A stretch of 54,446 bases of DNA. It comes from Candidatus Ruminimicrobiellum bubulum. GTDB taxonomy: Bacteria; Elusimicrobiota; Endomicrobiia; Endomicrobiales; Endomicrobiaceae. Shown here one piece after another: positions 1 to 54,446 of the stretch; the stretch's first letter is position 1, and the number at the start of each line of letters is the position of its first letter. Both the position numbers and the translations under genes were made by a program. The notes beneath the pieces were generated by a model, which searched no databases, was not told the origin of the DNA, and worked only from the letters and a program-made list of their open reading frames with translations. Location: the NCBI GenBank assembly GCA_017651625.1, contig JAGCCP010000032.1:1-54446 (forward strand), in the 5' to 3' direction.

Positions 1-177
1 GTACGCAAGTTCCGCTTTCCCTATCGCTCCCAACAATGTTTGTCCTTCCGCCATTATCGCTTTCTCTATGTACCCTCTGTAAACAGGAACAGATATAGCC
101 GATAGTATTCCTACTATCACTATTACTATCACCAACTCTACCAGTGTAAATCCTTTTTTATTTTTATAATTACCCAT
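1..177 (-). CDS. Type IV pilin-like protein, N-terminal part (cut by window edge)
   Basis: Only the first 59 residues lie in the window; the frame stays open to the edge. After a short basic leader (MGNYKNKK) comes the prepilin cleavage motif GFTLVE, then a long hydrophobic helix rich in Val and Ile. This is the class III signal and N-terminal assembly helix of a type IV pilin or pseudopilin, processed by PilD and built into a pilus or secretion pseudopilus. The start is supported by a GGAG Shine-Dalgarno sequence nine bases upstream. It lies 38 bases downstream of a full-length pilin with a nearly identical N-terminus, so the pair is probably a tandem duplication in one transcript. The C-terminal part that would define its role is missing. 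Confidence 0.9.
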
Positions 178-215
178 TTTCTTTCTCCATTTTTCAGAAG
201 CTTACCATACAACTA

Positions 216-701
216 CTAATATTCGTAGTAATATTCGTCAAAATTTTCTATATGACCATCGGAATAAACTGTAGTACAAACATACATCGGTTCCCAACAA
301 CCATCATAATCTAAGCCATCAGAAAATCCCCATGCTTCAATGCATACAGCATCCGTGCATTTAGACCTATCATAACCTGTACTACATATACAAACATTAC
401 AAAAATATTTATACTGACCGTTGGATGTGTTAATTCCCAACTCTCTTATTTTCTGGTAAGGATTATTTCCATAATAAGAAGTTCCAAAACCGCTAAGGAA
501 CTTACCTCCACCTTTTGTAGTACTATATATCAATTCAGCCCTTGCCACCGCACCAAGCAAGGTATACCCCTCAGTCATGGTAGCTTCCGCAATATATTTT
601 CTGTATATAGGGACAGATACCGTCGACAAAATACCTATTATCACTATCACTATTATCAACTCTATCAGAGTAAATCCCTTTTTAGTTTTTATTATATTCA
701 C
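216..701 (-). CDS. Type IV pilin-like protein, cysteine-rich
   Basis: A 161-residue prepilin. The leader MNIIKTKK precedes GFTLIE, with Glu at mature position 5, followed by a hydrophobic helix to about residue 33. The globular part contains seven cysteines between about residues 98 and 143, unusually many, which suggests disulfides on a surface-exposed pilin head. The tail is rich in Tyr, Asp and Glu. The start codon is GTG, chosen because AGGAGG lies eight bases upstream. A TTGCAA-N17-TATAAT promoter lies about 60 bases upstream, so this looks like the first gene of a pilin transcript that continues into the truncated neighbour. Major pilin, minor pilin or pseudopilin cannot be told apart from this sequence. 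Confidence 0.9.
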   Translation of the reverse strand: MNIIKTKKGFTLIELIIVIVIIGILSTVSVPIYRKYIAEATMTEGYTLLGAVARAELIYSTTKGGGKFLSGFGTSYYGNNPYQKIRELGINTSNGQYKYFCNVCICSTGYDRSKCTDAVCIEAWGFSDGLDYDGCWEPMYVCTTVYSDGHIENFDEYYYEY

Positions 702-758
702 TTATATTCCTCCTGTATTCTCCTGCAGAGCAATCCAAACGCACTACTGCTTGATACT

Positions 759-787
759 ATTATAATACAAAAAATCAACAATTGCAA
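759..787 (-). promoter_or_regulatory. Sigma70-type promoter of the pilin pair
   Basis: Read on the minus strand, TTGCAA is followed after 17 bases by a perfect TATAAT. It sits between the asd terminator and the pilin start, with an expected 5' UTR of about 50 bases containing AGGAGG. Confidence 0.6.
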
Positions 788-799
788 TGACTTTTTATA

Positions 800-834
800 A
801 CAAAAAAAGACCTGCCTTTTTAAGACAAGTCTTT
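800..834 (-). terminator. Rho-independent terminator after asd
   Basis: On the minus strand AAAGACTTG and CAGGTCTTT form a nine-pair stem (one U-G wobble), followed directly by a run of T. It lies about 30 bases past the asd stop codon and separates asd from the pilin promoter. Confidence 0.75.
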
Positions 835-861
835 TATATTTTTTTAGATTTTTTAATACTA

Positions 862-1878
862 TTACAAAATACCTTTTGCTACCAACATTTCCGCAATTTC
901 TACGGCATTAAGAGCAGCGCCTTTTAACAAGTTATCAGATACTACCCAAAACGTTAAACCGTTATTGCAAGAAATATCTTTTCTTATTCTGCCGACAAAT
1001 GTTTTTTGCTGGTTTTGTGCAAATAACGGCATAGGATATTTGTTTTCTGCGGGGTTATCTATAACTTCTACACCTTTTGCCGTAGACAAAAGTTCTCTTG
1101 CTTTTTCAGGTGTAATTTCTTTTTCTGTTTCAATCCATACGGATTCGCTGTGAGCTCTTAAAACAGGAACTCTAACACAAGTTGCACTTACTTTTATACC
1201 TTTATCACCCATAATTTTCATTGTTTCGTTTGTCATTTTCATTTCTTCTTTTGTGTATCCGTTTTCTTCGAAAACATCTATATGAGGAAGCAAATTAAAT
1301 GCTATTTGATAAGGGAATTTTTCCAATGGAGGTATAGGTTCACCTTTACCTAATGCTTTAGTTTGGTTTTCCAAATCGTGAATACCTTTTGAACCTGCAC
1401 CGGAAACTGCCTGATATGTAGAAACTATAACTCTTTTTATTTTTGCATAATCGTGTAACGGTTTTAATGCAACTACCATTTGAATTGTTGAGCAGTTAGG
1501 GTTGGCAATGATTTTTTTGTCTTTACTTAAATCGTTAGGGTTAACTTCAGGAACTACTAACGGACAATTATCATCCATTCTCCAAGCACTTGAATTATCT
1601 ACAACAAAACAACCTGCTTTTGCAAATGAAGGAGCAAACTCTTTAGACGTTCCTCCGCCTGCACTGAACAATGCCAAATCTACACCTTTACCGCTATCAT
1701 GTGTTAAAAGTTCTACAGGTATATCTTGTCCTTTAAATTTTAATTTTTTACCTACACTTCTTTGTGATGCTAAAAGTTTTATTGATTCTACCGGAAAACT
1801 TCTGTTTTCCAACATCTTTATCATTTCGTTACCTACCACGCCGGTAGCACCTACTACTGCAACTTTGTACTTCTTCAT
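862..1878 (-). CDS. asd: Aspartate-semialdehyde dehydrogenase
   Basis: Reduces L-aspartyl-4-phosphate to aspartate semialdehyde with NADPH, the branch point to lysine/diaminopimelate, threonine, methionine and isoleucine. The 338-residue length is normal. Visible features are the N-terminal dinucleotide motif GATGVVG (residues 10-16), the catalytic cysteine in NPNCST (Cys129), the SGAG loop that follows, and the histidine of RAHSE in the C-terminal half. The start has an AGGAGAG ribosome site. It lies downstream of leuD-leuB on the same strand but is separated from leuB by a strongly folded 300-base spacer, so co-transcription is possible but not shown. A terminator follows the gene. Confidence 0.97.
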   Translation of the reverse strand: MKKYKVAVVGATGVVGNEMIKMLENRSFPVESIKLLASQRSVGKKLKFKGQDIPVELLTHDSGKGVDLALFSAGGGTSKEFAPSFAKAGCFVVDNSSAWRMDDNCPLVVPEVNPNDLSKDKKIIANPNCSTIQMVVALKPLHDYAKIKRVIVSTYQAVSGAGSKGIHDLENQTKALGKGEPIPPLEKFPYQIAFNLLPHIDVFEENGYTKEEMKMTNETMKIMGDKGIKVSATCVRVPVLRAHSESVWIETEKEITPEKARELLSTAKGVEVIDNPAENKYPMPLFAQNQQKTFVGRIRKDISCNNGLTFWVVSDNLLKGAALNAVEIAEMLVAKGIL

Positions 1879-1900
1879 TTTTTCTCTCTCCTATGTGGAC

Positions 1901-2199
1901 CTTAATATTTGGGCTGCAACTTTGAGTTTTTGAACCTCATGTATCTTGTTCATTGTACACTTCGGCTCAAAAACTCTTCATTTCGCCTCAAATTTTGAGA
2001 TCTTTTAAAAATATCTTAGAAATCGCTCCGCGATTTAAATTATATCAACTAAATTTTGTAGTTAAAAGATTTCTTAATTCTAGCTAAAACACATAATTAG
2101 ATTTTAAGATTTTAGGCGAACCGAAGTATTTTTTTAATGAAGTTTACTCTTTGCGGTAAATGAATTAGAAAAATACAAAGGTGCAGCCAAAATATTAAA
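1901..2199. repeat. Foldback element between leuB and asd
   Basis: This 325-base gene-free stretch is organised as one large imperfect inverted repeat. The outer arms (about 1902-1924 and 2177-2199, beginning TTAATATTT and ending AAATATTAA) pair at about 19 of 21 core positions around GGCTGCA/TGCAGCC. Inside are a second pair of arms (TTCGCCT near 1978, AGGCGAA near 2114), hairpins such as GAGTTTTTGA/TCAAAAACTC, and a central perfect palindrome AAATCGC-TCC-GCGATTT near 2023-2039. I see no ORF, no consensus promoter and no match to a lysine riboswitch. It could be a MITE-like foldback or a structured leader for asd. Confidence 0.6.
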
Positions 2200-2203
2200 A
2201 TCT

Positions 2204-3268
2204 CTACAAATTGTTTGCTATTAAGTCTCCGACTTCCGTCGTTCCCATACCCATCTTACCTGCAGCCAAAGATTTTATCTTCCCGCTTGCCAAAGATTTT
2301 GCTATGGAATTTTCCACCATTTTTGCTTCTTTTTCAAGTCCCAATGTTTCAAGCATCATAGCACCGGCACTAATTGCCGCTAACGGATTAATAACATTTT
2401 GTCCCGTATATTTAGGTGCCGAACCGCCCATAGGTTCAAACATCGATACACCTTCGGGATTAATATTTCCTCCCGCGGAAATTCCGATACCGCCTTGAAT
2501 CATTGCTGCCAAATCGGTAATTATATCACCGAACAAATTGTCTGTAACGATAACATCAAACCATTCGGGATTTTTTATCATCCACATACATACCGCATCA
2601 ACGTTTACGTAATTCAATGCTATATCAGGATAACTTTTTGCACCCATTGCTCTAAAAGCTCTTTCCCACAAGTTAGATGCAAATGTTAAAACGTTTGTTT
2701 TACCGCACAATGTAAGTTTATTATCTTTATTCCTTTTTTTCGTTAATTCAAAAGCATATTTTAAGCATCTGTCTACACCGAATCTTGTATTAATAGATTC
2801 TTGTGTTGCAACTTCAAAAGGAGTATCTTTTTTCAAAAATCCGCCTGCTCCCAAATAAAGACCTTCCGTATTTTCTCTTACTACAACAAAATCTATATCT
2901 TTAGGTTCTTTATTTTTTAAAGGGCAATCTACACCTTCAAAAAGTTTTACAGGTCTTAAATTGATATATTGGTCAAGTTCGAATCTTAATCTCAACAAAA
3001 TACCTTTTTCAAGTATTCCCGGTTTTACATCGGGATGACCAATTGCACCGAGATACATTGCATCGAATTTTTTAAATTCTTCAACACAACTGTCAGGAAG
3101 GATTTCACCTGTTCTTTTATATCTCTCTCCGCCTAAATCAAAATTAGTAAATTCAAATTTTGCACCTGTTTTAGCAGCTACGGCATTAATAACCTTTACA
3201 CCTTCAGCTATTACTTCAGGACCTGTTCCGTCACCGGGAATAAGAGCTATTTTATAAGTCTTAGACAT
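2204..3268 (-). CDS. leuB: 3-Isopropylmalate dehydrogenase (isocitrate/isopropylmalate dehydrogenase family)
   Basis: A 354-residue beta-decarboxylating dehydrogenase that oxidises 3-isopropylmalate with NAD in leucine synthesis. Related enzymes act on methylmalate or homoisocitrate. Key features: GDGTGPE near the N-terminus, the substrate arginines in LRLRFELDQY (92-101) and LRPVKL (104-109), RENTEG (131-136), Lys190, the metal site VTDNLFGDIITD (241-252) and the NAD-binding loop FEPMGGSAPKYTG (277-289). It starts immediately after leuD; a GGGAGGG ribosome site inside the leuD end indicates translational coupling. Pairing with leuD supports the leucine role. No LeuC large subunit is in the window. 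A citramalate-pathway role in isoleucine synthesis is also possible. Confidence 0.85.
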   Translation of the reverse strand: MSKTYKIALIPGDGTGPEVIAEGVKVINAVAAKTGAKFEFTNFDLGGERYKRTGEILPDSCVEEFKKFDAMYLGAIGHPDVKPGILEKGILLRLRFELDQYINLRPVKLFEGVDCPLKNKEPKDIDFVVVRENTEGLYLGAGGFLKKDTPFEVATQESINTRFGVDRCLKYAFELTKKRNKDNKLTLCGKTNVLTFASNLWERAFRAMGAKSYPDIALNYVNVDAVCMWMIKNPEWFDVIVTDNLFGDIITDLAAMIQGGIGISAGGNINPEGVSMFEPMGGSAPKYTGQNVINPLAAISAGAMMLETLGLEKEAKMVENSIAKSLASGKIKSLAAGKMGMGTTEVGDLIANNL

Positions 3269-3270
3269 TT

Positions 3271-3768
3271 TTATTTCCCTCCCTTAATATAGGAAAGCAA
3301 CCCGCCGGCTTTTATTAATTTCTGCATAAATTCCGGAAAAGGTTGAGCTTTATATGTTTGTTTTTTTGTTACATTTTTTATTTCGCCGTTTGCTAAATCT
3401 ATCTCCAATTTATCACCTTTATCTATATTATCAACAGCTTCATCTGATTCTATAATCGGAAGACCGATATTTATACAATTTCTAAAAAAGATTCTTGCAA
3501 AAGATTTTGCTATAACACAAGAAACTCCCGCACCTTTAATCGATATAGGAGCATGTTCTCTTGAAGATCCGCAACCGAAATTTTTATCGGCAACAATAAT
3601 GTCTCCCGGTTTTACTTGTGATGCAAAATTATCGTCTATATCTTTCATACAAAATTTTGCGAGTTCTTTAGGATCGGAAGTAGTTAAATATCTTGCAGGA
3701 ATAATTTCATCCGTATTAACATTTGCGCCATACTTAAAAACTTTACCTTTTAAGATTATATTTGCCAT
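3271..3768 (-). CDS. leuD: 3-Isopropylmalate dehydratase small subunit
   Basis: Small 'swivel' subunit of the LeuCD hydro-lyase, which isomerises 2- to 3-isopropylmalate. At 165 residues it is of the short archaeal/anaerobe type rather than the ~200-residue enterobacterial form. It shows [11 protein letters not shown] (18-28) and [11 protein letters not shown] (64-74), which contribute to the substrate pocket. The [4Fe-4S] cluster belongs to the large subunit LeuC, which is not in this window. A GAGG ribosome site precedes the ATG. It is the first gene of a leuD-leuB pair. The small subunits of methylmalate or homoaconitate dehydratases look alike, so substrate is inferred from leuB next door. 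Confidence 0.88.
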
Positions 3769-3840
3769 ATAAACCTCTTTTACCCGTATTTTAAATTCAA
3801 GAATAGATTTTATAACATTTATAACTAAAAATCAAAAGAA

Positions 3841-3990
3841 CTGATGATTTGAGGATTGGAAGATTAGAAGATTGGAAGTTCAAATGTAAAATTTGCTTCG
3901 CAAATTTTATTATTATTTATTTTTTCTTCCTATCTGATCCTCTATTCTTCTACTCTTCAAATCTTCCAAAAATCACTCCGTGATTTTTTG
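3841..3990. repeat. Palindrome plus octamer-repeat module (copy A)
   Basis: The spacer between leuD and the DNA glycosylase gene. The left arm is a run of AGATTRGA-like octamers, and the right arm (about 3927-3968) is an inverted run of TTCT-type octamers. Between them is a perfect 10-bp palindrome, TAAAATTTGC-TTC-GCAAATTTTA (3887-3909), followed by TTATTATTTAT. A second small palindrome, AAAATCAC-TCC-GTGATTTT, lies at the right end. The core recurs almost unchanged near 28957 and 46136. Confidence 0.75.
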
Positions 3991-4019
3991 TTGACAACAA
4001 TAACTTTTTATGTTAGATT
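3991..4019 (+). promoter_or_regulatory. Promoter of the DNA glycosylase gene
   Basis: A perfect TTGACA is followed after 17 bases by TAGATT (4 of 6 to consensus). Transcription would start near 4026, downstream of an in-frame ATG at 4010. This argues for translation from the ATG at 4049. Confidence 0.5.
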
Positions 4020-4048
4020 TTAAACATCATTATTTACGAGAAAAATTT

Positions 4049-4744
4049 ATGATTATACCTATAAACTTTGTAGAAATAGAAAATATTAAAGCAAAACCGG
4101 AAAACGCTGAAGAATTAGTTCGTTTATGGGAAAACGTGGCAAAAAAACCTATTTCCAAAAGAGTTCAACATTATAAAGACGTGTTTACTAAAGGAAACGA
4201 TGAAGCGATTTTTGCGGAACTTGCATTTTGTATTTTTACCCCTCAATCCAAAGCATTATCTTGTTGGAAAGCAATAAATATTTTAAACGATAAAAAACTT
4301 TTATTTACCGCATCGGCACAAGAAATATCGAAAAATATAAGTAATGTAAGATTTCAAAATAACAAAGCAAATTTTTTGGTTCAGGCAAGAGAAAAATTTA
4401 CATCTAACGGAAAACTTAACATAAAAAAATTCTTAAAATCTTTTGATAACCCCGCAACTTTAAGAAAATGGATTATAGATAATATTAAAGGTATCGGATA
4501 CAAAGAAGCGGGACACTTTTTAAGAAATATCGGTTTAGGCCTTGATTTGGCAATTTTAGACAGGCACATTTTAAGAAACTTAAAATTTTATCATGCAATA
4601 GATGAAATTCCTTCGACTTTAACACCTAAAATTTATTTAGATATAGAACAAAAAATGATAAATTTTTGTAACGATATAAAAATACCGATGTCGCACATGG
4701 ACCTGCTTATGTGGGCTATGCAAACCGGCGGAATATTTAAGTAG
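4049..4744 (+). CDS. ogg: Ogg2-type N-glycosylase/DNA lyase (8-oxoguanine repair)
   Basis: A 231-residue HhH-GPD-superfamily protein resembling the archaeal/Thermotoga Ogg2 family, which excises 8-oxoguanine and nicks the abasic site. The helix-hairpin-helix is IKGIGYKEAGHFLRNIG (about 146-162); Lys152 in GYKEA is the expected Schiff-base lysine and Asp171 in LDRHIL the catalytic aspartate. A C-terminal Trp-rich tail (LLMWAMQTGG) is typical of the family. The frame is open 13 codons further upstream to an ATG at 4010, but the probable promoter -10 box overlaps that codon, so the internal Met is preferred. No strong ribosome site precedes either start. It is a single-gene plus-strand unit ending at a bidirectional terminator. 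Confidence 0.85.
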   Translation: MIIPINFVEIENIKAKPENAEELVRLWENVAKKPISKRVQHYKDVFTKGNDEAIFAELAFCIFTPQSKALSCWKAINILNDKKLLFTASAQEISKNISNVRFQNNKANFLVQAREKFTSNGKLNIKKFLKSFDNPATLRKWIIDNIKGIGYKEAGHFLRNIGLGLDLAILDRHILRNLKFYHAIDEIPSTLTPKIYLDIEQKMINFCNDIKIPMSHMDLLMWAMQTGGIFK

Positions 4745-4745
4745 A

Positions 4746-4788
4746 AGGCTGGAAGATTAGAAGATTAGAAGATTAGAAGATTTGAAGA
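4746..4788. repeat. Octamer tandem repeat (half module)
   Basis: Directly after the glycosylase stop codon are four tandem copies of an AGATTAGA/AGATTTGA octamer. This is the same unit as the left arm of copy A, but here it has no palindromic core or right arm. Confidence 0.65.
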
Positions 4789-4794
4789 ATACAG

Positions 4795-4829
4795 AAAAAA
4801 ACGGGAAGAAAATTCTTCCCGTTTTTTAT
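4795..4829. terminator. Bidirectional rho-independent terminator
   Basis: ACGGGAAGAA and TTCTTCCCGT form a perfect 10-bp stem with a two-base centre, flanked by A-rich sequence on the left and a T run on the right. It can end both the plus-strand glycosylase transcript and the minus-strand dnaE-flavin reductase transcript. Confidence 0.85.
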
Positions 4830-4851
4830 TTGATTACAAATTTTTATTAAA

Positions 4852-5358
4852 CTATTTTTGTATAAAAGTCGGAGCATTTTTCGGAGTTAAACCTTTCTTC
4901 ACTTTATGATAATAATCATAAGTCATTGTAGGATTTTCATTTAATACTTCACAGTTTATTACCTTACACAAAAATACTGTATGAGTCAGAGTATCAAACT
5001 GTGAAATAATTTCCGTTTCAAAATATGAATTTGAAAATTGAGTTACTACAGGTAACCCGTTTTCGTTTGTTTTATATTCGACATTTTCAAATTTGTTAAA
5101 ATCTCTTGAACTTCTAAAGCCGAACTTTCCTATAAATTCAAAACTTGCTTCTTCGGTTATTGTGGATATAACTGCTTTTTTGCTGTTAGATAACAAAAAG
5201 TGAGTATTATTTTGTTTAGAAATACTTATTGCTATTGTTGCCGGATTGGAATTTATTTGGAAAACAGTGTTTGCAATTTGTCCGCCGATTTTTCCGTCAA
5301 AAGCAGATGTTATGATAAACATTCCGTAAGGTATTTTTGTTAATGCCAATGTATTCAT
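4852..5358 (-). CDS. Flavin reductase-like FMN-binding protein
   Basis: A 168-residue protein of the flavin reductase-like, FMN-binding split-barrel family. The opening NTLALTKIPYGMFIITSAFDGKIGGQIANTV... is the form seen in flavoredoxins and in the N-terminal half of high-molecular-weight rubredoxins of anaerobes, where FMN passes electrons to diiron flavoproteins. No rubredoxin domain is attached here. AAAGGAG lies before the ATG. The gene starts only 15 bases after dnaE and ends at the shared terminator, so it is probably the last gene of that transcript. Likely role: electron transfer or flavin reduction in oxidative-stress defence (inference). The partner is unknown. Confidence 0.85.
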   Translation of the reverse strand: MNTLALTKIPYGMFIITSAFDGKIGGQIANTVFQINSNPATIAISISKQNNTHFLLSNSKKAVISTITEEASFEFIGKFGFRSSRDFNKFENVEYKTNENGLPVVTQFSNSYFETEIISQFDTLTHTVFLCKVINCEVLNENPTMTYDYYHKVKKGLTPKNAPTFIQK

Positions 5359-5373
5359 TCTTTTCTCCTTTTA

Positions 5374-8300
5374 CTAAATATCTCTATACTGAAGAGTGAC
5401 TGTTCCGGGACCTAACAATGTTTCCAAATCTTTTATACATTCGTCACTGTATTTTACGGTATATTCCGTTTCTATTGTATAATCTTCGGTTTTATAATCT
5501 TTAATTTCCAAATATACTTTAGATTTGCCCGGATATTTTTCAATCGTTTTCAAAATTTTGTCGGACATTGCATCATCTAAAGCAACTGCCGAAACTTGTA
5601 TTCTTAACGAACCTAAAAACGGCGGGAACTTTTGTTTTGCTTCTTCCATAGAATAAAATTCTTCTATGGATAATTTCGGTTTACCCTTATCGAACAAAAC
5701 TTTACCTTTAACAACAACTATCATTTTTTCCTGTAATTTGGCACTTATTTTTTCGTACAATTTATGGAACACTATGCAATCCAAATAGCCGTACATATCT
5801 TCAACTCTGAATGTTGCATAAGTTTTCGTTTTATCGCTTTTTGCAACTAAATGTTTTAGGTTCGTTATCATTCCGGCAACTCTGATAATTTTTGCATTCT
5901 CAAAAGTTGTATTTTCAGGAGGAACAGGAACTGTATCAAGCCTGTACATTGAAAAAGCTATCATGTCTCTTTTATATTTTTCCAAAGGATGACCGGAAAG
6001 ATAAAAGTCCAACACTTCTTTTTCATATTCCAATGCTACGGTTTCATCCAATGGAGGAATTTTTTTATCCATCACGCTAACAGTAGCCGTAGATATTTCA
6101 TCACTTCCGAACAAAAATCCTTGGCTGTCGTTTTGTTCTTTTTTCGTTTTGATTGCCTGTTGCATCGATGCTTCTATATTATCAAGTATTTTTGCTCTTA
6201 CTTCCAACTTGTTTTTACCGAAACAATCAAACACACCCGCTTTACAAAGACATTCAATCGCTCTTCTGTTTACGGCAGACAAATCTATTTTTGCCAAAAA
6301 GTCTTCAAAAGATTCAAATGTTCCGAACTTTTCTCTTGCTTCAACAATACTTTGTGCCGCACCTTCACCGACATTTTTTATTGCAAGAAGTCCGAATCTT
6401 ATATTTTTACCTTCGGTTGAAAATTCACTCTGAGAATATCTTATATCCGGCGGTAAAGTTTTTATACCGAACTGTTTAACATCATCAATATATTCAATTA
6501 TTTTGCTGTCCGCAGATTTACCTATTTCGTTATTCATACATGCTGTCATATATTCAAGTGTATAATGTGCTTTTAAGTATGCCGTTCTGTACGTAACATA
6601 AGCATATGCGGCAGAATGTGATTTGTTAAAACCGTACCCTGCAAACGTTACCATGTTATCGTAAATTTTGTTTGTTATTGAAGGATCTATTCCTTTAGAT
6701 CTGCCGCCTTCAACAAACTTTTCTCTTGCTGCCTGCATTTTATCTATAAGCTTTTTACCCATGGCTTTTCTTAACCCGTCTGCCTGACCTGCCGTAAAAC
6801 CGCCTATAGCCATAGCCATTTGCATAACTTGTTCCTGATACAAAATAACACCGTAAGTGTTCTTAAGTATAGGTTCCTGTAAAGGATGATCGTAAGTAAC
6901 TTTTCTTCTGCCATGCTTACAATCTACAAACACATCAAGCATACCCGCACCGATAGGACCGGGACGATAAAGAGCATTTAAAGCGGTCACATCTTCTATA
7001 CTGGTCGGTTTCATTCTTCTAACCAAATCTTTCATACCTTCAGATTCCAACTGGAATATACCGAACGTTTTTGCTTCCTGTAAAAGTTTAAACGTTTTTT
7101 TATCTTCAAGAGAAATTTTTTCCAAATCGAAATCGGGCTCTTTTCTCTTTATAAGTTTTACCGCTTCGTTTATAATGGTTAAGTTTTGAAGTCCTAAAAA
7201 GTCAACTTTTAAAAGACCTAAGTCCGGCAAAATTCTACCGTCGTATTGTGTAGTTATAACATTCTTTTTACCTATTGCAAGAGGCGAAAAATGTCTAACA
7301 TCTTCCGGTGCAACAATCAAACCTGCCGCATGAACACCGGTATGTCTTTTTGTCCCTTCAAGTTTTGAAGATATTTTTATAAGTTCGGCAACTCTGGGAT
7401 CTTTCTTTATAATTTCTTGTAATTCTTTGGAATTTACCATAGCATCCGGTATTGAAGAACCTGCAGGAATTGCATTTGCTATTTTTTGCGTTTCGGCAGG
7501 AGTAAATTCCATAACCCTGCCGACATCTTTTACTACCATTTTTGCTTCCATGGCACCGAAAGTTATAATTTGAGCACAGTTGTTTTGACCGTATTTGTTT
7601 CTGACATAATCTATAACCTGTTCCCTGCCGAAATCTGCAAAATCGATATCAAGATCAGGCATTGAAACTCTTTCGGGATTCAAAAATCTTTCGAAAAGTA
7701 AATCATATTTTAAAGGACAAATATCCGTAATTCCAAGTGTATAAGTTACGATTGAACCGGCTCCGGAACCTCTGCCGGGACCTACAGGTATTCCGTGATC
7801 TTTTGAATATTTTATGAAGTCCCAAACAATTAAAAAGTATGAAGCAAATCCCATTTTTTTAATAACGGAAAGTTCATACTCCAATCTGTCGGTATGTTTT
7901 TTTTCTATAACAGGATATCTTCTTTTTAAACCTTCTCTGCAAAGATGTTCGAGATAAGTTTGTGACGTGTACCCTTCGGGAACTTCAAAATTAGGTAAAA
8001 GGTCTCCGTTTCCTTTTCTTATTTTAACATCTACCATATCGGCAATAACTAAAGTATTCTTTATTGCTTCCGGAACATAAGAAAAAGTTTTTATCATGTC
8101 TTCCGGTGAACGATAATAAAACAAATCGGATCCCATTCTCATTCTGTTAGGATCTTTTACCATTTTTTGTGTGTTTATACATAACAATATGTCATGATAA
8201 TATGCATCTTCCTGCTTTAAATAGTGACAGTCGTTTGTTGCTACAAGCGGTATTCCTGTTTCTTTGGAAAGTTCAAGTAAAGGAGCAATTATTGCTTTTT

Positions 8301-8868
8301 GTTGTTCAAGTCCGTTATCCATAATTTCAAGATAATAGTTGCCTTTACCGAAAACATCTTGATACCAGCCCGCAACTTCTTTTGCTTTTTCTTTGTTACC
8401 TGCAGAAAGTAGTGTTGCAATTTCTCCCGCCAAACATGCGGAAGAACAAATAAGACCTTTAGAATATTTTTGTAATATTTCTTTATCTATTCTGGGCTTA
8501 TAATAAAAACCTTCCGTAAATCCCGCACTTACAAGATAACACAAATTTCTGTAACCTTCATTATCTTTTGCAAGTAATATTAAATGGTGATACCCGCCGT
8601 TTTCCTTATCTTTATCAAACCTGCTTTTTTTTGCAACATAAACTTCGCAACCGATAATAGGTTTTATACCGCTATCCAAACATGCCCAATAAAATTCCAT
8701 TGCACCGTACATATTACCGTGATCGGTAATTGCAAGTGCCGGCATTTGATACTGTTTACCTATAATATTGAACAATTCCAACGGCTTACCTTTTTTTGTA
8801 AGTTTCGTTAAACCGTCCAACAAAGAATATTCTGTATGATTATGTAAATGTACAAATTCCGCTGCCAT
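5374..8868 (-). CDS. dnaE: DNA polymerase III alpha subunit
   Basis: Replicative C-family polymerase of 1164 residues, the usual DnaE1 length. Domains in order: PHP domain (about 5-210) opening with HLHNHTEYSLLDG; catalytic palm with the aspartates of PDLDIDF (about 403-409) and the third in LLKVDFLG (about 555); fingers; beta-clamp-binding and HhH region; and an OB fold near 1005-1090 (ITNLKHLVAK to VRLQ-type strands). The PHP domain retains metal-ligand-like histidines (HxH, TDHG), so a proofreading or pyrophosphatase function there cannot be excluded. GGAG precedes the ATG. It follows rsfS by about 20 bases at the end of the acn-proA-nadD-yqeK-rsfS run. Confidence 0.98.
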   Translation of the reverse strand: MAAEFVHLHNHTEYSLLDGLTKLTKKGKPLELFNIIGKQYQMPALAITDHGNMYGAMEFYWACLDSGIKPIIGCEVYVAKKSRFDKDKENGGYHHLILLAKDNEGYRNLCYLVSAGFTEGFYYKPRIDKEILQKYSKGLICSSACLAGEIATLLSAGNKEKAKEVAGWYQDVFGKGNYYLEIMDNGLEQQKAIIAPLLELSKETGIPLVATNDCHYLKQEDAYYHDILLCINTQKMVKDPNRMRMGSDLFYYRSPEDMIKTFSYVPEAIKNTLVIADMVDVKIRKGNGDLLPNFEVPEGYTSQTYLEHLCREGLKRRYPVIEKKHTDRLEYELSVIKKMGFASYFLIVWDFIKYSKDHGIPVGPGRGSGAGSIVTYTLGITDICPLKYDLLFERFLNPERVSMPDLDIDFADFGREQVIDYVRNKYGQNNCAQIITFGAMEAKMVVKDVGRVMEFTPAETQKIANAIPAGSSIPDAMVNSKELQEIIKKDPRVAELIKISSKLEGTKRHTGVHAAGLIVAPEDVRHFSPLAIGKKNVITTQYDGRILPDLGLLKVDFLGLQNLTIINEAVKLIKRKEPDFDLEKISLEDKKTFKLLQEAKTFGIFQLESEGMKDLVRRMKPTSIEDVTALNALYRPGPIGAGMLDVFVDCKHGRRKVTYDHPLQEPILKNTYGVILYQEQVMQMAMAIGGFTAGQADGLRKAMGKKLIDKMQAAREKFVEGGRSKGIDPSITNKIYDNMVTFAGYGFNKSHSAAYAYVTYRTAYLKAHYTLEYMTACMNNEIGKSADSKIIEYIDDVKQFGIKTLPPDIRYSQSEFSTEGKNIRFGLLAIKNVGEGAAQSIVEAREKFGTFESFEDFLAKIDLSAVNRRAIECLCKAGVFDCFGKNKLEVRAKILDNIEASMQQAIKTKKEQNDSQGFLFGSDEISTATVSVMDKKIPPLDETVALEYEKEVLDFYLSGHPLEKYKRDMIAFSMYRLDTVPVPPENTTFENAKIIRVAGMITNLKHLVAKSDKTKTYATFRVEDMYGYLDCIVFHKLYEKISAKLQEKMIVVVKGKVLFDKGKPKLSIEEFYSMEEAKQKFPPFLGSLRIQVSAVALDDAMSDKILKTIEKYPGKSKVYLEIKDYKTEDYTIETEYTVKYSDECIKDLETLLGPGTVTLQYRDI

Positions 8869-8889
8869 TTTTACTCCAAATCTCAGCTA

Positions 8890-9342
8890 TTACTTCTTTG
8901 CTTTTTTTGTTGATTTTTTAACTGTTTTTGCCTTTTTACTTACTGCCTTTTTTGCTGTTTTTTTAGTTGCCACTTTTCTTACAACTTTCTTTTTCGGTTT
9001 CGGTTCATCACTTTCCCAAATGTTTTCAAGATTGTATAACTGCCTTAAATCCTGGCTCATAACATGAATAATTATACCGCCGAAATCCAACACTTTCCAA
9101 TTAACCGCAGCATTTCCGCCATCTCTTCTTAACACTTCAACTGAATAATCATATTTAAAAGTTTTTTCTATTTCGTTTATAATTGCATTTATTTGGGGCA
9201 TAGAATTTGCTGTTGCAATAACAAAATAGTTTGTAATAGGAGTTTTTTCCCGCACATCCAACAAAACAACATTTTCAGCCTTTTTATCTTCGGCTATTTT
9301 TACTGCCTGTTTTGCAAGTTTCAAAAAATCTATTTTTTTCAT
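8890..9342 (-). CDS. rsfS: Ribosomal silencing factor RsfS with lysine-rich tail
   Basis: Iojap/DUF143 protein that binds ribosomal protein L14 (uL14) and blocks subunit joining when nutrients are short. The core domain spans about residues 1-105 (VVLLDVREKTPITNYFVIAT, then WKVLDFGGIIIHVM). Residues after about 110 form a histone H1-like tail of KK/AKK repeats that is not part of the standard family and may bind rRNA. The frame can be extended five codons upstream to a TTG, but those codons are the ribosome-binding sequence itself (nine G followed by AGAA), so the ATG of MKKIDF is chosen. The nine-base homopolymer in the ribosome site could slip. It belongs to the usual nadD-yqeK-LytR_C-rsfS cluster. 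Confidence 0.93.
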   Translation of the reverse strand: MKKIDFLKLAKQAVKIAEDKKAENVVLLDVREKTPITNYFVIATANSMPQINAIINEIEKTFKYDYSVEVLRRDGGNAAVNWKVLDFGGIIIHVMSQDLRQLYNLENIWESDEPKPKKKVVRKVATKKTAKKAVSKKAKTVKKSTKKAKK

Positions 9343-9387
9343 TTCTCCCCCCCCCAAAACGACAATTTATATTTTATAAGTTACAAT

Positions 9388-10449
9388 TTAATCTTCCGAT
9401 TCTCTATCTAATTTGTCATATATACTGCAATCTTGTCCCAACAATACCGACACATCCATCAACGAACCTTCTTTAGGTCTAAAAATTATTTCACCGCAAC
9501 CTAAAACTTCTTTTATTTCTTTTATCTTTTCATAATCATTTATAAAGTCAAAAATCGTTGTAAATTCATACTGTTTTGAAGAAGATCCCCAATCTATAAC
9601 ATCAAAATCATTTTCTCTTATTTTATCAACAGCCTTTATTGCAAGTCTGGATTTTTTTGTTGTGTTCAATACTTCTACTCTTAAATATTTATCGCTGTCA
9701 AAATAATCTTTATCAAAGAAATCAATAATTTTTGCTCTGCTGTCTTCATCAATTTCTGTTCTTTTTCTTTTGTTTACGGTAGGAAAATCAGCATACTTTA
9801 TAACTTTATCTTCATTTAAAAAATAGGAATATAACAAGAACAAATCTTTCAACTCGAAATTGGTATTTATAACAATATTTTTATTGTGCAAATCTTTTAT
9901 TAATTTTATGAAAGAGAATCTGTTAAAGTGATTATATATGTAATTAAAAATTTTTATCCATGCAACCATTCTCGTATCTCTGTCAATTTCCGGTTGCAAA
10001 CAGATATCAAACAAATCTAAGTTATCTTTCAAATTTTCTTGTTTGGAAAATACTTTTATGATATTTTCAAAAGTTTCCTTGGTTACGCATATATGATAAT
10101 CTATAATCAACTTATTGTCTAAAAGTTTTTCCGCTTCGGATTTTATAAACTCTATTCTCTTTTCCGGAGGTGTTTCCAAAATTAAATCTTTCAATATTCT
10201 TGCTTTTTTGGTTTTATACACTATAGTAAGATTTTCATCCGTAAACAGAACTTTTATATACTCATTTAAAGAATTATATCTTGCAACAAAAAACTTTATA
10301 TTTTCATTATTTTCAACATCATCAAAAATAAACAATATATTAATATTTTTCCCTTCTTTAAAATCTTTAACTATTTTAGAAGTTGCGGAAAAATAAATTA
10401 ATACGCCCAACAAAGCTACTATTAAAAGCAACAAAAGTTTCTTTATCAT
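9388..10449 (-). CDS. LytR_C-domain protein, membrane-anchored
   Basis: A 353-residue protein with one N-terminal membrane segment (residues 5-22, LLLLLIVALLGVLIYF), so most of it faces the periplasm. The C-terminal ~90 residues (LRVEVLNTTKKSRLAIKAVD... to VSVLLGQDC) match the LytR_C fold found after LCP (LytR-CpsA-Psr) domains and as a stand-alone module. The middle region, starting NINILFIFDD, resembles a diverged LCP-like domain but lacks clear catalytic arginines. LytR_C proteins often sit beside yqeK and rsfS, as here. Role: envelope-associated, otherwise unknown. The start lies in the last codons of yqeK and has only a weak ribosome site, suggesting coupling. Confidence 0.7.
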   Translation of the reverse strand: MIKKLLLLLIVALLGVLIYFSATSKIVKDFKEGKNINILFIFDDVENNENIKFFVARYNSLNEYIKVLFTDENLTIVYKTKKARILKDLILETPPEKRIEFIKSEAEKLLDNKLIIDYHICVTKETFENIIKVFSKQENLKDNLDLFDICLQPEIDRDTRMVAWIKIFNYIYNHFNRFSFIKLIKDLHNKNIVINTNFELKDLFLLYSYFLNEDKVIKYADFPTVNKRKRTEIDEDSRAKIIDFFDKDYFDSDKYLRVEVLNTTKKSRLAIKAVDKIRENDFDVIDWGSSSKQYEFTTIFDFINDYEKIKEIKEVLGCGEIIFRPKEGSLMDVSVLLGQDCSIYDKLDRESED

Positions 10450-10450
10450 T

Positions 10451-11026
10451 TTAACTGTTATAATAATTCCATATCTTTATAATATCGGGATGCAACACTT
10501 TAAATTTGTACAGAACATAATTTATTTTGTTTTGTAATACTAACTTAAATGTTTGATCCAAATCGCTAAACATTATCTTTTTAGGTACAAAACCCTTCTT
10601 ATATTGTCTGTCCAAAGATAATGAATCTGCTATAAAAATTACTTTTTCGTAATCGCTCATACCTATTCTTCCTATGGTATGATTGTATATTGAATTTATA
10701 ATTTCTTTATCTTTTATACCGAACTGTTTTTTAGCAATATCGGCACCTATATAAGAATGTAAAACTTGCGGAAGATACTTTATAATAAAATCAACATATT
10801 TTATTTTCAAATTGTTCTTCTTAATATACTTTAAGTTTTCTTCAAAAGTCATATTTTTGGCACAATCATGAAGAAGTGCGGCAGTTGATATTTTCATAAC
10901 ATCAAGTTTATAAGTTTTCGCAAGTTTTACAGCTAAATCGTTAACCGCCAAAACATGATTGTATCTTTCCGGTTTTAAATGTGATGATAAATAATCGTAT
11001 ATTTTTTGTTCTATATTTTTAGTCAC
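10451..11026 (-). CDS. yqeK: YqeK-type HD-domain Ap4A hydrolase
   Basis: A 191-residue HD-superfamily protein. YqeK enzymes cleave diadenosine tetraphosphate symmetrically to ADP. The metal-binding signature is LLHDCAK (about residues 51-57), preceded by an early His (ERYNHVLAV) and followed by HSYIGADIA and IYNHTIG, all expected ligands. The start is GTG, overlapping the end of nadD by eight bases. There is no in-frame ATG before the HD motif that would keep the fold. The nadD-yqeK pairing is very common and supports the call. Confidence 0.93.
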   Translation of the reverse strand: MTKNIEQKIYDYLSSHLKPERYNHVLAVNDLAVKLAKTYKLDVMKISTAALLHDCAKNMTFEENLKYIKKNNLKIKYVDFIIKYLPQVLHSYIGADIAKKQFGIKDKEIINSIYNHTIGRIGMSDYEKVIFIADSLSLDRQYKKGFVPKKIMFSDLDQTFKLVLQNKINYVLYKFKVLHPDIIKIWNYYNS

Positions 11027-11594
11027 TGTAAAGTCCGTTAATTTTTATATAGTCTGCAACTTGTTGCGGAACAAGAACGGAAATATCTTTGTTATCTTTT
11101 AAATATTGCCTTATTTGTGTTGAAGATATATCTTCCATAACGTGTTTGGAAAAGAGACAATATTTATAATACGGGCTTTTCACATCGGTTTCCACATTAG
11201 GTCTCGGGAACACAATAAATCCGTACTTTTTCACAATATATTCGCTGTTTTTCCAACTAAGCAACTGATTAAAAGAGTCCGCACCGATTATCATTTTTAT
11301 TGTATCGGAACTATTTTTACTTTTAATATAATCAAGCATTTGGTAAGAATAAACTACTTTTTGAGAATCGATTTCATAAGTATCAATTTCATATTTTTCA
11401 ATATCTTTTGTTACATTACAAAGCATGTTATATCTGTCTTTTCCCGATGCAACCAACTTGTCCTTATGCGGTGGAACATACGCCGGAACAAAAATAATTT
11501 TGTCCAAACTAAACTCTTTTAAAGCTGTTTCCGCCATCCGAAGATGCGCATTATGAACAGGATCAAACGAACCGCCAAAAACCCCGATATTCAT
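11019..11594 (-). CDS. nadD: Nicotinate-nucleotide adenylyltransferase
   Basis: Converts nicotinate mononucleotide and ATP to deamido-NAD. At 191 residues it has normal length. The N-terminal nucleotidyltransferase motif GGSFDPVHNAHL (7-18) carries the HxGH-like signature, here HNAH with Ala replacing Gly. The C-terminal ISSTQIRQYL is the second conserved motif, with the Ser/Thr and Arg that contact ATP. A GGAGGTG ribosome site lies upstream. It follows proA by about 30 bases and overlaps yqeK. Confidence 0.96.
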   Translation of the reverse strand: MNIGVFGGSFDPVHNAHLRMAETALKEFSLDKIIFVPAYVPPHKDKLVASGKDRYNMLCNVTKDIEKYEIDTYEIDSQKVVYSYQMLDYIKSKNSSDTIKMIIGADSFNQLLSWKNSEYIVKKYGFIVFPRPNVETDVKSPYYKYCLFSKHVMEDISSTQIRQYLKDNKDISVLVPQQVADYIKINGLYSD

Positions 11595-11626
11595 AATTTA
11601 CTTACACCTCCGAATATATATAAGAA

Positions 11627-12889
11627 TTATTTTCTTATAACTCCGTTACCTCTAACAACAAATTTTGTTGTAGTTAACTCTCTTGCACCCATCGCACCTC
11701 TTGCATGCAACTTGCCCGTAGATATTCCTATTTCGGCACCTAACCCGAAAACTCCGCCGTCATGAAGTCTTGTAGAAACGTTATGGAATACCGCCGCGGC
11801 ATCAACTTCTTTCAAAAACTTCTCTGCCCTTTGTTTATCGTTAGTAATAATAGATTCGGAATGTTTTGAACCGTACCTGTTAATATGATTTATCGCTTCT
11901 TCCAAAGAGTTAACAACTTTTATTGAAACAATATTATCATGATATTCCGTTGCCCAATCTTCTTCCGTAGCATCTTTAACTTCCGGAACAATAGCCTTTG
12001 TTAACTTGCAACCTCTTACTTCGGTATCGTGTTCAAAAAATTGTTTGCACAATTTCGGTAAAGCTTTATCCGCTATATCTCTGTGAACAAGTACCGTTTC
12101 TGTAGCATTACATACTCCCGGTCTTTGACATTTAGCATTTATGGTAACTTTTATAGCCATATCAATGTCTGCTGCTTTATCGATATAAGTGTGGCATAAC
12201 CCGCTACCGTGAGAAAGTATAGGAATTGTAGAATGTTGTTTTATAAACTCTATCATTTTCCCGCTTCCTCTTGGTATCAACAAATCTATATAGTTATCGA
12301 GTTTTATCATTTCAGATACGGCAGCTCTGTCAACAACATCTATGAATGTTATTGCACCTACCGGCATACCTGCGGACTCACCTGCGGAAGAAATAATCTT
12401 TGCAAGTATCTTGTTTGAATTTATCGCTTCCGAACCGCCTCTTAAAATAATGGCATTTCCGGACTTAATACATAAAGCCGCAGCGTCAACCGTAACATTC
12501 GGTCTTGATTCGTATATCATCGCTATAGTTCCTATAGGAACTCTGACTTTTTGTATATTTATACCGTCAACTTCTCTTCTTTCAATAATTTCACCGATCG
12601 GATCTTTTTGATTAACTATACTTCTTACACCATGAATCATATCTTCGATTCTTCTTGTTGTAAGTGTAAGTCTGTCAATCAACGCTTTATCCATACCGGA
12701 CTTTTTTGCGGTTTCAACATCTATATCGTTATGAAATTGTATCTCGCTGATATTCTTTTCCAAAGCATCGGCTATAGATAACAATATCGCATTTCTTTGT
12801 TTAAAATCCAAAAGGCCCAACTGCATTGAAGCAACTTTTGCCAAAGAAACTTTTTTATTAACTATTTGTTTTATTTCTTGTTCTTCCAT
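11627..12889 (-). CDS. proA: Gamma-glutamyl phosphate reductase
   Basis: Second step of proline synthesis: NADPH-dependent reduction of gamma-glutamyl phosphate to glutamate semialdehyde. The 420 residues cover the aldehyde-dehydrogenase fold; the catalytic cysteine lies in QRPGVCNATET, and ESRPNVT and RGGSEAINSN form the cofactor site. It starts one base after the acn stop, with GAGGG inside the acn 3' end, so the two are translationally coupled. Aconitase supplies isocitrate for 2-oxoglutarate and glutamate, so the pairing is metabolically coherent. No proB glutamate kinase is in the window. Confidence 0.97.
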   Translation of the reverse strand: MEEQEIKQIVNKKVSLAKVASMQLGLLDFKQRNAILLSIADALEKNISEIQFHNDIDVETAKKSGMDKALIDRLTLTTRRIEDMIHGVRSIVNQKDPIGEIIERREVDGINIQKVRVPIGTIAMIYESRPNVTVDAAALCIKSGNAIILRGGSEAINSNKILAKIISSAGESAGMPVGAITFIDVVDRAAVSEMIKLDNYIDLLIPRGSGKMIEFIKQHSTIPILSHGSGLCHTYIDKAADIDMAIKVTINAKCQRPGVCNATETVLVHRDIADKALPKLCKQFFEHDTEVRGCKLTKAIVPEVKDATEEDWATEYHDNIVSIKVVNSLEEAINHINRYGSKHSESIITNDKQRAEKFLKEVDAAAVFHNVSTRLHDGGVFGLGAEIGISTGKLHARGAMGARELTTTKFVVRGNGVIRK

Positions 12890-12890
12890 A

Positions 12891-14801
12891 TTATTTTATA
12901 CCCTCTTTAATCCAATTTAATAAACCGCCGGCAAACAATATTTCTTTTTGTCTGTCTGTAAAACTGTAATTTAATTTAATATTTTTACCGTTAACGGTTA
13001 CAACTAAATCTTTGTTTTCTTTTATAACATTTTTTATATCTTTAAACTCTATTTTATCTGCAAGTTTTATCAACTCGTAATCGTTCACATTATCGAACGT
13101 TAACGGAATAATTCCGAAATTTATTAAGTTTGCCAAATGTATTCTTGCAAATGTTTTTGTAATAACAAATTTTATTCCCAAATATCTGGGTGCAAGTGCG
13201 GCATGTTCTCTTGAAGAACCTTGTCCGTAATTTTCCGCACCTACTATAACTCCGTTTTTAACAGACTTTGCTCTTGCTACAAAATCTTTATCTACAGCAC
13301 CGAAAGTATGTTCCGATATTGCAGGCAAGTTAGATCTTAACGGCAATATCTTTGCACCTGCGGGAAGAATATGGTCCGTAGATATATTATCTCCTACTTT
13401 CAAAACAACATCCGCCGAAATCGAATCGGGCATCGGTTCGAATTTCGGTAACGGTTTTATGTTAGGTCCTCTTACAATTTCCCCTTCGTTAGAAGGTTTT
13501 TGGAAATGGTCATCATTAATATAAAAACTGTCCGGCAAACTTATTTTAGGTTTTGCACCGAACAATGTCATAGGATCGGTTATTTCTCCAGTTAAAGCGG
13601 CAGCAAGTGCAACTTCCGGTGAACACAAATAAACCTGAGCATCTTTTGTTCCGCTTCTGCCTTCAAAGTTTCTGTTAAATGTTCTTAAAGAAACAGCTTT
13701 GGTTTTGGGAGCTTGTCCCATACCGATACACGGTCCGCAAGCACATTCCAATATTCTTGCACCGGCATTTATTATGTTGAACAATTTACCGGAACTTGCA
13801 AGCATTGAAAATACTTGTCTTGAGCCCGGAGAAATCGTTAAACTTGTATTTTTGTTTATCTTTTTATCTTTTAAAGTTTCGGCACATAACATCATATCCG
13901 CATAAGATGAATTTGTGCATGAACCGATACAAACTTGATCAACTTTTGTTCCTTTCAAATCTTTAACTTTTTTTACATTATCGGGGCTGTGAGGCATAGC
14001 AATCAACGGTTCAAGTTCGGATAAATTTATTGTCAATTCATCGTCGTATGTTGCATCGGAATCGGCAACCATTTCAACCCAATCTTTTTCTCTGTTTTGT
14101 CTTTTCAAGAAATCTTTTGTTATTTCGTCCGAAGGGAATATTGTAGTTGTTGCACCGAGTTCCGTTCCCATATTTGTAATTGTTGCTCTTTCCGGAACAG
14201 ACAAAGTTTTAACACCTTCACCTGCGAACTCAAATATTTTTCCTCTTCCGCCTTTAACGGACAATATTCTTAAAAGTTCGAGAATTATATCTTTAGCACT
14301 TACCCAATCTCTTAATTTTCCCGTTAAATTAACTTTAACTATTTTAGGCATTGTTATATAAAAAGGTTGACCTGCCATGGCACAAGCAACATCAAGTCCG
14401 CCTGCTCCGAAAGCAAGCATACCTATTCCGCCGCCTGTAGGGGTGTGAGAATCGGAACCTATCAATGTCTTACCCGGAACACCGAATCTTTCCAAATGTA
14501 CCTGATGGCAAATTCCGTTACCTGCAGGTGAAAAAACTATCCCGTGTTTATTTGCTATAGTTTGTAAAAACTTATGATCGTCGGCATTTTCAAAACCGGA
14601 CTGCAATGTGTTATGGTCAACATAACTTACGGAAAGTTCCGTTTTTACTTTAGGAACGTTCATTGCTTCAAACTGTAAATATGCCATAGTTCCCGTTGCA
14701 TCTTGAGTTAATGTCTGATCTATCTTTAATGCAACTTCACTGCCTACTTCCATTGATCCCGAAACCAAATGCTTTTTAATAATTTTTCTTGCTAAATTCA
14801 T
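12891..14801 (-). CDS. acn: Aconitate hydratase
   Basis: Isomerises citrate to isocitrate. At 636 residues it is of the compact aconitase type found in many anaerobes, shorter than the ~890-residue AcnA. Cluster ligands are the Cys of IGSCTNSSYAD and the pair in CGPCIGMG, which hold a [4Fe-4S] centre. The C-terminal swivel domain carries NISTDHILPAGA and YGQGSSREHAALAPRYLG. The single-chain fusion of catalytic and swivel domains and the SREHA context separate it from the split LeuCD, although homoaconitase-like activity cannot be ruled out by eye. GGAG precedes the ATG. It is the first gene of a minus-strand run through proA, nadD and yqeK. Confidence 0.93.
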   Translation of the reverse strand: MNLARKIIKKHLVSGSMEVGSEVALKIDQTLTQDATGTMAYLQFEAMNVPKVKTELSVSYVDHNTLQSGFENADDHKFLQTIANKHGIVFSPAGNGICHQVHLERFGVPGKTLIGSDSHTPTGGGIGMLAFGAGGLDVACAMAGQPFYITMPKIVKVNLTGKLRDWVSAKDIILELLRILSVKGGRGKIFEFAGEGVKTLSVPERATITNMGTELGATTTIFPSDEITKDFLKRQNREKDWVEMVADSDATYDDELTINLSELEPLIAMPHSPDNVKKVKDLKGTKVDQVCIGSCTNSSYADMMLCAETLKDKKINKNTSLTISPGSRQVFSMLASSGKLFNIINAGARILECACGPCIGMGQAPKTKAVSLRTFNRNFEGRSGTKDAQVYLCSPEVALAAALTGEITDPMTLFGAKPKISLPDSFYINDDHFQKPSNEGEIVRGPNIKPLPKFEPMPDSISADVVLKVGDNISTDHILPAGAKILPLRSNLPAISEHTFGAVDKDFVARAKSVKNGVIVGAENYGQGSSREHAALAPRYLGIKFVITKTFARIHLANLINFGIIPLTFDNVNDYELIKLADKIEFKDIKNVIKENKDLVVTVNGKNIKLNYSFTDRQKEILFAGGLLNWIKEGIK

Positions 14802-14873
14802 AACAAACTCCGTATATATAAAGTATTATTTTATTATCTTTAATATTTTACAAAATTATAAGAAATTTTTACA

Positions 14874-14917
14874 TAAAAAAAGAGCAAAATTTTATAAATT
14901 AAAATTCTGCTCTTTTA
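14874..14917 (-). terminator. Rho-independent terminator after the GH94-like gene
   Basis: On the minus strand AAAAGAGCA and TGCTCTTTT arms (extended by an AATTTT/AAAATT section) form a strong hairpin that ends in seven T. It separates the phosphorylase gene from acn. Confidence 0.8.
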
Positions 14918-14937
14918 TATTTAAAACAAATACTAAA

Positions 14938-17900
14938 TTAGAATGTAACGGTTATTTGTTTTGCCTGTCTTGCTCTTATTTTTTCGGCACTTTTTCCTGC
15001 AACAATGTCACCGTCTATAACATCTTTTGAATTATCGTTCCACAAAATTTCAATCTTTTTAATGTTCATGTTCGGTAAATATGTGCTCTTTTTAGATTTG
15101 TTTACATAAACCAAATCTGTTGTTGAAAACAATTTTGCCTTAAATTCGCCTTTTTTATCGAAAAACTCACCGTTAATTATAGGTTTCAAACTAAATACCA
15201 ACTCTTTTTTGTCGTTTACGGAAAAAGGTTTATACCCTAAACTCATTGTAAGCCACATATCTATAAACTCGGCTGTTGAACCGCTGAGTCTTGCAACAAA
15301 GCCTCTGCCCCAATTTCTTTTATCCGGGAAAGCACTTGAAGAAATAAACGAAGAATTTTCAAGGATACTTCTGCCGTAAACTTCAGGTTTTAAAAAGCAC
15401 GGGAAACAAGTTTTTATTGATGAGAAAAATTCTTCATATAAACCTGCTCTTAAAAGGCCCAACAAATATTTGAATTCCATATGCATAAATACGGACTCGT
15501 TTTCAAGCCAACCCGGTAAAAATACTCTTGATCTTCCGATTTCGTTGGATTCCGGAAGTAATGAAGAACAAACCTTAAACATCTTTAACTCTTTATCGTA
15601 AAGTCCGCTCTTTTTAATGGACGCGAAATGTTGTTTTGCTTCCTTTTTATCTTCAGACATTCTCATATAATGTGTTTCTGATTCCAAGAATAACGGTAAT
15701 GGGAATCTTTGGAATTTAGAAACTTTTACACATGGTAACCCTTTGGAATTCTTTTCATTGTTCTTCTGATACTTCTTTGCTTCGTATCTAAAATAAGTGA
15801 AATATAATCCCGTTTTAGGATCTATAGCTTTTTTAAGTCCCGCATTTATTTTTGATACCGCTTTATCTATGAACTCTATTATGGAATTTACATTTATTTG
15901 TTCTTCCTTACCGTTTATACCGAATATAACGGATTTTCTGTATTCTTCTTTCAATGTTGTTGCTTTATCCCAGAAATCAAAAGAAGAAAGTTTTTGTTTT
16001 AATAATGACAAAATTCCTTTAAACAATTTTGCAACTTCTACCGGTACAAATATTTTTTCATCTTTATTTTCTTTCAAAAGGTTTGAAAAGAAAACCATCA
16101 TCTTTCTTAACTCAAAAACTTCAGGAGTCGATGAACCGAAAAGACCGGGCAAACCGTTTAATGCATCGTACCAACCGGGTTTATCCGATTCCATTTCTAT
16201 ACCGATACCTTCACTGTCCAAAGTTGCAAACTTTACCGACATTATTGTTATAAACTTTGAAGCTAGTGTCGTATAATAAATGTCACCTTTACCGTTATTT
16301 GTTCTTAATGCATTAGGGTTAACTTTTCTTGATGCTATAAGTTCTGATTTTTCATCGGATTTTGCTACGGAATTATATTGTCTTACAACACCTTTCGGAG
16401 TCAAAACATACTTTTTACTTCTCGGTAAAACATAGTGATCGTTATCATAATAAATAAAAGATTTATCGTTAAAGAAAATATCTTTTTTCTTATCGGGATA
16501 TATTGTTAAAAAACTTTCCAATATATCGAAATTGTATTTCCAATGGTCTACCCAATATCCTTCACCGTGATTTGCATCGTTTTGAGCTTTTGCCGTTGTT
16601 ACAACTTTTGAAATAAAATCTTCGAATTTTATTTTTGTTTTTATGTTTGAAAATTCCATGAATGTTGCAAGCGAACCGGGCTCAAACGGTTTTTGGAAAA
16701 ATTTGTTCAATTTTTCTTCATCTTTTTTGTTAGTTAAATCACTTATTATATTTTTATATTCTTTACTTTTTGTATCTAAAACAAAAAGTGTTCCTTTAAC
16801 CACCAACGGGTTACAGGCATCTATTTGTAACAAGTTATAAAATATTTTTACCGCACTGTCTTTAACGTTAGGGTTAAAGAAAATATCTTTTCTTCTGTTT
16901 TGGTTTACATCTCTGTAATTTCCGTTACCTTGCGAATAGTAGTTAGGTGATACTTGGAACTCGTTATAATCTCTTTCCAAATCTCCGTGCTTTCTTGAAA
17001 ACACATAATACATTGCGGATTTATCGTTATATTTAAACTCTATCGGAAGACCGCCTCTCATAACATTATCAAGATAATTTTGTCTGCAATACATATCAAA
17101 TTCAGGTATTGAAGAATGTGTTTCCATGTTGGAAGTAATGGAATTTATTAAGTTTTTATTTTCTTCCTGTTTTGTTTCAAAATATTTTATATCGAACTTT
17201 TTAACAAAATTGTTTAAAGATTTTACACTATCAATATGACCTACTATCGAATATATTTTAAAACTTTCCTTTGATTTCAAATTTTGTTTTGCATAACTGA
17301 AAGCCGTAGGATACTTGTTATCGGCAAACTGTTTTTTAGGATAAATAAAATTTTCGTTAAACAATTTTTCCGGGAAAGCAAAACTTGTATCGGAACCGAA
17401 CAAAATGTCCGGATCAATTATAATGTCCGCCTGTTTTACTTTTTTGTCTTTTACCAAAGAGCAATAAAAGTTACCCTCGGTAATTTCTACAACTTCGGAA
17501 CTGTCTTCCGTTTCAACTTTAAGTCTGTAAAAAGGCACTCCTGTTTTATCGAAATTATCGATTTTTGTCCAAGCTTGAATTGTTGTCGACATAAATTTTT
17601 GTGACCAAGAATTAACATAATAAGGAAGAATCTTCGGCATACCGTCAACAATTTCTATTTGTATATTTTGTTTGGATATATTTTCAACTGTAATTTTTCT
17701 TAAAAGACCCGCTAACGGTTGGTTAGGCAAAGTAAAATATGTAACAATTGTTTTAATACCGATTTTTGTATTTATTTCTTCCAGTGTTAAATCATAAGAA
17801 GAAACATACATATTTTGTTTTACATCTTTTATATTTGCACTGTTATTTTTAAATGGTTCATAACAAACAGTTTCTTTACCTTTTTTTATTTTTAAAAATG

Positions 17901-18150
17901 TTCTAAATCCGAAAGTATTTACCAAATTATAACTTACATTTGCAGGATAAAATTCCATTATTGCATAATTTTTATTTTTTACACCGAACGTACAAATTCC
18001 CTGTCCTCTGTTAACATAATATGCCCACATCGGAATACCTTTTACTCCGGAAATACCCGGGAAAAAGCTTGCAAAGGTAGGTGCCAAATTGTAATTTTCG
18101 ATAACAAAACTTCCGTCCTGGTTAAGGTAATACTTAAATTTGTTAGCCAT
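14938..18150 (-). CDS. GH94-like glycoside phosphorylase, very large
   Basis: A 1070-residue protein of the (alpha/alpha)6-toroid phosphorylase group (GH94 with relatives GH149 and GH161), whose members split beta-glucans or cello-oligosaccharides with phosphate. The N-terminal ~300 residues look like the beta-sandwich carbohydrate domain (YYLNQDGSFVIENY, FGFRTFLKI). The toroid includes HGEGYWVDHWKYNFD (about 528-542) and PGWYDALNGLPGLFGSS (about 659-675), whose Asp aligns in style with the general acid of GH94 (DWND). A conserved AFPDKRNWGRGFVARLSGSTAEF segment near the C-terminus may help bind phosphate or substrate. No signal peptide, so cytoplasmic. It is single, followed by a terminator and preceded by a repeat module. 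Family membership is fairly sure; the substrate is unknown. Confidence 0.72.
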   Translation of the reverse strand: MANKFKYYLNQDGSFVIENYNLAPTFASFFPGISGVKGIPMWAYYVNRGQGICTFGVKNKNYAIMEFYPANVSYNLVNTFGFRTFLKIKKGKETVCYEPFKNNSANIKDVKQNMYVSSYDLTLEEINTKIGIKTIVTYFTLPNQPLAGLLRKITVENISKQNIQIEIVDGMPKILPYYVNSWSQKFMSTTIQAWTKIDNFDKTGVPFYRLKVETEDSSEVVEITEGNFYCSLVKDKKVKQADIIIDPDILFGSDTSFAFPEKLFNENFIYPKKQFADNKYPTAFSYAKQNLKSKESFKIYSIVGHIDSVKSLNNFVKKFDIKYFETKQEENKNLINSITSNMETHSSIPEFDMYCRQNYLDNVMRGGLPIEFKYNDKSAMYYVFSRKHGDLERDYNEFQVSPNYYSQGNGNYRDVNQNRRKDIFFNPNVKDSAVKIFYNLLQIDACNPLVVKGTLFVLDTKSKEYKNIISDLTNKKDEEKLNKFFQKPFEPGSLATFMEFSNIKTKIKFEDFISKVVTTAKAQNDANHGEGYWVDHWKYNFDILESFLTIYPDKKKDIFFNDKSFIYYDNDHYVLPRSKKYVLTPKGVVRQYNSVAKSDEKSELIASRKVNPNALRTNNGKGDIYYTTLASKFITIMSVKFATLDSEGIGIEMESDKPGWYDALNGLPGLFGSSTPEVFELRKMMVFFSNLLKENKDEKIFVPVEVAKLFKGILSLLKQKLSSFDFWDKATTLKEEYRKSVIFGINGKEEQINVNSIIEFIDKAVSKINAGLKKAIDPKTGLYFTYFRYEAKKYQKNNEKNSKGLPCVKVSKFQRFPLPLFLESETHYMRMSEDKKEAKQHFASIKKSGLYDKELKMFKVCSSLLPESNEIGRSRVFLPGWLENESVFMHMEFKYLLGLLRAGLYEEFFSSIKTCFPCFLKPEVYGRSILENSSFISSSAFPDKRNWGRGFVARLSGSTAEFIDMWLTMSLGYKPFSVNDKKELVFSLKPIINGEFFDKKGEFKAKLFSTTDLVYVNKSKKSTYLPNMNIKKIEILWNDNSKDVIDGDIVAGKSAEKIRARQAKQITVTF

Positions 18151-18175
18151 TGTTCCCCCAAAAAAAATCCTACGG

Positions 18176-18316
18176 ATTTTTTAGTTTATAGCTTATAGAT
18201 TATAGCTTATGGTTTATTGTAAAAATTCACTTCGTGAATTTTTGTCGTTTATCAGAAATTTTTGTACAGCAAAAATTTACACTGAACTTTCAGCTCTAAG
18301 CTCTAAGCTTTAAGCT
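18176..18316. repeat. Palindrome plus heptamer-repeat module (copy H)
   Basis: The spacer between purB and the phosphorylase gene. The left arm has TTATAGC/TTATAGA heptamers (about 18185-18216). The right arm (about 18291-18316) has AGCTCTA/AGCTTTA heptamers, the inverted relative of the left unit. Between them are a perfect 10-bp palindrome AAAAATTCAC-TTC-GTGAATTTTT (18221-18243) and a second, AAATTTTTG-TACAG-CAAAAATTT (18256-18278). The first palindrome recurs at 23800. Confidence 0.7.
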
Positions 18317-18319
18317 GTT

Positions 18320-19615
18320 TTATTTTTTAAAAACTCTCTTAAATATAAAATCTACATTCTTAAAGTGCGGTGACAAATCACAATCTCTTCTTATTTCTTT
18401 TTCGTTCATATATTTTCTTATTTCCGCATCTTTCAATGCTACTTCTTCCAAACTTACATTTTTTTCTCTTGCAGAGAATGCAAGTCTTTGCATAATTGCA
18501 TAACCTTGTTCTCTTGTTAATCCCTTATCTACCAACGTTAACAAAAGTGTTCCGGAACAAATAACATCTTGAGTTTTGTTAAGATTCTTTTTCATGTTTT
18601 CCGGATACACATTTAATCCGGAAAGTAATCCCTGCATTCTTTTTAAAATATAAAAAAGTCCCATTGTTGCATCCGGCAACATTATTCTTTCAGTTGAAGA
18701 ATGACTTATATCTCTTTCGTGCCACAAAGCAATATTTTCCATAGCGGTTACCGCATAACCTCTTAAAAGTCTCGCAAAACCGCAAACATTTTCCGATATT
18801 ATCGGGTTTCTTTTGTGCGGCATTGCGGATGATCCCTTTTGACCTTTTGTAAACGGTTCTTCGGCTTCCGCGACTTCCGTTCTTTGCAAATGTCTTATTT
18901 CAAGAGCTATTCTTTCAAGGTTAGCTCCTACATGTGCAATTGTTGATAAAAATATTGAATGTCTGTCTCTGGGAACAATCTGTGTTGAAACAGGTTCCGG
19001 TTTCAAATTTAACTTTTTGCAAACGTATTCTTCTACTTTCGGACTTAAATGCGCAAATGTTCCGACAGCGCCGGAAATTGCTCCGTAACTTACGGTTTCC
19101 AATGCATAGTTTAATCTGTCGAGGGAACGACTAAGCTCGCTGTACCAATTTGCAACTTTTAAACCGAACGTTGTAGGTTCTGCATGAACACCATGACTTC
19201 TTCCCATTGTAGGAGTATATTTATATTTGAAAGCCAACTTTTTTGTTATTTTCATTAACTCTTTAGTTTCTTTTATAAGAAGCAAACAAGCTTGTCTCAT
19301 TTGAACTGCCAAAGATGTATCCAAAACATCGGACGATGTCATACCCATATGCAAAAATCTTGCTTCCGGACCGACAGTTTCAACGACACTTGTTAAAAAT
19401 GCAATTACGTCGTGCTTAACAGTTTTTTCTATTTCGTTTATTCTGTCTTTGTTTATCTTAGCTTTTTTTCTTACCTTTGCAATTGCCGATTTTGGAACTA
19501 CTCCCAACTTGCTCATAGCTTCGGATGCTAAAATTTCAACTTCCAACATTATTTTGAACTTGTTATCGTCAGTCCAAATCGATTCCATTTCAGGTTTTGC
19601 ATATCTTGGTATCAT
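18320..19615 (-). CDS. purB: Adenylosuccinate lyase
   Basis: Acts twice in purine synthesis, releasing fumarate from SAICAR and from adenylosuccinate. 431 residues, the normal length. Visible motifs are MGMTSSDVLDTS, the TMGRSHGVHAEPTTFG segment with a catalytic His, and the fumarase/ASL-superfamily signature KGSSAMPHKRNPI (about 260-272) with the flexible catalytic serine loop. AAGGT precedes the ATG. It closes the purM-purN-purB cluster, 14 bases after purN. Confidence 0.97.
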   Translation of the reverse strand: MIPRYAKPEMESIWTDDNKFKIMLEVEILASEAMSKLGVVPKSAIAKVRKKAKINKDRINEIEKTVKHDVIAFLTSVVETVGPEARFLHMGMTSSDVLDTSLAVQMRQACLLLIKETKELMKITKKLAFKYKYTPTMGRSHGVHAEPTTFGLKVANWYSELSRSLDRLNYALETVSYGAISGAVGTFAHLSPKVEEYVCKKLNLKPEPVSTQIVPRDRHSIFLSTIAHVGANLERIALEIRHLQRTEVAEAEEPFTKGQKGSSAMPHKRNPIISENVCGFARLLRGYAVTAMENIALWHERDISHSSTERIMLPDATMGLFYILKRMQGLLSGLNVYPENMKKNLNKTQDVICSGTLLLTLVDKGLTREQGYAIMQRLAFSAREKNVSLEEVALKDAEIRKYMNEKEIRRDCDLSPHFKNVDFIFKRVFKK

Positions 19616-19629
19616 ACTTTTTACCTTCT

Positions 19630-20220
19630 TTATTTAAAATTTTCTATAACTTTTTTTATTGCTTGAGGAAATATTATATGTTCTTGAACCAATACTCTTG
19701 CAGCAACATCTTCCGGACTATCCGTTTCATAAACGGGCACTTCTTTTTGAAGTATTATTGAACCGGTATCATAATTTTCGTCTACATAGTGAACCGTAGG
19801 GCCGGACTTTGTTTCTTTTGCTTTTACTACCGCCTCATGAACAAAATGTCCGTACATTCCTTTACCGCCAAACTTCGGAAGCAAAGCAGGATGAATATTT
19901 AATATTTTCGATTTATATTCTTTAACAATATGTTCGGAAACTTTCTTCATGTATCCCGCCAAACATATCAAATCCGCACCGGACTCTTTTATAAGGTTAT
20001 ACATTTTATTATCGTAATCTTGTTTATCCATATTTTTATAATCCAATGCAACCGCTTTAATGTTTGCATTTTTTGCTCTTTCAAGTCCGTAAGCGTTGGG
20101 GTTATTTGATATAACGATAACAACTTCGGCAATATCTTTCAACACTCCGTTTTTTGTTGAATCTATTATAGATTGTAAATTGGTTCCGCTGCCTGAAACT
20201 AATACCGCTAACTTTTTCAT
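19630..20220 (-). CDS. purN: Phosphoribosylglycinamide formyltransferase
   Basis: Transfers the formyl group of 10-formyl-THF to GAR in de novo purine synthesis. 196 residues. It opens with LAVLVSGSGTNLQSI, the phosphate-binding loop. The catalytic triad region is visible as Asn in LNIHPALLP, the following His, and Asp in HYVDENYDTG. The start codon overlaps the purM stop (TAATG arrangement), so translation is coupled to purM. Confidence 0.97.
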   Translation of the reverse strand: MKKLAVLVSGSGTNLQSIIDSTKNGVLKDIAEVVIVISNNPNAYGLERAKNANIKAVALDYKNMDKQDYDNKMYNLIKESGADLICLAGYMKKVSEHIVKEYKSKILNIHPALLPKFGGKGMYGHFVHEAVVKAKETKSGPTVHYVDENYDTGSIILQKEVPVYETDSPEDVAARVLVQEHIIFPQAIKKVIENFK

Positions 20221-21185
20221 TATATTATTTCCACACCTTTTTTACCTTTTTGAACAAATCCTATAACTTTAGAACCTTTCAAGAATTTGTGAACGGCTTG
20301 TGCATGTTCCGGTCTGACAAATATTGCCATACCGATACCCATATTCAATGTTCTGTAAATATCTTTTTCCGGAACATTTCCTTTCTTTTGAATTATGTTA
20401 AATATTTCAGGAACTTTCCAAGAACCTTTGTTTATTATTACATGTGCATCATTAGGTAAAATTCTTCCTATTTTATCGTAGAAGCTTCCGCCAGTAATAT
20501 GAGCTATACCGGTTATCTTATTCTTTTTACCGTTATTGAATTTTTTAAGTGCCGCCAAAACTTCTTTAACATAAATTTTCGTGGGAGCCAACAACTCTTT
20601 TGAATATTTTTTTAATTCTTTTTCGGAAAAAACTTTTCTTATTAAAGAATATCCGTTGGAATGAGGACCGCTTGAAGGAAGACCTATTACAACATCTCCT
20701 TCTTTAATATCTTTACCGGTAATCTCTTTCCCTTTTTCGATTATACCTACGGCAAAACCTGCCAAATCGTATTCTTCACCTTTATAAAAGCTTGGCATTT
20801 CAGCAGTTTCACCGCCGATAAGTTGAGCATTGGATTGTTTGCAACCGTTAATAATACCGCTCACTACTTTTTCAGTAAGAGAAACATTAAGTTTTCCGCA
20901 AGCAAAATAATCTAAAAAGAAAAGAGGTTTTGCACCTACGCAAATTATATCGTTAACGTTCATTGCAACCAAATCTATACCTACGGTATCGTGTTTGTTT
21001 ACTAAAAACGCAATTTTCAATTTTGTTCCTACACCGTCGGTAGAACTAACCAAATTATATTTTGTATTTTCTACAGGAAAAGCTCCGCCGAAACCGCCGA
21101 CTTTAGGAAGTTTTTTCTTAAGTCTTTTAACCAACTCGTTTCCGGCATCAATATTTACACCTGCTTTTTGATAAGTTATAGCCAT
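20220..21185 (-). CDS. purM: Phosphoribosylformylglycinamidine cyclo-ligase
   Basis: ATP-dependent closure of FGAM to AIR, in the PurM/ThiL/SelD superfamily. 321 residues. Motifs: YQKAGVNIDAGNELVKRLK at the N-terminus, SSTDGVGTKLKIA (nucleotide binding), MNVNDIICVGAKPLFFLDY and GETAEMPSFY. GGAGG precedes the ATG. It is the first gene of purM-purN-purB and is divergent from the thi operon, whose promoter lies about 90 bases upstream on the other strand. No clear purine riboswitch is seen in the short upstream spacer. Confidence 0.97.
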   Translation of the reverse strand: MAITYQKAGVNIDAGNELVKRLKKKLPKVGGFGGAFPVENTKYNLVSSTDGVGTKLKIAFLVNKHDTVGIDLVAMNVNDIICVGAKPLFFLDYFACGKLNVSLTEKVVSGIINGCKQSNAQLIGGETAEMPSFYKGEEYDLAGFAVGIIEKGKEITGKDIKEGDVVIGLPSSGPHSNGYSLIRKVFSEKELKKYSKELLAPTKIYVKEVLAALKKFNNGKKNKITGIAHITGGSFYDKIGRILPNDAHVIINKGSWKVPEIFNIIQKKGNVPEKDIYRTLNMGIGMAIFVRPEHAQAVHKFLKGSKVIGFVQKGKKGVEII

Positions 21186-21276
21186 TTTTCCTCCAAAAAT
21201 ATATCAATTTGTAATTCATAATTTATAGTTTATAATTATAGAATATTTTAACATTAAAAAAAAGACGAAAATTTTA

Positions 21277-21306
21277 TTGACAAAAGGTAATTTTTTATAG
21301 TATCAT
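21277..21306 (+). promoter_or_regulatory. Promoter of the thi operon
   Basis: TTGACA (perfect) is followed after 18 bases by TATCAT (5 of 6). The expected start near 21313 gives a leader of about 85 bases that holds little besides the riboswitch/terminator hairpin. Confidence 0.65.
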
Positions 21307-21318
21307 AAGTTGTCATTT

Positions 21319-21386
21319 TAAATAGAATATGTTATGGGGGGCACCACCTCGGGCGCCAAAAACTTCATTCATATTCTATTTTTTTA
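21319..21386 (+). promoter_or_regulatory. Probable HMP-PP riboswitch (thiS motif) with embedded terminator
   Basis: A perfect 11-bp stem, AATAGAATATG (21321-21331) with CATATTCTATT (21370-21380), runs straight into seven T, which is the form of an intrinsic terminator. Its apical part is strikingly G/C-rich for this genome (TGGGGGGCACCACC, then GGGCGCC) and can form an inner GGCACC/GGCGCC helix. It is followed by AAGGAG and thiS. This matches the published HMP-PP riboswitch class, in which a very small aptamer is embedded in a terminator stem upstream of thiS. There is no CTGAGA or ACCTGAT element, so it is not a TPP riboswitch. I did not align it to the covariance model. Confidence 0.7.
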
Positions 21387-21399
21387 TTAAGGAGCTAAA

Positions 21400-21594
21400 A
21401 TGAAAGTCAACGGAAAAGAAGTTGTTATAAAAAGTACTCAAACTATATACGAATATTTAAAAAACAACAATTATAATTTGGAACGAATAGTAATTGAGTT
21501 AAACGGTGAAATCGTTTCCAAAGATAAATATAACACTATAAATTTAAAAGATACCGATGTTATGGAAGTGCTGACTTTTGTCGGCGGCGGCTAA
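21400..21594 (+). CDS. thiS: Sulfur carrier protein ThiS
   Basis: A 64-residue ubiquitin-fold protein ending in the required C-terminal glycines (FVGGG), which are adenylated and converted to a thiocarboxylate that donates sulfur to the thiamin thiazole. AAGGAG lies seven bases before the ATG. It is the first gene of thiS-thiG-thiH-thiE, but an unusual 240-base folded spacer separates it from thiG. No ThiF or MoeB-type adenylating enzyme is encoded in the window. Confidence 0.93.
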   Translation: MKVNGKEVVIKSTQTIYEYLKNNNYNLERIVIELNGEIVSKDKYNTINLKDTDVMEVLTFVGGG

Positions 21595-21596
21595 AA

Positions 21597-21820
21597 GAGC
21601 GTTCTTTTAAAATTTCTCATTTTCAAGCAAAAAAGCCATTCGTTTGAAAAATTTAAAGCCAACCGCAGAACTCGCTTTTTTCTAACAACCTAATGAAGCG
21701 AAAAAAGCTCAAACATCAGCGGTTTAAAAATTTTTTAGATTTATAATTTTTGCTCTAAATTTTTCTACACTCATTGACGGCTTTAATCATGCTTTTCAAA
21801 TGAAAATTTTAAAAGAACTT
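21597..21820. repeat. Foldback element between thiS and thiG
   Basis: The spacer is one nested inverted repeat. The outer arms, GTTCTTTTAAAATTT (21601-21615) and AAATTTTAAAAGAAC (21804-21818), are perfectly complementary. Further in, a second structure pairs ACCGC with GCGGT and GCTTTTTTC with GAAAAAAGC (about 21662-21727). The thiG ribosome site lies immediately outside the right arm. There is no ORF of note. Either a foldback mobile element or an operon-internal structured RNA. Confidence 0.6.
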
Positions 21821-21833
21821 AAGGAGAAATATA

Positions 21834-22610
21834 ATGGAAAATAATGATCAATTAATAATTGCAGGACATAAGTTTTCTTCTCGATTTATTTTAGGTTCAG
21901 GAAAATTTTCGTTGAATTTGGTAAAAGCGGCGGTTGAATCGGCAGGAGCTGAAATCGTAACACTTGCTTTGCGTCGTGCAAACACAAAAACAGAATATAA
22001 TATATTAGATTTTATACCTAAAACGGTAACTCTTTTACCTAACACTTCAGGTGCAAGAACGGCGGAAGAAGCGGTTAGAATAGCAAGACTTTCCAGAGAA
22101 CTCGGATGCGGAGATTTTGTAAAAATCGAAGTTATAAAAGATACAAAATTTTTGTTACCGGACAACTACGAAACAATAAAAGCAACGGAAATTCTTGCAA
22201 AAGAAGGATTTGTTGTAATGCCTTACATGTATCCCGACCTAAATGCAGCAAGAGATTTGGCAAATGCGGGTGCTGCAACAATTATGCCTTTAGCTGCTCC
22301 TATAGGCAGCAATTTAGGACTTCTTACAAAACATTTCATTAAAATAATTATAGATGAAATAAAGTTGCCGGTAATTGTTGATGCCGGTATAGGTTCTCCT
22401 TCTCAAGCATGCGAAATAATGCAGGAAGGTGCAGCAGCCGTTATGGTAAACACAGCAATTGCAACTGCAAAAAACATAAATGAAATGGCAGAAGCTTTTA
22501 AACTTGCAATTATCGCAGGAAGAAAAGCTTATCTTGCCGGGCTTGGCAGAGTTTTAAACTTTAAAGCGGAAGCATCCAGTCCTTTGATAGACTTTTTGGA
22601 GGACAAATAA
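21834..22610 (+). CDS. thiG: Thiazole synthase
   Basis: Forms the thiazole phosphate ring from DXP, dehydroglycine and ThiS thiocarboxylate. The 258-residue TIM barrel opens with [15 protein letters not shown]; Lys-containing KIEVI and the phosphate loops [11 protein letters not shown] and [11 protein letters not shown] are typical. AAGGAG precedes the ATG. It ends one base before thiH, so ThiG and ThiH are coupled and likely work together as a complex. Confidence 0.97.
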
Positions 22611-22611
22611 T

Positions 22612-23742
22612 ATGTTTTATAAAAACATGGAACAAATAAAGTCCGATATGTTGGAACAAGTTTTGAATCTGACAAACGGTTACGATTATAACATATACAC
22701 TAAAAACGATGTCCAAAAAACATTAAACAAAGAAATTTTGGATATTGAAGATTTAAAAGTTTTGTTATCCCCCGCAGCGACGGATTTTTTAAACTTAATT
22801 GCACATAAAGCACAATATGAAACAAGAAAACATTTCGGTTCAAGTATATCTTTGTTTACACCTTTATACATTTCAAACTATTGCGAAAATCAGTGCACTT
22901 ATTGCGGATACAATTGCAAAAACAATATACACAGAGGCAAACTTACCATTGAAGAAATAGAGAAAGAGTTTAAAGCAATATCTCAAACAGGACTTGAAGA
23001 TATTCTTATTCTTACCGGTGAATCAAGAACAGCATCAAGTGTAGAATATATCGGTGAAGCGGTAAAACTTGCAAAAAAATATTTTTCTTCAATATCAATA
23101 GAAATATATCCGTTAAATACGGACGAATACAAATATCTTTGCGAATGCGGAGCAGATTTTGTTTGTGTTTATCAGGAAACTTATAATAAAGAAAGATATA
23201 AAGAGTTACATTTAGCAGGACCGAAATCCGTTTTCGAATACAGATTTTATGCTCAGGAAAGAGCTGCCCTTGCAGGTATGAGAGGAGTATCCTTAGGAAT
23301 CCTTTTCGGACTAGACGATTTTAGAAAAGATGCTTTTTCCACTGCAGTTCATGCTTATTTGTTACAGCAAAAGTATCCGGATCTTAAAATAGGATTTTCC
23401 GTTCCGAGATTAAGGCCTTACATTCATGAACATAAAGAGCAAAATCCGCACTATGTGAACGAAAAGCAATTGTTCCAAGCATTATGTGCTTACAGGCTGT
23501 TTATGCCGTTTTCCGACATAACAATATCTACAAGAGAAAGAGCAGGGTTCAGAGATAATGTTATCGGTGTTTGTGCAACAAAAATTTCGGCAGGAGTAAA
23601 AACATCAGTAGGCGGGCATGAAGATGATGCTAAAGGCGACGAACAATTTGAAATTTCGGATTCGAGAAGTGTTGCCGAAATAGTGGATACAATAAAACAA
23701 AAAGGTCTTTATCCGGTATTCAGTAACCACATAAGACTTTAA
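22612..23742 (+). CDS. thiH: 2-Iminoacetate synthase
   Basis: Radical-SAM tyrosine lyase that makes the dehydroglycine needed by ThiG in anaerobes (instead of ThiO). The cluster motif is CxxxCxxC at Cys91, Cys95 and Cys98 (CENQCTYCG). 376 residues, full length, with the C-terminal BATS-like domain ending STRERAGFRDNVIGV... GGAGG inside the thiG end supports the start. Its TAA stop lies at the edge of a 9-bp palindrome in the following spacer. Confidence 0.96.
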   Translation: MFYKNMEQIKSDMLEQVLNLTNGYDYNIYTKNDVQKTLNKEILDIEDLKVLLSPAATDFLNLIAHKAQYETRKHFGSSISLFTPLYISNYCENQCTYCGYNCKNNIHRGKLTIEEIEKEFKAISQTGLEDILILTGESRTASSVEYIGEAVKLAKKYFSSISIEIYPLNTDEYKYLCECGADFVCVYQETYNKERYKELHLAGPKSVFEYRFYAQERAALAGMRGVSLGILFGLDDFRKDAFSTAVHAYLLQQKYPDLKIGFSVPRLRPYIHEHKEQNPHYVNEKQLFQALCAYRLFMPFSDITISTRERAGFRDNVIGVCATKISAGVKTSVGGHEDDAKGDEQFEISDSRSVAEIVDTIKQKGLYPVFSNHIRL

Positions 23743-23834
23743 TTTTTGCTTTGCAAAAATTAGCTTATAGCTAAAAGCTGAAAATTTAAAGTTTGTTGTA
23801 AAAATTCACATAGTGAATTTTTTGATATTTAATT
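23740..23834. repeat. Double-palindrome module (copy J)
   Basis: The thiH/thiE spacer. AATTTTTGC-TTT-GCAAAAATT (23741-23761) overlaps the thiH stop codon. TTAGCTTATAGCTAA-type sequence follows. Then comes AAAAATTCAC-ATA-GTGAATTTTT (23800-23822), which has the same arms as the palindrome at 18221 and is likewise preceded by TTGT. Confidence 0.65.
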
Positions 23835-24416
23835 ATGAAAATTATTGGTATAACTAACAGATTATTATGTAAAAATGACTTTTTCGAACAAATAAAACTT
23901 ATTTGTAAAGAAAATCTTTATGCTTTGATTTTGAGAGAGAAAGATTTAGATGACAAAACTTATGAAGAGTTTGCCGTTAAATGTAACGATATATGTAAAG
24001 AAAACAATGTTTTGTTTTTTATAAACACAAAAATTAACATTGCACAAAAATTAAATATAAAAAACATACAAGTTTCGTTTGAAGATTTTGTAACAAAGAA
24101 AGAAGTTTTAAATTCTTTTGATATCGTCGCCGTTTCGATACATTCGTTAAGTGAAGCTCTAACCATACAAAAGTTTGTTGAAGAAACAAACCAAAATATT
24201 TTTCTTATTGCAGGCCATATTTTTGAAACGGATTGTAAAAAAGGATTAGCTCCAAGAGGAATAGAATTTTTAAAAGAGATTTGTGCCAACGTGGAAATTC
24301 CGGTTTTTGCAATCGGCGGAATAAACAAAGATACTATTAAACAACTGAAGGGTATAAACATCGAAGGCGTTTGTTCGATGTCAGAACTGATGATAAAATC
24401 GGCAATTAGTAATTAA
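23835..24416 (+). CDS. thiE: Thiamine-phosphate synthase-like protein (ThiE/TenI family)
   Basis: A 193-residue TIM-barrel protein. ThiE joins HMP-PP and thiazole phosphate; TenI-like relatives instead aromatise the thiazole. ThiE-like elements: ITNR at the N-terminus, LREKDLDD (Arg and Lys that contact pyrophosphate), AGHIFETDCKKGLAPRG in place of GxIFxTxSK, and AIGGINKDTI. The pyrophosphate loop is less standard than in E. coli ThiE, so TenI activity is a real alternative. It is the last gene of the thi operon. There is no strong ribosome site in front because the preceding spacer is a palindrome. Confidence 0.75.
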   Translation: MKIIGITNRLLCKNDFFEQIKLICKENLYALILREKDLDDKTYEEFAVKCNDICKENNVLFFINTKINIAQKLNIKNIQVSFEDFVTKKEVLNSFDIVAVSIHSLSEALTIQKFVEETNQNIFLIAGHIFETDCKKGLAPRGIEFLKEICANVEIPVFAIGGINKDTIKQLKGINIEGVCSMSELMIKSAISN

Positions 24417-24565
24417 ATCAAAAAAAACATATACCTTATTTTTGACTCTCGAAGAGTTTTCAAGTTTTTGCTTAGAATAAAGCATTTGCCGACTTTTATT
24501 ATTTAAGGTTATCAATAGAATATAAGGACAGTAGAAAAAGCAGAAAAGATTTTGTGCGAAATGAG

Positions 24566-24616
24566 GAAACGCAAGGTCGATGTGTATGTCTTATAATACT
24601 CAAGACCTTGCGTTTC
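24566..24616. repeat. Isolated 13-bp inverted repeat
   Basis: GAAACGCAAGGTC and GACCTTGCGTTTC are perfectly complementary around a 25-base loop, between convergent thiE and sufB. No T run follows on either strand, so it is not a standard terminator. The rest of this 229-base spacer holds only a minor hairpin (ACTCT-CGA-AGAGT) and no gene. Confidence 0.55.
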
Positions 24617-24645
24617 AAAATTGTAGCCAAAATATTTCTGTTTTT

Positions 24646-25569
24646 TTATTTTAAAAACCCGTTGATAATATGTTCCTCAGCTTCATGTTCGGTTAAACCG
24701 AGTGTCATCAACTTTATAAGTTGTTCCCCTGCGATTTTACCGATAGCAGCTTCGTGAATTAGTGCCGCATCTATATTGTTTGCTTCAAGTGATGGAATTG
24801 CCAATATTTTACCTTCATCCATAATTATGGAATCGCATTCGGTATGACCGCTGCAACGATTGTTTCCGGTAAGTTTAACTTCAAATTTTTGATAAGATTT
24901 TTCTTTTGCTACCGATCTTGATACTATATCCGCCGTTGAACCTTCACCGTCCAAAGAAACATTATAACCGCTTACGGCTTGTTGATTGCCGTGAGTTAAA
25001 AGTCTTTCTCTTACAACAAGTTTCGAACCTTTATTAAGTTTTGCTGTTGTTTGTCTGTTAGTGTTATCTACTCCCTTAATTTGTACCATTTCCATTTCCA
25101 TGCAACTGTTATCTTCCAAATAAACTTCAGTTCCGGGATTTAAAATTCTTTTACCTGTTCCGGTACCCGATCCGAAATGTTTTTCAACATATTTTACTTT
25201 AGAGTTTTTGCCTACATAAAATCTGTGAACTCCGTCATGTTGTGAATCCTGGCTGCCGCAATTGTCTATACCGCAACCGGCAACTATAACAACATCACAA
25301 TTTTCACCTATATAAAAATCATTATAAACAACTTCTTTGTATCCGCTGTCACTTAAAACTACGGGAATATGTACACTTTCGTTTCTTGTGTTATCTTTTA
25401 TTCTTATGTCTATTCCGCTGCCTTCTGTTTTTGTTTGTATATCAATATTAGCGGTAGTATTTCTGCCTGCAAGTTTGCCGTTAGCTCTAAAATTGTATGC
25501 TCCCATAGGAACATCATGCAAATCGGCAACTTCAGCTATTAATCTTTTTTGTATTTCGTTCATTTCCAT
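24646..25569 (-). CDS. sufB: SufB/SufD-family scaffold of a minimal Suf (SmsCB-like) system
   Basis: A 307-residue SufBD-family protein, much shorter than E. coli SufB (~495), and paired with a lone SufC. This matches the minimal two-gene Suf/SMS system of anaerobes and archaea, where a SufB-like homodimer assembles Fe-S clusters on a SufC ATPase. The beta-helix core with CDVVIVAGCGIDNCG and the C-terminal SLEANNIDAALIHEAAIGKIA segment (conserved His and Glu) are typical. TAGGAG supports the first ATG. It starts 13 bases after sufC. No SufS, SufU or SufE is nearby, so the sulfur source is not visible. Confidence 0.88.
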   Translation of the reverse strand: MEMNEIQKRLIAEVADLHDVPMGAYNFRANGKLAGRNTTANIDIQTKTEGSGIDIRIKDNTRNESVHIPVVLSDSGYKEVVYNDFYIGENCDVVIVAGCGIDNCGSQDSQHDGVHRFYVGKNSKVKYVEKHFGSGTGTGKRILNPGTEVYLEDNSCMEMEMVQIKGVDNTNRQTTAKLNKGSKLVVRERLLTHGNQQAVSGYNVSLDGEGSTADIVSRSVAKEKSYQKFEVKLTGNNRCSGHTECDSIIMDEGKILAIPSLEANNIDAALIHEAAIGKIAGEQLIKLMTLGLTEHEAEEHIINGFLK

Positions 25570-25582
25570 ATCTTTGATGCTC

Positions 25583-26311
25583 CTAATTTAGTTTTGCACA
25601 AGTTGTAACTGCTGATTCGGTTCCTAAAATTTTCGGTAAAATTTCGTCTCTTGAACCTTGCATTGTTATTTTACCGTCTGCAAGAACAAGAATTTCATCT
25701 GCGATATCCAAAATTCTTTCCTGATGAGAAATAACAACGATTGTTCCGTTATTAATATTTTTTCGCATAGAATTAAATATCTTTGTTAAATTTTGAAAAC
25801 TCCACAAATCTATTCCCGCTTCCGGTTCATCGAAAACGGAAATTTTCGATTGCTTTGCAAGAATGGTAGCAATTTCTATTCTTTTAAGTTCTCCGCCGGA
25901 TAAAGAAGAATTAACTTCTCTTCTTATATATTCGCCTGCACACAAACCTACTTTACTTAAATAGTTGCATGCCTGTTCCAAACTTAAAGTTCCTTTAGAA
26001 GCGATTTTTAACAAATCGTAAACTTGTAATCCTTTAAATTTTACGGGTTGTTGGAAAGCATAACCTATTCCGGATTTTGCTCTGTCGGTTATACTTTTAT
26101 CCGTGATATCCGTTTCGTCAAACAAAATTTGTCCCTGCGTGGGAATTACTATACCTGCAATTATTTTTGCAAGTGTAGATTTCCCGCTGCCGTTAGGGCC
26201 TGTAATAACTATAAATTTATTATTATTGAATTTTATATTAAGGTTTTTTAATATTTCTTTTTTCTGTCCGTTCACCATAACATCAAAAGAAATATTTTTT
26301 AGTTCTAACAT
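25583..26311 (-). CDS. sufC: SufC-type ATPase of the Fe-S assembly system
   Basis: A 242-residue ABC ATPase that powers the SufB scaffold. Walker A GPNGSGKST (38-46), Q-loop AFQQPVKFKG, signature SGGELKRIEIA (about 136-146), Walker B ISVFDEPEAGIDLW (the DEPEAGID form is characteristic of SufC) and switch His in VISHQERIL. The frame extends four codons to a TTG, but those codons contain the GGAG ribosome site, so the ATG of MLELKN is the start. The upstream spacer separates it from bioB and contains a repeat module. Confidence 0.95.
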   Translation of the reverse strand: MLELKNISFDVMVNGQKKEILKNLNIKFNNNKFIVITGPNGSGKSTLAKIIAGIVIPTQGQILFDETDITDKSITDRAKSGIGYAFQQPVKFKGLQVYDLLKIASKGTLSLEQACNYLSKVGLCAGEYIRREVNSSLSGGELKRIEIATILAKQSKISVFDEPEAGIDLWSFQNLTKIFNSMRKNINNGTIVVISHQERILDIADEILVLADGKITMQGSRDEILPKILGTESAVTTCAKLN

Positions 26312-26357
26312 GTTGCTCTCCAAAAATTATTATTAAATGTTTTCATATTTTATCAAT

Positions 26358-26440
26358 ATAAAAATTGCTTTGCAATTTTTGAAGAACAGAAGTTTGCAGG
26401 ATTGGATGATTGGAAGTAAATATATAAAATTTGCATTTAG
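26358..26440. repeat. Palindrome plus octamer-repeat module, degenerate (copy E)
   Basis: AAAAATTGC-TTT-GCAATTTTT (26360-26380) is followed by GATTGGAT/GATTGGAA octamers and a decayed AAAATTTGC...GCAATTTT core. The last part overlaps the final codons and stop of bioB. Confidence 0.55.
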
Positions 26441-27393
26441 CAATTTTCCAAGCCTAATCGTTTAATCGTCTTAAAATCTTCATCTATTGAAGTACCGGAT
26501 GTTGTAAGCATATCACCGGTAATTGTGGCATTTGCTCCGGAAGAAAACATTGATACACCTTTATCTTTGAACAAAAGTCTTCCGCCGGCAAGACGAATAA
26601 ATGCATCGGGTAAAATAAATCTTGCTATTGCAACTGTTCTGTTAATTTCTTCTTGCAACAAAACTTTGTTATTTTCAAAAGGTGTGCCGGGTATAGGATT
26701 TAAAACATTTATCGGAACGGACTTTATACCGAGTTCATAAATATCAAAAAACATATCTATTCTGTCTTCAAATGTTTCCCCTAATCCGAAAATTCCGCCG
26801 CTGCAAATTTCAAGTCCGGCTTTCTTTGCAAGATTTATTGTATTTATTTTATCATCATAGGTATGTGTAGAACATATATTGGGGAAAAATCTTCTTGATG
26901 TTTCCAAGTTGCAATGATATCTTGTAACACCCGCCTGTTTTAATTTTACAAGCTGTTCATAAGACAAAAGTCCCATGGAAGCACATAACAAAATATCACA
27001 TTTGTTTTTTATATCTTTATAAGTTTGGCAAACGGAATCTATTTCAGTATCGGAAAGTTTTTTACCCGATGTAACAATGGAAAATCTTTTAACCTTTTTA
27101 TCTGCATTATGTTTTGCTTCTTTAAATATATTTTGGCTGTCAAGTAAAGGATACTCTTTTATGCTTGTTTTATAATGTGAAGATTGTGCGCAAAATTTGC
27201 AGTTTTCACTGCATTTACCGCTCTTACCGCTGACTATTGAACACATATCAAATTTGTTACCGCAAAACTTTTGTTTTATTTTTTCGGCACATAAAGAAAT
27301 CTCTTGTAAGTTTGTACTTACAAGAGATAAAGCTTCCTGTTTTGTTATATGATAATTTTCATTTAGAATCTTATTCGTTAACTGTTCAAGCAT
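26437..27393 (-). CDS. bioB: Biotin synthase
   Basis: Radical-SAM enzyme inserting sulfur into dethiobiotin. The 318 residues are normal. The [4Fe-4S] ligands are Cys61, Cys65 and Cys68 (GKCSENCKFCAQSSHY). The [2Fe-2S] site residues are represented by CASMG, HCNLETS (conserved Cys after YHCN) and the Arg of FIRLAGGR. It sits 17 bases after a barrel-protein gene. No other bio genes are present, so it may act on imported dethiobiotin or with a distant operon. The stop codon lies within a repeat module. Confidence 0.96.
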   Translation of the reverse strand: MLEQLTNKILNENYHITKQEALSLVSTNLQEISLCAEKIKQKFCGNKFDMCSIVSGKSGKCSENCKFCAQSSHYKTSIKEYPLLDSQNIFKEAKHNADKKVKRFSIVTSGKKLSDTEIDSVCQTYKDIKNKCDILLCASMGLLSYEQLVKLKQAGVTRYHCNLETSRRFFPNICSTHTYDDKINTINLAKKAGLEICSGGIFGLGETFEDRIDMFFDIYELGIKSVPINVLNPIPGTPFENNKVLLQEEINRTVAIARFILPDAFIRLAGGRLLFKDKGVSMFSSGANATITGDMLTTSGTSIDEDFKTIKRLGLENC

Positions 27394-27410
27394 ATAAAGT
27401 TATTTATTTT

Positions 27411-28256
27411 TTATATAGTAAATCTGTAACCCACACTCACAATAATTGTCGTTTGTCTTACATCTGTTTTTTCCGATCCCGGTACGGTTTTTATCTTTCC
27501 GAAATTCGTTGCATAATTAACATCTAACAAGAAATGCCATATATCTATACCGCAACCTGCACCCCAATACAATCCGTCTTCCGTTTCGAAAGCATTTTCT
27601 ATTCTCATAAAGCCATAACCGATTTGACCGTATATATACACATTTCTGATTATATCGCTGTTAAATTGAAGAGCTTTTGATTTTAATGTTAAGTAAGTAT
27701 TTGTAAATGCTACTTTATATTCTCCATCCGGTCCCGATATAACTGCACCGTCTTTTTTCAATTCGGAATCAAAAATATTGTAAGCACCAATACCTAAACC
27801 TACAAAAGAATTCACATAAGCTAAAATTTCTATACCTGCCGTATATACATCGTCAACTTCTACGGCTTCTCTATCAATTTCAGGTTCTGCATTTAGAGTT
27901 CTACCTACTTTTATTTCTATTTCACCGTTTGAAACATTAGAATTGGAATAATTAAATATTTTTTTACTTTCGGATTTTTTTGCTTCGGAAGAATCTTTTT
28001 TTGTTTTAGCAGTTTTTGCAGCGGACGATTTCTTTCCTTTTTTTACTTTTACTACCTGTTCAGTTTTTTCTTCTACAGGTTCATCAAGATCAAGTTCGGA
28101 ATCATATCCTTCAATTTCTTCCGCAATAGTTTCGGCAGGAGCTACAGTTGTTGTGGCCGGTGAACTTTTTGCTGCTGAAACAACACCTTCTTCACAAAAG
28201 ACAGGAACTGCAAATGCTAACAACAAAGCAACCGTTAAAACTATACTTTTTTTCAT
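27411..28256 (-). CDS. Small outer-membrane beta-barrel protein with Lys/Glu-rich linker
   Basis: 281 residues. A cleavable signal peptide (MKKSIVLTVALLLAFAVPVFC) is followed by a low-complexity Lys/Glu/Ala/Ser linker to about residue 110, then a barrel-like domain with alternating strands and the repeated elements TNTYLTLK, VYIYGQIGYGF, GLYWGAGCGI and a C-terminal VSVGYRFTI that resembles a BAM-recognised beta-signal. These elements recur in three other proteins in this window. The upstream Met (five codons earlier) overlaps the GGAG ribosome site, so MKKSI is preferred. Function unknown. The linker, unique to this member, could span the periplasm or contact peptidoglycan. Confidence 0.75.
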   Translation of the reverse strand: MKKSIVLTVALLLAFAVPVFCEEGVVSAAKSSPATTTVAPAETIAEEIEGYDSELDLDEPVEEKTEQVVKVKKGKKSSAAKTAKTKKDSSEAKKSESKKIFNYSNSNVSNGEIEIKVGRTLNAEPEIDREAVEVDDVYTAGIEILAYVNSFVGLGIGAYNIFDSELKKDGAVISGPDGEYKVAFTNTYLTLKSKALQFNSDIIRNVYIYGQIGYGFMRIENAFETEDGLYWGAGCGIDIWHFLLDVNYATNFGKIKTVPGSEKTDVRQTTIIVSVGYRFTI

Positions 28257-28324
28257 CTGTTCGTTCTCCATTATAAAGGAATATTCTTCCGTAATTACTA
28301 CTTGCTAATTACTACTTGTTGCTC

Positions 28325-28900
28325 TTATTTTCTGCTTCCCGGTTTTATTGGTTTTGAACCGTCTTTACATAATGGACACTCTTCCTGCTTATAACTTTTA
28401 ACTTCCAAACTTAACAACGAAAATCTTGGAACACCGAAATCTACTTTACCTGCACTTCTATCTACTAAAGAGCATACTGCAACAATTTCGGCTCCTGTTT
28501 CTTTCAAACTTTCTATAACTTCTCTTGTGGAAAGACCTGTTGTTATAACATCTTCTACCACAAGAACTTTTTCACCTTTACTAACGGAAAAACCTCTTCT
28601 TAATGTAACTTTACCGTCAACTCTTTCGGTAAATATTGCTCTCGTTCCGAATGCTCTGCCCATTTCATGACCGATTATTACTCCGCCCATTGCAGGCGAA
28701 ACTACAACATCTATATCTTTTACTACCTGAGTAATTTTTTCTTTCAAGTTTTGTGCCAAAACTTGTGCAACTTCCGGATGTTGCAATATAAGTGCGGACT
28801 GGAAATATGTATCGGAATGTAATCCGCTCGATAACAAAAAGTGACCGTTTAATAATGCATTATGTTTTTTGAACAACTCTTTCATTTCTTCCATTTCCAT
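28325..28900 (-). CDS. pyrE: Orotate phosphoribosyltransferase
   Basis: Makes OMP from orotate and PRPP. 191 residues. The PRPP-binding signature VLVVEDVITTGLST is at 112-125, and FLLSSGLHSDTYFQ at the N-terminus binds the ribose-phosphate. The C-terminal QEECPLCKDGSKPIKPGSRK carries a CxxC pair, also known in PyrE of other anaerobes. AAGGAG precedes the first ATG. It follows pyrD-pyrF on the same strand, with a repeat module in between. Confidence 0.97.
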   Translation of the reverse strand: MEMEEMKELFKKHNALLNGHFLLSSGLHSDTYFQSALILQHPEVAQVLAQNLKEKITQVVKDIDVVVSPAMGGVIIGHEMGRAFGTRAIFTERVDGKVTLRRGFSVSKGEKVLVVEDVITTGLSTREVIESLKETGAEIVAVCSLVDRSAGKVDFGVPRFSLLSLEVKSYKQEECPLCKDGSKPIKPGSRK

Positions 28901-28910
28901 TATAATCTCC

Positions 28911-29043
28911 TTGGATGATTGGAAGATTGGATGATTGGAAGATTGGATGTTAAATTGTAAAATTTGCTTTGCAAATCTTGTTATTATTTAATATTTCCAC
29001 TTTACTTCTAATCTTCTATTCTTCTAATCTTCTATTCTTCTAA
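28911..29043. repeat. Palindrome plus octamer-repeat module (copy B)
   Basis: The pyrF/pyrE spacer. The left arm alternates GATTGGAT and GATTGGAA. The core TGTAAAATTTGC-TTT-GCAAAT-C-TTG is followed by TTATTATTTA (28957-28990). The right arm alternates TTCTAATC and TTCTATTC up to the pyrF stop codon. The arms are inverted relatives, so the whole module can fold into one long hairpin. Confidence 0.75.
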
Positions 29044-29687
29044 TTTATCCCCTTAATTGATTCATAAATATTCTTTGCAACTTCTACAGGATTTTCGGCC
29101 TGAATTATAGGCCTTCCGACAACTATAAAATTTGCACCCGCTTTAACCGCACTTTCGGGAGTTGCCACTCTTTTTTGGTCATCCTGAACTTTAACAGGTC
29201 TTATTCCGGGAGTAACAACTTCAAACTCTTTACCGCAATTTGATTTTATTGTTTCTATTTCAAGCGGTGACGATATAACTCCGTCAACACCGCACTCTTT
29301 AGCAAGTTTTGCCCTTCTTACAACTTCTTCGGGAGTTGTAACCTGACTTGTTAAAACGGTTACTGCCCAAATTTTCGGTCTGTTTTCTACGGATGTTGCA
29401 AGTTTCAACATTTCTTCACCGCCGCAAGAATGAACGGTTAAACTGTAAACTCCCAAATCTCTTGCAGATTGTACCGCTCTTTGAACCGTTGCCGGTATAT
29501 CGTGAAACTTTAAATCTAAAAACACTTTTTTACCGTTATCGTTTATCATCTTTATTATTTCTTTACCGGACTGTAAAAAAAGTATCGGACCAACCTTAAA
29601 AACATCTATATACGGGCTTAAATCTTTAACTAATTTTTCAGCTTTTTTAAAATCAAAAACATCTAATGCCAATATGGTTTTGTTCAT
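29040..29687 (-). CDS. pyrF: Orotidine 5'-phosphate decarboxylase
   Basis: Final step of UMP synthesis. 215 residues, the short PyrF type. The catalytic DxKxxD array is DLKFHD (Asp58, Lys60, Asp63), and VTPGIRP and VVGRPI form the phosphate-binding loops. The start overlaps the pyrD stop by four bases (ATGA-type coupling). The end abuts repeat copy B. Confidence 0.97.
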   Translation of the reverse strand: MNKTILALDVFDFKKAEKLVKDLSPYIDVFKVGPILFLQSGKEIIKMINDNGKKVFLDLKFHDIPATVQRAVQSARDLGVYSLTVHSCGGEEMLKLATSVENRPKIWAVTVLTSQVTTPEEVVRRAKLAKECGVDGVISSPLEIETIKSNCGKEFEVVTPGIRPVKVQDDQKRVATPESAVKAGANFIVVGRPIIQAENPVEVAKNIYESIKGIN

Positions 29688-30589
29688 AATTTAACCTTAC
29701 CTTGCAACTCTTTAATATTCTTTATTTTTCTGTCTTTCAAATATTTTTCAAGACCGGCACACGTATTTTCAAATACTTTAGGTTCTACCAAAACTTGTGT
29801 TCCGATGCTTACACAAGTTGCACCTGCAAGAACAAATTCTATAACATCATCACTGTTTGTTATTCCTCCGCACCCTATTATAGGTATGGATACTTTTTGG
29901 AAAGCGTCAAACACGCACCTTAAAGCCATAGGTTTTACACAAGGGCCTGACATTCCGCCTTTAACGGTGGAAAGTTTCGGTTTAAATGTATTTATATCTA
30001 TAGCCATTGCCGGAAAAGTGTTTGTTAATGTTACGGCATCCGCACCGCAATTTTGTGCCGTAAGTGAAAGTGCCGCAATATCTTGTACCTGCGGTGACAA
30101 TTTCGCAATTATAGGAAACATTGATATATGTTTTACACTTTTTATTATGTTACTTAAAAGTTCAACATCCTGGGAAATGATTGTCTTTTTCAAGTTCGGG
30201 CAAGAAAGATTTAACTCTATTGCAGATATTTTCGGGTACCTGTTAAGTTCCATTACAGTTCTTGCATAATCACTCACACATGCACCTGCAACACTTACTA
30301 TTACAGGAACTTTTAATTTCAATATTGCATCCAACTTCGTTTCTATAAACTTCTTTACACCGATATTTTGAAGTCCGATAGTATTAAGCATACCGCTTGC
30401 AACTTCAGCAATTCTGGGTTGCGGGTTTCCCAACCTTTCTTCCAAAGTTATGGTTTTTGTTACTATGGCACCGATTTTTGTTATATCGATTAAATCAGTT
30501 AGTTCGTTACCATAACCGAACGTTCCCGATGCGGTAAGCAACGGGCTTTTCATTTTTATTCCTAAAAAATTTGTACTTAAACTGTTCAT
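29684..30589 (-). CDS. pyrD: Dihydroorotate dehydrogenase, class 1B type
   Basis: FMN enzyme oxidising dihydroorotate to orotate. 301 residues. ASGTFGYG near the N-terminus, NLSCPNLKKT, and phosphate-binding GCGGITNSDDVIEF and ATCVSIGTQVL identify the cytosolic class 1 fold. Length and sequence fit class 1B, which normally uses PyrK as an electron-transfer subunit. No pyrK is adjacent, so the electron acceptor is open. It leads pyrD-pyrF-pyrE and starts about 40 bases after a TIGR04076 gene. No strong ribosome site is visible. Confidence 0.94.
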   Translation of the reverse strand: MNSLSTNFLGIKMKSPLLTASGTFGYGNELTDLIDITKIGAIVTKTITLEERLGNPQPRIAEVASGMLNTIGLQNIGVKKFIETKLDAILKLKVPVIVSVAGACVSDYARTVMELNRYPKISAIELNLSCPNLKKTIISQDVELLSNIIKSVKHISMFPIIAKLSPQVQDIAALSLTAQNCGADAVTLTNTFPAMAIDINTFKPKLSTVKGGMSGPCVKPMALRCVFDAFQKVSIPIIGCGGITNSDDVIEFVLAGATCVSIGTQVLVEPKVFENTCAGLEKYLKDRKIKNIKELQGKVKL

Positions 30590-30630
30590 AACGGTATTAT
30601 TATATATTTTAAGAGTATTTTTTTCAATTA

Positions 30631-30933
30631 TTATTCCATGGTTTCAATATAAAAACTTACGGGACGAAAACCATCGTTACAAGATATCATTGCGGAATGT
30701 TTGTTTTTCATCCATCCGTCAAAAAAGTTGCCTCTGCCTTCGGCAAGTTCTTTAACGAACTTTTCCATACTTTCCCATGCACTGTCACAAAGATGTTCGG
30801 GTTTTTGTGCATTTACGGAAATAAAAGTGTCACCTACTTTTAAATCGCAAGTATGTTCTATCGGATTTTCATATTTTTCTATTAAATCTTTATATTGGGT
30901 TTGCTTTAAAACGGTAATTTTTACGGATTTCAT
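30631..30933 (-). CDS. TIGR04076 family protein
   Basis: A 100-residue protein with the pattern of the TIGR04076 family: MKSVKITVLKQT at the start, a central CDLKVGDTFISV, a single-Cys-Trp region HLCDSAWESM, GGNFF-like GRGNFFDGWM, and CNDGFRPVSFYIE at the end. The family is widespread in anaerobes and its function is unknown; conserved cysteines suggest metal or cofactor binding. It lies between rdgB and pyrD on the same strand, two bases from rdgB. Confidence 0.75.
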   Translation of the reverse strand: MKSVKITVLKQTQYKDLIEKYENPIEHTCDLKVGDTFISVNAQKPEHLCDSAWESMEKFVKELAEGRGNFFDGWMKNKHSAMISCNDGFRPVSFYIETME

Positions 30934-30935
30934 AA

Positions 30936-31532
30936 TTATTTTAAAGATAAAAACTTATTTTTGAAATCTTTAAGAGCCATTGCTCTATGACTGATTTGAT
31001 TTTTAATTTCTTCTCCAAGTTCTGCAAACGTTTTTTCATATTTGGGAACATAAAATAAAGGATCATAACCGAACCCGGTAGTTCCGGACAAACTTTCGGC
31101 AATATATCCTTTTATTTTACCTTCTCCGAGTATTTTTACGTTGCCTTGCGGATCACTTAAAGCAATAACACATCTGAATTGTGCTTGCCTGTTTTCCATT
31201 TGAACACCGTTAAGTGCTTTCAATAATTTGTTATTGTTATCCGCATAAGAACAGTTTTCACCGGCATATCTTGAAGAATATACTCCCGGTGCACCGTTCA
31301 AATAATTTACTTCAAGTCCTGTATCATCTGCTATTGCCCATGAATTAAAATATTTTGCAACTTCGGTTGCTTTTTTTATTGCATTATCTTGTAACGTTTG
31401 TCCGTCTTCAACAACTTCCGGATACTTTTCGAAATCGGTCATCGGTTTTATTGTTACAGACAAATCTTTTAAAATATCTTTTATTTCCACAACTTTATGT
31501 TTGTTTCCCGTTGCAAGTATTATTTCTTTCAT
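30936..31532 (-). CDS. rdgB: XTP/dITP pyrophosphatase
   Basis: House-cleaning Ham1/RdgB enzyme that removes deaminated purine nucleotides. 198 residues. Motifs: ATGNKHKVVEI at the N-terminus, ADDTGLEVNYLNGAPGVYSSRYAG with the metal-binding acidic residues, and the C-terminal FGYDPLFYVPKYEKTFAEL and SHRAMAL. It directly follows rph (one-base gap), a common pairing. Confidence 0.97.
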   Translation of the reverse strand: MKEIILATGNKHKVVEIKDILKDLSVTIKPMTDFEKYPEVVEDGQTLQDNAIKKATEVAKYFNSWAIADDTGLEVNYLNGAPGVYSSRYAGENCSYADNNNKLLKALNGVQMENRQAQFRCVIALSDPQGNVKILGEGKIKGYIAESLSGTTGFGYDPLFYVPKYEKTFAELGEEIKNQISHRAMALKDFKNKFLSLK

Positions 31533-31533
31533 T

Positions 31534-32220
31534 TTAAATTTTCCCTAATGCTTTTTTCTGTGCTTTTATTACCTGGAATATTCCTGTTTTTGCACTGTCT
31601 AACATCTTATCCAAGTCTTTTCTTGAAAAAGTGTGACCTTCCGCCGTTCCCTGAACTTCAACAAGGTCTCCGTTATCAAGCATAACAACATTCATATCTA
31701 TATCTGCAACATTATCTTCTTTTGCGGACAAATCCAACACCATTTGTTTACCTACAAAACCTACACTTATTGCCGCTAAAAAACCTTTTAAAGGTAATGT
31801 TTCTATCAATTTTTGTTTCTGTAATTTTTTAAGTGCAAGAGCAAGTGCTATAAAACCGCCGTTAATAGATGCGGTTCTTGTTCCGCCGTCTGCTCTTATA
31901 ACATCACAATCTATAGTTATTGTTCTTTTACCTAACTTTTCCAAATCCACACAAGCTCTTAAAGATCTGCCTACGAGTCTTGATATTTCCTGTGCTCTTC
32001 CGTTTTGTAATTTCTTTCTTGAAATTCTATCGTTACAAGATCTCGGCATCATGGAATATTCGGCAGTTACCCAACCTTGTTCTCTTTTTTCCGCTTCTAT
32101 AAAAGGCGGAACTTTTTCTTCAACGGTTGCAACGCACAAAACTTTTGTTTCGCCTAAAGAAAACATACATGAACCTTCGGCATGTTTTAAATAATTTTTT
32201 ACTATTTTAATCTTTCTCAT
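31534..32220 (-). CDS. rph: Ribonuclease PH
   Basis: Phosphorolytic 3' exonuclease trimming tRNA precursors. The 228 residues include GETKVLCVATVE, the phosphate-binding RxxRGR-like region near NDRISRKKLQNGRAQEISRLVGRSLRA, and the catalytic-site CDVIRADGGTRTASINGG. GGGG precedes the ATG. It sits between valS and rdgB on one transcript. Confidence 0.97.
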   Translation of the reverse strand: MRKIKIVKNYLKHAEGSCMFSLGETKVLCVATVEEKVPPFIEAEKREQGWVTAEYSMMPRSCNDRISRKKLQNGRAQEISRLVGRSLRACVDLEKLGKRTITIDCDVIRADGGTRTASINGGFIALALALKKLQKQKLIETLPLKGFLAAISVGFVGKQMVLDLSAKEDNVADIDMNVVMLDNGDLVEVQGTAEGHTFSRKDLDKMLDSAKTGIFQVIKAQKKALGKI

Positions 32221-32249
32221 TTTTTCCCCGCAATTACTAATTTATCGTT

Positions 32250-34904
32250 CTAGTTTTCGTAGTTCTTCAACGTTTCTTCCAATGTTGCAATTTTGCTTTG
32301 TGTATCTGCAAGTTTTTGTCTTATTCTTGCGACTTCTTCCGCAGGAGCTTTCTCTACGAATTTCGGATTAGACAATTTTTTATTATATTTTTCCTGTTCA
32401 GCCAAAATATTTTTTATTTCTTTGTTTATTCTTGCTTTTTCTTTTTCTAAATCTATAAGACCTTCCAAAGGTATAAACATTTCAAAACCTGTAGCAACGG
32501 CTAAAGCAGAATTCTTTTCTCTTTGAATATCTTTACCGATACTTAAATCTTTTATTTTTCCTAAAGATTTTATATAGCCCTGATTATTTTCAACAACAGC
32601 AAATTTGCTGTCATCCAACACTTTTATTTTTGTTGTAATAAATGCTGCAGGTGAAATGTTCATTTCGCTTCTAACATTTCTTATTTTAGAAACTATTTCC
32701 TGAACTACAGCCATCTGTTTTGCTTCATCACCGAAAGAAAGTTTGTCGTCGTAAACAGGGAAAGAAGAATTTACTATACTTTCCGTTGTGTTATTAAATA
32801 TCGACCACAATTCATCACTTATAAACGGCATAATCGGAGCCAACATTTTTATTGTTCCTTTTAACACATAAATAAGAACCGACAATACTTGTTTTTTCTC
32901 TTCAACATTTTCGGATGTCATTCTAATTTTCGAAAGTTCTATATACCAGTCACAGAACTTTGTCCAAATGAAATCGTAAAGTGTTCTTGAAGCAACATCT
33001 ATATCATAAACTTCAAATGCTCTTGTAACCGTTTTTATTGTTTGGTTATATTCGTTAAGTATCCACTTATCGGATAATTCTTTTACTTGAGGTTGATCGG
33101 AAACTTCCAATTCACCTTTATTCATAAGAATAAATCTTGAAGCGTTCCAAATTTTGTTTGCAAAGTTTCTTGCAGCCAAGAACGAATCGTTGGATATTTG
33201 CATATCTCTTCCCGGTGCTGCAGACTGCGCCAAAGCAAATCTTAAAGCATCCGTTCCGAACTGGTCCATAATTTCCAAAGGATTTATAACGTTACCTTTG
33301 GATTTAGACATTTTTAGTCCGTGTTTATCTCTGACTATACCGTGAATAAATACATCACTGAACGGTATATCGTTCAAGAATTCAAGTCCCATTTGAACCA
33401 TTCTTGCAACCCACAAATAAAGTATTTCATGACCCGTTACAAGAACTCCGGTAGGATAATAATATTTTAATTCTTCATTGTCCGGTTTTTCTCCCCAATT
33501 AAATACACTGAACGGCCACATAGCGGAAGAAAACCAAGTATCCAAAACATCGTTATCTTGAACCAAATGCGTATTACCGCAATGAGGACATTTTGTCGGA
33601 GTATCTTGTTCAACTATAGGAGGACAACTTGTTTTGTTACCTTTTTCATCTACACAATAAAATACAGGTATTCTGTGTCCCCACCAAATTTGTCTGCTTA
33701 TACACCAATCTCTTAAATTGTCTAACCATAATGTGTAAGGTTTTTTCCAGGATGAAGGATAAAATTTTACTTTTTCATCTTTTGCAACCTGCGATGCTCT
33801 TTTGGACATTTCTTCAACTTTTAAAAACCATTGTTCCGACATTATCGGTTCTATTGTTGTTCCGCATCTGTAACATTTACCTACTGAATGACTGTAATCT
33901 TCTGTTTTTATAAGGTATCCCTGTTCTTGTAAATCCGCAACAATTTGTTCTCTTGCGGCAACAGCGGGCATACCTTTATATTTTTCCATTATGTCTGTCA
34001 TTTTACCGTCAGCATCTATAACTTCAAGTATTTCAAGGTTATGTCTTCTTGCAATTTCATAGTCAACCGCATCGTGTGCAGGTGTAACTTTTACTGCACC
34101 TGTTCCGAACTGCATATCTACAATATAGTCTGCAACAACTTTTATTTCTCTGCCTACCAAAGGAAGAATTATTGTTTTACCTACTATATTTTTATATCTT
34201 TCATCGTTAGGATTTACTGCAACCGCAGTATCACCTATCATTGTCTCGGGTCTTGTAGTTGCAACCGTTAAAAATTCGTTGGAATCTTTTAACGGATACT
34301 TTATGTACCACAAGTTACCTTTTTCGGGATGATATTCAACTTCAATATCGGACAGTGCGGTATTACATCTCGGGCACCAGTTAACTAATCTTTTTCCTCT
34401 GTAAATTAAACCTTTATCGTAAAATTGTTTGAATGCTCTTTTAACTGCTTTGGAACATGCTTCATCCATAGTAAATCTTGTTCTGTCCCAATCAAGACCG
34501 CAACCCAACTTTTTCAATTGATCTAATATCGTGTCACCTGTTTCTTGTCTCCATTGCCACATCTTTTCTATAAACTTTTCTCTGCCTAAATCGTATTTTG
34601 TTTTGCCTTCTTTTTTAAGAAGTTTTTCCACAACATTCTGTGTAGCGATTCCGCCATGATCGGTTCCAGGCACCCACAAAGTGTTAAATCCCTGCATTTT
34701 TTTAAATCTGATAATCGCATCCTGTAACGAGTCGTTTAATGCATGGCCCATATGTAAAGAACCGGTAACGTTCGGAGGCGGTATAACTATCGTAAAAGAT
34801 TTTTTTGTTTTATCCGGTTTAGAAGAAAATGTTTTGTTTTCTATCCAATATTTTACCCACTTTTCTTCAATTTTTTTTGAATCGTAAACTTTTTCCATTT
34901 CCAT
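32250..34904 (-). CDS. valS: Valyl-tRNA synthetase
   Basis: 884 residues, class I synthetase. The HIGH motif is HMGH in PPNVTGSLHMGHAL, and KMSKS appears as GLKMSKSKGNVINPL. The editing domain includes TTRPETMIGDTAVAVNP. Cysteine pairs CPRC, CYRC and CPHC indicate zinc-binding elements. The C-terminal coiled coil (EKARINKEIKNILAEQEKYNKKL) is the tRNA-binding arm. AAGGG precedes the ATG. No T-box or other leader is seen upstream, where the SPL-like gene ends 11 bases away. Confidence 0.98.
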   Translation of the reverse strand: MEMEKVYDSKKIEEKWVKYWIENKTFSSKPDKTKKSFTIVIPPPNVTGSLHMGHALNDSLQDAIIRFKKMQGFNTLWVPGTDHGGIATQNVVEKLLKKEGKTKYDLGREKFIEKMWQWRQETGDTILDQLKKLGCGLDWDRTRFTMDEACSKAVKRAFKQFYDKGLIYRGKRLVNWCPRCNTALSDIEVEYHPEKGNLWYIKYPLKDSNEFLTVATTRPETMIGDTAVAVNPNDERYKNIVGKTIILPLVGREIKVVADYIVDMQFGTGAVKVTPAHDAVDYEIARRHNLEILEVIDADGKMTDIMEKYKGMPAVAAREQIVADLQEQGYLIKTEDYSHSVGKCYRCGTTIEPIMSEQWFLKVEEMSKRASQVAKDEKVKFYPSSWKKPYTLWLDNLRDWCISRQIWWGHRIPVFYCVDEKGNKTSCPPIVEQDTPTKCPHCGNTHLVQDNDVLDTWFSSAMWPFSVFNWGEKPDNEELKYYYPTGVLVTGHEILYLWVARMVQMGLEFLNDIPFSDVFIHGIVRDKHGLKMSKSKGNVINPLEIMDQFGTDALRFALAQSAAPGRDMQISNDSFLAARNFANKIWNASRFILMNKGELEVSDQPQVKELSDKWILNEYNQTIKTVTRAFEVYDIDVASRTLYDFIWTKFCDWYIELSKIRMTSENVEEKKQVLSVLIYVLKGTIKMLAPIMPFISDELWSIFNNTTESIVNSSFPVYDDKLSFGDEAKQMAVVQEIVSKIRNVRSEMNISPAAFITTKIKVLDDSKFAVVENNQGYIKSLGKIKDLSIGKDIQREKNSALAVATGFEMFIPLEGLIDLEKEKARINKEIKNILAEQEKYNKKLSNPKFVEKAPAEEVARIRQKLADTQSKIATLEETLKNYEN

Positions 34905-34915
34905 AATTTTAGCCC

Positions 34916-36244
34916 TTATATCTTATTATAAACTTTGTTCCAAATATCGTTGTTTTCCATACATAAATAAACAGCAACATTCTTATCTTTTTGCTTTATT
35001 AAATCAACAAGATACTTGTATATTTTTATTCTTGTATTATCATCGTATCTCAGTTTATTATCGTGAGATAACAATAGTTCTTCGTCGAGTATTTTGTTAT
35101 CTAAAAATCTGTTTTCTATAACTTTTTTTAGAGTTGCTACCATTCTTAAAGAACCGATACTTATCCATTTTATATATTTTCCATCTATAAAATCAAATAT
35201 ATTTTCAATAGTTTTTTTGTAACCGTCTTTCCAATCTTCATATAGTATCACAGGATCAAAATGAAACCCGACACTGTAACCTGCCTGTACACATTTTTGT
35301 GCCGCTTTTAATCTTTCCTGTAAGTTTGGCGTACAATGTTCGTTTTCTTCTATCATCTGTTCTGCATTTACAGACCAAGACACTACAATATTCTCACTTC
35401 CGCCCAATTTTAATAAGTTATCTATATTTACACTTTTTGTTTTAAATTCAAAAGAAATATCTTTATTCTCTTTAAAGAATTTAACAATATCGTTTGAAAA
35501 AAGAGTTACATCATCAAATATTAAAGAATCCGTAAATTCACCGCTGCCTACTCTCGGCAAAAAAAACATTTTGTTATCTACGGGTTTTATTTTTTCTCTG
35601 TTCAAAAAGTCAGGCAAGTTGCAAGGTAAAATTATTCCGGCTACATTTTGGTATCCCTGCAAAAAGCAATAACTGCACTCATACAAACAACCGTAACCGA
35701 TATTTAATATCGAATAATTGCAACATCTTACGTTTTTCGTACAAGGACACGGTTTAAAAAAATCGTACTTTTCGTTCACCAAAAAAAGATTTTCTTTTCT
35801 GTTATTATATTTTGCTATGGAAAACTTTTCTTTTTTCAGAAAACTTTTTAACGATTCTATTTCAACAAAATTTGCGTTAGGAAAAATAGTTCTTATTCTG
35901 TTATACAAAGAAGAATTAACAACTTCATTTGTATAATAAACATTTTTAGGATTAAATTTTTCAGAAACCGGTTTTGCCTGTTCGTTTGTTAAAGTTATAT
36001 CGGGTAAATAAAAATTTTCTTTTTTAGATATAGCATAAGTTTTGGGATATCGTCTTTTTAAAAGATACTCTTTTACTTTTTCGTAAGATTTTTCTTCTAT
36101 CGAATTTATAACATTTATTGAATCTGTATTTTCTTTTTTGGATATTTCAAAAATAAGACGAGTAAGTTCTCTTACTTTATTTATTCCGAAAAAAGGAAAC
36201 TTTTGTTGAATATTTTTACTGATTAACGAAATGTTGCTATCCAT
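34916..36244 (-). CDS. splB: Spore photoproduct lyase-like radical SAM protein
   Basis: 442 residues. The radical-SAM CxxxCxxC is at about Cys184, Cys188 and Cys191 (IGYGCLYECSYCFLQGY). The GYGCxxxCxYCFL form plus the preceding CPCTKNVRCCNYSILN segment match the SPL family, which reverses the spore thymine photoproduct. No sporulation gene is in the window and the cell type looks Gram-negative, so the substrate may be another damaged nucleotide or the gene may have been transferred. The start overlaps the end of a nucleoside phosphorylase gene by eight bases, implying a functional pair. The family call is good; the reaction is uncertain. Confidence 0.75.
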   Translation of the reverse strand: MDSNISLISKNIQQKFPFFGINKVRELTRLIFEISKKENTDSINVINSIEEKSYEKVKEYLLKRRYPKTYAISKKENFYLPDITLTNEQAKPVSEKFNPKNVYYTNEVVNSSLYNRIRTIFPNANFVEIESLKSFLKKEKFSIAKYNNRKENLFLVNEKYDFFKPCPCTKNVRCCNYSILNIGYGCLYECSYCFLQGYQNVAGIILPCNLPDFLNREKIKPVDNKMFFLPRVGSGEFTDSLIFDDVTLFSNDIVKFFKENKDISFEFKTKSVNIDNLLKLGGSENIVVSWSVNAEQMIEENEHCTPNLQERLKAAQKCVQAGYSVGFHFDPVILYEDWKDGYKKTIENIFDFIDGKYIKWISIGSLRMVATLKKVIENRFLDNKILDEELLLSHDNKLRYDDNTRIKIYKYLVDLIKQKDKNVAVYLCMENNDIWNKVYNKI

Positions 36245-36935
36245 TGTTCTTTATAAAATCACAAATGTTGTCTGCAAGTTCTTGGCGAACGGATAACAAT
36301 TTAGTTTTTTGGCTTTCGTCCAATTCCGTTTCAAACGGACTTGCTTCCGATATGTGGTCGGTAACGTAAAACAATGCTATGGCTTTTTTGTTTATTGCGG
36401 AAGCCGCAGAAAATACGGACGAACATTCCATATCCACAGCATTTATTTTGTTCTTATCAAACCAATCTTTGTAAGTTCTTTGCAAAACTATAGAGTTTGA
36501 TGTAATACATTTAACCTGTTTTATATCTTTTTTTGCTTTCGACAAAAAATTTTCAAGCAAAATTGTTGAAGGATAATAAGAATCCGGATTTCTTTTCATT
36601 TCAAGCATTTCCGAAAAACTTTCGAAATTAAATACTTTTTTCACTATAAGTTTATCTGCGATTTTTACGTCACCTATTCCGCCGCAACTGCCGAACAAAA
36701 TTATATTTTCGCAAGCGGAATTTTTTAAACATAAAACTATATCGCCAACCAAAAAATTGTTTTTGGTTGAAATTACAGTTACATTTTCATAGTTCATTAT
36801 TTTCGCAAAGAAAAGGTTGTTCCTTTTCGTTTTTCCCAACTTTGCAAAAAGTGAATGGTCCGATACAGGACAAATCACACAAGTTCTTTTTATTTCTTTT
36901 AAATTGATTCCTAAATTTAATGATAAATCTAACAT
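36237..36935 (-). CDS. PNP/UDP-family nucleoside phosphorylase or nucleosidase
   Basis: 232 residues of the PNP_UDP_1 fold. FGSCGGIGDVK is the phosphate/base-binding turn, AVDMECSSVFSAA is the MTAN/PNP-like ribose-binding MExx motif, and FYVTDHISEASPF contributes the catalytic Asp. It could be an MTA/SAH nucleosidase, which would recycle the 5'-deoxyadenosine made by radical-SAM enzymes such as the overlapping SPL-like gene, or a purine phosphorylase. AGGAAA lies before the ATG inside the end of the FmdB-like gene. The specificity is not settled by sequence alone. Confidence 0.7.
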   Translation of the reverse strand: MLDLSLNLGINLKEIKRTCVICPVSDHSLFAKLGKTKRNNLFFAKIMNYENVTVISTKNNFLVGDIVLCLKNSACENIILFGSCGGIGDVKIADKLIVKKVFNFESFSEMLEMKRNPDSYYPSTILLENFLSKAKKDIKQVKCITSNSIVLQRTYKDWFDKNKINAVDMECSSVFSAASAINKKAIALFYVTDHISEASPFETELDESQKTKLLSVRQELADNICDFIKNNG

Positions 36936-36944
36936 CGTTATTTC

Positions 36945-37178
36945 CTAATGGTGATGGTGATGACAACATCCGTTGCAACAACCGGAACTCTTTTTTTCCT
37001 GGCAAGAAACTCTCATTGGTTTATTAGTCTCTGAAGATCCTGCAGAGAAAAGAGAAAATTGTTTTTCTACATCTTTACTTTTACATTCCGGACATTCTAT
37101 TTTTTCTTTATCTATTGAAAAAACTATTTTTTCAAATTTCGAACCGCACTTCTTACAAACAAATTCAAATAAAGGCAT
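36945..37178 (-). CDS. FmdB-type zinc ribbon protein with Cys/His tail
   Basis: A 77-residue protein. The N-terminal FmdB/CxxC zinc ribbon has Cys8, Cys11, Cys29 and Cys32 (MPLFEFVCKKCG, CPECKSKDVEKQF). After a Ser-rich linker comes Cys59, a CCNGCC cluster (67-72) and five terminal histidines (73-77), a dense metal-binding tail. AAGGAAA precedes the ATG. It sits two bases after the DEAD-box gene and upstream of the phosphorylase gene. FmdB family members are small putative regulators of unknown role. The tail suggests nickel, zinc or copper binding (inference). Confidence 0.8.
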   Translation of the reverse strand: MPLFEFVCKKCGSKFEKIVFSIDKEKIECPECKSKDVEKQFSLFSAGSSETNKPMRVSCQEKKSSGCCNGCCHHHHH

Positions 37179-37179
37179 A

Positions 37180-38838
37180 CTATTTTCCTTGCGCTTTTTC
37201 CACTGCTACTTTGTGACCTTTTATATTACTGTTATTTAATGCATCTATAATTTGTTGAGCATACTCGTTAGGTACTTCAACAAAAGAAAATTTATCGAAT
37301 ATATCTATCGAACCGACTATATCACCGCTTAATCCGGTTTCACCGGCTATGGCACCTACAAAATCGCCCGGTCTTACTTTTTTACTTTTACCGATACTCA
37401 TAAAAAGTCTTGTCATACCGTACTCTTTTGCTACACCGTGTCTGTTCTTTTTACTTTTTGAAAACTTCTTTTTGGAATCTCTGTCTCTTGAAAAATCTCT
37501 TTCGAAACTATTTACCGTCATATCTATATCTTCATGCTTTTCGGGATTTTCCACCTGCAACATCATTTCAAAAAGTGCCGCGGCAACATCTACCGAAGTT
37601 ATGTTATCCGTAATTAAAGATTCTATTTTTGTTATATATTTTTCGAACGTATTTTTCTTTAAAGTTTCTTTTAACTTTTCCATAAAGGAAGAAATCCTTA
37701 CATTTTCAACATCGGCAAGTGACGGTACCGGCATTCTTTTTATTGTAACTTTAGTGTATCTTTGAATATCTCTTATTTTATAAATATCTTTACCTGCAAC
37801 AAAACTGTATGCTTTACCCGCTCTTCCCGCTCTACCTGTTCTACCGATTCTGTGAACATAAGATTCTATATCCTGCGGAATATCAAAATTAAATACCGCT
37901 TCAACATCATCAACATCTATACCGCGTGCGGCAACATCGGTAGCAACAAGGATTTCTATTTTACAGTTTCTGAACTTATCCATAACTCTGTCTCTTTGTG
38001 TTTGGTTCATATCACCGTGAATTGCATCTGCGGAATATCCTCTTATCTGCAACTGTGCGGTAACTTCATCTACTCTTTTTTTAGTGTTGCAAAAAACCAA
38101 CGAAAGTTTGGCATCTGCCATATCTATACATCTTGCCAACGCTTCAAGTTTTTGATGTTCTCTGACTTCACAATACAATTGTTCCGTTTGTGGAACGGTC
38201 AATTTTTCATGAACAACTTTTATATTTACGGGATTTTTTTGATATTTTTTTGTAAGAACCAAAAATTCTCTCGGCATGGTTGCGGAAAAAAATACCGTTT
38301 GTTTATCCTGCGGTAAATTTTTCAATATCAACTCTATATCATCTCTGAAACCCATATCCAACATTTCATCAGCTTCATCCAAAACAACTGTTTTAGTGTT
38401 ATCAAGTTTTATTGTTTGTCTTTCGATATGATCTATAATTCTTCCGGGAGTACCTATAACAATATGTGCGCCTTTATGAAGTGCGGCCATTTGTCTTACT
38501 ATAGGTTGTCCGCCGTAAACGGGAACAATATTTATTCCTCTTTTATATTTTGATAATGATTTTAATTCCTCTGCAACCTGTATCGCAAGTTCTCTTGTAG
38601 GGCACATAATAAGTGCCTGAACTTTTTTCTCTTTAGGTGAAATTTTTTCAAGTATAGGAATACCGAAGGCGGCAGTTTTACCTGTTCCGGTTTGTGCTTG
38701 ACCTATAAGGTCAACACCTTCTATCATTTTAGGTATTGCCAAAGATTGTATCGGGGTAGTTTCTTCAAAACCCATATCCGTAACGGCTTTTAATATCTCG
38801 GGCGATAAATTCAATTCGGTAAATTTTAGTTTGTCCAT
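37180..38838 (-). CDS. DEAD-box RNA helicase with DbpA-type RNA-binding domain
   Basis: 552 residues, DeaD/CsdA-like. Q motif near residues 6-31, Walker A AQTGTGKT (48-55), PTRELA, VLDEADEMLD, SAT, and the RecA2 motifs ATDVAARGIDVDDV and HRIGRTGRAGR. A Lys/Arg-rich linker (SRDRDSKKKFSKSKKNRHG) leads to a C-terminal DbpA RNA-binding (RRM-like) domain of about 70 residues (GDFVGAIAGETGLSGDIVGSI). Probable role in ribosome assembly or mRNA unwinding. GGAG precedes the ATG. It follows a DUF116 gene by three bases. Confidence 0.95.
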   Translation of the reverse strand: MDKLKFTELNLSPEILKAVTDMGFEETTPIQSLAIPKMIEGVDLIGQAQTGTGKTAAFGIPILEKISPKEKKVQALIMCPTRELAIQVAEELKSLSKYKRGINIVPVYGGQPIVRQMAALHKGAHIVIGTPGRIIDHIERQTIKLDNTKTVVLDEADEMLDMGFRDDIELILKNLPQDKQTVFFSATMPREFLVLTKKYQKNPVNIKVVHEKLTVPQTEQLYCEVREHQKLEALARCIDMADAKLSLVFCNTKKRVDEVTAQLQIRGYSADAIHGDMNQTQRDRVMDKFRNCKIEILVATDVAARGIDVDDVEAVFNFDIPQDIESYVHRIGRTGRAGRAGKAYSFVAGKDIYKIRDIQRYTKVTIKRMPVPSLADVENVRISSFMEKLKETLKKNTFEKYITKIESLITDNITSVDVAAALFEMMLQVENPEKHEDIDMTVNSFERDFSRDRDSKKKFSKSKKNRHGVAKEYGMTRLFMSIGKSKKVRPGDFVGAIAGETGLSGDIVGSIDIFDKFSFVEVPNEYAQQIIDALNNSNIKGHKVAVEKAQGK

Positions 38839-38841
38839 TAT

Positions 38842-39315
38842 TTATTTTTGCTCCATAATTTTCTTAACGACTTCCACATCAACATCGGTATCACAACAAC
38901 CATCTTTAAGTAACGGTACAAACTGAGCTATAACTTTTAAACCGTCAGTCATTTTTATACCTTGTGCACCCTCGAAATGGCAAGCAACGGCAACAACCGC
39001 TTTTATTTTTTGTTCTACCAAGATGTTATAAATGGCTTTACCGCCTTTCATAACATAAACTTTTTTATAACCAAGCTCATCGGCAAGTTTTTGTATCTGT
39101 GCGATTTTACATGCTCCGCACTTTACACAAGAATAGTGTGTTCCTTCATCAACGGCTTTACAATTTTTTGTACTTCTCATACAGTGCGGTAAAAGAACAA
39201 TTCTTTCGGAAACGGGAACAGTTTTAAACTTTTCCGCCATAGCCGAATTTTTCTTGTTTATAAATTTTGCATAATTATTTTTGTTAATGTTTTTAAAATT
39301 AATACACAGTTTCAT
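38842..39315 (-). CDS. DUF116 family protein
   Basis: 157 residues. The Cys pattern LPHCMRSTKNCKA, CVKCGACKI and VAVACHFEGAQG is typical of DUF116, found in anaerobes and often near methionyl-tRNA formyltransferase or radical-SAM genes. Conserved cysteines suggest an Fe-S or zinc site; function unknown. The first ATG has only AAAAAGA in front and an internal Met (MAEKFKTV, residue 26) is a possible start. It is the first gene of the long minus-strand block that runs to sufB. Confidence 0.75.
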   Translation of the reverse strand: MKLCINFKNINKNNYAKFINKKNSAMAEKFKTVPVSERIVLLPHCMRSTKNCKAVDEGTHYSCVKCGACKIAQIQKLADELGYKKVYVMKGGKAIYNILVEQKIKAVVAVACHFEGAQGIKMTDGLKVIAQFVPLLKDGCCDTDVDVEVVKKIMEQK

Positions 39316-39378
39316 ATCTTTTTATTTTATCAAATAAGAGGTATAAAGGCAATTTATAATTTGTATTTTGCAATTAAA

Positions 39379-39407
39379 TTGTAAATTAAAATAATTTTGT
39401 ATATAAT
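39379..39407 (+). promoter_or_regulatory. Promoter of barrel protein and PNPOx genes
   Basis: TTGTAA is followed after 17 bases by a perfect TATAAT, about 28 bases before the ATG. The spacer it lies in also holds the 5' side of the divergent DUF116 gene. Confidence 0.65.
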
Positions 39408-39435
39408 ATAAGAAATATTTTTTTGGGGTATTATA

Positions 39436-40053
39436 ATGAAAAAAATAATTTTTTCAATTTTATTGCTTACTATATGTGTTTTGCCGGTAAGTGCAAAAAT
39501 GAATATGGATTTTATTGTAAAAGGTGGACTTTTAGCTTCTCCTTATATTGATTTGGATAAAAATGTAGTATTCACGGATATCGGCATGGTCAACGGAGAA
39601 GAACAAGAAAGGACAATAATAAACAGCAGAATTTTGGATGTGGATTTAGGATTCACTTTGGGCGGAGAAGTTTTTGCTTATCCGTGGCAAAATATAGGTG
39701 TCGGTGTAGGTTTTTTTCACTTATTTAAAACTGATATCGAAAACACCGCACAAAAAATTTCAGCAACAAACTTTTATATTGCCGGTAAACCTAAATTGGT
39801 TTTAGAAAATAAAGAAATAGACAGTGTATATATTATAGGTCAGTTGGGTTACAGTAATGCAGATATAAAATTAATAGATGCAAGCGGTCTTTCGGGTTTA
39901 TATATGGGTGCCGGTGTAGGCATAGAAGCTAAATGGTTAATAATAGAAGCTTTGTATACTTATTATAACTGGTTAATTCCCGATAACGATTATGCCGGTC
40001 ACGGTTCGATGTACAGCATCCATCTTAACATAGGTTATAAATACTCAATATAA
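39436..40053 (+). CDS. Small outer-membrane beta-barrel protein
   Basis: 205 residues with signal peptide MKKIIFSILLLTICVLPVSA. The mature part has alternating beta-strand patterns and the family elements ATNFYIAGKPKLV, VYIIGQLGYSNADI, GLYMGAGVGIE and the C-terminal SIHLNIGYKYSI. It is one of four paralogues in this window. Its stop codon overlaps the ATG of the PNPOx gene (TAATG), so the two are translated together. Function unknown; no ligand can be guessed. Confidence 0.75.
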   Translation: MKKIIFSILLLTICVLPVSAKMNMDFIVKGGLLASPYIDLDKNVVFTDIGMVNGEEQERTIINSRILDVDLGFTLGGEVFAYPWQNIGVGVGFFHLFKTDIENTAQKISATNFYIAGKPKLVLENKEIDSVYIIGQLGYSNADIKLIDASGLSGLYMGAGVGIEAKWLIIEALYTYYNWLIPDNDYAGHGSMYSIHLNIGYKYSI

Positions 40054-40757
40054 TGCCGATATTATTTAAAATAATTTTATTAATTCTTTTCATTGTATTT
40101 TTTTTCGGATTTTTTTTCACGGAAAAATATCTGCAGCTTCAGCATCGTTTTTTTTCATGGTATTACAAATTAATCGGAATAGATGCACAGTTTAAAACGA
40201 AATCACCGACACTAACAAAAATCACATCTTTGATTGCTATTGTTTTTCTGTGTTTTATTTATGCTGCAATAGTGGAAGATTCCAATAAAAAAAATCAAAA
40301 TGCCACAGCAACACAAGAACAAAAAACTGCAATAGCCGAAACCGTAAATTTGGAGGAGCCGGACATGAAAACAGTTTATGATTTTTTAAAGAAATGCGAA
40401 ACTTATTATCTTGCAACGGTGGAAAACGATCAACCAAGAGTAAGACCTTTCGGAACAGTAGATATATTTGAAGATAAGATATATATACAAACCGGTAAAG
40501 TAAAAAATGTTTCCAAACAAATGGCTAAAAACCCTAAAGTGGAAATATGCGCTTTCGACGGCAGCTCTTGGATAAGAATAGAGGCTACCGTTGTAAACGA
40601 TGACAGAATAGAAGCAAAACAACATATGTTGGACAATTACCCTTCGTTGCGACAAATGTATAAAGCCGATGATGACAATACTCAGGTTTTATACTTAAAA
40701 GATGCAACCGCAACTTTTTATTCTTTCGGTAAAGATCCTAAAGTTGTTAAATTTTAA
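40053..40757 (+). CDS. Membrane-anchored PNPOx-family flavin-binding protein
   Basis: 234 residues. Two hydrophobic segments (about 4-23 and 54-72) with a basic/aromatic stretch between them, then a linker and a C-terminal pyridoxamine 5'-phosphate oxidase-like split barrel starting at Met105 (MKTVYDFLKKCETYYLATVE, RVRPFGTVDIFEDKIYIQTG). Stand-alone PNPOx proteins begin exactly at that point. A strong internal Shine-Dalgarno GGAGGAG lies eight bases before the Met105 codon (40365), so a second, soluble product may be made. This looks like a gene fusion or a dual-start gene. Likely FMN or F420 binding; substrate unknown. Confidence 0.75.
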   Translation: MPILFKIILLILFIVFFFGFFFTEKYLQLQHRFFSWYYKLIGIDAQFKTKSPTLTKITSLIAIVFLCFIYAAIVEDSNKKNQNATATQEQKTAIAETVNLEEPDMKTVYDFLKKCETYYLATVENDQPRVRPFGTVDIFEDKIYIQTGKVKNVSKQMAKNPKVEICAFDGSSWIRIEATVVNDDRIEAKQHMLDNYPSLRQMYKADDDNTQVLYLKDATATFYSFGKDPKVVKF

Positions 40758-40768
40758 AATCATTTAAT

Positions 40769-41950
40769 TTACAGGATTAAACTGTTTATGAACTGTTCCG
40801 CTACTCTCGGGGAACGGTTACCTCTGTTTAAAGCAAAAGTTTCCGCTTTAAGAGATAAATCTTCTTTATCCATTTTGATATTGTTTCTTGCAGCAAGTGC
40901 AAACACTATTTCAAGATAAAGATTTTTGTTCGGTTTTTCAAAATATACGGTTAAACCGAACCTGTCCGAAAGAGAAGTTAATTCCTGGATTGTATCGTTA
41001 ATATGAATATCATCTTCGTTATGTCTGTCTGCAAAGCTTTCTTTTATAATGTGCCTTCTGTTACTTGTAGCATAAATTACTGCATTGTTTGCTTTTGCGG
41101 AAGCAGAACCTTCAAGTGCAGCTTTTAACATACTGAAATTATCATCATTTTTATTGAATGAAAGATCATCAATAAATATTATAAACTTTAACGGATTATC
41201 CGTAATTTTGCCCATAATATAAGATAAACTTAACAACTGATCTTTCCTTATTTCTATAAGTCTTACACCTTCATTATAGAAATAGTTGGCACATGCTTTA
41301 ACCGTAGAAGATTTACCGGTACCCGCATCACCGTATAACAATATGTTTGCTGCAGGTTTGCCTTCACATAAGGCTTTTGTATTATCAAAAATTTCTTTTC
41401 TTTGTTCTTTATAACCGATAAAACTGTCAACGGAAATTTCGTCCGCGGATTTTATAGGTATTATTTGTTCATCCAGCACTTTAAACATTTTTGCTGTGGC
41501 AAAAATGCCGTACCCGACTTTAGAAATATTTTTTATTTGTTTTTCGTAAAGTTTTACAAAATCGGTTTTGGTATTTTCGAATTCAGGGATATATTTAAAA
41601 TCAACTTTATCGAAAAGGTCATCTGTCGTAATTTTTGAAAGGTCTGAAAATATCTTTAATTCTTTTGTTGTATTTTCCAAAAGAGTTTCGGATACTTCTT
41701 TTTTTTGTGCTATGGATAAAATATATTTGTTTTCATCGGTTAAAACGGCATTGGATAAAAAGTTTGAAAAAGAATAATTAAATTCCGCCAACGAATAAAC
41801 AAACTCACCGAAAAAGTTTATTTTTTTTATATCATCTTTTTCGGTTAAAAAAGAAATAAAAGATTGCATGGTTTTAGTATTAAGTATATTTCTAAATACA
41901 CTTAATGCCAAAAGTTCACATGCTAATTTTTCTTTACATTGTTCATTCAT
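40769..41950 (-). CDS. DUF815-family AAA+ ATPase
   Basis: 393 residues from the preferred start. Walker A is GDAGTGKSS, preceded by NILLY; Walker B is FIIFIDDLSF, followed by ATSNRRHI (sensor 1) and DRFGLTVYFEKP. This is the DUF815 pattern, a family of uncharacterised ATPases that may act like loaders or chaperones. The N-terminal 170 residues are mostly helical. The frame stays open 32 codons upstream, but that extension (MEDWKIWNGDAWMHRG...) is translated repeat sequence, so the Met of MNEQCKEKL is chosen. It is convergent with the PNPOx gene. Confidence 0.85.
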   Translation of the reverse strand: MNEQCKEKLACELLALSVFRNILNTKTMQSFISFLTEKDDIKKINFFGEFVYSLAEFNYSFSNFLSNAVLTDENKYILSIAQKKEVSETLLENTTKELKIFSDLSKITTDDLFDKVDFKYIPEFENTKTDFVKLYEKQIKNISKVGYGIFATAKMFKVLDEQIIPIKSADEISVDSFIGYKEQRKEIFDNTKALCEGKPAANILLYGDAGTGKSSTVKACANYFYNEGVRLIEIRKDQLLSLSYIMGKITDNPLKFIIFIDDLSFNKNDDNFSMLKAALEGSASAKANNAVIYATSNRRHIIKESFADRHNEDDIHINDTIQELTSLSDRFGLTVYFEKPNKNLYLEIVFALAARNNIKMDKEDLSLKAETFALNRGNRSPRVAEQFINSLIL

Positions 41951-42009
41951 TTTTATTCCATTCCTATATTTTCCAATTTTCTGTCGTTTTGTATCCATTC
42001 CTCTATGCA

Positions 42010-42083
42010 TCCATGCATCGCCGTTCCAAATCTTCCAATCTTCCAATCTTCTAATCTTCCAAATTTTTGCTATCGCAAAAACT
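42010..42083. repeat. Octamer repeat and palindrome (copy F)
   Basis: CTTCCAAT/CTTCTAAT octamers lead into TTTTTGC-TATC-GCAAAAA (42064-42081). The TAG stop of ilvD lies within this palindrome. ATCCATGCATC-type repeats precede the octamers. The module separates ilvD from the DUF815 gene. Confidence 0.6.
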
Positions 42084-43740
42084 TATTGATTATCGCTCCT
42101 TTGTCGGCGGACGATACCTGCGCCGCATATCTTGCCAAACAACCGCCGATATCCGTTTTCTTCTTTATCTGTATTGTTTGTTTTCTTTTTGCTATTTCTT
42201 CATCGGAAACTTTTAATTCTATTTTATATTCCGGAATATTTATCGAAATAATGTCACCGTCTTTAACATAAGCTATAAGACCGCCTGATGCAGCTTCCGG
42301 AGAAACATGACCGAGCGATGCACCTCTTGTAGCTCCGGAAAATCTTCCGTCTGTAATAAGTGCAACATCTTTGTCTAACCCCATACCTGCAATTGCGGAT
42401 GTCGGGCTTAACATTTCTCTCATTCCCGGACCGCCTGCGGGACCTTCATATCTTATAACCACAACATCACCTTTAACTATTTTACCCGCATATATTGCCG
42501 CAATAGCTTCTTCTTCACTGTCATAAACTTTCGCGGGACCTTCGTGTTTTAACATCTCGGGTGCAACCGCACTTCTTTTAACCACACAACCGTCCGGTGC
42601 AATGTTACCTTTCAACACTGCTATTCCGCCTGTTTTACTGTAAGGGTTATCTATATTTCTTATAATCTCATTATCTAAATTTACTGACTGTTCAATGTTT
42701 TCGCCCAACGTTTTACCGGTACAAGTCATAACCGATGTATCAAGCAAATTAAGTTTTGTTAATTCTTTTAAAACGGCATATACTCCGCCTGCTTCGTTTA
42801 AATCTTCCATATATGTGTGACCTGCCGGAGCCAAATGGCAAAGGTTAGGAGTTTTTTCGCTTATTTCGTTTGCCATATCCAAATTAAATTCCACTCCGCA
42901 CTCGTTGGCAATTGCCGGAAGATGTAACATACTGTTGGTTGAACAACCTAAAGCCATATCCGCAGTTAATGCATTTTTTATTGATTGTTTTGTCATAATA
43001 TCACGGGGACAAATATTTTTCTTTACAAGTTCCATTATCTGCATACCTGCATGTTTTGCAAGTTCTATTCTTGCCGAATATACTGCAGGTATTGTTCCGT
43101 TACCTTTAAGTCCCATACCTAAAACTTCGGTTAAACAGTTCATTGAATTTGCCGTGTACATTCCCGAACATGAACCGCATGTAGGGCAAGTTTTTTCTTC
43201 ATATTTTGTAAGTTCTTCTTCGTTAATTTTTCCTGCTTTAAAAGCACCTACCGCTTCAAACATTCCCGAAAGACTTGTCTTTTTACCGTTAACTCTGCCT
43301 GCAAGCATAGGTCCGCCGCTGACGAAAATTGTAGGGATGTTTACTCTTGCCGCGGCCATTAAAAGACCGGGAACATTTTTGTCACAGTTTGGTACCATAA
43401 CAAGTCCGTCAAACCCGTGAGCTCTTACCATGGCTTCCGTGGAATCTGCAATCATATCTCTTGTAATAAGAGAATATTTCATTCCGTTATGTCCCATGGC
43501 AATACCATCACAAACGGCAATCGCGGGAAACACTATCGGTGTTCCGCCTGCCATTGCAACACCGATTTTAACGGCTTCAACAATTTTATCTATGTTCATG
43601 TGACCGGGAACAATTTCATTATGAGAACTTACTATTCCTATGAAAGGTTTCGATTGTTCTTCTTTAGTTATTCCCAAGGCATGATATAAACTTCTGTGCG
43701 GTGCATTATGCGAACCATCTACAATTTTTTCTTTTATCAT
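42070..43740 (-). CDS. ilvD: Dihydroxy-acid dehydratase
   Basis: Third step of isoleucine/valine synthesis. 556 residues. Cluster-binding Cys119 ([10 protein letters not shown]) and Cys191 ([16 protein letters not shown]) are present, as are [13 protein letters not shown] and the C-terminal [21 protein letters not shown]. The position that supplies a third cysteine in oxygen-stable [2Fe-2S] enzymes reads PGHMN without Cys, which suggests the oxygen-labile [4Fe-4S] type (inference). CGGAG precedes the ATG. It follows a barrel-protein gene by about 36 bases. Its stop codon is inside a palindrome. Confidence 0.97.
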
Positions 43741-43776
43741 ATTTTTCTCCGAAATAATTGATTTTTTGTTTATGTA

Positions 43777-44376
43777 TTAAGGTTTGAATCTGAATTTATA
43801 ACCTACGTTTAGTGCAAAGGCTGAATATGTTACATCGTATGTACTGCCTTCAGATATAACAGAGCCGTAATTAAACGAATGTGTAAATTCAAGGAAGAAA
43901 TCATACACTATTTCTACGCCTATCCCGATTGCCCAATAAAAACCGTTGTTTGTTGACGGAGCAGGTAAGTCATAGTAAGAATCATCATTATCAAATCTAA
44001 AAAAGCCGTAACCGGCTTGTGCTACAAAATAAAAGCTGTTAATAATATCGGAATCCACATCCATTTTTGGTCTAACGGCAAGGTAAACATTTGTAAATCC
44101 GTATTTATCATCCGCACCATATTCGGCTGTTGAATCAAAAACATGGTTTACACCAAAACCCATTGCTACCTGGGAATTAACATAAAAATAAAAATCTGTC
44201 CCTAAAGTAAAATTCTGTTTAGTTGAACCGGAATCTCCGCCATTATAGAAAAGTTTAACATTAGTATCCAACGTGTAACCGATTTTTCCCAATATTTCCA
44301 TATCACCGACTTCGCTTGCAAACGTCGGTGCTATAAACAATGCTAATAATATTACCGTTAGGATAATCTTTTTCAT
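43777..44376 (-). CDS. Small outer-membrane beta-barrel protein
   Basis: 199 residues with signal peptide MKKIILTVILLALFIAPTFA. Family elements are TNVYLAVRPKMDV, FYFVAQAGYGFFRF, GFYWAIGIGVE and the terminal ALNVGYKFRFKP. It lies between ilvC and ilvD, downstream of the ilvC terminator, with GAGG before the ATG and TATAAT about 45 bases upstream. It may therefore have its own weak promoter and carry ilvD along. A barrel gene inside an ilv cluster is unusual. Function unknown. Confidence 0.75.
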   Translation of the reverse strand: MKKIILTVILLALFIAPTFASEVGDMEILGKIGYTLDTNVKLFYNGGDSGSTKQNFTLGTDFYFYVNSQVAMGFGVNHVFDSTAEYGADDKYGFTNVYLAVRPKMDVDSDIINSFYFVAQAGYGFFRFDNDDSYYDLPAPSTNNGFYWAIGIGVEIVYDFFLEFTHSFNYGSVISEGSTYDVTYSAFALNVGYKFRFKP

Positions 44377-44427
44377 TTTTTGATATCCTCTTTTATATAG
44401 TTTATATTTCTTTAATTATACAAAATA

Positions 44428-44462
44428 AAAAAGCGGGAAGAAAATTTTCTTCCCGCTTTTCC
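44428..44462 (-). terminator. Rho-independent terminator after ilvC
   Basis: AAAAGCGGGAAGAAAA (44429-44444) and TTTTCTTCCCGCTTTT (44445-44460) are perfectly complementary. On the minus strand the stem runs into TTTTTTATTTTG. It resembles the GGGAAGAA stem at 4801. Confidence 0.8.
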
Positions 44463-44467
44463 GCTTT

Positions 44468-44508
44468 GCTTCCAATCTTCTATTCTTCTAATCTTCAAAT
44501 CTTCCAAC

Positions 44509-44510
<2 letters not shown>
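44468..44510. repeat. Octamer tandem repeat (copy G, half module)
   Basis: CTTCCAATC, TTCTATTC, TTCTAATC and TTCAAATC units run from the terminator up to the ilvC stop codon. It is the same unit as the right arm of copies A to C, without a core. Confidence 0.6.
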
Positions 44511-45540
<1,030 letters not shown>

Positions 45541-45581
45541 TTATATATAGTTTATTGTTTTATTTTGTCGTTCATTGTACA

Positions 45582-46076
45582 TTATACATTATAAATTGCT
45601 TTATTTCTTTCAATGGCAACAACACCGGTTCTGCAAAGTTCAACTATTCCCAACGGTCTTAAAATTTCGATAAAAGCATTTATTTTTGACGGTTTACCCG
45701 TCATAACAACACATATTGTTTTAGGATTATAATCAACAATTTTTGCTCTGTAAATTTCCGTTATAGCCATAATTTCACTGCGGTTTTGAACGGTATTTTT
45801 AACTTTTATAAGTATCAATTCTCTTTCCACACTGTTTTTTTCATCTATATGTTTAACATATGTAACATTATGAAGTTTTCTTAACTGACTGATAAGTTGA
45901 TCTTTATCGTTATCGTCTCCTCTGAGAGTTATTGTTATTCTCGAAAATGAGGAATCTTCGGTTTCGCCTACGGTTAAAGAATCTATATTAAAACCTTTTC
46001 TCATAAAAAGGCCCGCAACTCTTGTTAATACTCCATACTTATTTTCCACCAAAGCGGCAATTACAAATCTTTTCAT
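45582..46076 (-). CDS. ilvN: Acetolactate synthase small (regulatory) subunit
   Basis: 164 residues from the preferred start. N-terminal ACT domain (FVIAALVENKYGVLTRVAGLF, then NIDSLTVGETED), which binds valine for feedback control of IlvB, and a C-terminal ALS_ss domain. The frame continues 26 codons upstream, but that stretch is translation of repeat copy C; GGGGAGG seven bases before MKRFVIAA marks the real start. It lies between ilvB and ilvC. Confidence 0.95.
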   Translation of the reverse strand: MKRFVIAALVENKYGVLTRVAGLFMRKGFNIDSLTVGETEDSSFSRITITLRGDDNDKDQLISQLRKLHNVTYVKHIDEKNSVERELILIKVKNTVQNRSEIMAITEIYRAKIVDYNPKTICVVMTGKPSKINAFIEILRPLGIVELCRTGVVAIERNKAIYNV

Positions 46077-46089
46077 TTTACCTCCCCAT

Positions 46090-46221
46090 TTTGGAAGATT
46101 GGATGATTGGAGGATTGGATGATTGGAAGCTGAATTGTAAAATTTGCAAAGCAAATTTTGTTATTATTTAGTTTTCCTCTTTTCATCCATTCTTCTAATC
46201 TTCTATTCTTCAAATCTTCTG
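46090..46221. repeat. Palindrome plus octamer-repeat module (copy C)
   Basis: The ilvB/ilvN spacer. The left arm has GATTGGAT/GATTGGAG/GATTGGAA octamers. The core TTGTAAAATTTGC-AAA-GCAAATTTTG is followed by TTATTATTTA (46136-46170). The right arm has inverted TTCTAATC/TTCTATTC octamers. The right edge runs into the last codons and TGA of ilvB. Confidence 0.75.
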
Positions 46222-47904
46222 CCTTTCCGTTATTATGTCTTCTATCGATCCTCCCGGAGGAAGCATAGGAAGAACAAACTCATCCATATCAATTACTGTA
46301 TCTATAATGTAAGGTGCATTTGCTTTATATGCTTTACTAAATGCTTTTTCAAATTCCTGTACGGTTGTTACTCTTTCACCTTTAAGTCCGAAAGCATCCG
46401 CAAGTTTTACAAAATCCGTTTTTCTGCCCAAAACAGTATTTGAATATCTTTTACCGTAAAACAGTGTTTGCCATTGTCTTACCATACCCAAAACACCGTT
46501 ATTTATAATAACTATTACAACCGGAATATTATAAGTAACAGCGGTTGCAAGTTCGTTCAAGTTCATACCGAAACTTCCGTCACCGGTAATTAAAATTGCT
46601 CTTTTTTTACTTCCTACCGCTGCACCTATTGCAGCACCCAACCCGTATCCCATGGTTCCAAGACCGCCGCTTGAAACAAATGTTCTCGGCTTTTCGAAAC
46701 TTGTAAACTGTGCAGCCCACATTTGATGTTGTCCCACATCGGTGGCAACAACAGTATCTTTATCTTTAATTTTGTTTATTATGTCAAAAACCTGTTTGGG
46801 GCTGATATTGTCACTTTTAGCAGCATTAACTTTCTTGGAAATTTCTTTGCTTTTTGCTTTCAAATCATCTACTGTCTTTTTCCATTGTTCATGTTTTTGT
46901 TTATCACATTTTTCAATTATTTTTGAAAGAGCACAAGAAATCTTTCCCACAATACCCACGTCCGCTTTAATATTTTTATTTATTTCGGAAAGGTCTGTAT
47001 CAAGTTGTATAACTTTTGCGTTCTTGGAATATTTTTTTACATTTCCGGTAGCTCTGTCACTGAATCTTACACCGATACCTATTACAAGATCCGCTTCTTT
47101 GTTTGCCATTGAAGATTCGTATTGTCCGTGCATGCCCTGCATACCTAAAAATCTTTCATACGAATTTTCTATCGCGGAAAGACCCATAAGTGTACAGCCG
47201 ATATATCCGTCAATTTTTTCGGCAAGTTTTTTTATTTCTTTACTTAATCCTGCCGTTATTACACCGCCGCCGATATAAATATAAGGCTTTTGTGCTTTAT
47301 TTATTAAATCAACTGCGGCATCTATATCTTTATCGTCCGCTTTTTTCTGCGGATAAGGTTCAATAACACCTTCGCACTCAAAATCGTATTCCGCAATTTG
47401 AACATCTTTCGGAATATCTATTAATACGGGTCCCGGTCTTCCGGACTTTGCAATTTGGAAGGCTTCTCTTATTGTATCTGCCAAATCTTTAACATTACTT
47501 ACGAAATAGTTGTGTTTTGTTATAGGTAATGTAACACCCGTAATATTTATTTCCTGAAAACTGTCTTTACCTATCAAAGAAGTAGGAACGTTACCCGTAA
47601 TTGCTACCATCGGTATAGAATCAAGCATTGCCGTTGCAATACCGGTTACCAAATTTGTTGCTCCCGGTCCGGACGTTGCTATTACAACACCTACTTTACC
47701 GGTAGCTCTCGCGTAACCGTCCGCGGCATGTGCGGCACCTTGCTCATGTGCAGCAAGATAATGGTTAATTCTGTCGCTTGCTTTATAAAGTTCATCATAT
47801 ATGTTCAACACTTGCCCGCCGGGATAACCGAACACATCGGTTACACCTTGCTCTATAAGTGTTTCAATAACAATCCTTGAACCGGGCATTTTCTGTTTTG
47901 CCAT
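46210..47904 (-). CDS. ilvB: Acetolactate synthase large (catalytic) subunit
   Basis: ThDP-dependent condensation of pyruvate with pyruvate or 2-oxobutyrate, the first step of valine/leucine/isoleucine synthesis. 564 residues. GYPGGQVLNIYDEL at the start, the catalytic Glu in AAHEQGAAHAADGYARATG, VTGNVPTSLIGKDSFQE, and the ThDP-binding GDGSFGMNLNELATA followed by IINNGVLGMVRQWQ. GGAGG lies before the ATG. A T-box leader precedes the gene. The last codons (RQKI, stop) fall at the edge of a repeat module. Confidence 0.98.
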   Translation of the reverse strand: MAKQKMPGSRIVIETLIEQGVTDVFGYPGGQVLNIYDELYKASDRINHYLAAHEQGAAHAADGYARATGKVGVVIATSGPGATNLVTGIATAMLDSIPMVAITGNVPTSLIGKDSFQEINITGVTLPITKHNYFVSNVKDLADTIREAFQIAKSGRPGPVLIDIPKDVQIAEYDFECEGVIEPYPQKKADDKDIDAAVDLINKAQKPYIYIGGGVITAGLSKEIKKLAEKIDGYIGCTLMGLSAIENSYERFLGMQGMHGQYESSMANKEADLVIGIGVRFSDRATGNVKKYSKNAKVIQLDTDLSEINKNIKADVGIVGKISCALSKIIEKCDKQKHEQWKKTVDDLKAKSKEISKKVNAAKSDNISPKQVFDIINKIKDKDTVVATDVGQHQMWAAQFTSFEKPRTFVSSGGLGTMGYGLGAAIGAAVGSKKRAILITGDGSFGMNLNELATAVTYNIPVVIVIINNGVLGMVRQWQTLFYGKRYSNTVLGRKTDFVKLADAFGLKGERVTTVQEFEKAFSKAYKANAPYIIDTVIDMDEFVLPMLPPGGSIEDIITERQKI

Positions 47905-47922
47905 AATAAAAAACCTCCACCA

Positions 47923-47975
47923 ACAAAAAAACTTTCATCTCTGCCGTTATACAAAATAACTTAAAGAGACGAAAG
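47923..47975 (-). terminator. Attenuator terminator of the ilvB T-box
   Basis: An 11-pair stem with one G-U pair, followed by eight T on the minus strand. It competes with the antiterminator that includes the T-box sequence at 48003-48017. Confidence 0.8.
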
Positions 47976-48183
47976 CACTAAATTGTTAAAGTATAAAAAT
48001 ACTTCCGCGGTACCACTCTTTTTTATTCTGCTTCATTGCAGAATACACTTATTCTCTTTTACGGGAGAATCCGTCTGTTTCTACTTTCGTTTTATAAACG
48101 ATTTCTTACAGCTGCTCCGCGGTGAATTCAATATTATAAATATCTTATAAAATATCTACTAATCCGCATCTTTGCATTTAATA
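47923..48183 (-). promoter_or_regulatory. T-box leader of the ilvBNC operon
   Basis: On the minus strand the leader contains the T-box sequence AGTGGTACCGCGG (complement at 48003-48017), upstream stem-loops such as TATTCTGC/GCAGAATA, and a GATGCGGATTAGTAG segment like the 5' side of stem I. A terminator follows, CTTTCGTCTCT with AGAGATGAAAG (47932-47975), ending in eight T just before the ilvB ribosome site. Uncharged tRNA should pair with the T-box and prevent termination. From the gene context the tRNA is Ile, Leu or Val; I could not fix the specifier codon with confidence. Confidence 0.85.
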
Positions 48184-48189
48184 CCAAAA

Positions 48190-48218
48190 ATTATACCTTT
48201 ACAAACTTTGTTTGTCAA
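48190..48218 (-). promoter_or_regulatory. Consensus promoter of the ilv operon
   Basis: On the minus strand TTGACA-N17-TATAAT, both hexamers perfect. The predicted start near 48183 is the 5' end of the T-box leader. Confidence 0.85.
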
Positions 48219-48224
48219 ACGGAA

Positions 48225-48280
48225 CAAAATGCAAAGCATTTTGTTGGTTATAGGGTTATAAGGTTATGGGGTGAAAGGTT
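48225..48280. repeat. Palindrome plus octamer tandem repeat (copy I)
   Basis: CAAAATGC-AAA-GCATTTTG (48225-48243) is followed by three GGTTATAG/GGTTATAA/GGTTATGG octamers. It sits between the two divergent promoters of ilvB and the phosphoesterase gene. Confidence 0.6.
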
Positions 48281-48307
48281 TAAAAGAAAACAATTGTAAA
48301 AAGAGTA

Positions 48308-48335
48308 TTAACAAAATAAAAGAATAATGTATAAT
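48308..48335 (+). promoter_or_regulatory. Promoter of the phosphoesterase gene
   Basis: TTAACA-N16-TATAAT. The -10 box ends only seven bases before the ATG, so transcription should begin at or within a base or two of the start codon. No ribosome-binding site is present in the gap. Confidence 0.6.
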
Positions 48336-48342
48336 AACATAC

Positions 48343-49155
48343 ATGCTTATAGGAATAGTACCTGATGTTCATCAAACAACACTCTTTATCAAAATGGTTG
48401 AAAACAATATCAACCGTTTGGATAAACTTGTTTTTTTAGGCGACTATGTTGATCACTGGTTCTCAAAGTTATGGTGGCATGACCCCGAACATAATCCCGT
48501 AAACATTATAAACAAAGTTGTATCTTATAAACAAAAATATCCCGACAAAATTGATTTATTGTTGGGTAATCACTGTTTATCTTATATATCCAAAAATCCT
48601 ATTTCCAAAAAAGTCAACGGTCATCAACATGAACACGACAAAGAAATCGCACAGGCATTTTTGGATAACATGAAAGAATTTAAAATTGCCGTAGAGTATG
48701 ACGGTTGGGTAATATCTCATGCCGGATTTTCTAACACTTGGGTAAACAACCAAAAAGAAAGAGGATTTAATCCCGATAAAGAAAACATTATTGATTGGTG
48801 CAACAAAATGTTATTGAAAAAGAACTTTCATTATTTCGATTGGACAGGTCTCGCAAGTCCCAGCGGTGACGAAGTTACACAAACCCCGACTTGGATAAGA
48901 CCTTTTTCATTAATCAAAGATTCATATTTCCCTAACCAGTTGGTAGGTCACAGCGAAACAAAATTTGCACCCATTTTTGTTACTGCAAAATCCACAAATT
49001 TAATTCTTGTAGATTCACCGGAACATACCTGCTACTTTGAACTTAACACAAACAAACAACCGAAATTCGAAACGGTACAAACCGTTTTGAAAAACATTAA
49101 AAAGAAAAACAAAGAAATGAACGATATGAAAGCAAAACAGGGAATAAAGAAATAA
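48343..49155 (+). CDS. Calcineurin-like metallophosphoesterase
   Basis: 270 residues. All five signature blocks are visible: PDVH (7-10), FLGDYVDHW (about 32-40), LLGNHC, ISHAGFS and VGHSETK, which hold the two-metal centre. Resembles bacterial Ser/Thr- or diadenosine-polyphosphatase-like phosphoesterases, but the substrate is unknown. The C-terminal 30 residues are Lys-rich and probably disordered. It is a single-gene plus-strand unit between a predicted leaderless promoter and a bidirectional terminator. Confidence 0.85.
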   Translation: MLIGIVPDVHQTTLFIKMVENNINRLDKLVFLGDYVDHWFSKLWWHDPEHNPVNIINKVVSYKQKYPDKIDLLLGNHCLSYISKNPISKKVNGHQHEHDKEIAQAFLDNMKEFKIAVEYDGWVISHAGFSNTWVNNQKERGFNPDKENIIDWCNKMLLKKNFHYFDWTGLASPSGDEVTQTPTWIRPFSLIKDSYFPNQLVGHSETKFAPIFVTAKSTNLILVDSPEHTCYFELNTNKQPKFETVQTVLKNIKKKNKEMNDMKAKQGIKK

Positions 49156-49171
49156 TTAATAAAAAAACAAA

Positions 49172-49206
49172 AAAACACAGAAAGAATATTTTCTTTCTGT
49201 GTTTTA
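49172..49206. terminator. Bidirectional rho-independent terminator
   Basis: AACACAGAAAGAA and TTCTTTCTGTGTT form a perfect stem. The T run is short on the plus strand (TTTT) and long on the minus strand (TTTTTTTG). It ends both the phosphoesterase and the convergent barrel-protein transcripts. Confidence 0.85.
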
Positions 49207-49225
49207 ATTAATTGTTTTTTTATTA

Positions 49226-49816
49226 TTATATTGTAAATTTGTAACCAATGTTGAGTGACGTTACACTATATTCCAAATTAAAATCATCATCAGGTTCATT
49301 TATAGTACTGTTAGATGACGAGAATATAAGTTCAACTAAAACTACATCTTTTATTATTGTACCGAAACCTGTACCTAAATATAATCCGCTGTCCATCGAT
49401 GGTTCTTGTCCATTAACCTTACATCTTCCCATACTCAAACCTATTTGACCTATAAAATATACACTCGAAAATATATCGGATTTTGTTTTTATTTCAGGTT
49501 TTACCGCCAAATAAATATTTGTTGTTCCACCTTTAGGTTTGTCGCCACCAAGTTTTGCTTTTGTCTCCGTATCAAAAAGGTAATTTGCACCAACACCTAC
49601 AGACAAACAATCTATTATTCCATAAAAAAATTCTGCACCCAACATAAAAGGCATATCTGTTTTGAAAACACTGTATGCATCTTTGTCACTGTTTAATGAA
49701 ACGCTGCTGATTAAACCTAAACCTAATTTTCCGTTAATAGACATTTCACCTTTTTCTGCGAATGCAGGTACTACCATTGCTACTGCTAACAACAACACCA
49801 ATAAACTTTTTTTCAT
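49226..49816 (-). CDS. Small outer-membrane beta-barrel protein
   Basis: 196 residues with signal peptide MKKSLLVLLLAVAMVVPAFA. Family elements: TNIYLAVKPEIK, VYFIGQIGLSMGR, GLYLGTGFG and terminal SLNIGYKFTI. It has its own perfect-consensus promoter and a TAAGGAG ribosome site, so it is probably the most strongly expressed of the four paralogues here. A single transcription unit. Function unknown. Confidence 0.75.
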   Translation of the reverse strand: MKKSLLVLLLAVAMVVPAFAEKGEMSINGKLGLGLISSVSLNSDKDAYSVFKTDMPFMLGAEFFYGIIDCLSVGVGANYLFDTETKAKLGGDKPKGGTTNIYLAVKPEIKTKSDIFSSVYFIGQIGLSMGRCKVNGQEPSMDSGLYLGTGFGTIIKDVVLVELIFSSSNSTINEPDDDFNLEYSVTSLNIGYKFTI

Positions 49817-49857
49817 TTATTATCTCCTTATTATAAAGAATATTTCACTATTTGGTT

Positions 49858-49886
49858 ATTATAAAAAATCAACTTGTATTTGTCAA
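49858..49886 (-). promoter_or_regulatory. Consensus promoter of the barrel-protein gene
   Basis: TTGACA-N17-TATAAT on the minus strand, both hexamers perfect, giving a short 5' UTR that contains TAAGGAG. Confidence 0.85.
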
Positions 49887-50011
49887 AAATTGTTTTGCAT
49901 TTTTTACCGACATTATACATTGTCGTTTAAAATAAGGATAAAAATCCCAATTAAGCAACACTATTAAAAACTAAAAATATACATAAAATCAATATATTTA
50001 CAAAATATTTA

Positions 50012-50040
50012 TTGACAAACATATTTTTATATTTTATAAT
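50012..50040 (+). promoter_or_regulatory. Consensus promoter of adhE
   Basis: TTGACA-N17-TATAAT, both hexamers perfect. The -10 box ends three bases before a Rex-type operator that covers the expected transcription start. Confidence 0.88.
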
Positions 50041-50043
50041 TAA

Positions 50044-50061
50044 TCGTGAAATAAATCACAA
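50044..50061 (+). promoter_or_regulatory. Rex operator
   Basis: TCGTGAAATAAATCACAA matches the Rex consensus TTGTGA-N6-TCACAA with one mismatch. It lies at the transcription start of adhE, where a bound repressor would block initiation. The rex gene is the next gene downstream. Confidence 0.85.
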
Positions 50062-50079
50062 TAAAAGGAGTGATGAGAT

Positions 50080-52749
50080 ATGCCTAAGAAAAAACAACCT
50101 AAAGGGACTGTTACTAAAGCAAAGATAACAGAAACCGAAAAAGATACCGCACCAAACATTGTTGATACGGTAGAAAAATTAAATGCTTTAATTGCCAGAG
50201 TAAAAAAAGCTCAAACGGAATATGCAAACTATTCCCAGGAACAGGTAGACAAAATTTTTAAAGCGGCGGCAACCGCAGCAAACAAAGTAAGAATTCCGCT
50301 TGCAAGAATGGCAGTGGAAGATACAGGTATGGGTGTTTTGGAAGATAAGATAATAAAAAATCATTATGCTTCCGAATACATTTATAACAAACACAAATAT
50401 GCAAAAACCTGCGGAATAATAAGTGAAGATAAAGAAAACGGTATAAAAATTGTTGCCGAACCTTTGGGAATTATTGCAGGTATCATACCTACAACAAACC
50501 CCACATCAACGGCAATATTTAAATCACTTATAGTATTAAAAACAAGAAATGCAATTATATTTTCCCCTCATCCCAGAGCAACAAAAAGTACAATAGAAGC
50601 TGCAAAAGTTGTTCTTAACGCTGCCGTTGAAGCGGGAGCTCCGAAAGATATTATCGGTTGGATAGATACTCCTTCAATGGAACTTTCGGATGCGTTGTTA
50701 CATCATCCGGATATTGCCTGCATTTTGGCAACCGGCGGACCGGGAATGGTTAAAGCGGCATACTCTTCGGGAAAACCTGCACTCGGTGTTGGTCCCGGAA
50801 ATGCCTGCGCCGTTATAGATGAAACTGCCGATATCAGAGCGTCCGTATCTTCGATTATAATGTCTAAAACATTTGATAACGGTATGATATGTGCTTCCGA
50901 ACAAGCGGTTGTTGTTGTTGAATCCGTTTACGAAAAAATCAAAAAAGAGTTTATATACAGAGGAGCATACCTTGTAAGTAAAAGTGACGAAAAAAAGATG
51001 GTTGCACTTCCTTTCATAGATGCCAAAAGAGGAACCGCACATCCTTTAATAGTAGGTCAAACACCTCAAAAAATCGCGGAACTTTCCGGATTTAAAATTC
51101 CGCAGGATTCAAAATTGTTGTTATGCGAAAGACCGAAAGTGGATTGGAACGATCCTTTTTCAAGAGAAAAACTTTCACCTATATTAACAATGTACAAAGC
51201 AAAGAACTTTGAACAGGCAACGGAAATGGCTTACGAACTTGTATCCAAGGGCGGGCCCGGTCACACTTCCGTTTTGTACACGGATGCAAGAGTAAAAGAA
51301 AGAATAAACGTTTTTGCGGAAAAAATGCCTTCCTGCCGTGTATTAATTAATACACCGTCATCGCAAGGCGGTATAGGAGATATTTACAACTTTAAACTTG
51401 AACCTTCGTTATCGCTCGGATGCGGTTCGTGGGGCGGCAACTCGATATCGGGAAATATCGGAGTAGAACATTTGTTAAATTACAAGACTGTAGCCGAAAG
51501 GAGAGAAAATATGTTATGGTTTAAAGTTCCGCAAAAAATATATTTTAAGAGAGGATGCTTGGACCTTGCTCTTAAAGAACTTAAAGGTAAAAAAAGAGCG
51601 TTTATCGTTACAGACCGTTTCTTGTTCAATTCAGGTGCTGTTGAAAATATTACCGATGTTTTGGACGAAATGGAAATAGATCATCAAATGTTTTTCGATG
51701 TTAAACCGGACCCGACACTTGCAACTATAGATGAAGCTCTTACAATGGTAAGAACTTACGAACCGGACGTAATTATCGCTTTGGGCGGCGGTTCACCTAT
51801 GGATGCCGGTAAAATTCTTTGGTTGTTGTACGAACAACCGGACGTAAACTTTGAAGATATTTCCATGAGGTTTATGGATATAAGAAAAAGAATCTGCCAA
51901 ATACCGGATTTAGGCAAAAAAGCCACCATGGTATGTATACCGACAACATCAGGTACAGGTTCGGAAGTTACACCGTTCTCAATTATTACAGATGAAAAGA
52001 CACATTACAAATATGCAATTGCAGATTATGCTTTAACACCTAACATGGCAATTGTTGATCCTAACTTTGTTGACAGTATGCCGCAAAGTCTTACAGCCGC
52101 TTCCGGTATAGATGCTTTGGTACATTCGTTGGAAGCATACGTTTCCTGCATGGCAACAAACTTTACAAACTCCAACGCTTTGGAAGCAACAAAACTTGTG
52201 TTCAAGTATCTTCCACGTTCATACAAAGACGGTAAAAAAGATCCTAAAGCAAGAGAAAAAATGCATTATGCCGCAACAATAGCAGGTATGGCTTTTGCAA
52301 ATGCTTTCTTGGGATTATGTCATTCTATGGCACACAAGCTCGGTGCAATGTACAACATTCCGCACGGCGTGGCAAATGCTCTTTTAATAAGACAAATTAT
52401 AAAATTCAATTCCAACGACAGGCCCAGAAAACAAGCCACGTTCCCGCAATACAAGTATCCCAATGCAAAAATGAAATATGCGCAAATTGCAGACGAACTT
52501 GATTTGGGCGGTAAGAACGATGATGAAAAAACAGAAAGGTTAATAAAAGCCGTTGACGATTTAATGACACAAATCAATTTACCTAAATCCATAAAAGAGT
52601 TCGGTGTAAAAGAAGAAGAGTTCATGAAAAATCTCGATACTCTTGTAGAAAGAGCATTCGATGATCAATGCACCGGAGCAAACCCTGTTTATCCGTTAAT
52701 GTCGGAAATTAAACAAATATTCTTAAATGCTTATAACGGTATTGTGTAA
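50080..52749 (+). CDS. adhE: Bifunctional acetaldehyde-CoA/alcohol dehydrogenase
   Basis: 889 residues. The N-terminal half (about 30-470) is a CoA-acylating aldehyde dehydrogenase with catalytic Cys271 (NGMICASEQ). The C-terminal half (about 490-889) is an iron alcohol dehydrogenase with [22 protein letters not shown] and iron ligands Asp678, His682, His748 and His762. It converts acetyl-CoA to ethanol and regenerates two NAD, and usually assembles into spirosomes. The extra Lys-rich N-terminus (about 25 residues) is unusual. GGAG lies nine bases before the ATG. Regulation by Rex through the operator at its promoter is strongly indicated. Confidence 0.98.
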
Positions 52750-52750
52750 A

Positions 52751-52835
52751 TGTTATCCGAACAATGCATCTTTGATTTTACTTTCGCAGGATAACATTCA
52801 AGGTAGAATTTGAAATCAACTTTCAAATTCTACCT
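52751..52835 (+). repeat. Two hairpins between adhE and rex
   Basis: TGTTATCC pairs with GGATAACA (52751-52796). Next, AGGTAGAATTTGAAA (52801-52815) pairs perfectly with TTTCAAATTCTACCT (52821-52835) around a five-base loop. No T run follows on the plus strand; instead there is a run of 15 A (52839-52853). It is therefore not a classic terminator; possible roles are 3'-end protection of adhE mRNA or differential expression of rex. Confidence 0.6.
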
Positions 52836-52869
52836 GACAAAAAAAAAAAAAAATGAAAGGTGTTACTAA

Positions 52870-53496
52870 ATGAATATACCCGATAAAGTTCTAAACCGTT
52901 TATCTTTATACCATTTTATACTTGACGATTTAAGAGAAGGCGAACAATATATTTCAAGCAAAAAAATTGCCGAACTGTTAAATATAGATAATTCCCAGGT
53001 AAGAAAAGATTTAAAGTATTTGGGCAGTTCCGATTTAGGCAAATGTCGTGTAGGTTACGATGCCAAAAAATTGAAAAAGACGATAGAAGAAAAGTTGGGT
53101 TTTAAGCAACAACGAAATGCTTTTATTATAGGTGCCGGAAATTTAGGTTCTGCTCTTGCAAAGTATAACAGTTTTAAAGATTACGGATTAAATATCGTTG
53201 CAATGTTCGATACGGACACAAAAAAGATAGGAACTTTTATTAACGGTAAAGAAGTTTTCAATGTAACTAAAGTGGCAACACTTGCAACAAAAATGAAAGT
53301 GGATTTTGCCATACTTACCGTACCCAGAGAAAATGCCAAAACAACGGCAAACTATCTTGCCGGAGCAGGAATAAAGAATATTTGGAATTTTACACCGTGT
53401 ATATTGGATGTTCCGAAAGATATTAAGGTTTGGAATGAGAATCTGATTGGAAGTTTTTTGCAGTTCACGAATGAGTACAATATTGAGAAGAAATAG
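52870..53496 (+). CDS. rex: Redox-sensing transcriptional repressor Rex
   Basis: 208 residues. N-terminal winged helix (SSKKIAELLNIDNSQVRKDLKYLG) for operator binding, then a Rossmann domain (AFIIGAGNLGSALAKY, VAMFDTD) that binds NADH or NAD, and a C-terminal domain-swap helix. NADH binding releases DNA, so adhE would be induced when NADH is high. GAAAGGTG precedes the ATG. It lies about 120 bases after adhE and its operator-bearing promoter. Whether it is also expressed from its own promoter is unclear. Confidence 0.97.
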   Translation: MNIPDKVLNRLSLYHFILDDLREGEQYISSKKIAELLNIDNSQVRKDLKYLGSSDLGKCRVGYDAKKLKKTIEEKLGFKQQRNAFIIGAGNLGSALAKYNSFKDYGLNIVAMFDTDTKKIGTFINGKEVFNVTKVATLATKMKVDFAILTVPRENAKTTANYLAGAGIKNIWNFTPCILDVPKDIKVWNENLIGSFLQFTNEYNIEKK

Positions 53497-53498
53497 GA

Positions 53499-54374
53499 TT
53501 ACTTTCTTACAACAAGAAAAATTCCCGTTATTACAAGTAGAAACCCAACCGCATTAAGCAACGACACCTGTTCCCAGAAAACAAGAACCCCAACAATTAT
53601 CGCAGTAAGCGGTTCGAGTGCACCGATTATCGAAGTTTTTGTTGCACCGATAAGTTTTATTGCAACATTAACAGTTTCTATAGCAACTATCGTAGGTATT
53701 ACCGCCAAACAAAGCACATATATCCACTGATTCGGTCTTGTAAGCAACTGAAAATCCAGCCCGAACCTTAAACATATAAAATAAAAAACCGTTCCGGAAA
53801 GCATAACATAAAAAGTTACTTTTTCCGGCTGCATATGTTTTATGGTTTTTACGGTTTTTACAAATATCATATACATTGCATACATTATCGCACCGCACAC
53901 AGAGAACAAAAATCCCAAGAATTTTCCGCCGGTACTCATGCCGCCGGCATAGTTTAAAAGGGCGACTCCCAAAAAGGCACAGGCAATGGAAATAACAGTT
54001 GTTTTTGTAAGTTTTTCATGGAAAAACAACGTCATAATTAAAGCAACTATTACCGGATAAACAAACACTATTGTACAAGCAATTCCGGAATCTATATATT
54101 TTAAAGCGGCAAACAATGCAATGGAAGATACAGCAAAAGTGATACCCACAAAAAACAGTATTATAAACTCTTTAACCGTAACAGACAAACTAATTTTCTT
54201 ATGAACTTTCAATATATACAAATAAATCAGAAATGCAAACAGATATCTGTAAAACAGTGAGTTGGATACGGACGATCCCGTGTTATATAACAGTATGGCA
54301 AACAAAGGATACAAACCGTAACTTACAGAAGATATTATTGCATCAACAAAACCTATTCTTACCGCTCTTTTCAT
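53499..54374 (-). CDS. EamA/DMT-family transporter
   Basis: 291 residues with about ten hydrophobic segments in two repeated EamA halves. The second half carries the typical SLEPLTAIIVG-like motif, here IIGALEPLTAIIVGVLVFWEQ. An inner-membrane drug/metabolite-type permease, probably exporting an amino acid or small metabolite; substrate unknown. It converges with rex (two-base gap). Only a weak GAGAA ribosome site precedes the ATG. Confidence 0.9.
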   Translation of the reverse strand: MKRAVRIGFVDAIISSVSYGLYPLFAILLYNTGSSVSNSLFYRYLFAFLIYLYILKVHKKISLSVTVKEFIILFFVGITFAVSSIALFAALKYIDSGIACTIVFVYPVIVALIMTLFFHEKLTKTTVISIACAFLGVALLNYAGGMSTGGKFLGFLFSVCGAIMYAMYMIFVKTVKTIKHMQPEKVTFYVMLSGTVFYFICLRFGLDFQLLTRPNQWIYVLCLAVIPTIVAIETVNVAIKLIGATKTSIIGALEPLTAIIVGVLVFWEQVSLLNAVGFLLVITGIFLVVRK

Positions 54375-54400
54375 AATCGTTCTCTAAAAAACAATGTAAG

Positions 54401-54429
54401 ATTATACAAAAAAAAGTGCGGTTTGTCGT
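54401..54429 (-). promoter_or_regulatory. Possible promoter of the EamA gene
   Basis: On the minus strand ACGACA-N17-TATAAT, with a perfect -10 and a 4-of-6 -35. It lies about 25 bases before the ATG, at the window edge. Confidence 0.5.
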
Positions 54430-54446
54430 TGCAGTTCAAGACCTTA

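Follow-up and report, generated by a model that had tools for sequence, protein, structure and literature searches.

Three intergenic spacers share one repeat family

What kind of element occupies three intergenic spacers in a 54,446-nt stretch of DNA (the window) from a rumen Endomicrobiaceae genome (Ruminimicrobiellum-like, Elusimicrobiota), and how did it come to be there? The initial annotation had proposed that the leuD/ogg, pyrE/pyrF and ilvN/ilvB spacers share an octamer array, an interrupted palindromic core and an inverted octamer array, and had placed them in a REP/BIME- or MITE-like family. Our analysis located all three copies (A, B and C) with this layout and identified them as members of a single ~130-bp repeat family, named F1 (Table 1). 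This family is real, genome-wide and polymorphic, and it is MITE-like, not REP/RAYT. The Pfam identities of the neighbouring genes (Aconitase_C/leuD-type and Ogg at copy A, OMPdecase (pyrF) and phosphoribosyltransferase (pyrE-type) at copy B, and ALS small and large subunits at copy C) agree with the earlier view that the flanks are unrelated, which rules out an origin of the copies through gene duplication. Copy A has a profile score of 107.9 bits on the minus strand vs 51.9 bits on the plus strand; in copy C the ilvB stop codon lies within the first octamers of the element, and no intrinsic terminator was found in copy B.

The source genome (G000) comprises 1.88 Mb in 58 contigs and is rated 100% complete. 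With up to three mismatches, the core TGTAAAATTTGCNNNGCAAATTTT matches six times in the window vs 0.05 expected from shuffles, and 62 times in the whole 1.88-Mb genome vs once for the reversed pattern used as a control, so that the count lies far above chance; 24 of these 62 matches share one orientation and differ from the core by 0-1 mismatch. A profile search of 732 kb of G000, a sample of stretches picked around known F1 copies, identified 35 distinct full-length places, 27 of them scoring at least 95 bits, and we place the occupancy of F1 at ~25-30 genomic places. The copies are old, with a median pairwise identity of 82% and a maximum of 93%. F1 has no coding capacity, many copies and filled/empty polymorphism, as is general among MITEs.

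Read in the gene sense, F1 consists of (GAAGAATAGAAGATTA)n, a conserved core that contains a 9-bp hairpin, and (TTCCAATC)n. The sense core reads AGAGGAAAA-TTAAATAATAAC-AAAATTTGC-AAA-GCAAATTTT-ACAATTTAAC, the 3' arm is built of (TTCCAATC/ATCCAATC)n, and the ends are inverted (TTTGGAAGA...TCTTCCAAA). When 27 copies are aligned end to end, the octamers are phase-locked and all copies share an asymmetric 50-nt core. A small A/T-rich hairpin (e.g. AAAAATTGCNNNGCAATTTTT) adjoins the 5' side in about half of the 35 places, and in several places such a hairpin stands on the 3' side too. Solo 5' arms also occur directly after stop codons, two of them within the window. Three minor observations concern the parts of the element: the core loop of copy C (46139-46159) is TTT in the sense direction vs AAA in most copies, as if flipped; in all families, arrays are often connected with one another or with genes through a linker AACGAC/AACGGC, which is GTCGTT/GCCGTT at the opposite side; and an array resembling the F1 5' arm lies within a 667-aa open reading frame (G000:C33:18336-18423, L167).

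Table 1. F1 copies and related features in the window
Feature	Position	Strand	Remark
F1 copy A	3839..3969	-	between divergent genes: leuD-type (-), ogg-type (+)
F1 copy B	28911..29043	-	flanked by pyrF (the upstream gene of the transcript) and pyrE; 116.8 bits
F1 copy C	46091..46221	-	between ilvB (upstream) and ilvN; 122.0 bits
Core hairpin, copy A	3887..3909		9-bp helix
Core hairpin, copy B	28958..28980		one mismatch
Core hairpin, copy C	46139..46159		loop inverted
5' (sense) arm, copy B	29005..29043	-	octamers GAAGATTA/GAAGAATA; begins at the pyrF stop codon
3' (sense) arm, copy B	28911..28949	-	octamers TTCCAATC/ATCCAATC; ends at the pyrE Shine-Dalgarno
Small A/T-rich hairpin AAAAATCAC-TCC-GTGATTTTT	3968..3988		adjoins copy A
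Solo 5' arm	4749..4794	+	directly after ogg stop codon, then terminator-like hairpin
Solo 5' arm	44458..44507	-	directly after stop codon, then terminator-like hairpin
F1 remnant (degenerate; core plus 3' arm)	26379..26447	-	partial match
F1-free site in G000, full F1 in G010	32221..32249		ortholog comparison

Position and orientation relative to genes

Co-directional genes flank 25 of the 29 high-scoring F1 places, and F1 is oriented in the gene direction in every one of them (25:0, p=6e-8), the genes being longest-ORF calls from a simple script. In each of these 25 places the 5' end of F1 falls between -27 and +21 nt relative to the stop codon of the upstream gene. The 3' ends are found from 10 to 462 nt before the next start codon, and more than 60 nt are left on the start side in eight of the 25. 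The tight placement of the 5' ends at the stop codon, together with the variable 3' ends, ties F1 to the stop codon. In 11 of the 25 places F1 begins no later than the end of the upstream gene, so that the stop codon is there overlapped or supplied by the element. In relatives, F1 follows the genes by 12:0, a count that takes in at least one copy orthologous to a G000 copy and one weak 36-bit match from another genus.

It is important to note that in all co-directional canonical copies the gene direction is also the leading strand, as judged from GC skew, so that transcription and replication are inseparable for F1. The divergent copy at C35:79319 is opposed to the local skew, and two minority-strand heptamer spacers (F2-type) follow the gene direction, not replication. 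The rule also holds for period-7/8 arrays in general, which at leading-strand junctions have more G than C near stop codons (G>C in 47, C>G in 1) and more C than G near start codons (C>G in 27, G>C in 2); arrays with a period of 6 or 9-12 were absent from our first 454-kb sample.

Folding of the element

The initial annotation had suggested that each copy can fold into one ~130-base hairpin. This is possible for single molecules, but it is not conserved: in the RNAalifold consensus of 27 copies the 9-bp core hairpin is the sole helix kept, with three compensatory cells and two pairs changed on both sides. For the arms, each 5' arm was paired once with the 3' arm of its own copy and then with those of other copies, the copies being treated as independent. 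Own-arm pairs proved weaker than swapped ones both in sense RNA (-26.4 vs -28.4 kcal/mol, p=0.00015) and by Watson-Crick score in DNA (p=0.00025), and the antisense comparison gave p=0.025. The arms therefore do not co-evolve, and two explanations are rejected, namely that compensatory change maintains a structure in the arms and that template switching homogenises them; a conserved 130-nt hairpin is likewise ruled out. The weaker pairing of own arms fits a scenario in which copies are lost when their palindrome is too perfect, and such purging of perfect palindromes may be what keeps the arms imperfect. The mean fold is weaker in the sense strand (-30 kcal/mol) than in the antisense strand (-40.5 kcal/mol). 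Rfam covariance models gave no match above the curated threshold in the window. The T-box leader upstream of ilvB (47962-48181, minus strand, E=1e-19) scores 87.4 vs an Rfam gathering score of 93.

Filled, empty and swapped sites in relatives

Empty sites, which the initial annotation had proposed to look for in close relatives, exist for the B and C spacers. Site B measures 139 nt in G000 vs 1 nt in G003, G002 and G010, and a different array family stands at the same junction in G007; site C measures 133 nt in G000 vs 2 nt in G010 and G002, with other arrays in G003 and G007. At site A, G003 has the same copy (130 of 131 positions identical, next to a leuD that is 92% and an ogg that is about 88% identical), G007 has a different family, and G010 has the small hairpin only. 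The reverse case is seen at window positions 32221-32249, where G010 carries F1 and the spacer is 29 nt long in G000 and G002. Outside the window, C54:189740 is 142 nt in G000 vs a gene overlap (-1 nt) in G003, G007 and G010, and C43:22414 is 153 nt in G000 vs 5-6 nt in G010 and G002. At C54:42788, F1 is present in G000 and in G010, where two REP-like palindromes are nested inside it, and G003 keeps the same flanking hairpins around arms and a core that differ. Where relatives carry other families at the same sites, these have the same layout with different arms. Since related species are F1-free at these positions or carry another repeat there, F1 moves or is swapped. Neither a chance-level count nor a lack of empty sites, the two outcomes that the initial annotation had named as grounds for giving up the family, was thus encountered.

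At site B and at C54:189740, 13-17 nt of the empty site, Shine-Dalgarno included, are present on both flanks. Elsewhere there is little or no target-site duplication, with about 0-6 nt at C54:57232, and across the sites compared the constant-length duplication used as a criterion for MITEs was not found, its length being variable or the duplication absent. Other inserts were seen in passing. The G003 ortholog of window positions 3269-3270 has a 168-nt unrelated insert with an SD-like sequence on both flanks, unlike three other species, in which this gene pair is 2 nt apart. REP-like palindromes (ATTCTGAACTTGATTCAGAAT and TCATTGCGGACT..CCGCAAT) are nested in the F1 core or replace it at L055, L056 and L050:298-448 (G010, G002 and G008).

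Transposase searches and probable origin of F1

No Y1_Tnp domain (PF01797, E<=0.01) was identified in G000, G002, G003, G007 or G010, the controls being positive. This domain is absent from nine of the 11 genomes of the genus, the remaining two giving one strong match (G008) and one weak match (G006), so that the TnpA-REP (RAYT, Y1 HUH) transposase suggested earlier is missing from G000 and from most relatives. DDE_Tnp_1 was likewise not found in G000. Among the transposase families searched (Y1_Tnp and DDE_Tnp_1) no autonomous partner sharing the F1 ends was found, and the close partial F1 matches included no 5'-arm/3'-arm pair that recognisably enclosed a transposase, as an autonomous parent would. 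From the initial proposal, the MITE-like part is retained on account of the dispersed copies and orthologous empty sites, and the REP/BIME-RAYT part is not supported. Against a RAYT/REP element speak the absence of Y1_Tnp, the ~130-bp unit and ends that are not GTAG-tagged palindromes.

We consider it probable, at roughly 60%, that F1 is a ~130-bp intergenic insertion element of a MITE-like, non-autonomous kind, with a fold-back anatomy and a location after stop codons in the gene sense. Its inverted arms, made up of phase-locked octamers, enclose a short palindromic core; its copies would insert, or survive, at the 3' ends of genes in the orientation of transcription, often beside small A/T-rich hairpins. 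The array would commonly provide the upstream gene with a new stop codon, and the inserted copy would then travel within the mRNA of the operon, tolerated as a spacer. Its mobility may be provided in trans by an enzyme or through recombination with the DNA of relatives. Against this reading count the lack of a transposase linked to F1, the inconsistent target-site duplication, the age of the copies, an orientation stricter than is typical of MITEs, and the confounding of transcription with replication direction.

Selection for a functional RNA element after the stop codon, acting in processing, differential stability or translational coupling, could also have kept the sense orientation. The 25:0 ratio and the stop-codon position would follow from it, and so would the compensatory changes in the core hairpin and a copy A that differs less from its G003 counterpart than leuD and ogg do; we nevertheless judge it unlikely, because orthologous operons are F1-free or carry unrelated arrays, the host genes have no function in common, Rfam gives no match, and the arms lack covariation in an RNA whose sense strand folds the more weakly. 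Slightly more doubtful still is an origin with no mobile element at all, through local slippage and palindrome-driven template switching, the arrays then passing between relatives through transformation or homologous recombination. It would explain why arms differ octamer by octamer, why array periods are 7 and 8 only, why hybrids occur at C54:189740 and in G003 at C54:42788, and why flanking hairpins are kept while the inside is swapped; however, 27 copies agree in a single asymmetric 50-nt core and in the phase of their arms, which local growth cannot produce, and template switching predicts own arms that are more complementary, the opposite of what was found.

The absence of Y1_Tnp from five genomes that carry F1 or sister families (G000, G002, G003, G007 and G010) also makes it improbable that a Y1 HUH transposase moves F1 on single-stranded DNA, as an element of REP/BIME type or of IS200/IS605 descent. 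This mechanism would account for the hairpins, an orientation fixed relative to replication and the lack of a constant target duplication; it agrees with the leading-strand orientation of all co-directional canonical copies, with the frequent proximity of small hairpins and with the strong Y1_Tnp match in G008, but the two minority-strand F2-type spacers follow genes and not replication, and the divergent copy at C35:79319 runs against the local skew. A more speculative idea, to which we likewise give little credence, is that Endomicrobiaceae possess interchangeable post-stop-codon cassettes, in which several families of inverted period-7/8 arrays with a shared layout would take each other's place at the same gene junctions, both arms at once and always in the gene sense, via an undescribed transcription- or replication-coupled process and not a conventional transposase.

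Comparison with known elements

Inverted arms made of short tandem repeats are known from the Drosophila fold-back (FB) transposons, which are eukaryotic and kilobase-sized; F1 has such arms in common with them, a likeness of form only. By analogy, the nearest described elements would be YPAL/RU-2 and ERIC. YPAL/RU-2 of Yersinia is 168 bp long (De Gregorio 2006, via PMC2229807), with variable target duplications of 3-26 bp and no known transposase (PMC2229807). YPAL/RU-2 and F1 are both long imperfect intergenic palindromes with filled and empty sites, a target beside dyad symmetry and variable target duplications, and YPAL is reported with upstream genes. The likeness is one of form only; F1 differs from YPAL in being ~130 bp long and A/T-rich, in its tandem-octamer arms and in its strict orientation and stop-codon position. 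ERIC/IRU/RU-1 is a 127-bp enterobacterial element whose orientation matters for the upstream mRNA (PMC2229807). Compared by description, it resembles F1 in size, palindromic nature and location in transcribed spacers; unlike F1, which is found in Endomicrobiaceae, it has TA termini, no tandem-array arms and an enterobacterial range.

REPs are 20-40 bp long, lie downstream of genes and sometimes provide the stop codon, the GTAG types being linked to RAYT (PMC3733652). GTAG/CGTC REPs and REPINs thus share with F1 short palindromes downstream of genes and an occasionally supplied stop codon, whereas F1 is a ~130-bp unit with octamer arms, not a 20-40 nt GTAG/CGTC palindrome, and has no RAYT. RUP and Correia/NEMIS are non-autonomous elements of 100-160 bp with defined TIRs with TA and TSD (PMC2229807), so they are similar to F1 in length and lack of autonomy, but their TIRs with TA and TSD were not seen in F1. 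Regarding the IS200/IS605-derived PATE, the orientation of F1 fits replication but is confounded with transcription, and the Y1 gene is absent. A strict orientation like that of F1 is not typical of MITEs, and the combination of strict sense, landing at stop codons and site-for-site replacement of one family by another is unlike the usual descriptions of MITEs, REPs and ERIC.

Range of F1 and sister families

F1 was found in most members of the genus, the counts being at-least values, and once, as a weak match, in a sister genus (G013); at E<=1e-8 there was no F1 in the other family members sampled, among the candidates listed. G005 and G009 likewise gave no F1 match among the candidates listed. 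A wider pattern matches database entries for Candidatus Ruminimicrobiellum ovillum UBA7019 and for a MAG of a rumen Elusimicrobium. The one publication consulted that names the genus has no mention of such repeats. F1-type repeats explain much of the spacer variation in rumen Elusimicrobiota. The natural series of empty, family 1 and family 5 states at identical operon junctions offers a means of testing the effects of inserts on operon expression. The layout of array, core, inverse array and Shine-Dalgarno recurs with other sequences in G019, probably the cultivated relative Endomicrobium proavitum, which thus seems to share it. In the window itself, heptamer families with an array-hairpin-inverse array organisation (AGCTTAAAGCTG ... 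CTATAAGCTATAAACT) occupy positions 18151-18319 and 23743-23834, the latter copy lying on the minority strand and still following the gene direction.

Follow-up and report, generated by a model that had tools for sequence, protein, structure and literature searches.

A probable HMP-PP (thiS-motif) riboswitch in front of the thi operon of Candidatus Ruminimicrobiellum bubulum, phylum Elusimicrobiota

The window, that is, the whole stretch of DNA analysed, comprises 54,446 nucleotides of Candidatus Ruminimicrobiellum bubulum (Elusimicrobiota, Endomicrobiaceae; assembly GCA_017651625.1, contig JAGCCP010000032.1). It carries a thi operon with thiS, thiG, thiH and a gene of the TMP-TENI family, preceded by a promoter and a short leader that folds into a terminator hairpin. 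The coordinates of all features are detailed in Table 1. The TMP-TENI gene may be a thiazole tautomerase, and a full ThiE is encoded elsewhere in the genome.

Table 1. Features of the thiS leader and the thi operon in the window.
Feature	Position	Strand	Evidence
Sigma-70-type promoter, TTGACA-18-TATCAT	21277..21306	+	Sequence, promoter scan, 11/11 motif-bearing Elusimicrobiota loci
5' leader, about 87 nt	21313..21399	+	Start inferred from the -10 box
Lower terminator stem, 5' arm	21320..21331	+	Sequence, fold, covariance model
Conserved GGGG, equivalent to G24-G27 of the published RNA	21336..21339	+	Fold, alignment, published numbering
P2 hairpin with conserved CACC-ACC-NN-GGGYG	21340..21357	+	Fold, alignments of loci
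Lower terminator stem, 3' arm	21370..21381	+	Sequence, fold, covariance model
Terminator run of 7 T	21379..21385	+	Sequence
Ribosome-binding site AAGGAG	21389..21394	+	Sequence
thiS, sulfur carrier protein	21400..21594	+	TIGR01683, 70.3 bits (cut-off 37.45); PF02597
thiG, thiazole synthase	21834..22610	+	PF05690, 332.6 bits
thiH, 2-iminoacetate synthase	22612..23742	+	TIGR02351, 506.5 bits (cut-off 380)
TMP-TENI family gene (thiE- or tenI-like)	23835..24416	+	PF02581, 126.7 bits; under both the thiE and the tenI NCBIfam cut-offs

The promoter boxes (TTGACA, 21277-21282; TATCAT, 21301-21306) are separated by an 18-nt spacer and match the consensus at 11 of 12 positions in the promoter scan, and in all 11 motif-bearing Elusimicrobiota loci a promoter-like pair precedes the core by almost the same distance. 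The strong promoter ahead of thiS that a first-pass annotation had described was thereby confirmed, as were the seven T, the AAGGAG and the start of thiS behind them. Its leader of about 85 bases is present, with a length closer to 87 nt if the start is placed by the -10 box, and its perfect 11-bp A/T stem is also there, but measures 12 bp and includes two G-C pairs besides ten A-T pairs. The tip of the hairpin reads GGGG-NN-CACC-ACC-NN-GGGYG-NN. The region 21305-21400 folds at -23.6 kcal/mol (z -3.1), a value equalled by 1 of 200 shuffles, and together with the 12-bp stem and the 7 T this gives the terminator stem followed by at least 6 U that marks the HMP-PP class. A stricter terminator scan, which looks for a short G/C-rich stem and a loop of 3-8 bases, made no call at the site. 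Since the genome has the 20-base core pattern a single time, and a reversed version of the pattern, used as a control, had no match in a table of 340 Elusimicrobiota genomes, the tip is more than a chance arrangement. The plasmids searched with the site gave short A/T-rich matches and nothing else.

The HMP-PP riboswitch RNA described by Atilho et al. 2019 (PMC6478431) is numbered from the transcription start; its terminator pairs G24-27 with positions 46-49, its loop comprises 35-39, and G26 and C35 are required for the response. When the GGGG was set on 24-27, CACC fell on 30-33, A on 34, CC on 35-36 and GGG on 39-41, with the 3' partner of the Bacillota loci beginning at about 46. In this comparison, made from the published numbering only, the functional positions (G24-27, loop 35-39, U46-49, G26, C35) fit the pattern GGGG-NN-CACC-A-CC-NN-GGGYG-NN-UUUU, and the equivalents of G26 and C35 in the window are G21338 and C21347. 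Transcription would start about 23-24 nt before the GGGG, as in the published RNA. The spacing of the conserved positions is therefore that of the class, with the particularity that the GGGG pairs here with a CUUC displaced by a stretch of A's.

As the class is presented in PMC6478431 and by Stav et al. 2019 (PMC6429828), it shares with the site a tip embedded in the terminator, a U run directly after the stem, the GGGG and CACCACC core in the same register, and the thiS-operon context, the site preceding the thiazole-branch genes thiS, thiG and thiH. The site differs in a lower stem that is almost entirely A-U, in unpaired extra A's between P2 and the 3' arm, and in having no recognisable P1. 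Its phylum is new relative to the distribution listed in PMC6429828 (Actinobacteria 7%, Firmicutes 27%, metagenomes 66%). The Guanidine-IV riboswitch and the HRC-8-4 motif (PMC8632094) also carry a conserved tip on an intrinsic terminator stem, although in the account given there, compared without sequences, their gene contexts differ from that of the site. A full-text search of open-licence papers returned no report of an HMP-PP riboswitch in Elusimicrobiota, and none of the open-licence papers on Elusimicrobiota and riboswitches had, by title or abstract, their thiamin riboswitches as its subject.

A scan of genome contigs for the core plus a T run gave at least 119 loci. Among the 119 listed, 103 have ThiS within 400 nt, and 109 encode ThiS, ThiG, ThiH or ThiE no more than 3 kb away on their own strand. 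Six of the remaining 10 have less than 450 nt of sequence left; for the other four (L088, L101, L116 and L132) the first frames were assigned to ThiS-like/ThiF, Thiamine_BP and ThiW, in a family tally that covered the 111 of the 119 listed loci with a frame and does not tie a family to an individual locus. The record titles of the listed loci name Bacillota, Coriobacteria, Desulfovibrionaceae, Lentisphaerae, Kiritimatiellae and Candidatus Ruminimicrobiellum. The three loci titled Desulfovibrionaceae, Lentisphaerae and Kiritimatiellae (L083, L089 and L104) have the core plus T run with thiS-like frames downstream, and possibly represent further phyla or binning errors.

From the listed loci, 52 located outside Elusimicrobiota were aligned and used to build a covariance model, R1. 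Changes on both sides were observed in 12 of the 18 pairs of this alignment, and the covariation score was 0.551, versus 0.235 for the shuffled alignment and at most 0.123 for slid versions. Because the core pattern served to pick the training loci, an invariant core among them is no evidence; the pattern did not select for gene context, for covariation in the stem or for the two P2 pairs that vary. R1 matched the window site with 42.4 bits (E 2.3e-8), and no other site in the own genome reached E 0.001 or less; the next match in the window scored 26.4 bits and its aligned sequence has no core. Across the 340 Elusimicrobiota genomes, R1 matched 12, namely the 11 with the core before thiS and, weakly (31.7 bits), a further genome (G177, locus L206). 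The core pattern itself occurs in 14 of the 340, 11 of these being the thiS-operon genomes, and three core-pattern matches in another Elusimicrobiota genus (L030-L032) were not recovered by R1. Weaker R1 matches in L003, L006, L012 and L021 lie away from thiS leaders and were taken as plain terminators.

The first-pass annotation had pointed to the Rfam model of the class as a check, and the positive result comes from our own R1 model. In Rfam 15, no family matched the window at its gathering score; five sRNA and microRNA families near the site (up to E 10) were rejected as chance matches because their scores are far below gathering. In a control with 17 motif-carrying loci, most of them Bacillota, no family fell on the motif in any locus, so Rfam 15 seems to have no thiS-motif model. 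A TPP riboswitch was recognised shortly upstream of the motif in three of the 17 (L046, L101 and L118).

To follow the motif within Elusimicrobiota, ThiG was searched in 61 genomes and matched in 28, of which 13 (L001-L013) encode a ThiG at least 73% identical to that of the window. The core stands before thiS in 11 of these 13 genomes, which belong to three genera. These 11 loci, which a search by ThiG alone had brought up, share an unvarying core on a stem that varies from genus to genus, so that the G/C-rich loop noticed at the outset is indeed conserved in relatives. Two pairs of P2 vary, and they do so jointly (GG/CC, GU/GC, GA/UC, UA/UA; 10 of the 11 loci aligned).

On these sequence grounds, the site is very probably an HMP-PP (thiS-motif) riboswitch that turns transcription on and carries its aptamer in the tip of an intrinsic terminator, and it would add a member to an established riboswitch class, from a phylum new to that class. 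The earlier reading of the architecture and gene context as this class agrees with PMC6478431 and PMC6429828, as far as motif, layout and context are described there, and with the R1 match. The assignment draws on the promoter, hairpin, core, gene context and distribution, on the covariation in relatives and on the TPP riboswitch going undetected; ligand, pseudoknot, direction of switching and kinetics are taken over from the published class. According to the proposed mechanism, when HMP-PP is lacking the nascent leader would zip into the terminator, with the GGGG paired to CUUC (21363-21366), and RNA polymerase would halt at the seven U. Abundant HMP-PP would bind the P2 hairpin at a time when polymerase is close to the U run, aided by a pseudoknot between the GGGG and the loop pyrimidines. 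The GGGG would then be kept from CUUC, the stem would not zip in time, and thiS-thiG-thiH-thiE/tenI would be transcribed, so that thiazole synthesis would be confined to times when the pyrimidine half is at hand.

A TPP riboswitch at the site was rejected, as the TPP riboswitch model RF00059 had no match in the window. In line with the absence of TPP-riboswitch elements claimed in the first-pass annotation, none was detected, under stricter filters, in the 11 genomes of the genus studied (the own genome and ten relatives) or in G013 and G020 of the two other motif-bearing genera; overall, RF00059 matched 11 of 41 genomes under these filters. Two genomes with the same ThiG type and no core (G034 and G028) have a TPP riboswitch upstream of their thi genes (46.0 and 44.8 bits; gathering score 54.3), directly before thiS in the case of L012. 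The locus-level check for TPP riboswitches covered L010-L027; L012 and L013 combine a thi operon of the window type with a TPP riboswitch upstream and no HMP-PP core. The same slot is thus occupied by a TPP riboswitch in two sister genera and by the thiS motif in three. TPP riboswitches repress in the tandem systems described in PMC6478431, whereas the HMP-PP class activates. This distribution supports the suggestion of the first-pass annotation that the pyrimidine precursor, rather than TPP, would control the thi operon in the motif-bearing genera, other regulation being possible too. One bacterial family would present the same operon type under opposite RNA logic, which makes the consequences of a riboswitch swap testable.

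Against the HMP-PP reading stands the fact that the window leader has no P1 above shuffles, although P1, a helix formed upstream that competes with the terminator, is part of the ON state described in PMC6478431. The P1 score in the window is 7, and 98% of 500 shuffles do as well or better, while 57% of the 112 listed loci outside Elusimicrobiota reach a score of 12, versus 10% of shuffles. In 8 of the 11 Elusimicrobiota loci, the 26 nt upstream have a folding energy of 0.0 kcal/mol, and G001, G013 and G006 give -2.3, -1.9 and -1.3, respectively; a fold of 0 was also obtained in 6 of the 112 listed loci outside the phylum, so that P1-poor members are not confined to Elusimicrobiota. The energy gap between the ON and OFF states, a crude estimate over nascent lengths that leaves aside pseudoknot and ligand energies, places nine Elusimicrobiota copies within the range of the other loci. 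Its median is 3.3 kcal/mol in Elusimicrobiota versus 4.8 in the others with the end of the exposed RNA nine bases short of the T run, and 16.9 versus 20.5 kcal/mol at full length. The weakness of the A/U stem may compensate for the lack of P1. By core, covariance model and context the site is a member of the class, possibly a P1-poor variant.

The supply of HMP-PP is the second weak point. ThiC is encoded in the own genome together with the full ThiE and a homoserine-kinase-type gene, thrB (L179, G000:C43), and by coordinates thrB lies next to thiC in most relatives. A canonical ThiD (HMP-P kinase) was not detected above the cut-off in any of 41 genomes, and the sole weak ThiD-like match in the own genome was rejected as a NAD(P)H-hydrate dehydratase. 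HMP-PP must then come from an unrecognised kinase, if the pathway runs; that this is the kinase of the thiE-thiC-thrB cluster is speculation. With no ThiD detected, the case for HMP-PP as the ligand is genuinely incomplete.

Both weak points bear on the first alternative, a constitutive or merely attenuating terminator derived from a riboswitch that has lost its ligand response, perhaps along with P1. In its favour, a stable P1 is lacking from the window and from most Elusimicrobiota copies, the terminator is sound by its fold, and no ThiD exceeds the cut-off; nevertheless, 11 genomes from three genera keep an identical core on diverging stems, the variable P2 pairs change in concert, and the ON-OFF gap is within the range of other loci, which makes this alternative improbable. 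A thiS-motif variant with the same ON mechanism and another ligand (HMP-P, another pyrimidine or a thiazole intermediate) would accommodate both the relatives with no canonical ThiD and the C at core position 19 of the window, which gives an A-C mismatch in P2 where T is usual, but that C also occurs in 4 of the 112 listed loci outside the phylum (the pattern allowed C or T only), most genus relatives have T, and the core bases matching the published functional positions are kept, so that it is very improbable.

With respect to the origin of the operon, a careful ThiG tree of 57 rows separated ThiG of this operon type from ten other Elusimicrobiota ThiG and joined it to Bacillota on starred branches, which suggests a lateral transfer of the operon. 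The transfer is no more than suggested because an AU test with all Elusimicrobiota held as one clade did not reject that arrangement (p 0.23). Nine long or doubtful rows (five Elusimicrobiota and four others) and one duplicate were left out of this tree, which took 35 of the 87 rows from other phyla, all found by the motif and therefore a biased sample; an earlier ThiG tree of 115 rows was made by a quick method only.

A more speculative scenario would join these observations to the HMP-PP reading: a P1-poor HMP-PP riboswitch, whose bound tip alone delays the zipping of an A/U-rich terminator, came from Bacillota into rumen Elusimicrobiota with a thiS-F-G-H operon and sits in the slot used by a TPP riboswitch in the sister genera, replacing end-product repression by precursor activation in cells with no recognisable ThiD. 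We regard this as possible, although doubtful as a whole. The HMP-PP reading itself would extend a rare riboswitch class to a phylum for which no prior report was found, and the P1-poor form raises the question of the minimal size of a working terminator-embedded aptamer.

Additional observations concern the surroundings of the site. The spacer between thiS and thiG (21595-21825) is a dispersed repeat with six genomic copies, itself and five at 78-82% identity. It occupies the position of thiF in other genera, the operon thiF being missing here, and a ThiF/MoeB-type gene is present elsewhere in the own genome (G000:C54). In L013, an insert at about 1300-1490, between thiF and thiG, has ends that look like inverted repeats (GGGTGTGTTAATA at one end), and is another mobile-looking element where the window carries its spacer repeat. 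Directly upstream of the operon, purN and purM are divergently oriented (19630-21185), and the shared intergenic region may be of interest; AIR, the substrate of ThiC, comes from the purine pathway.
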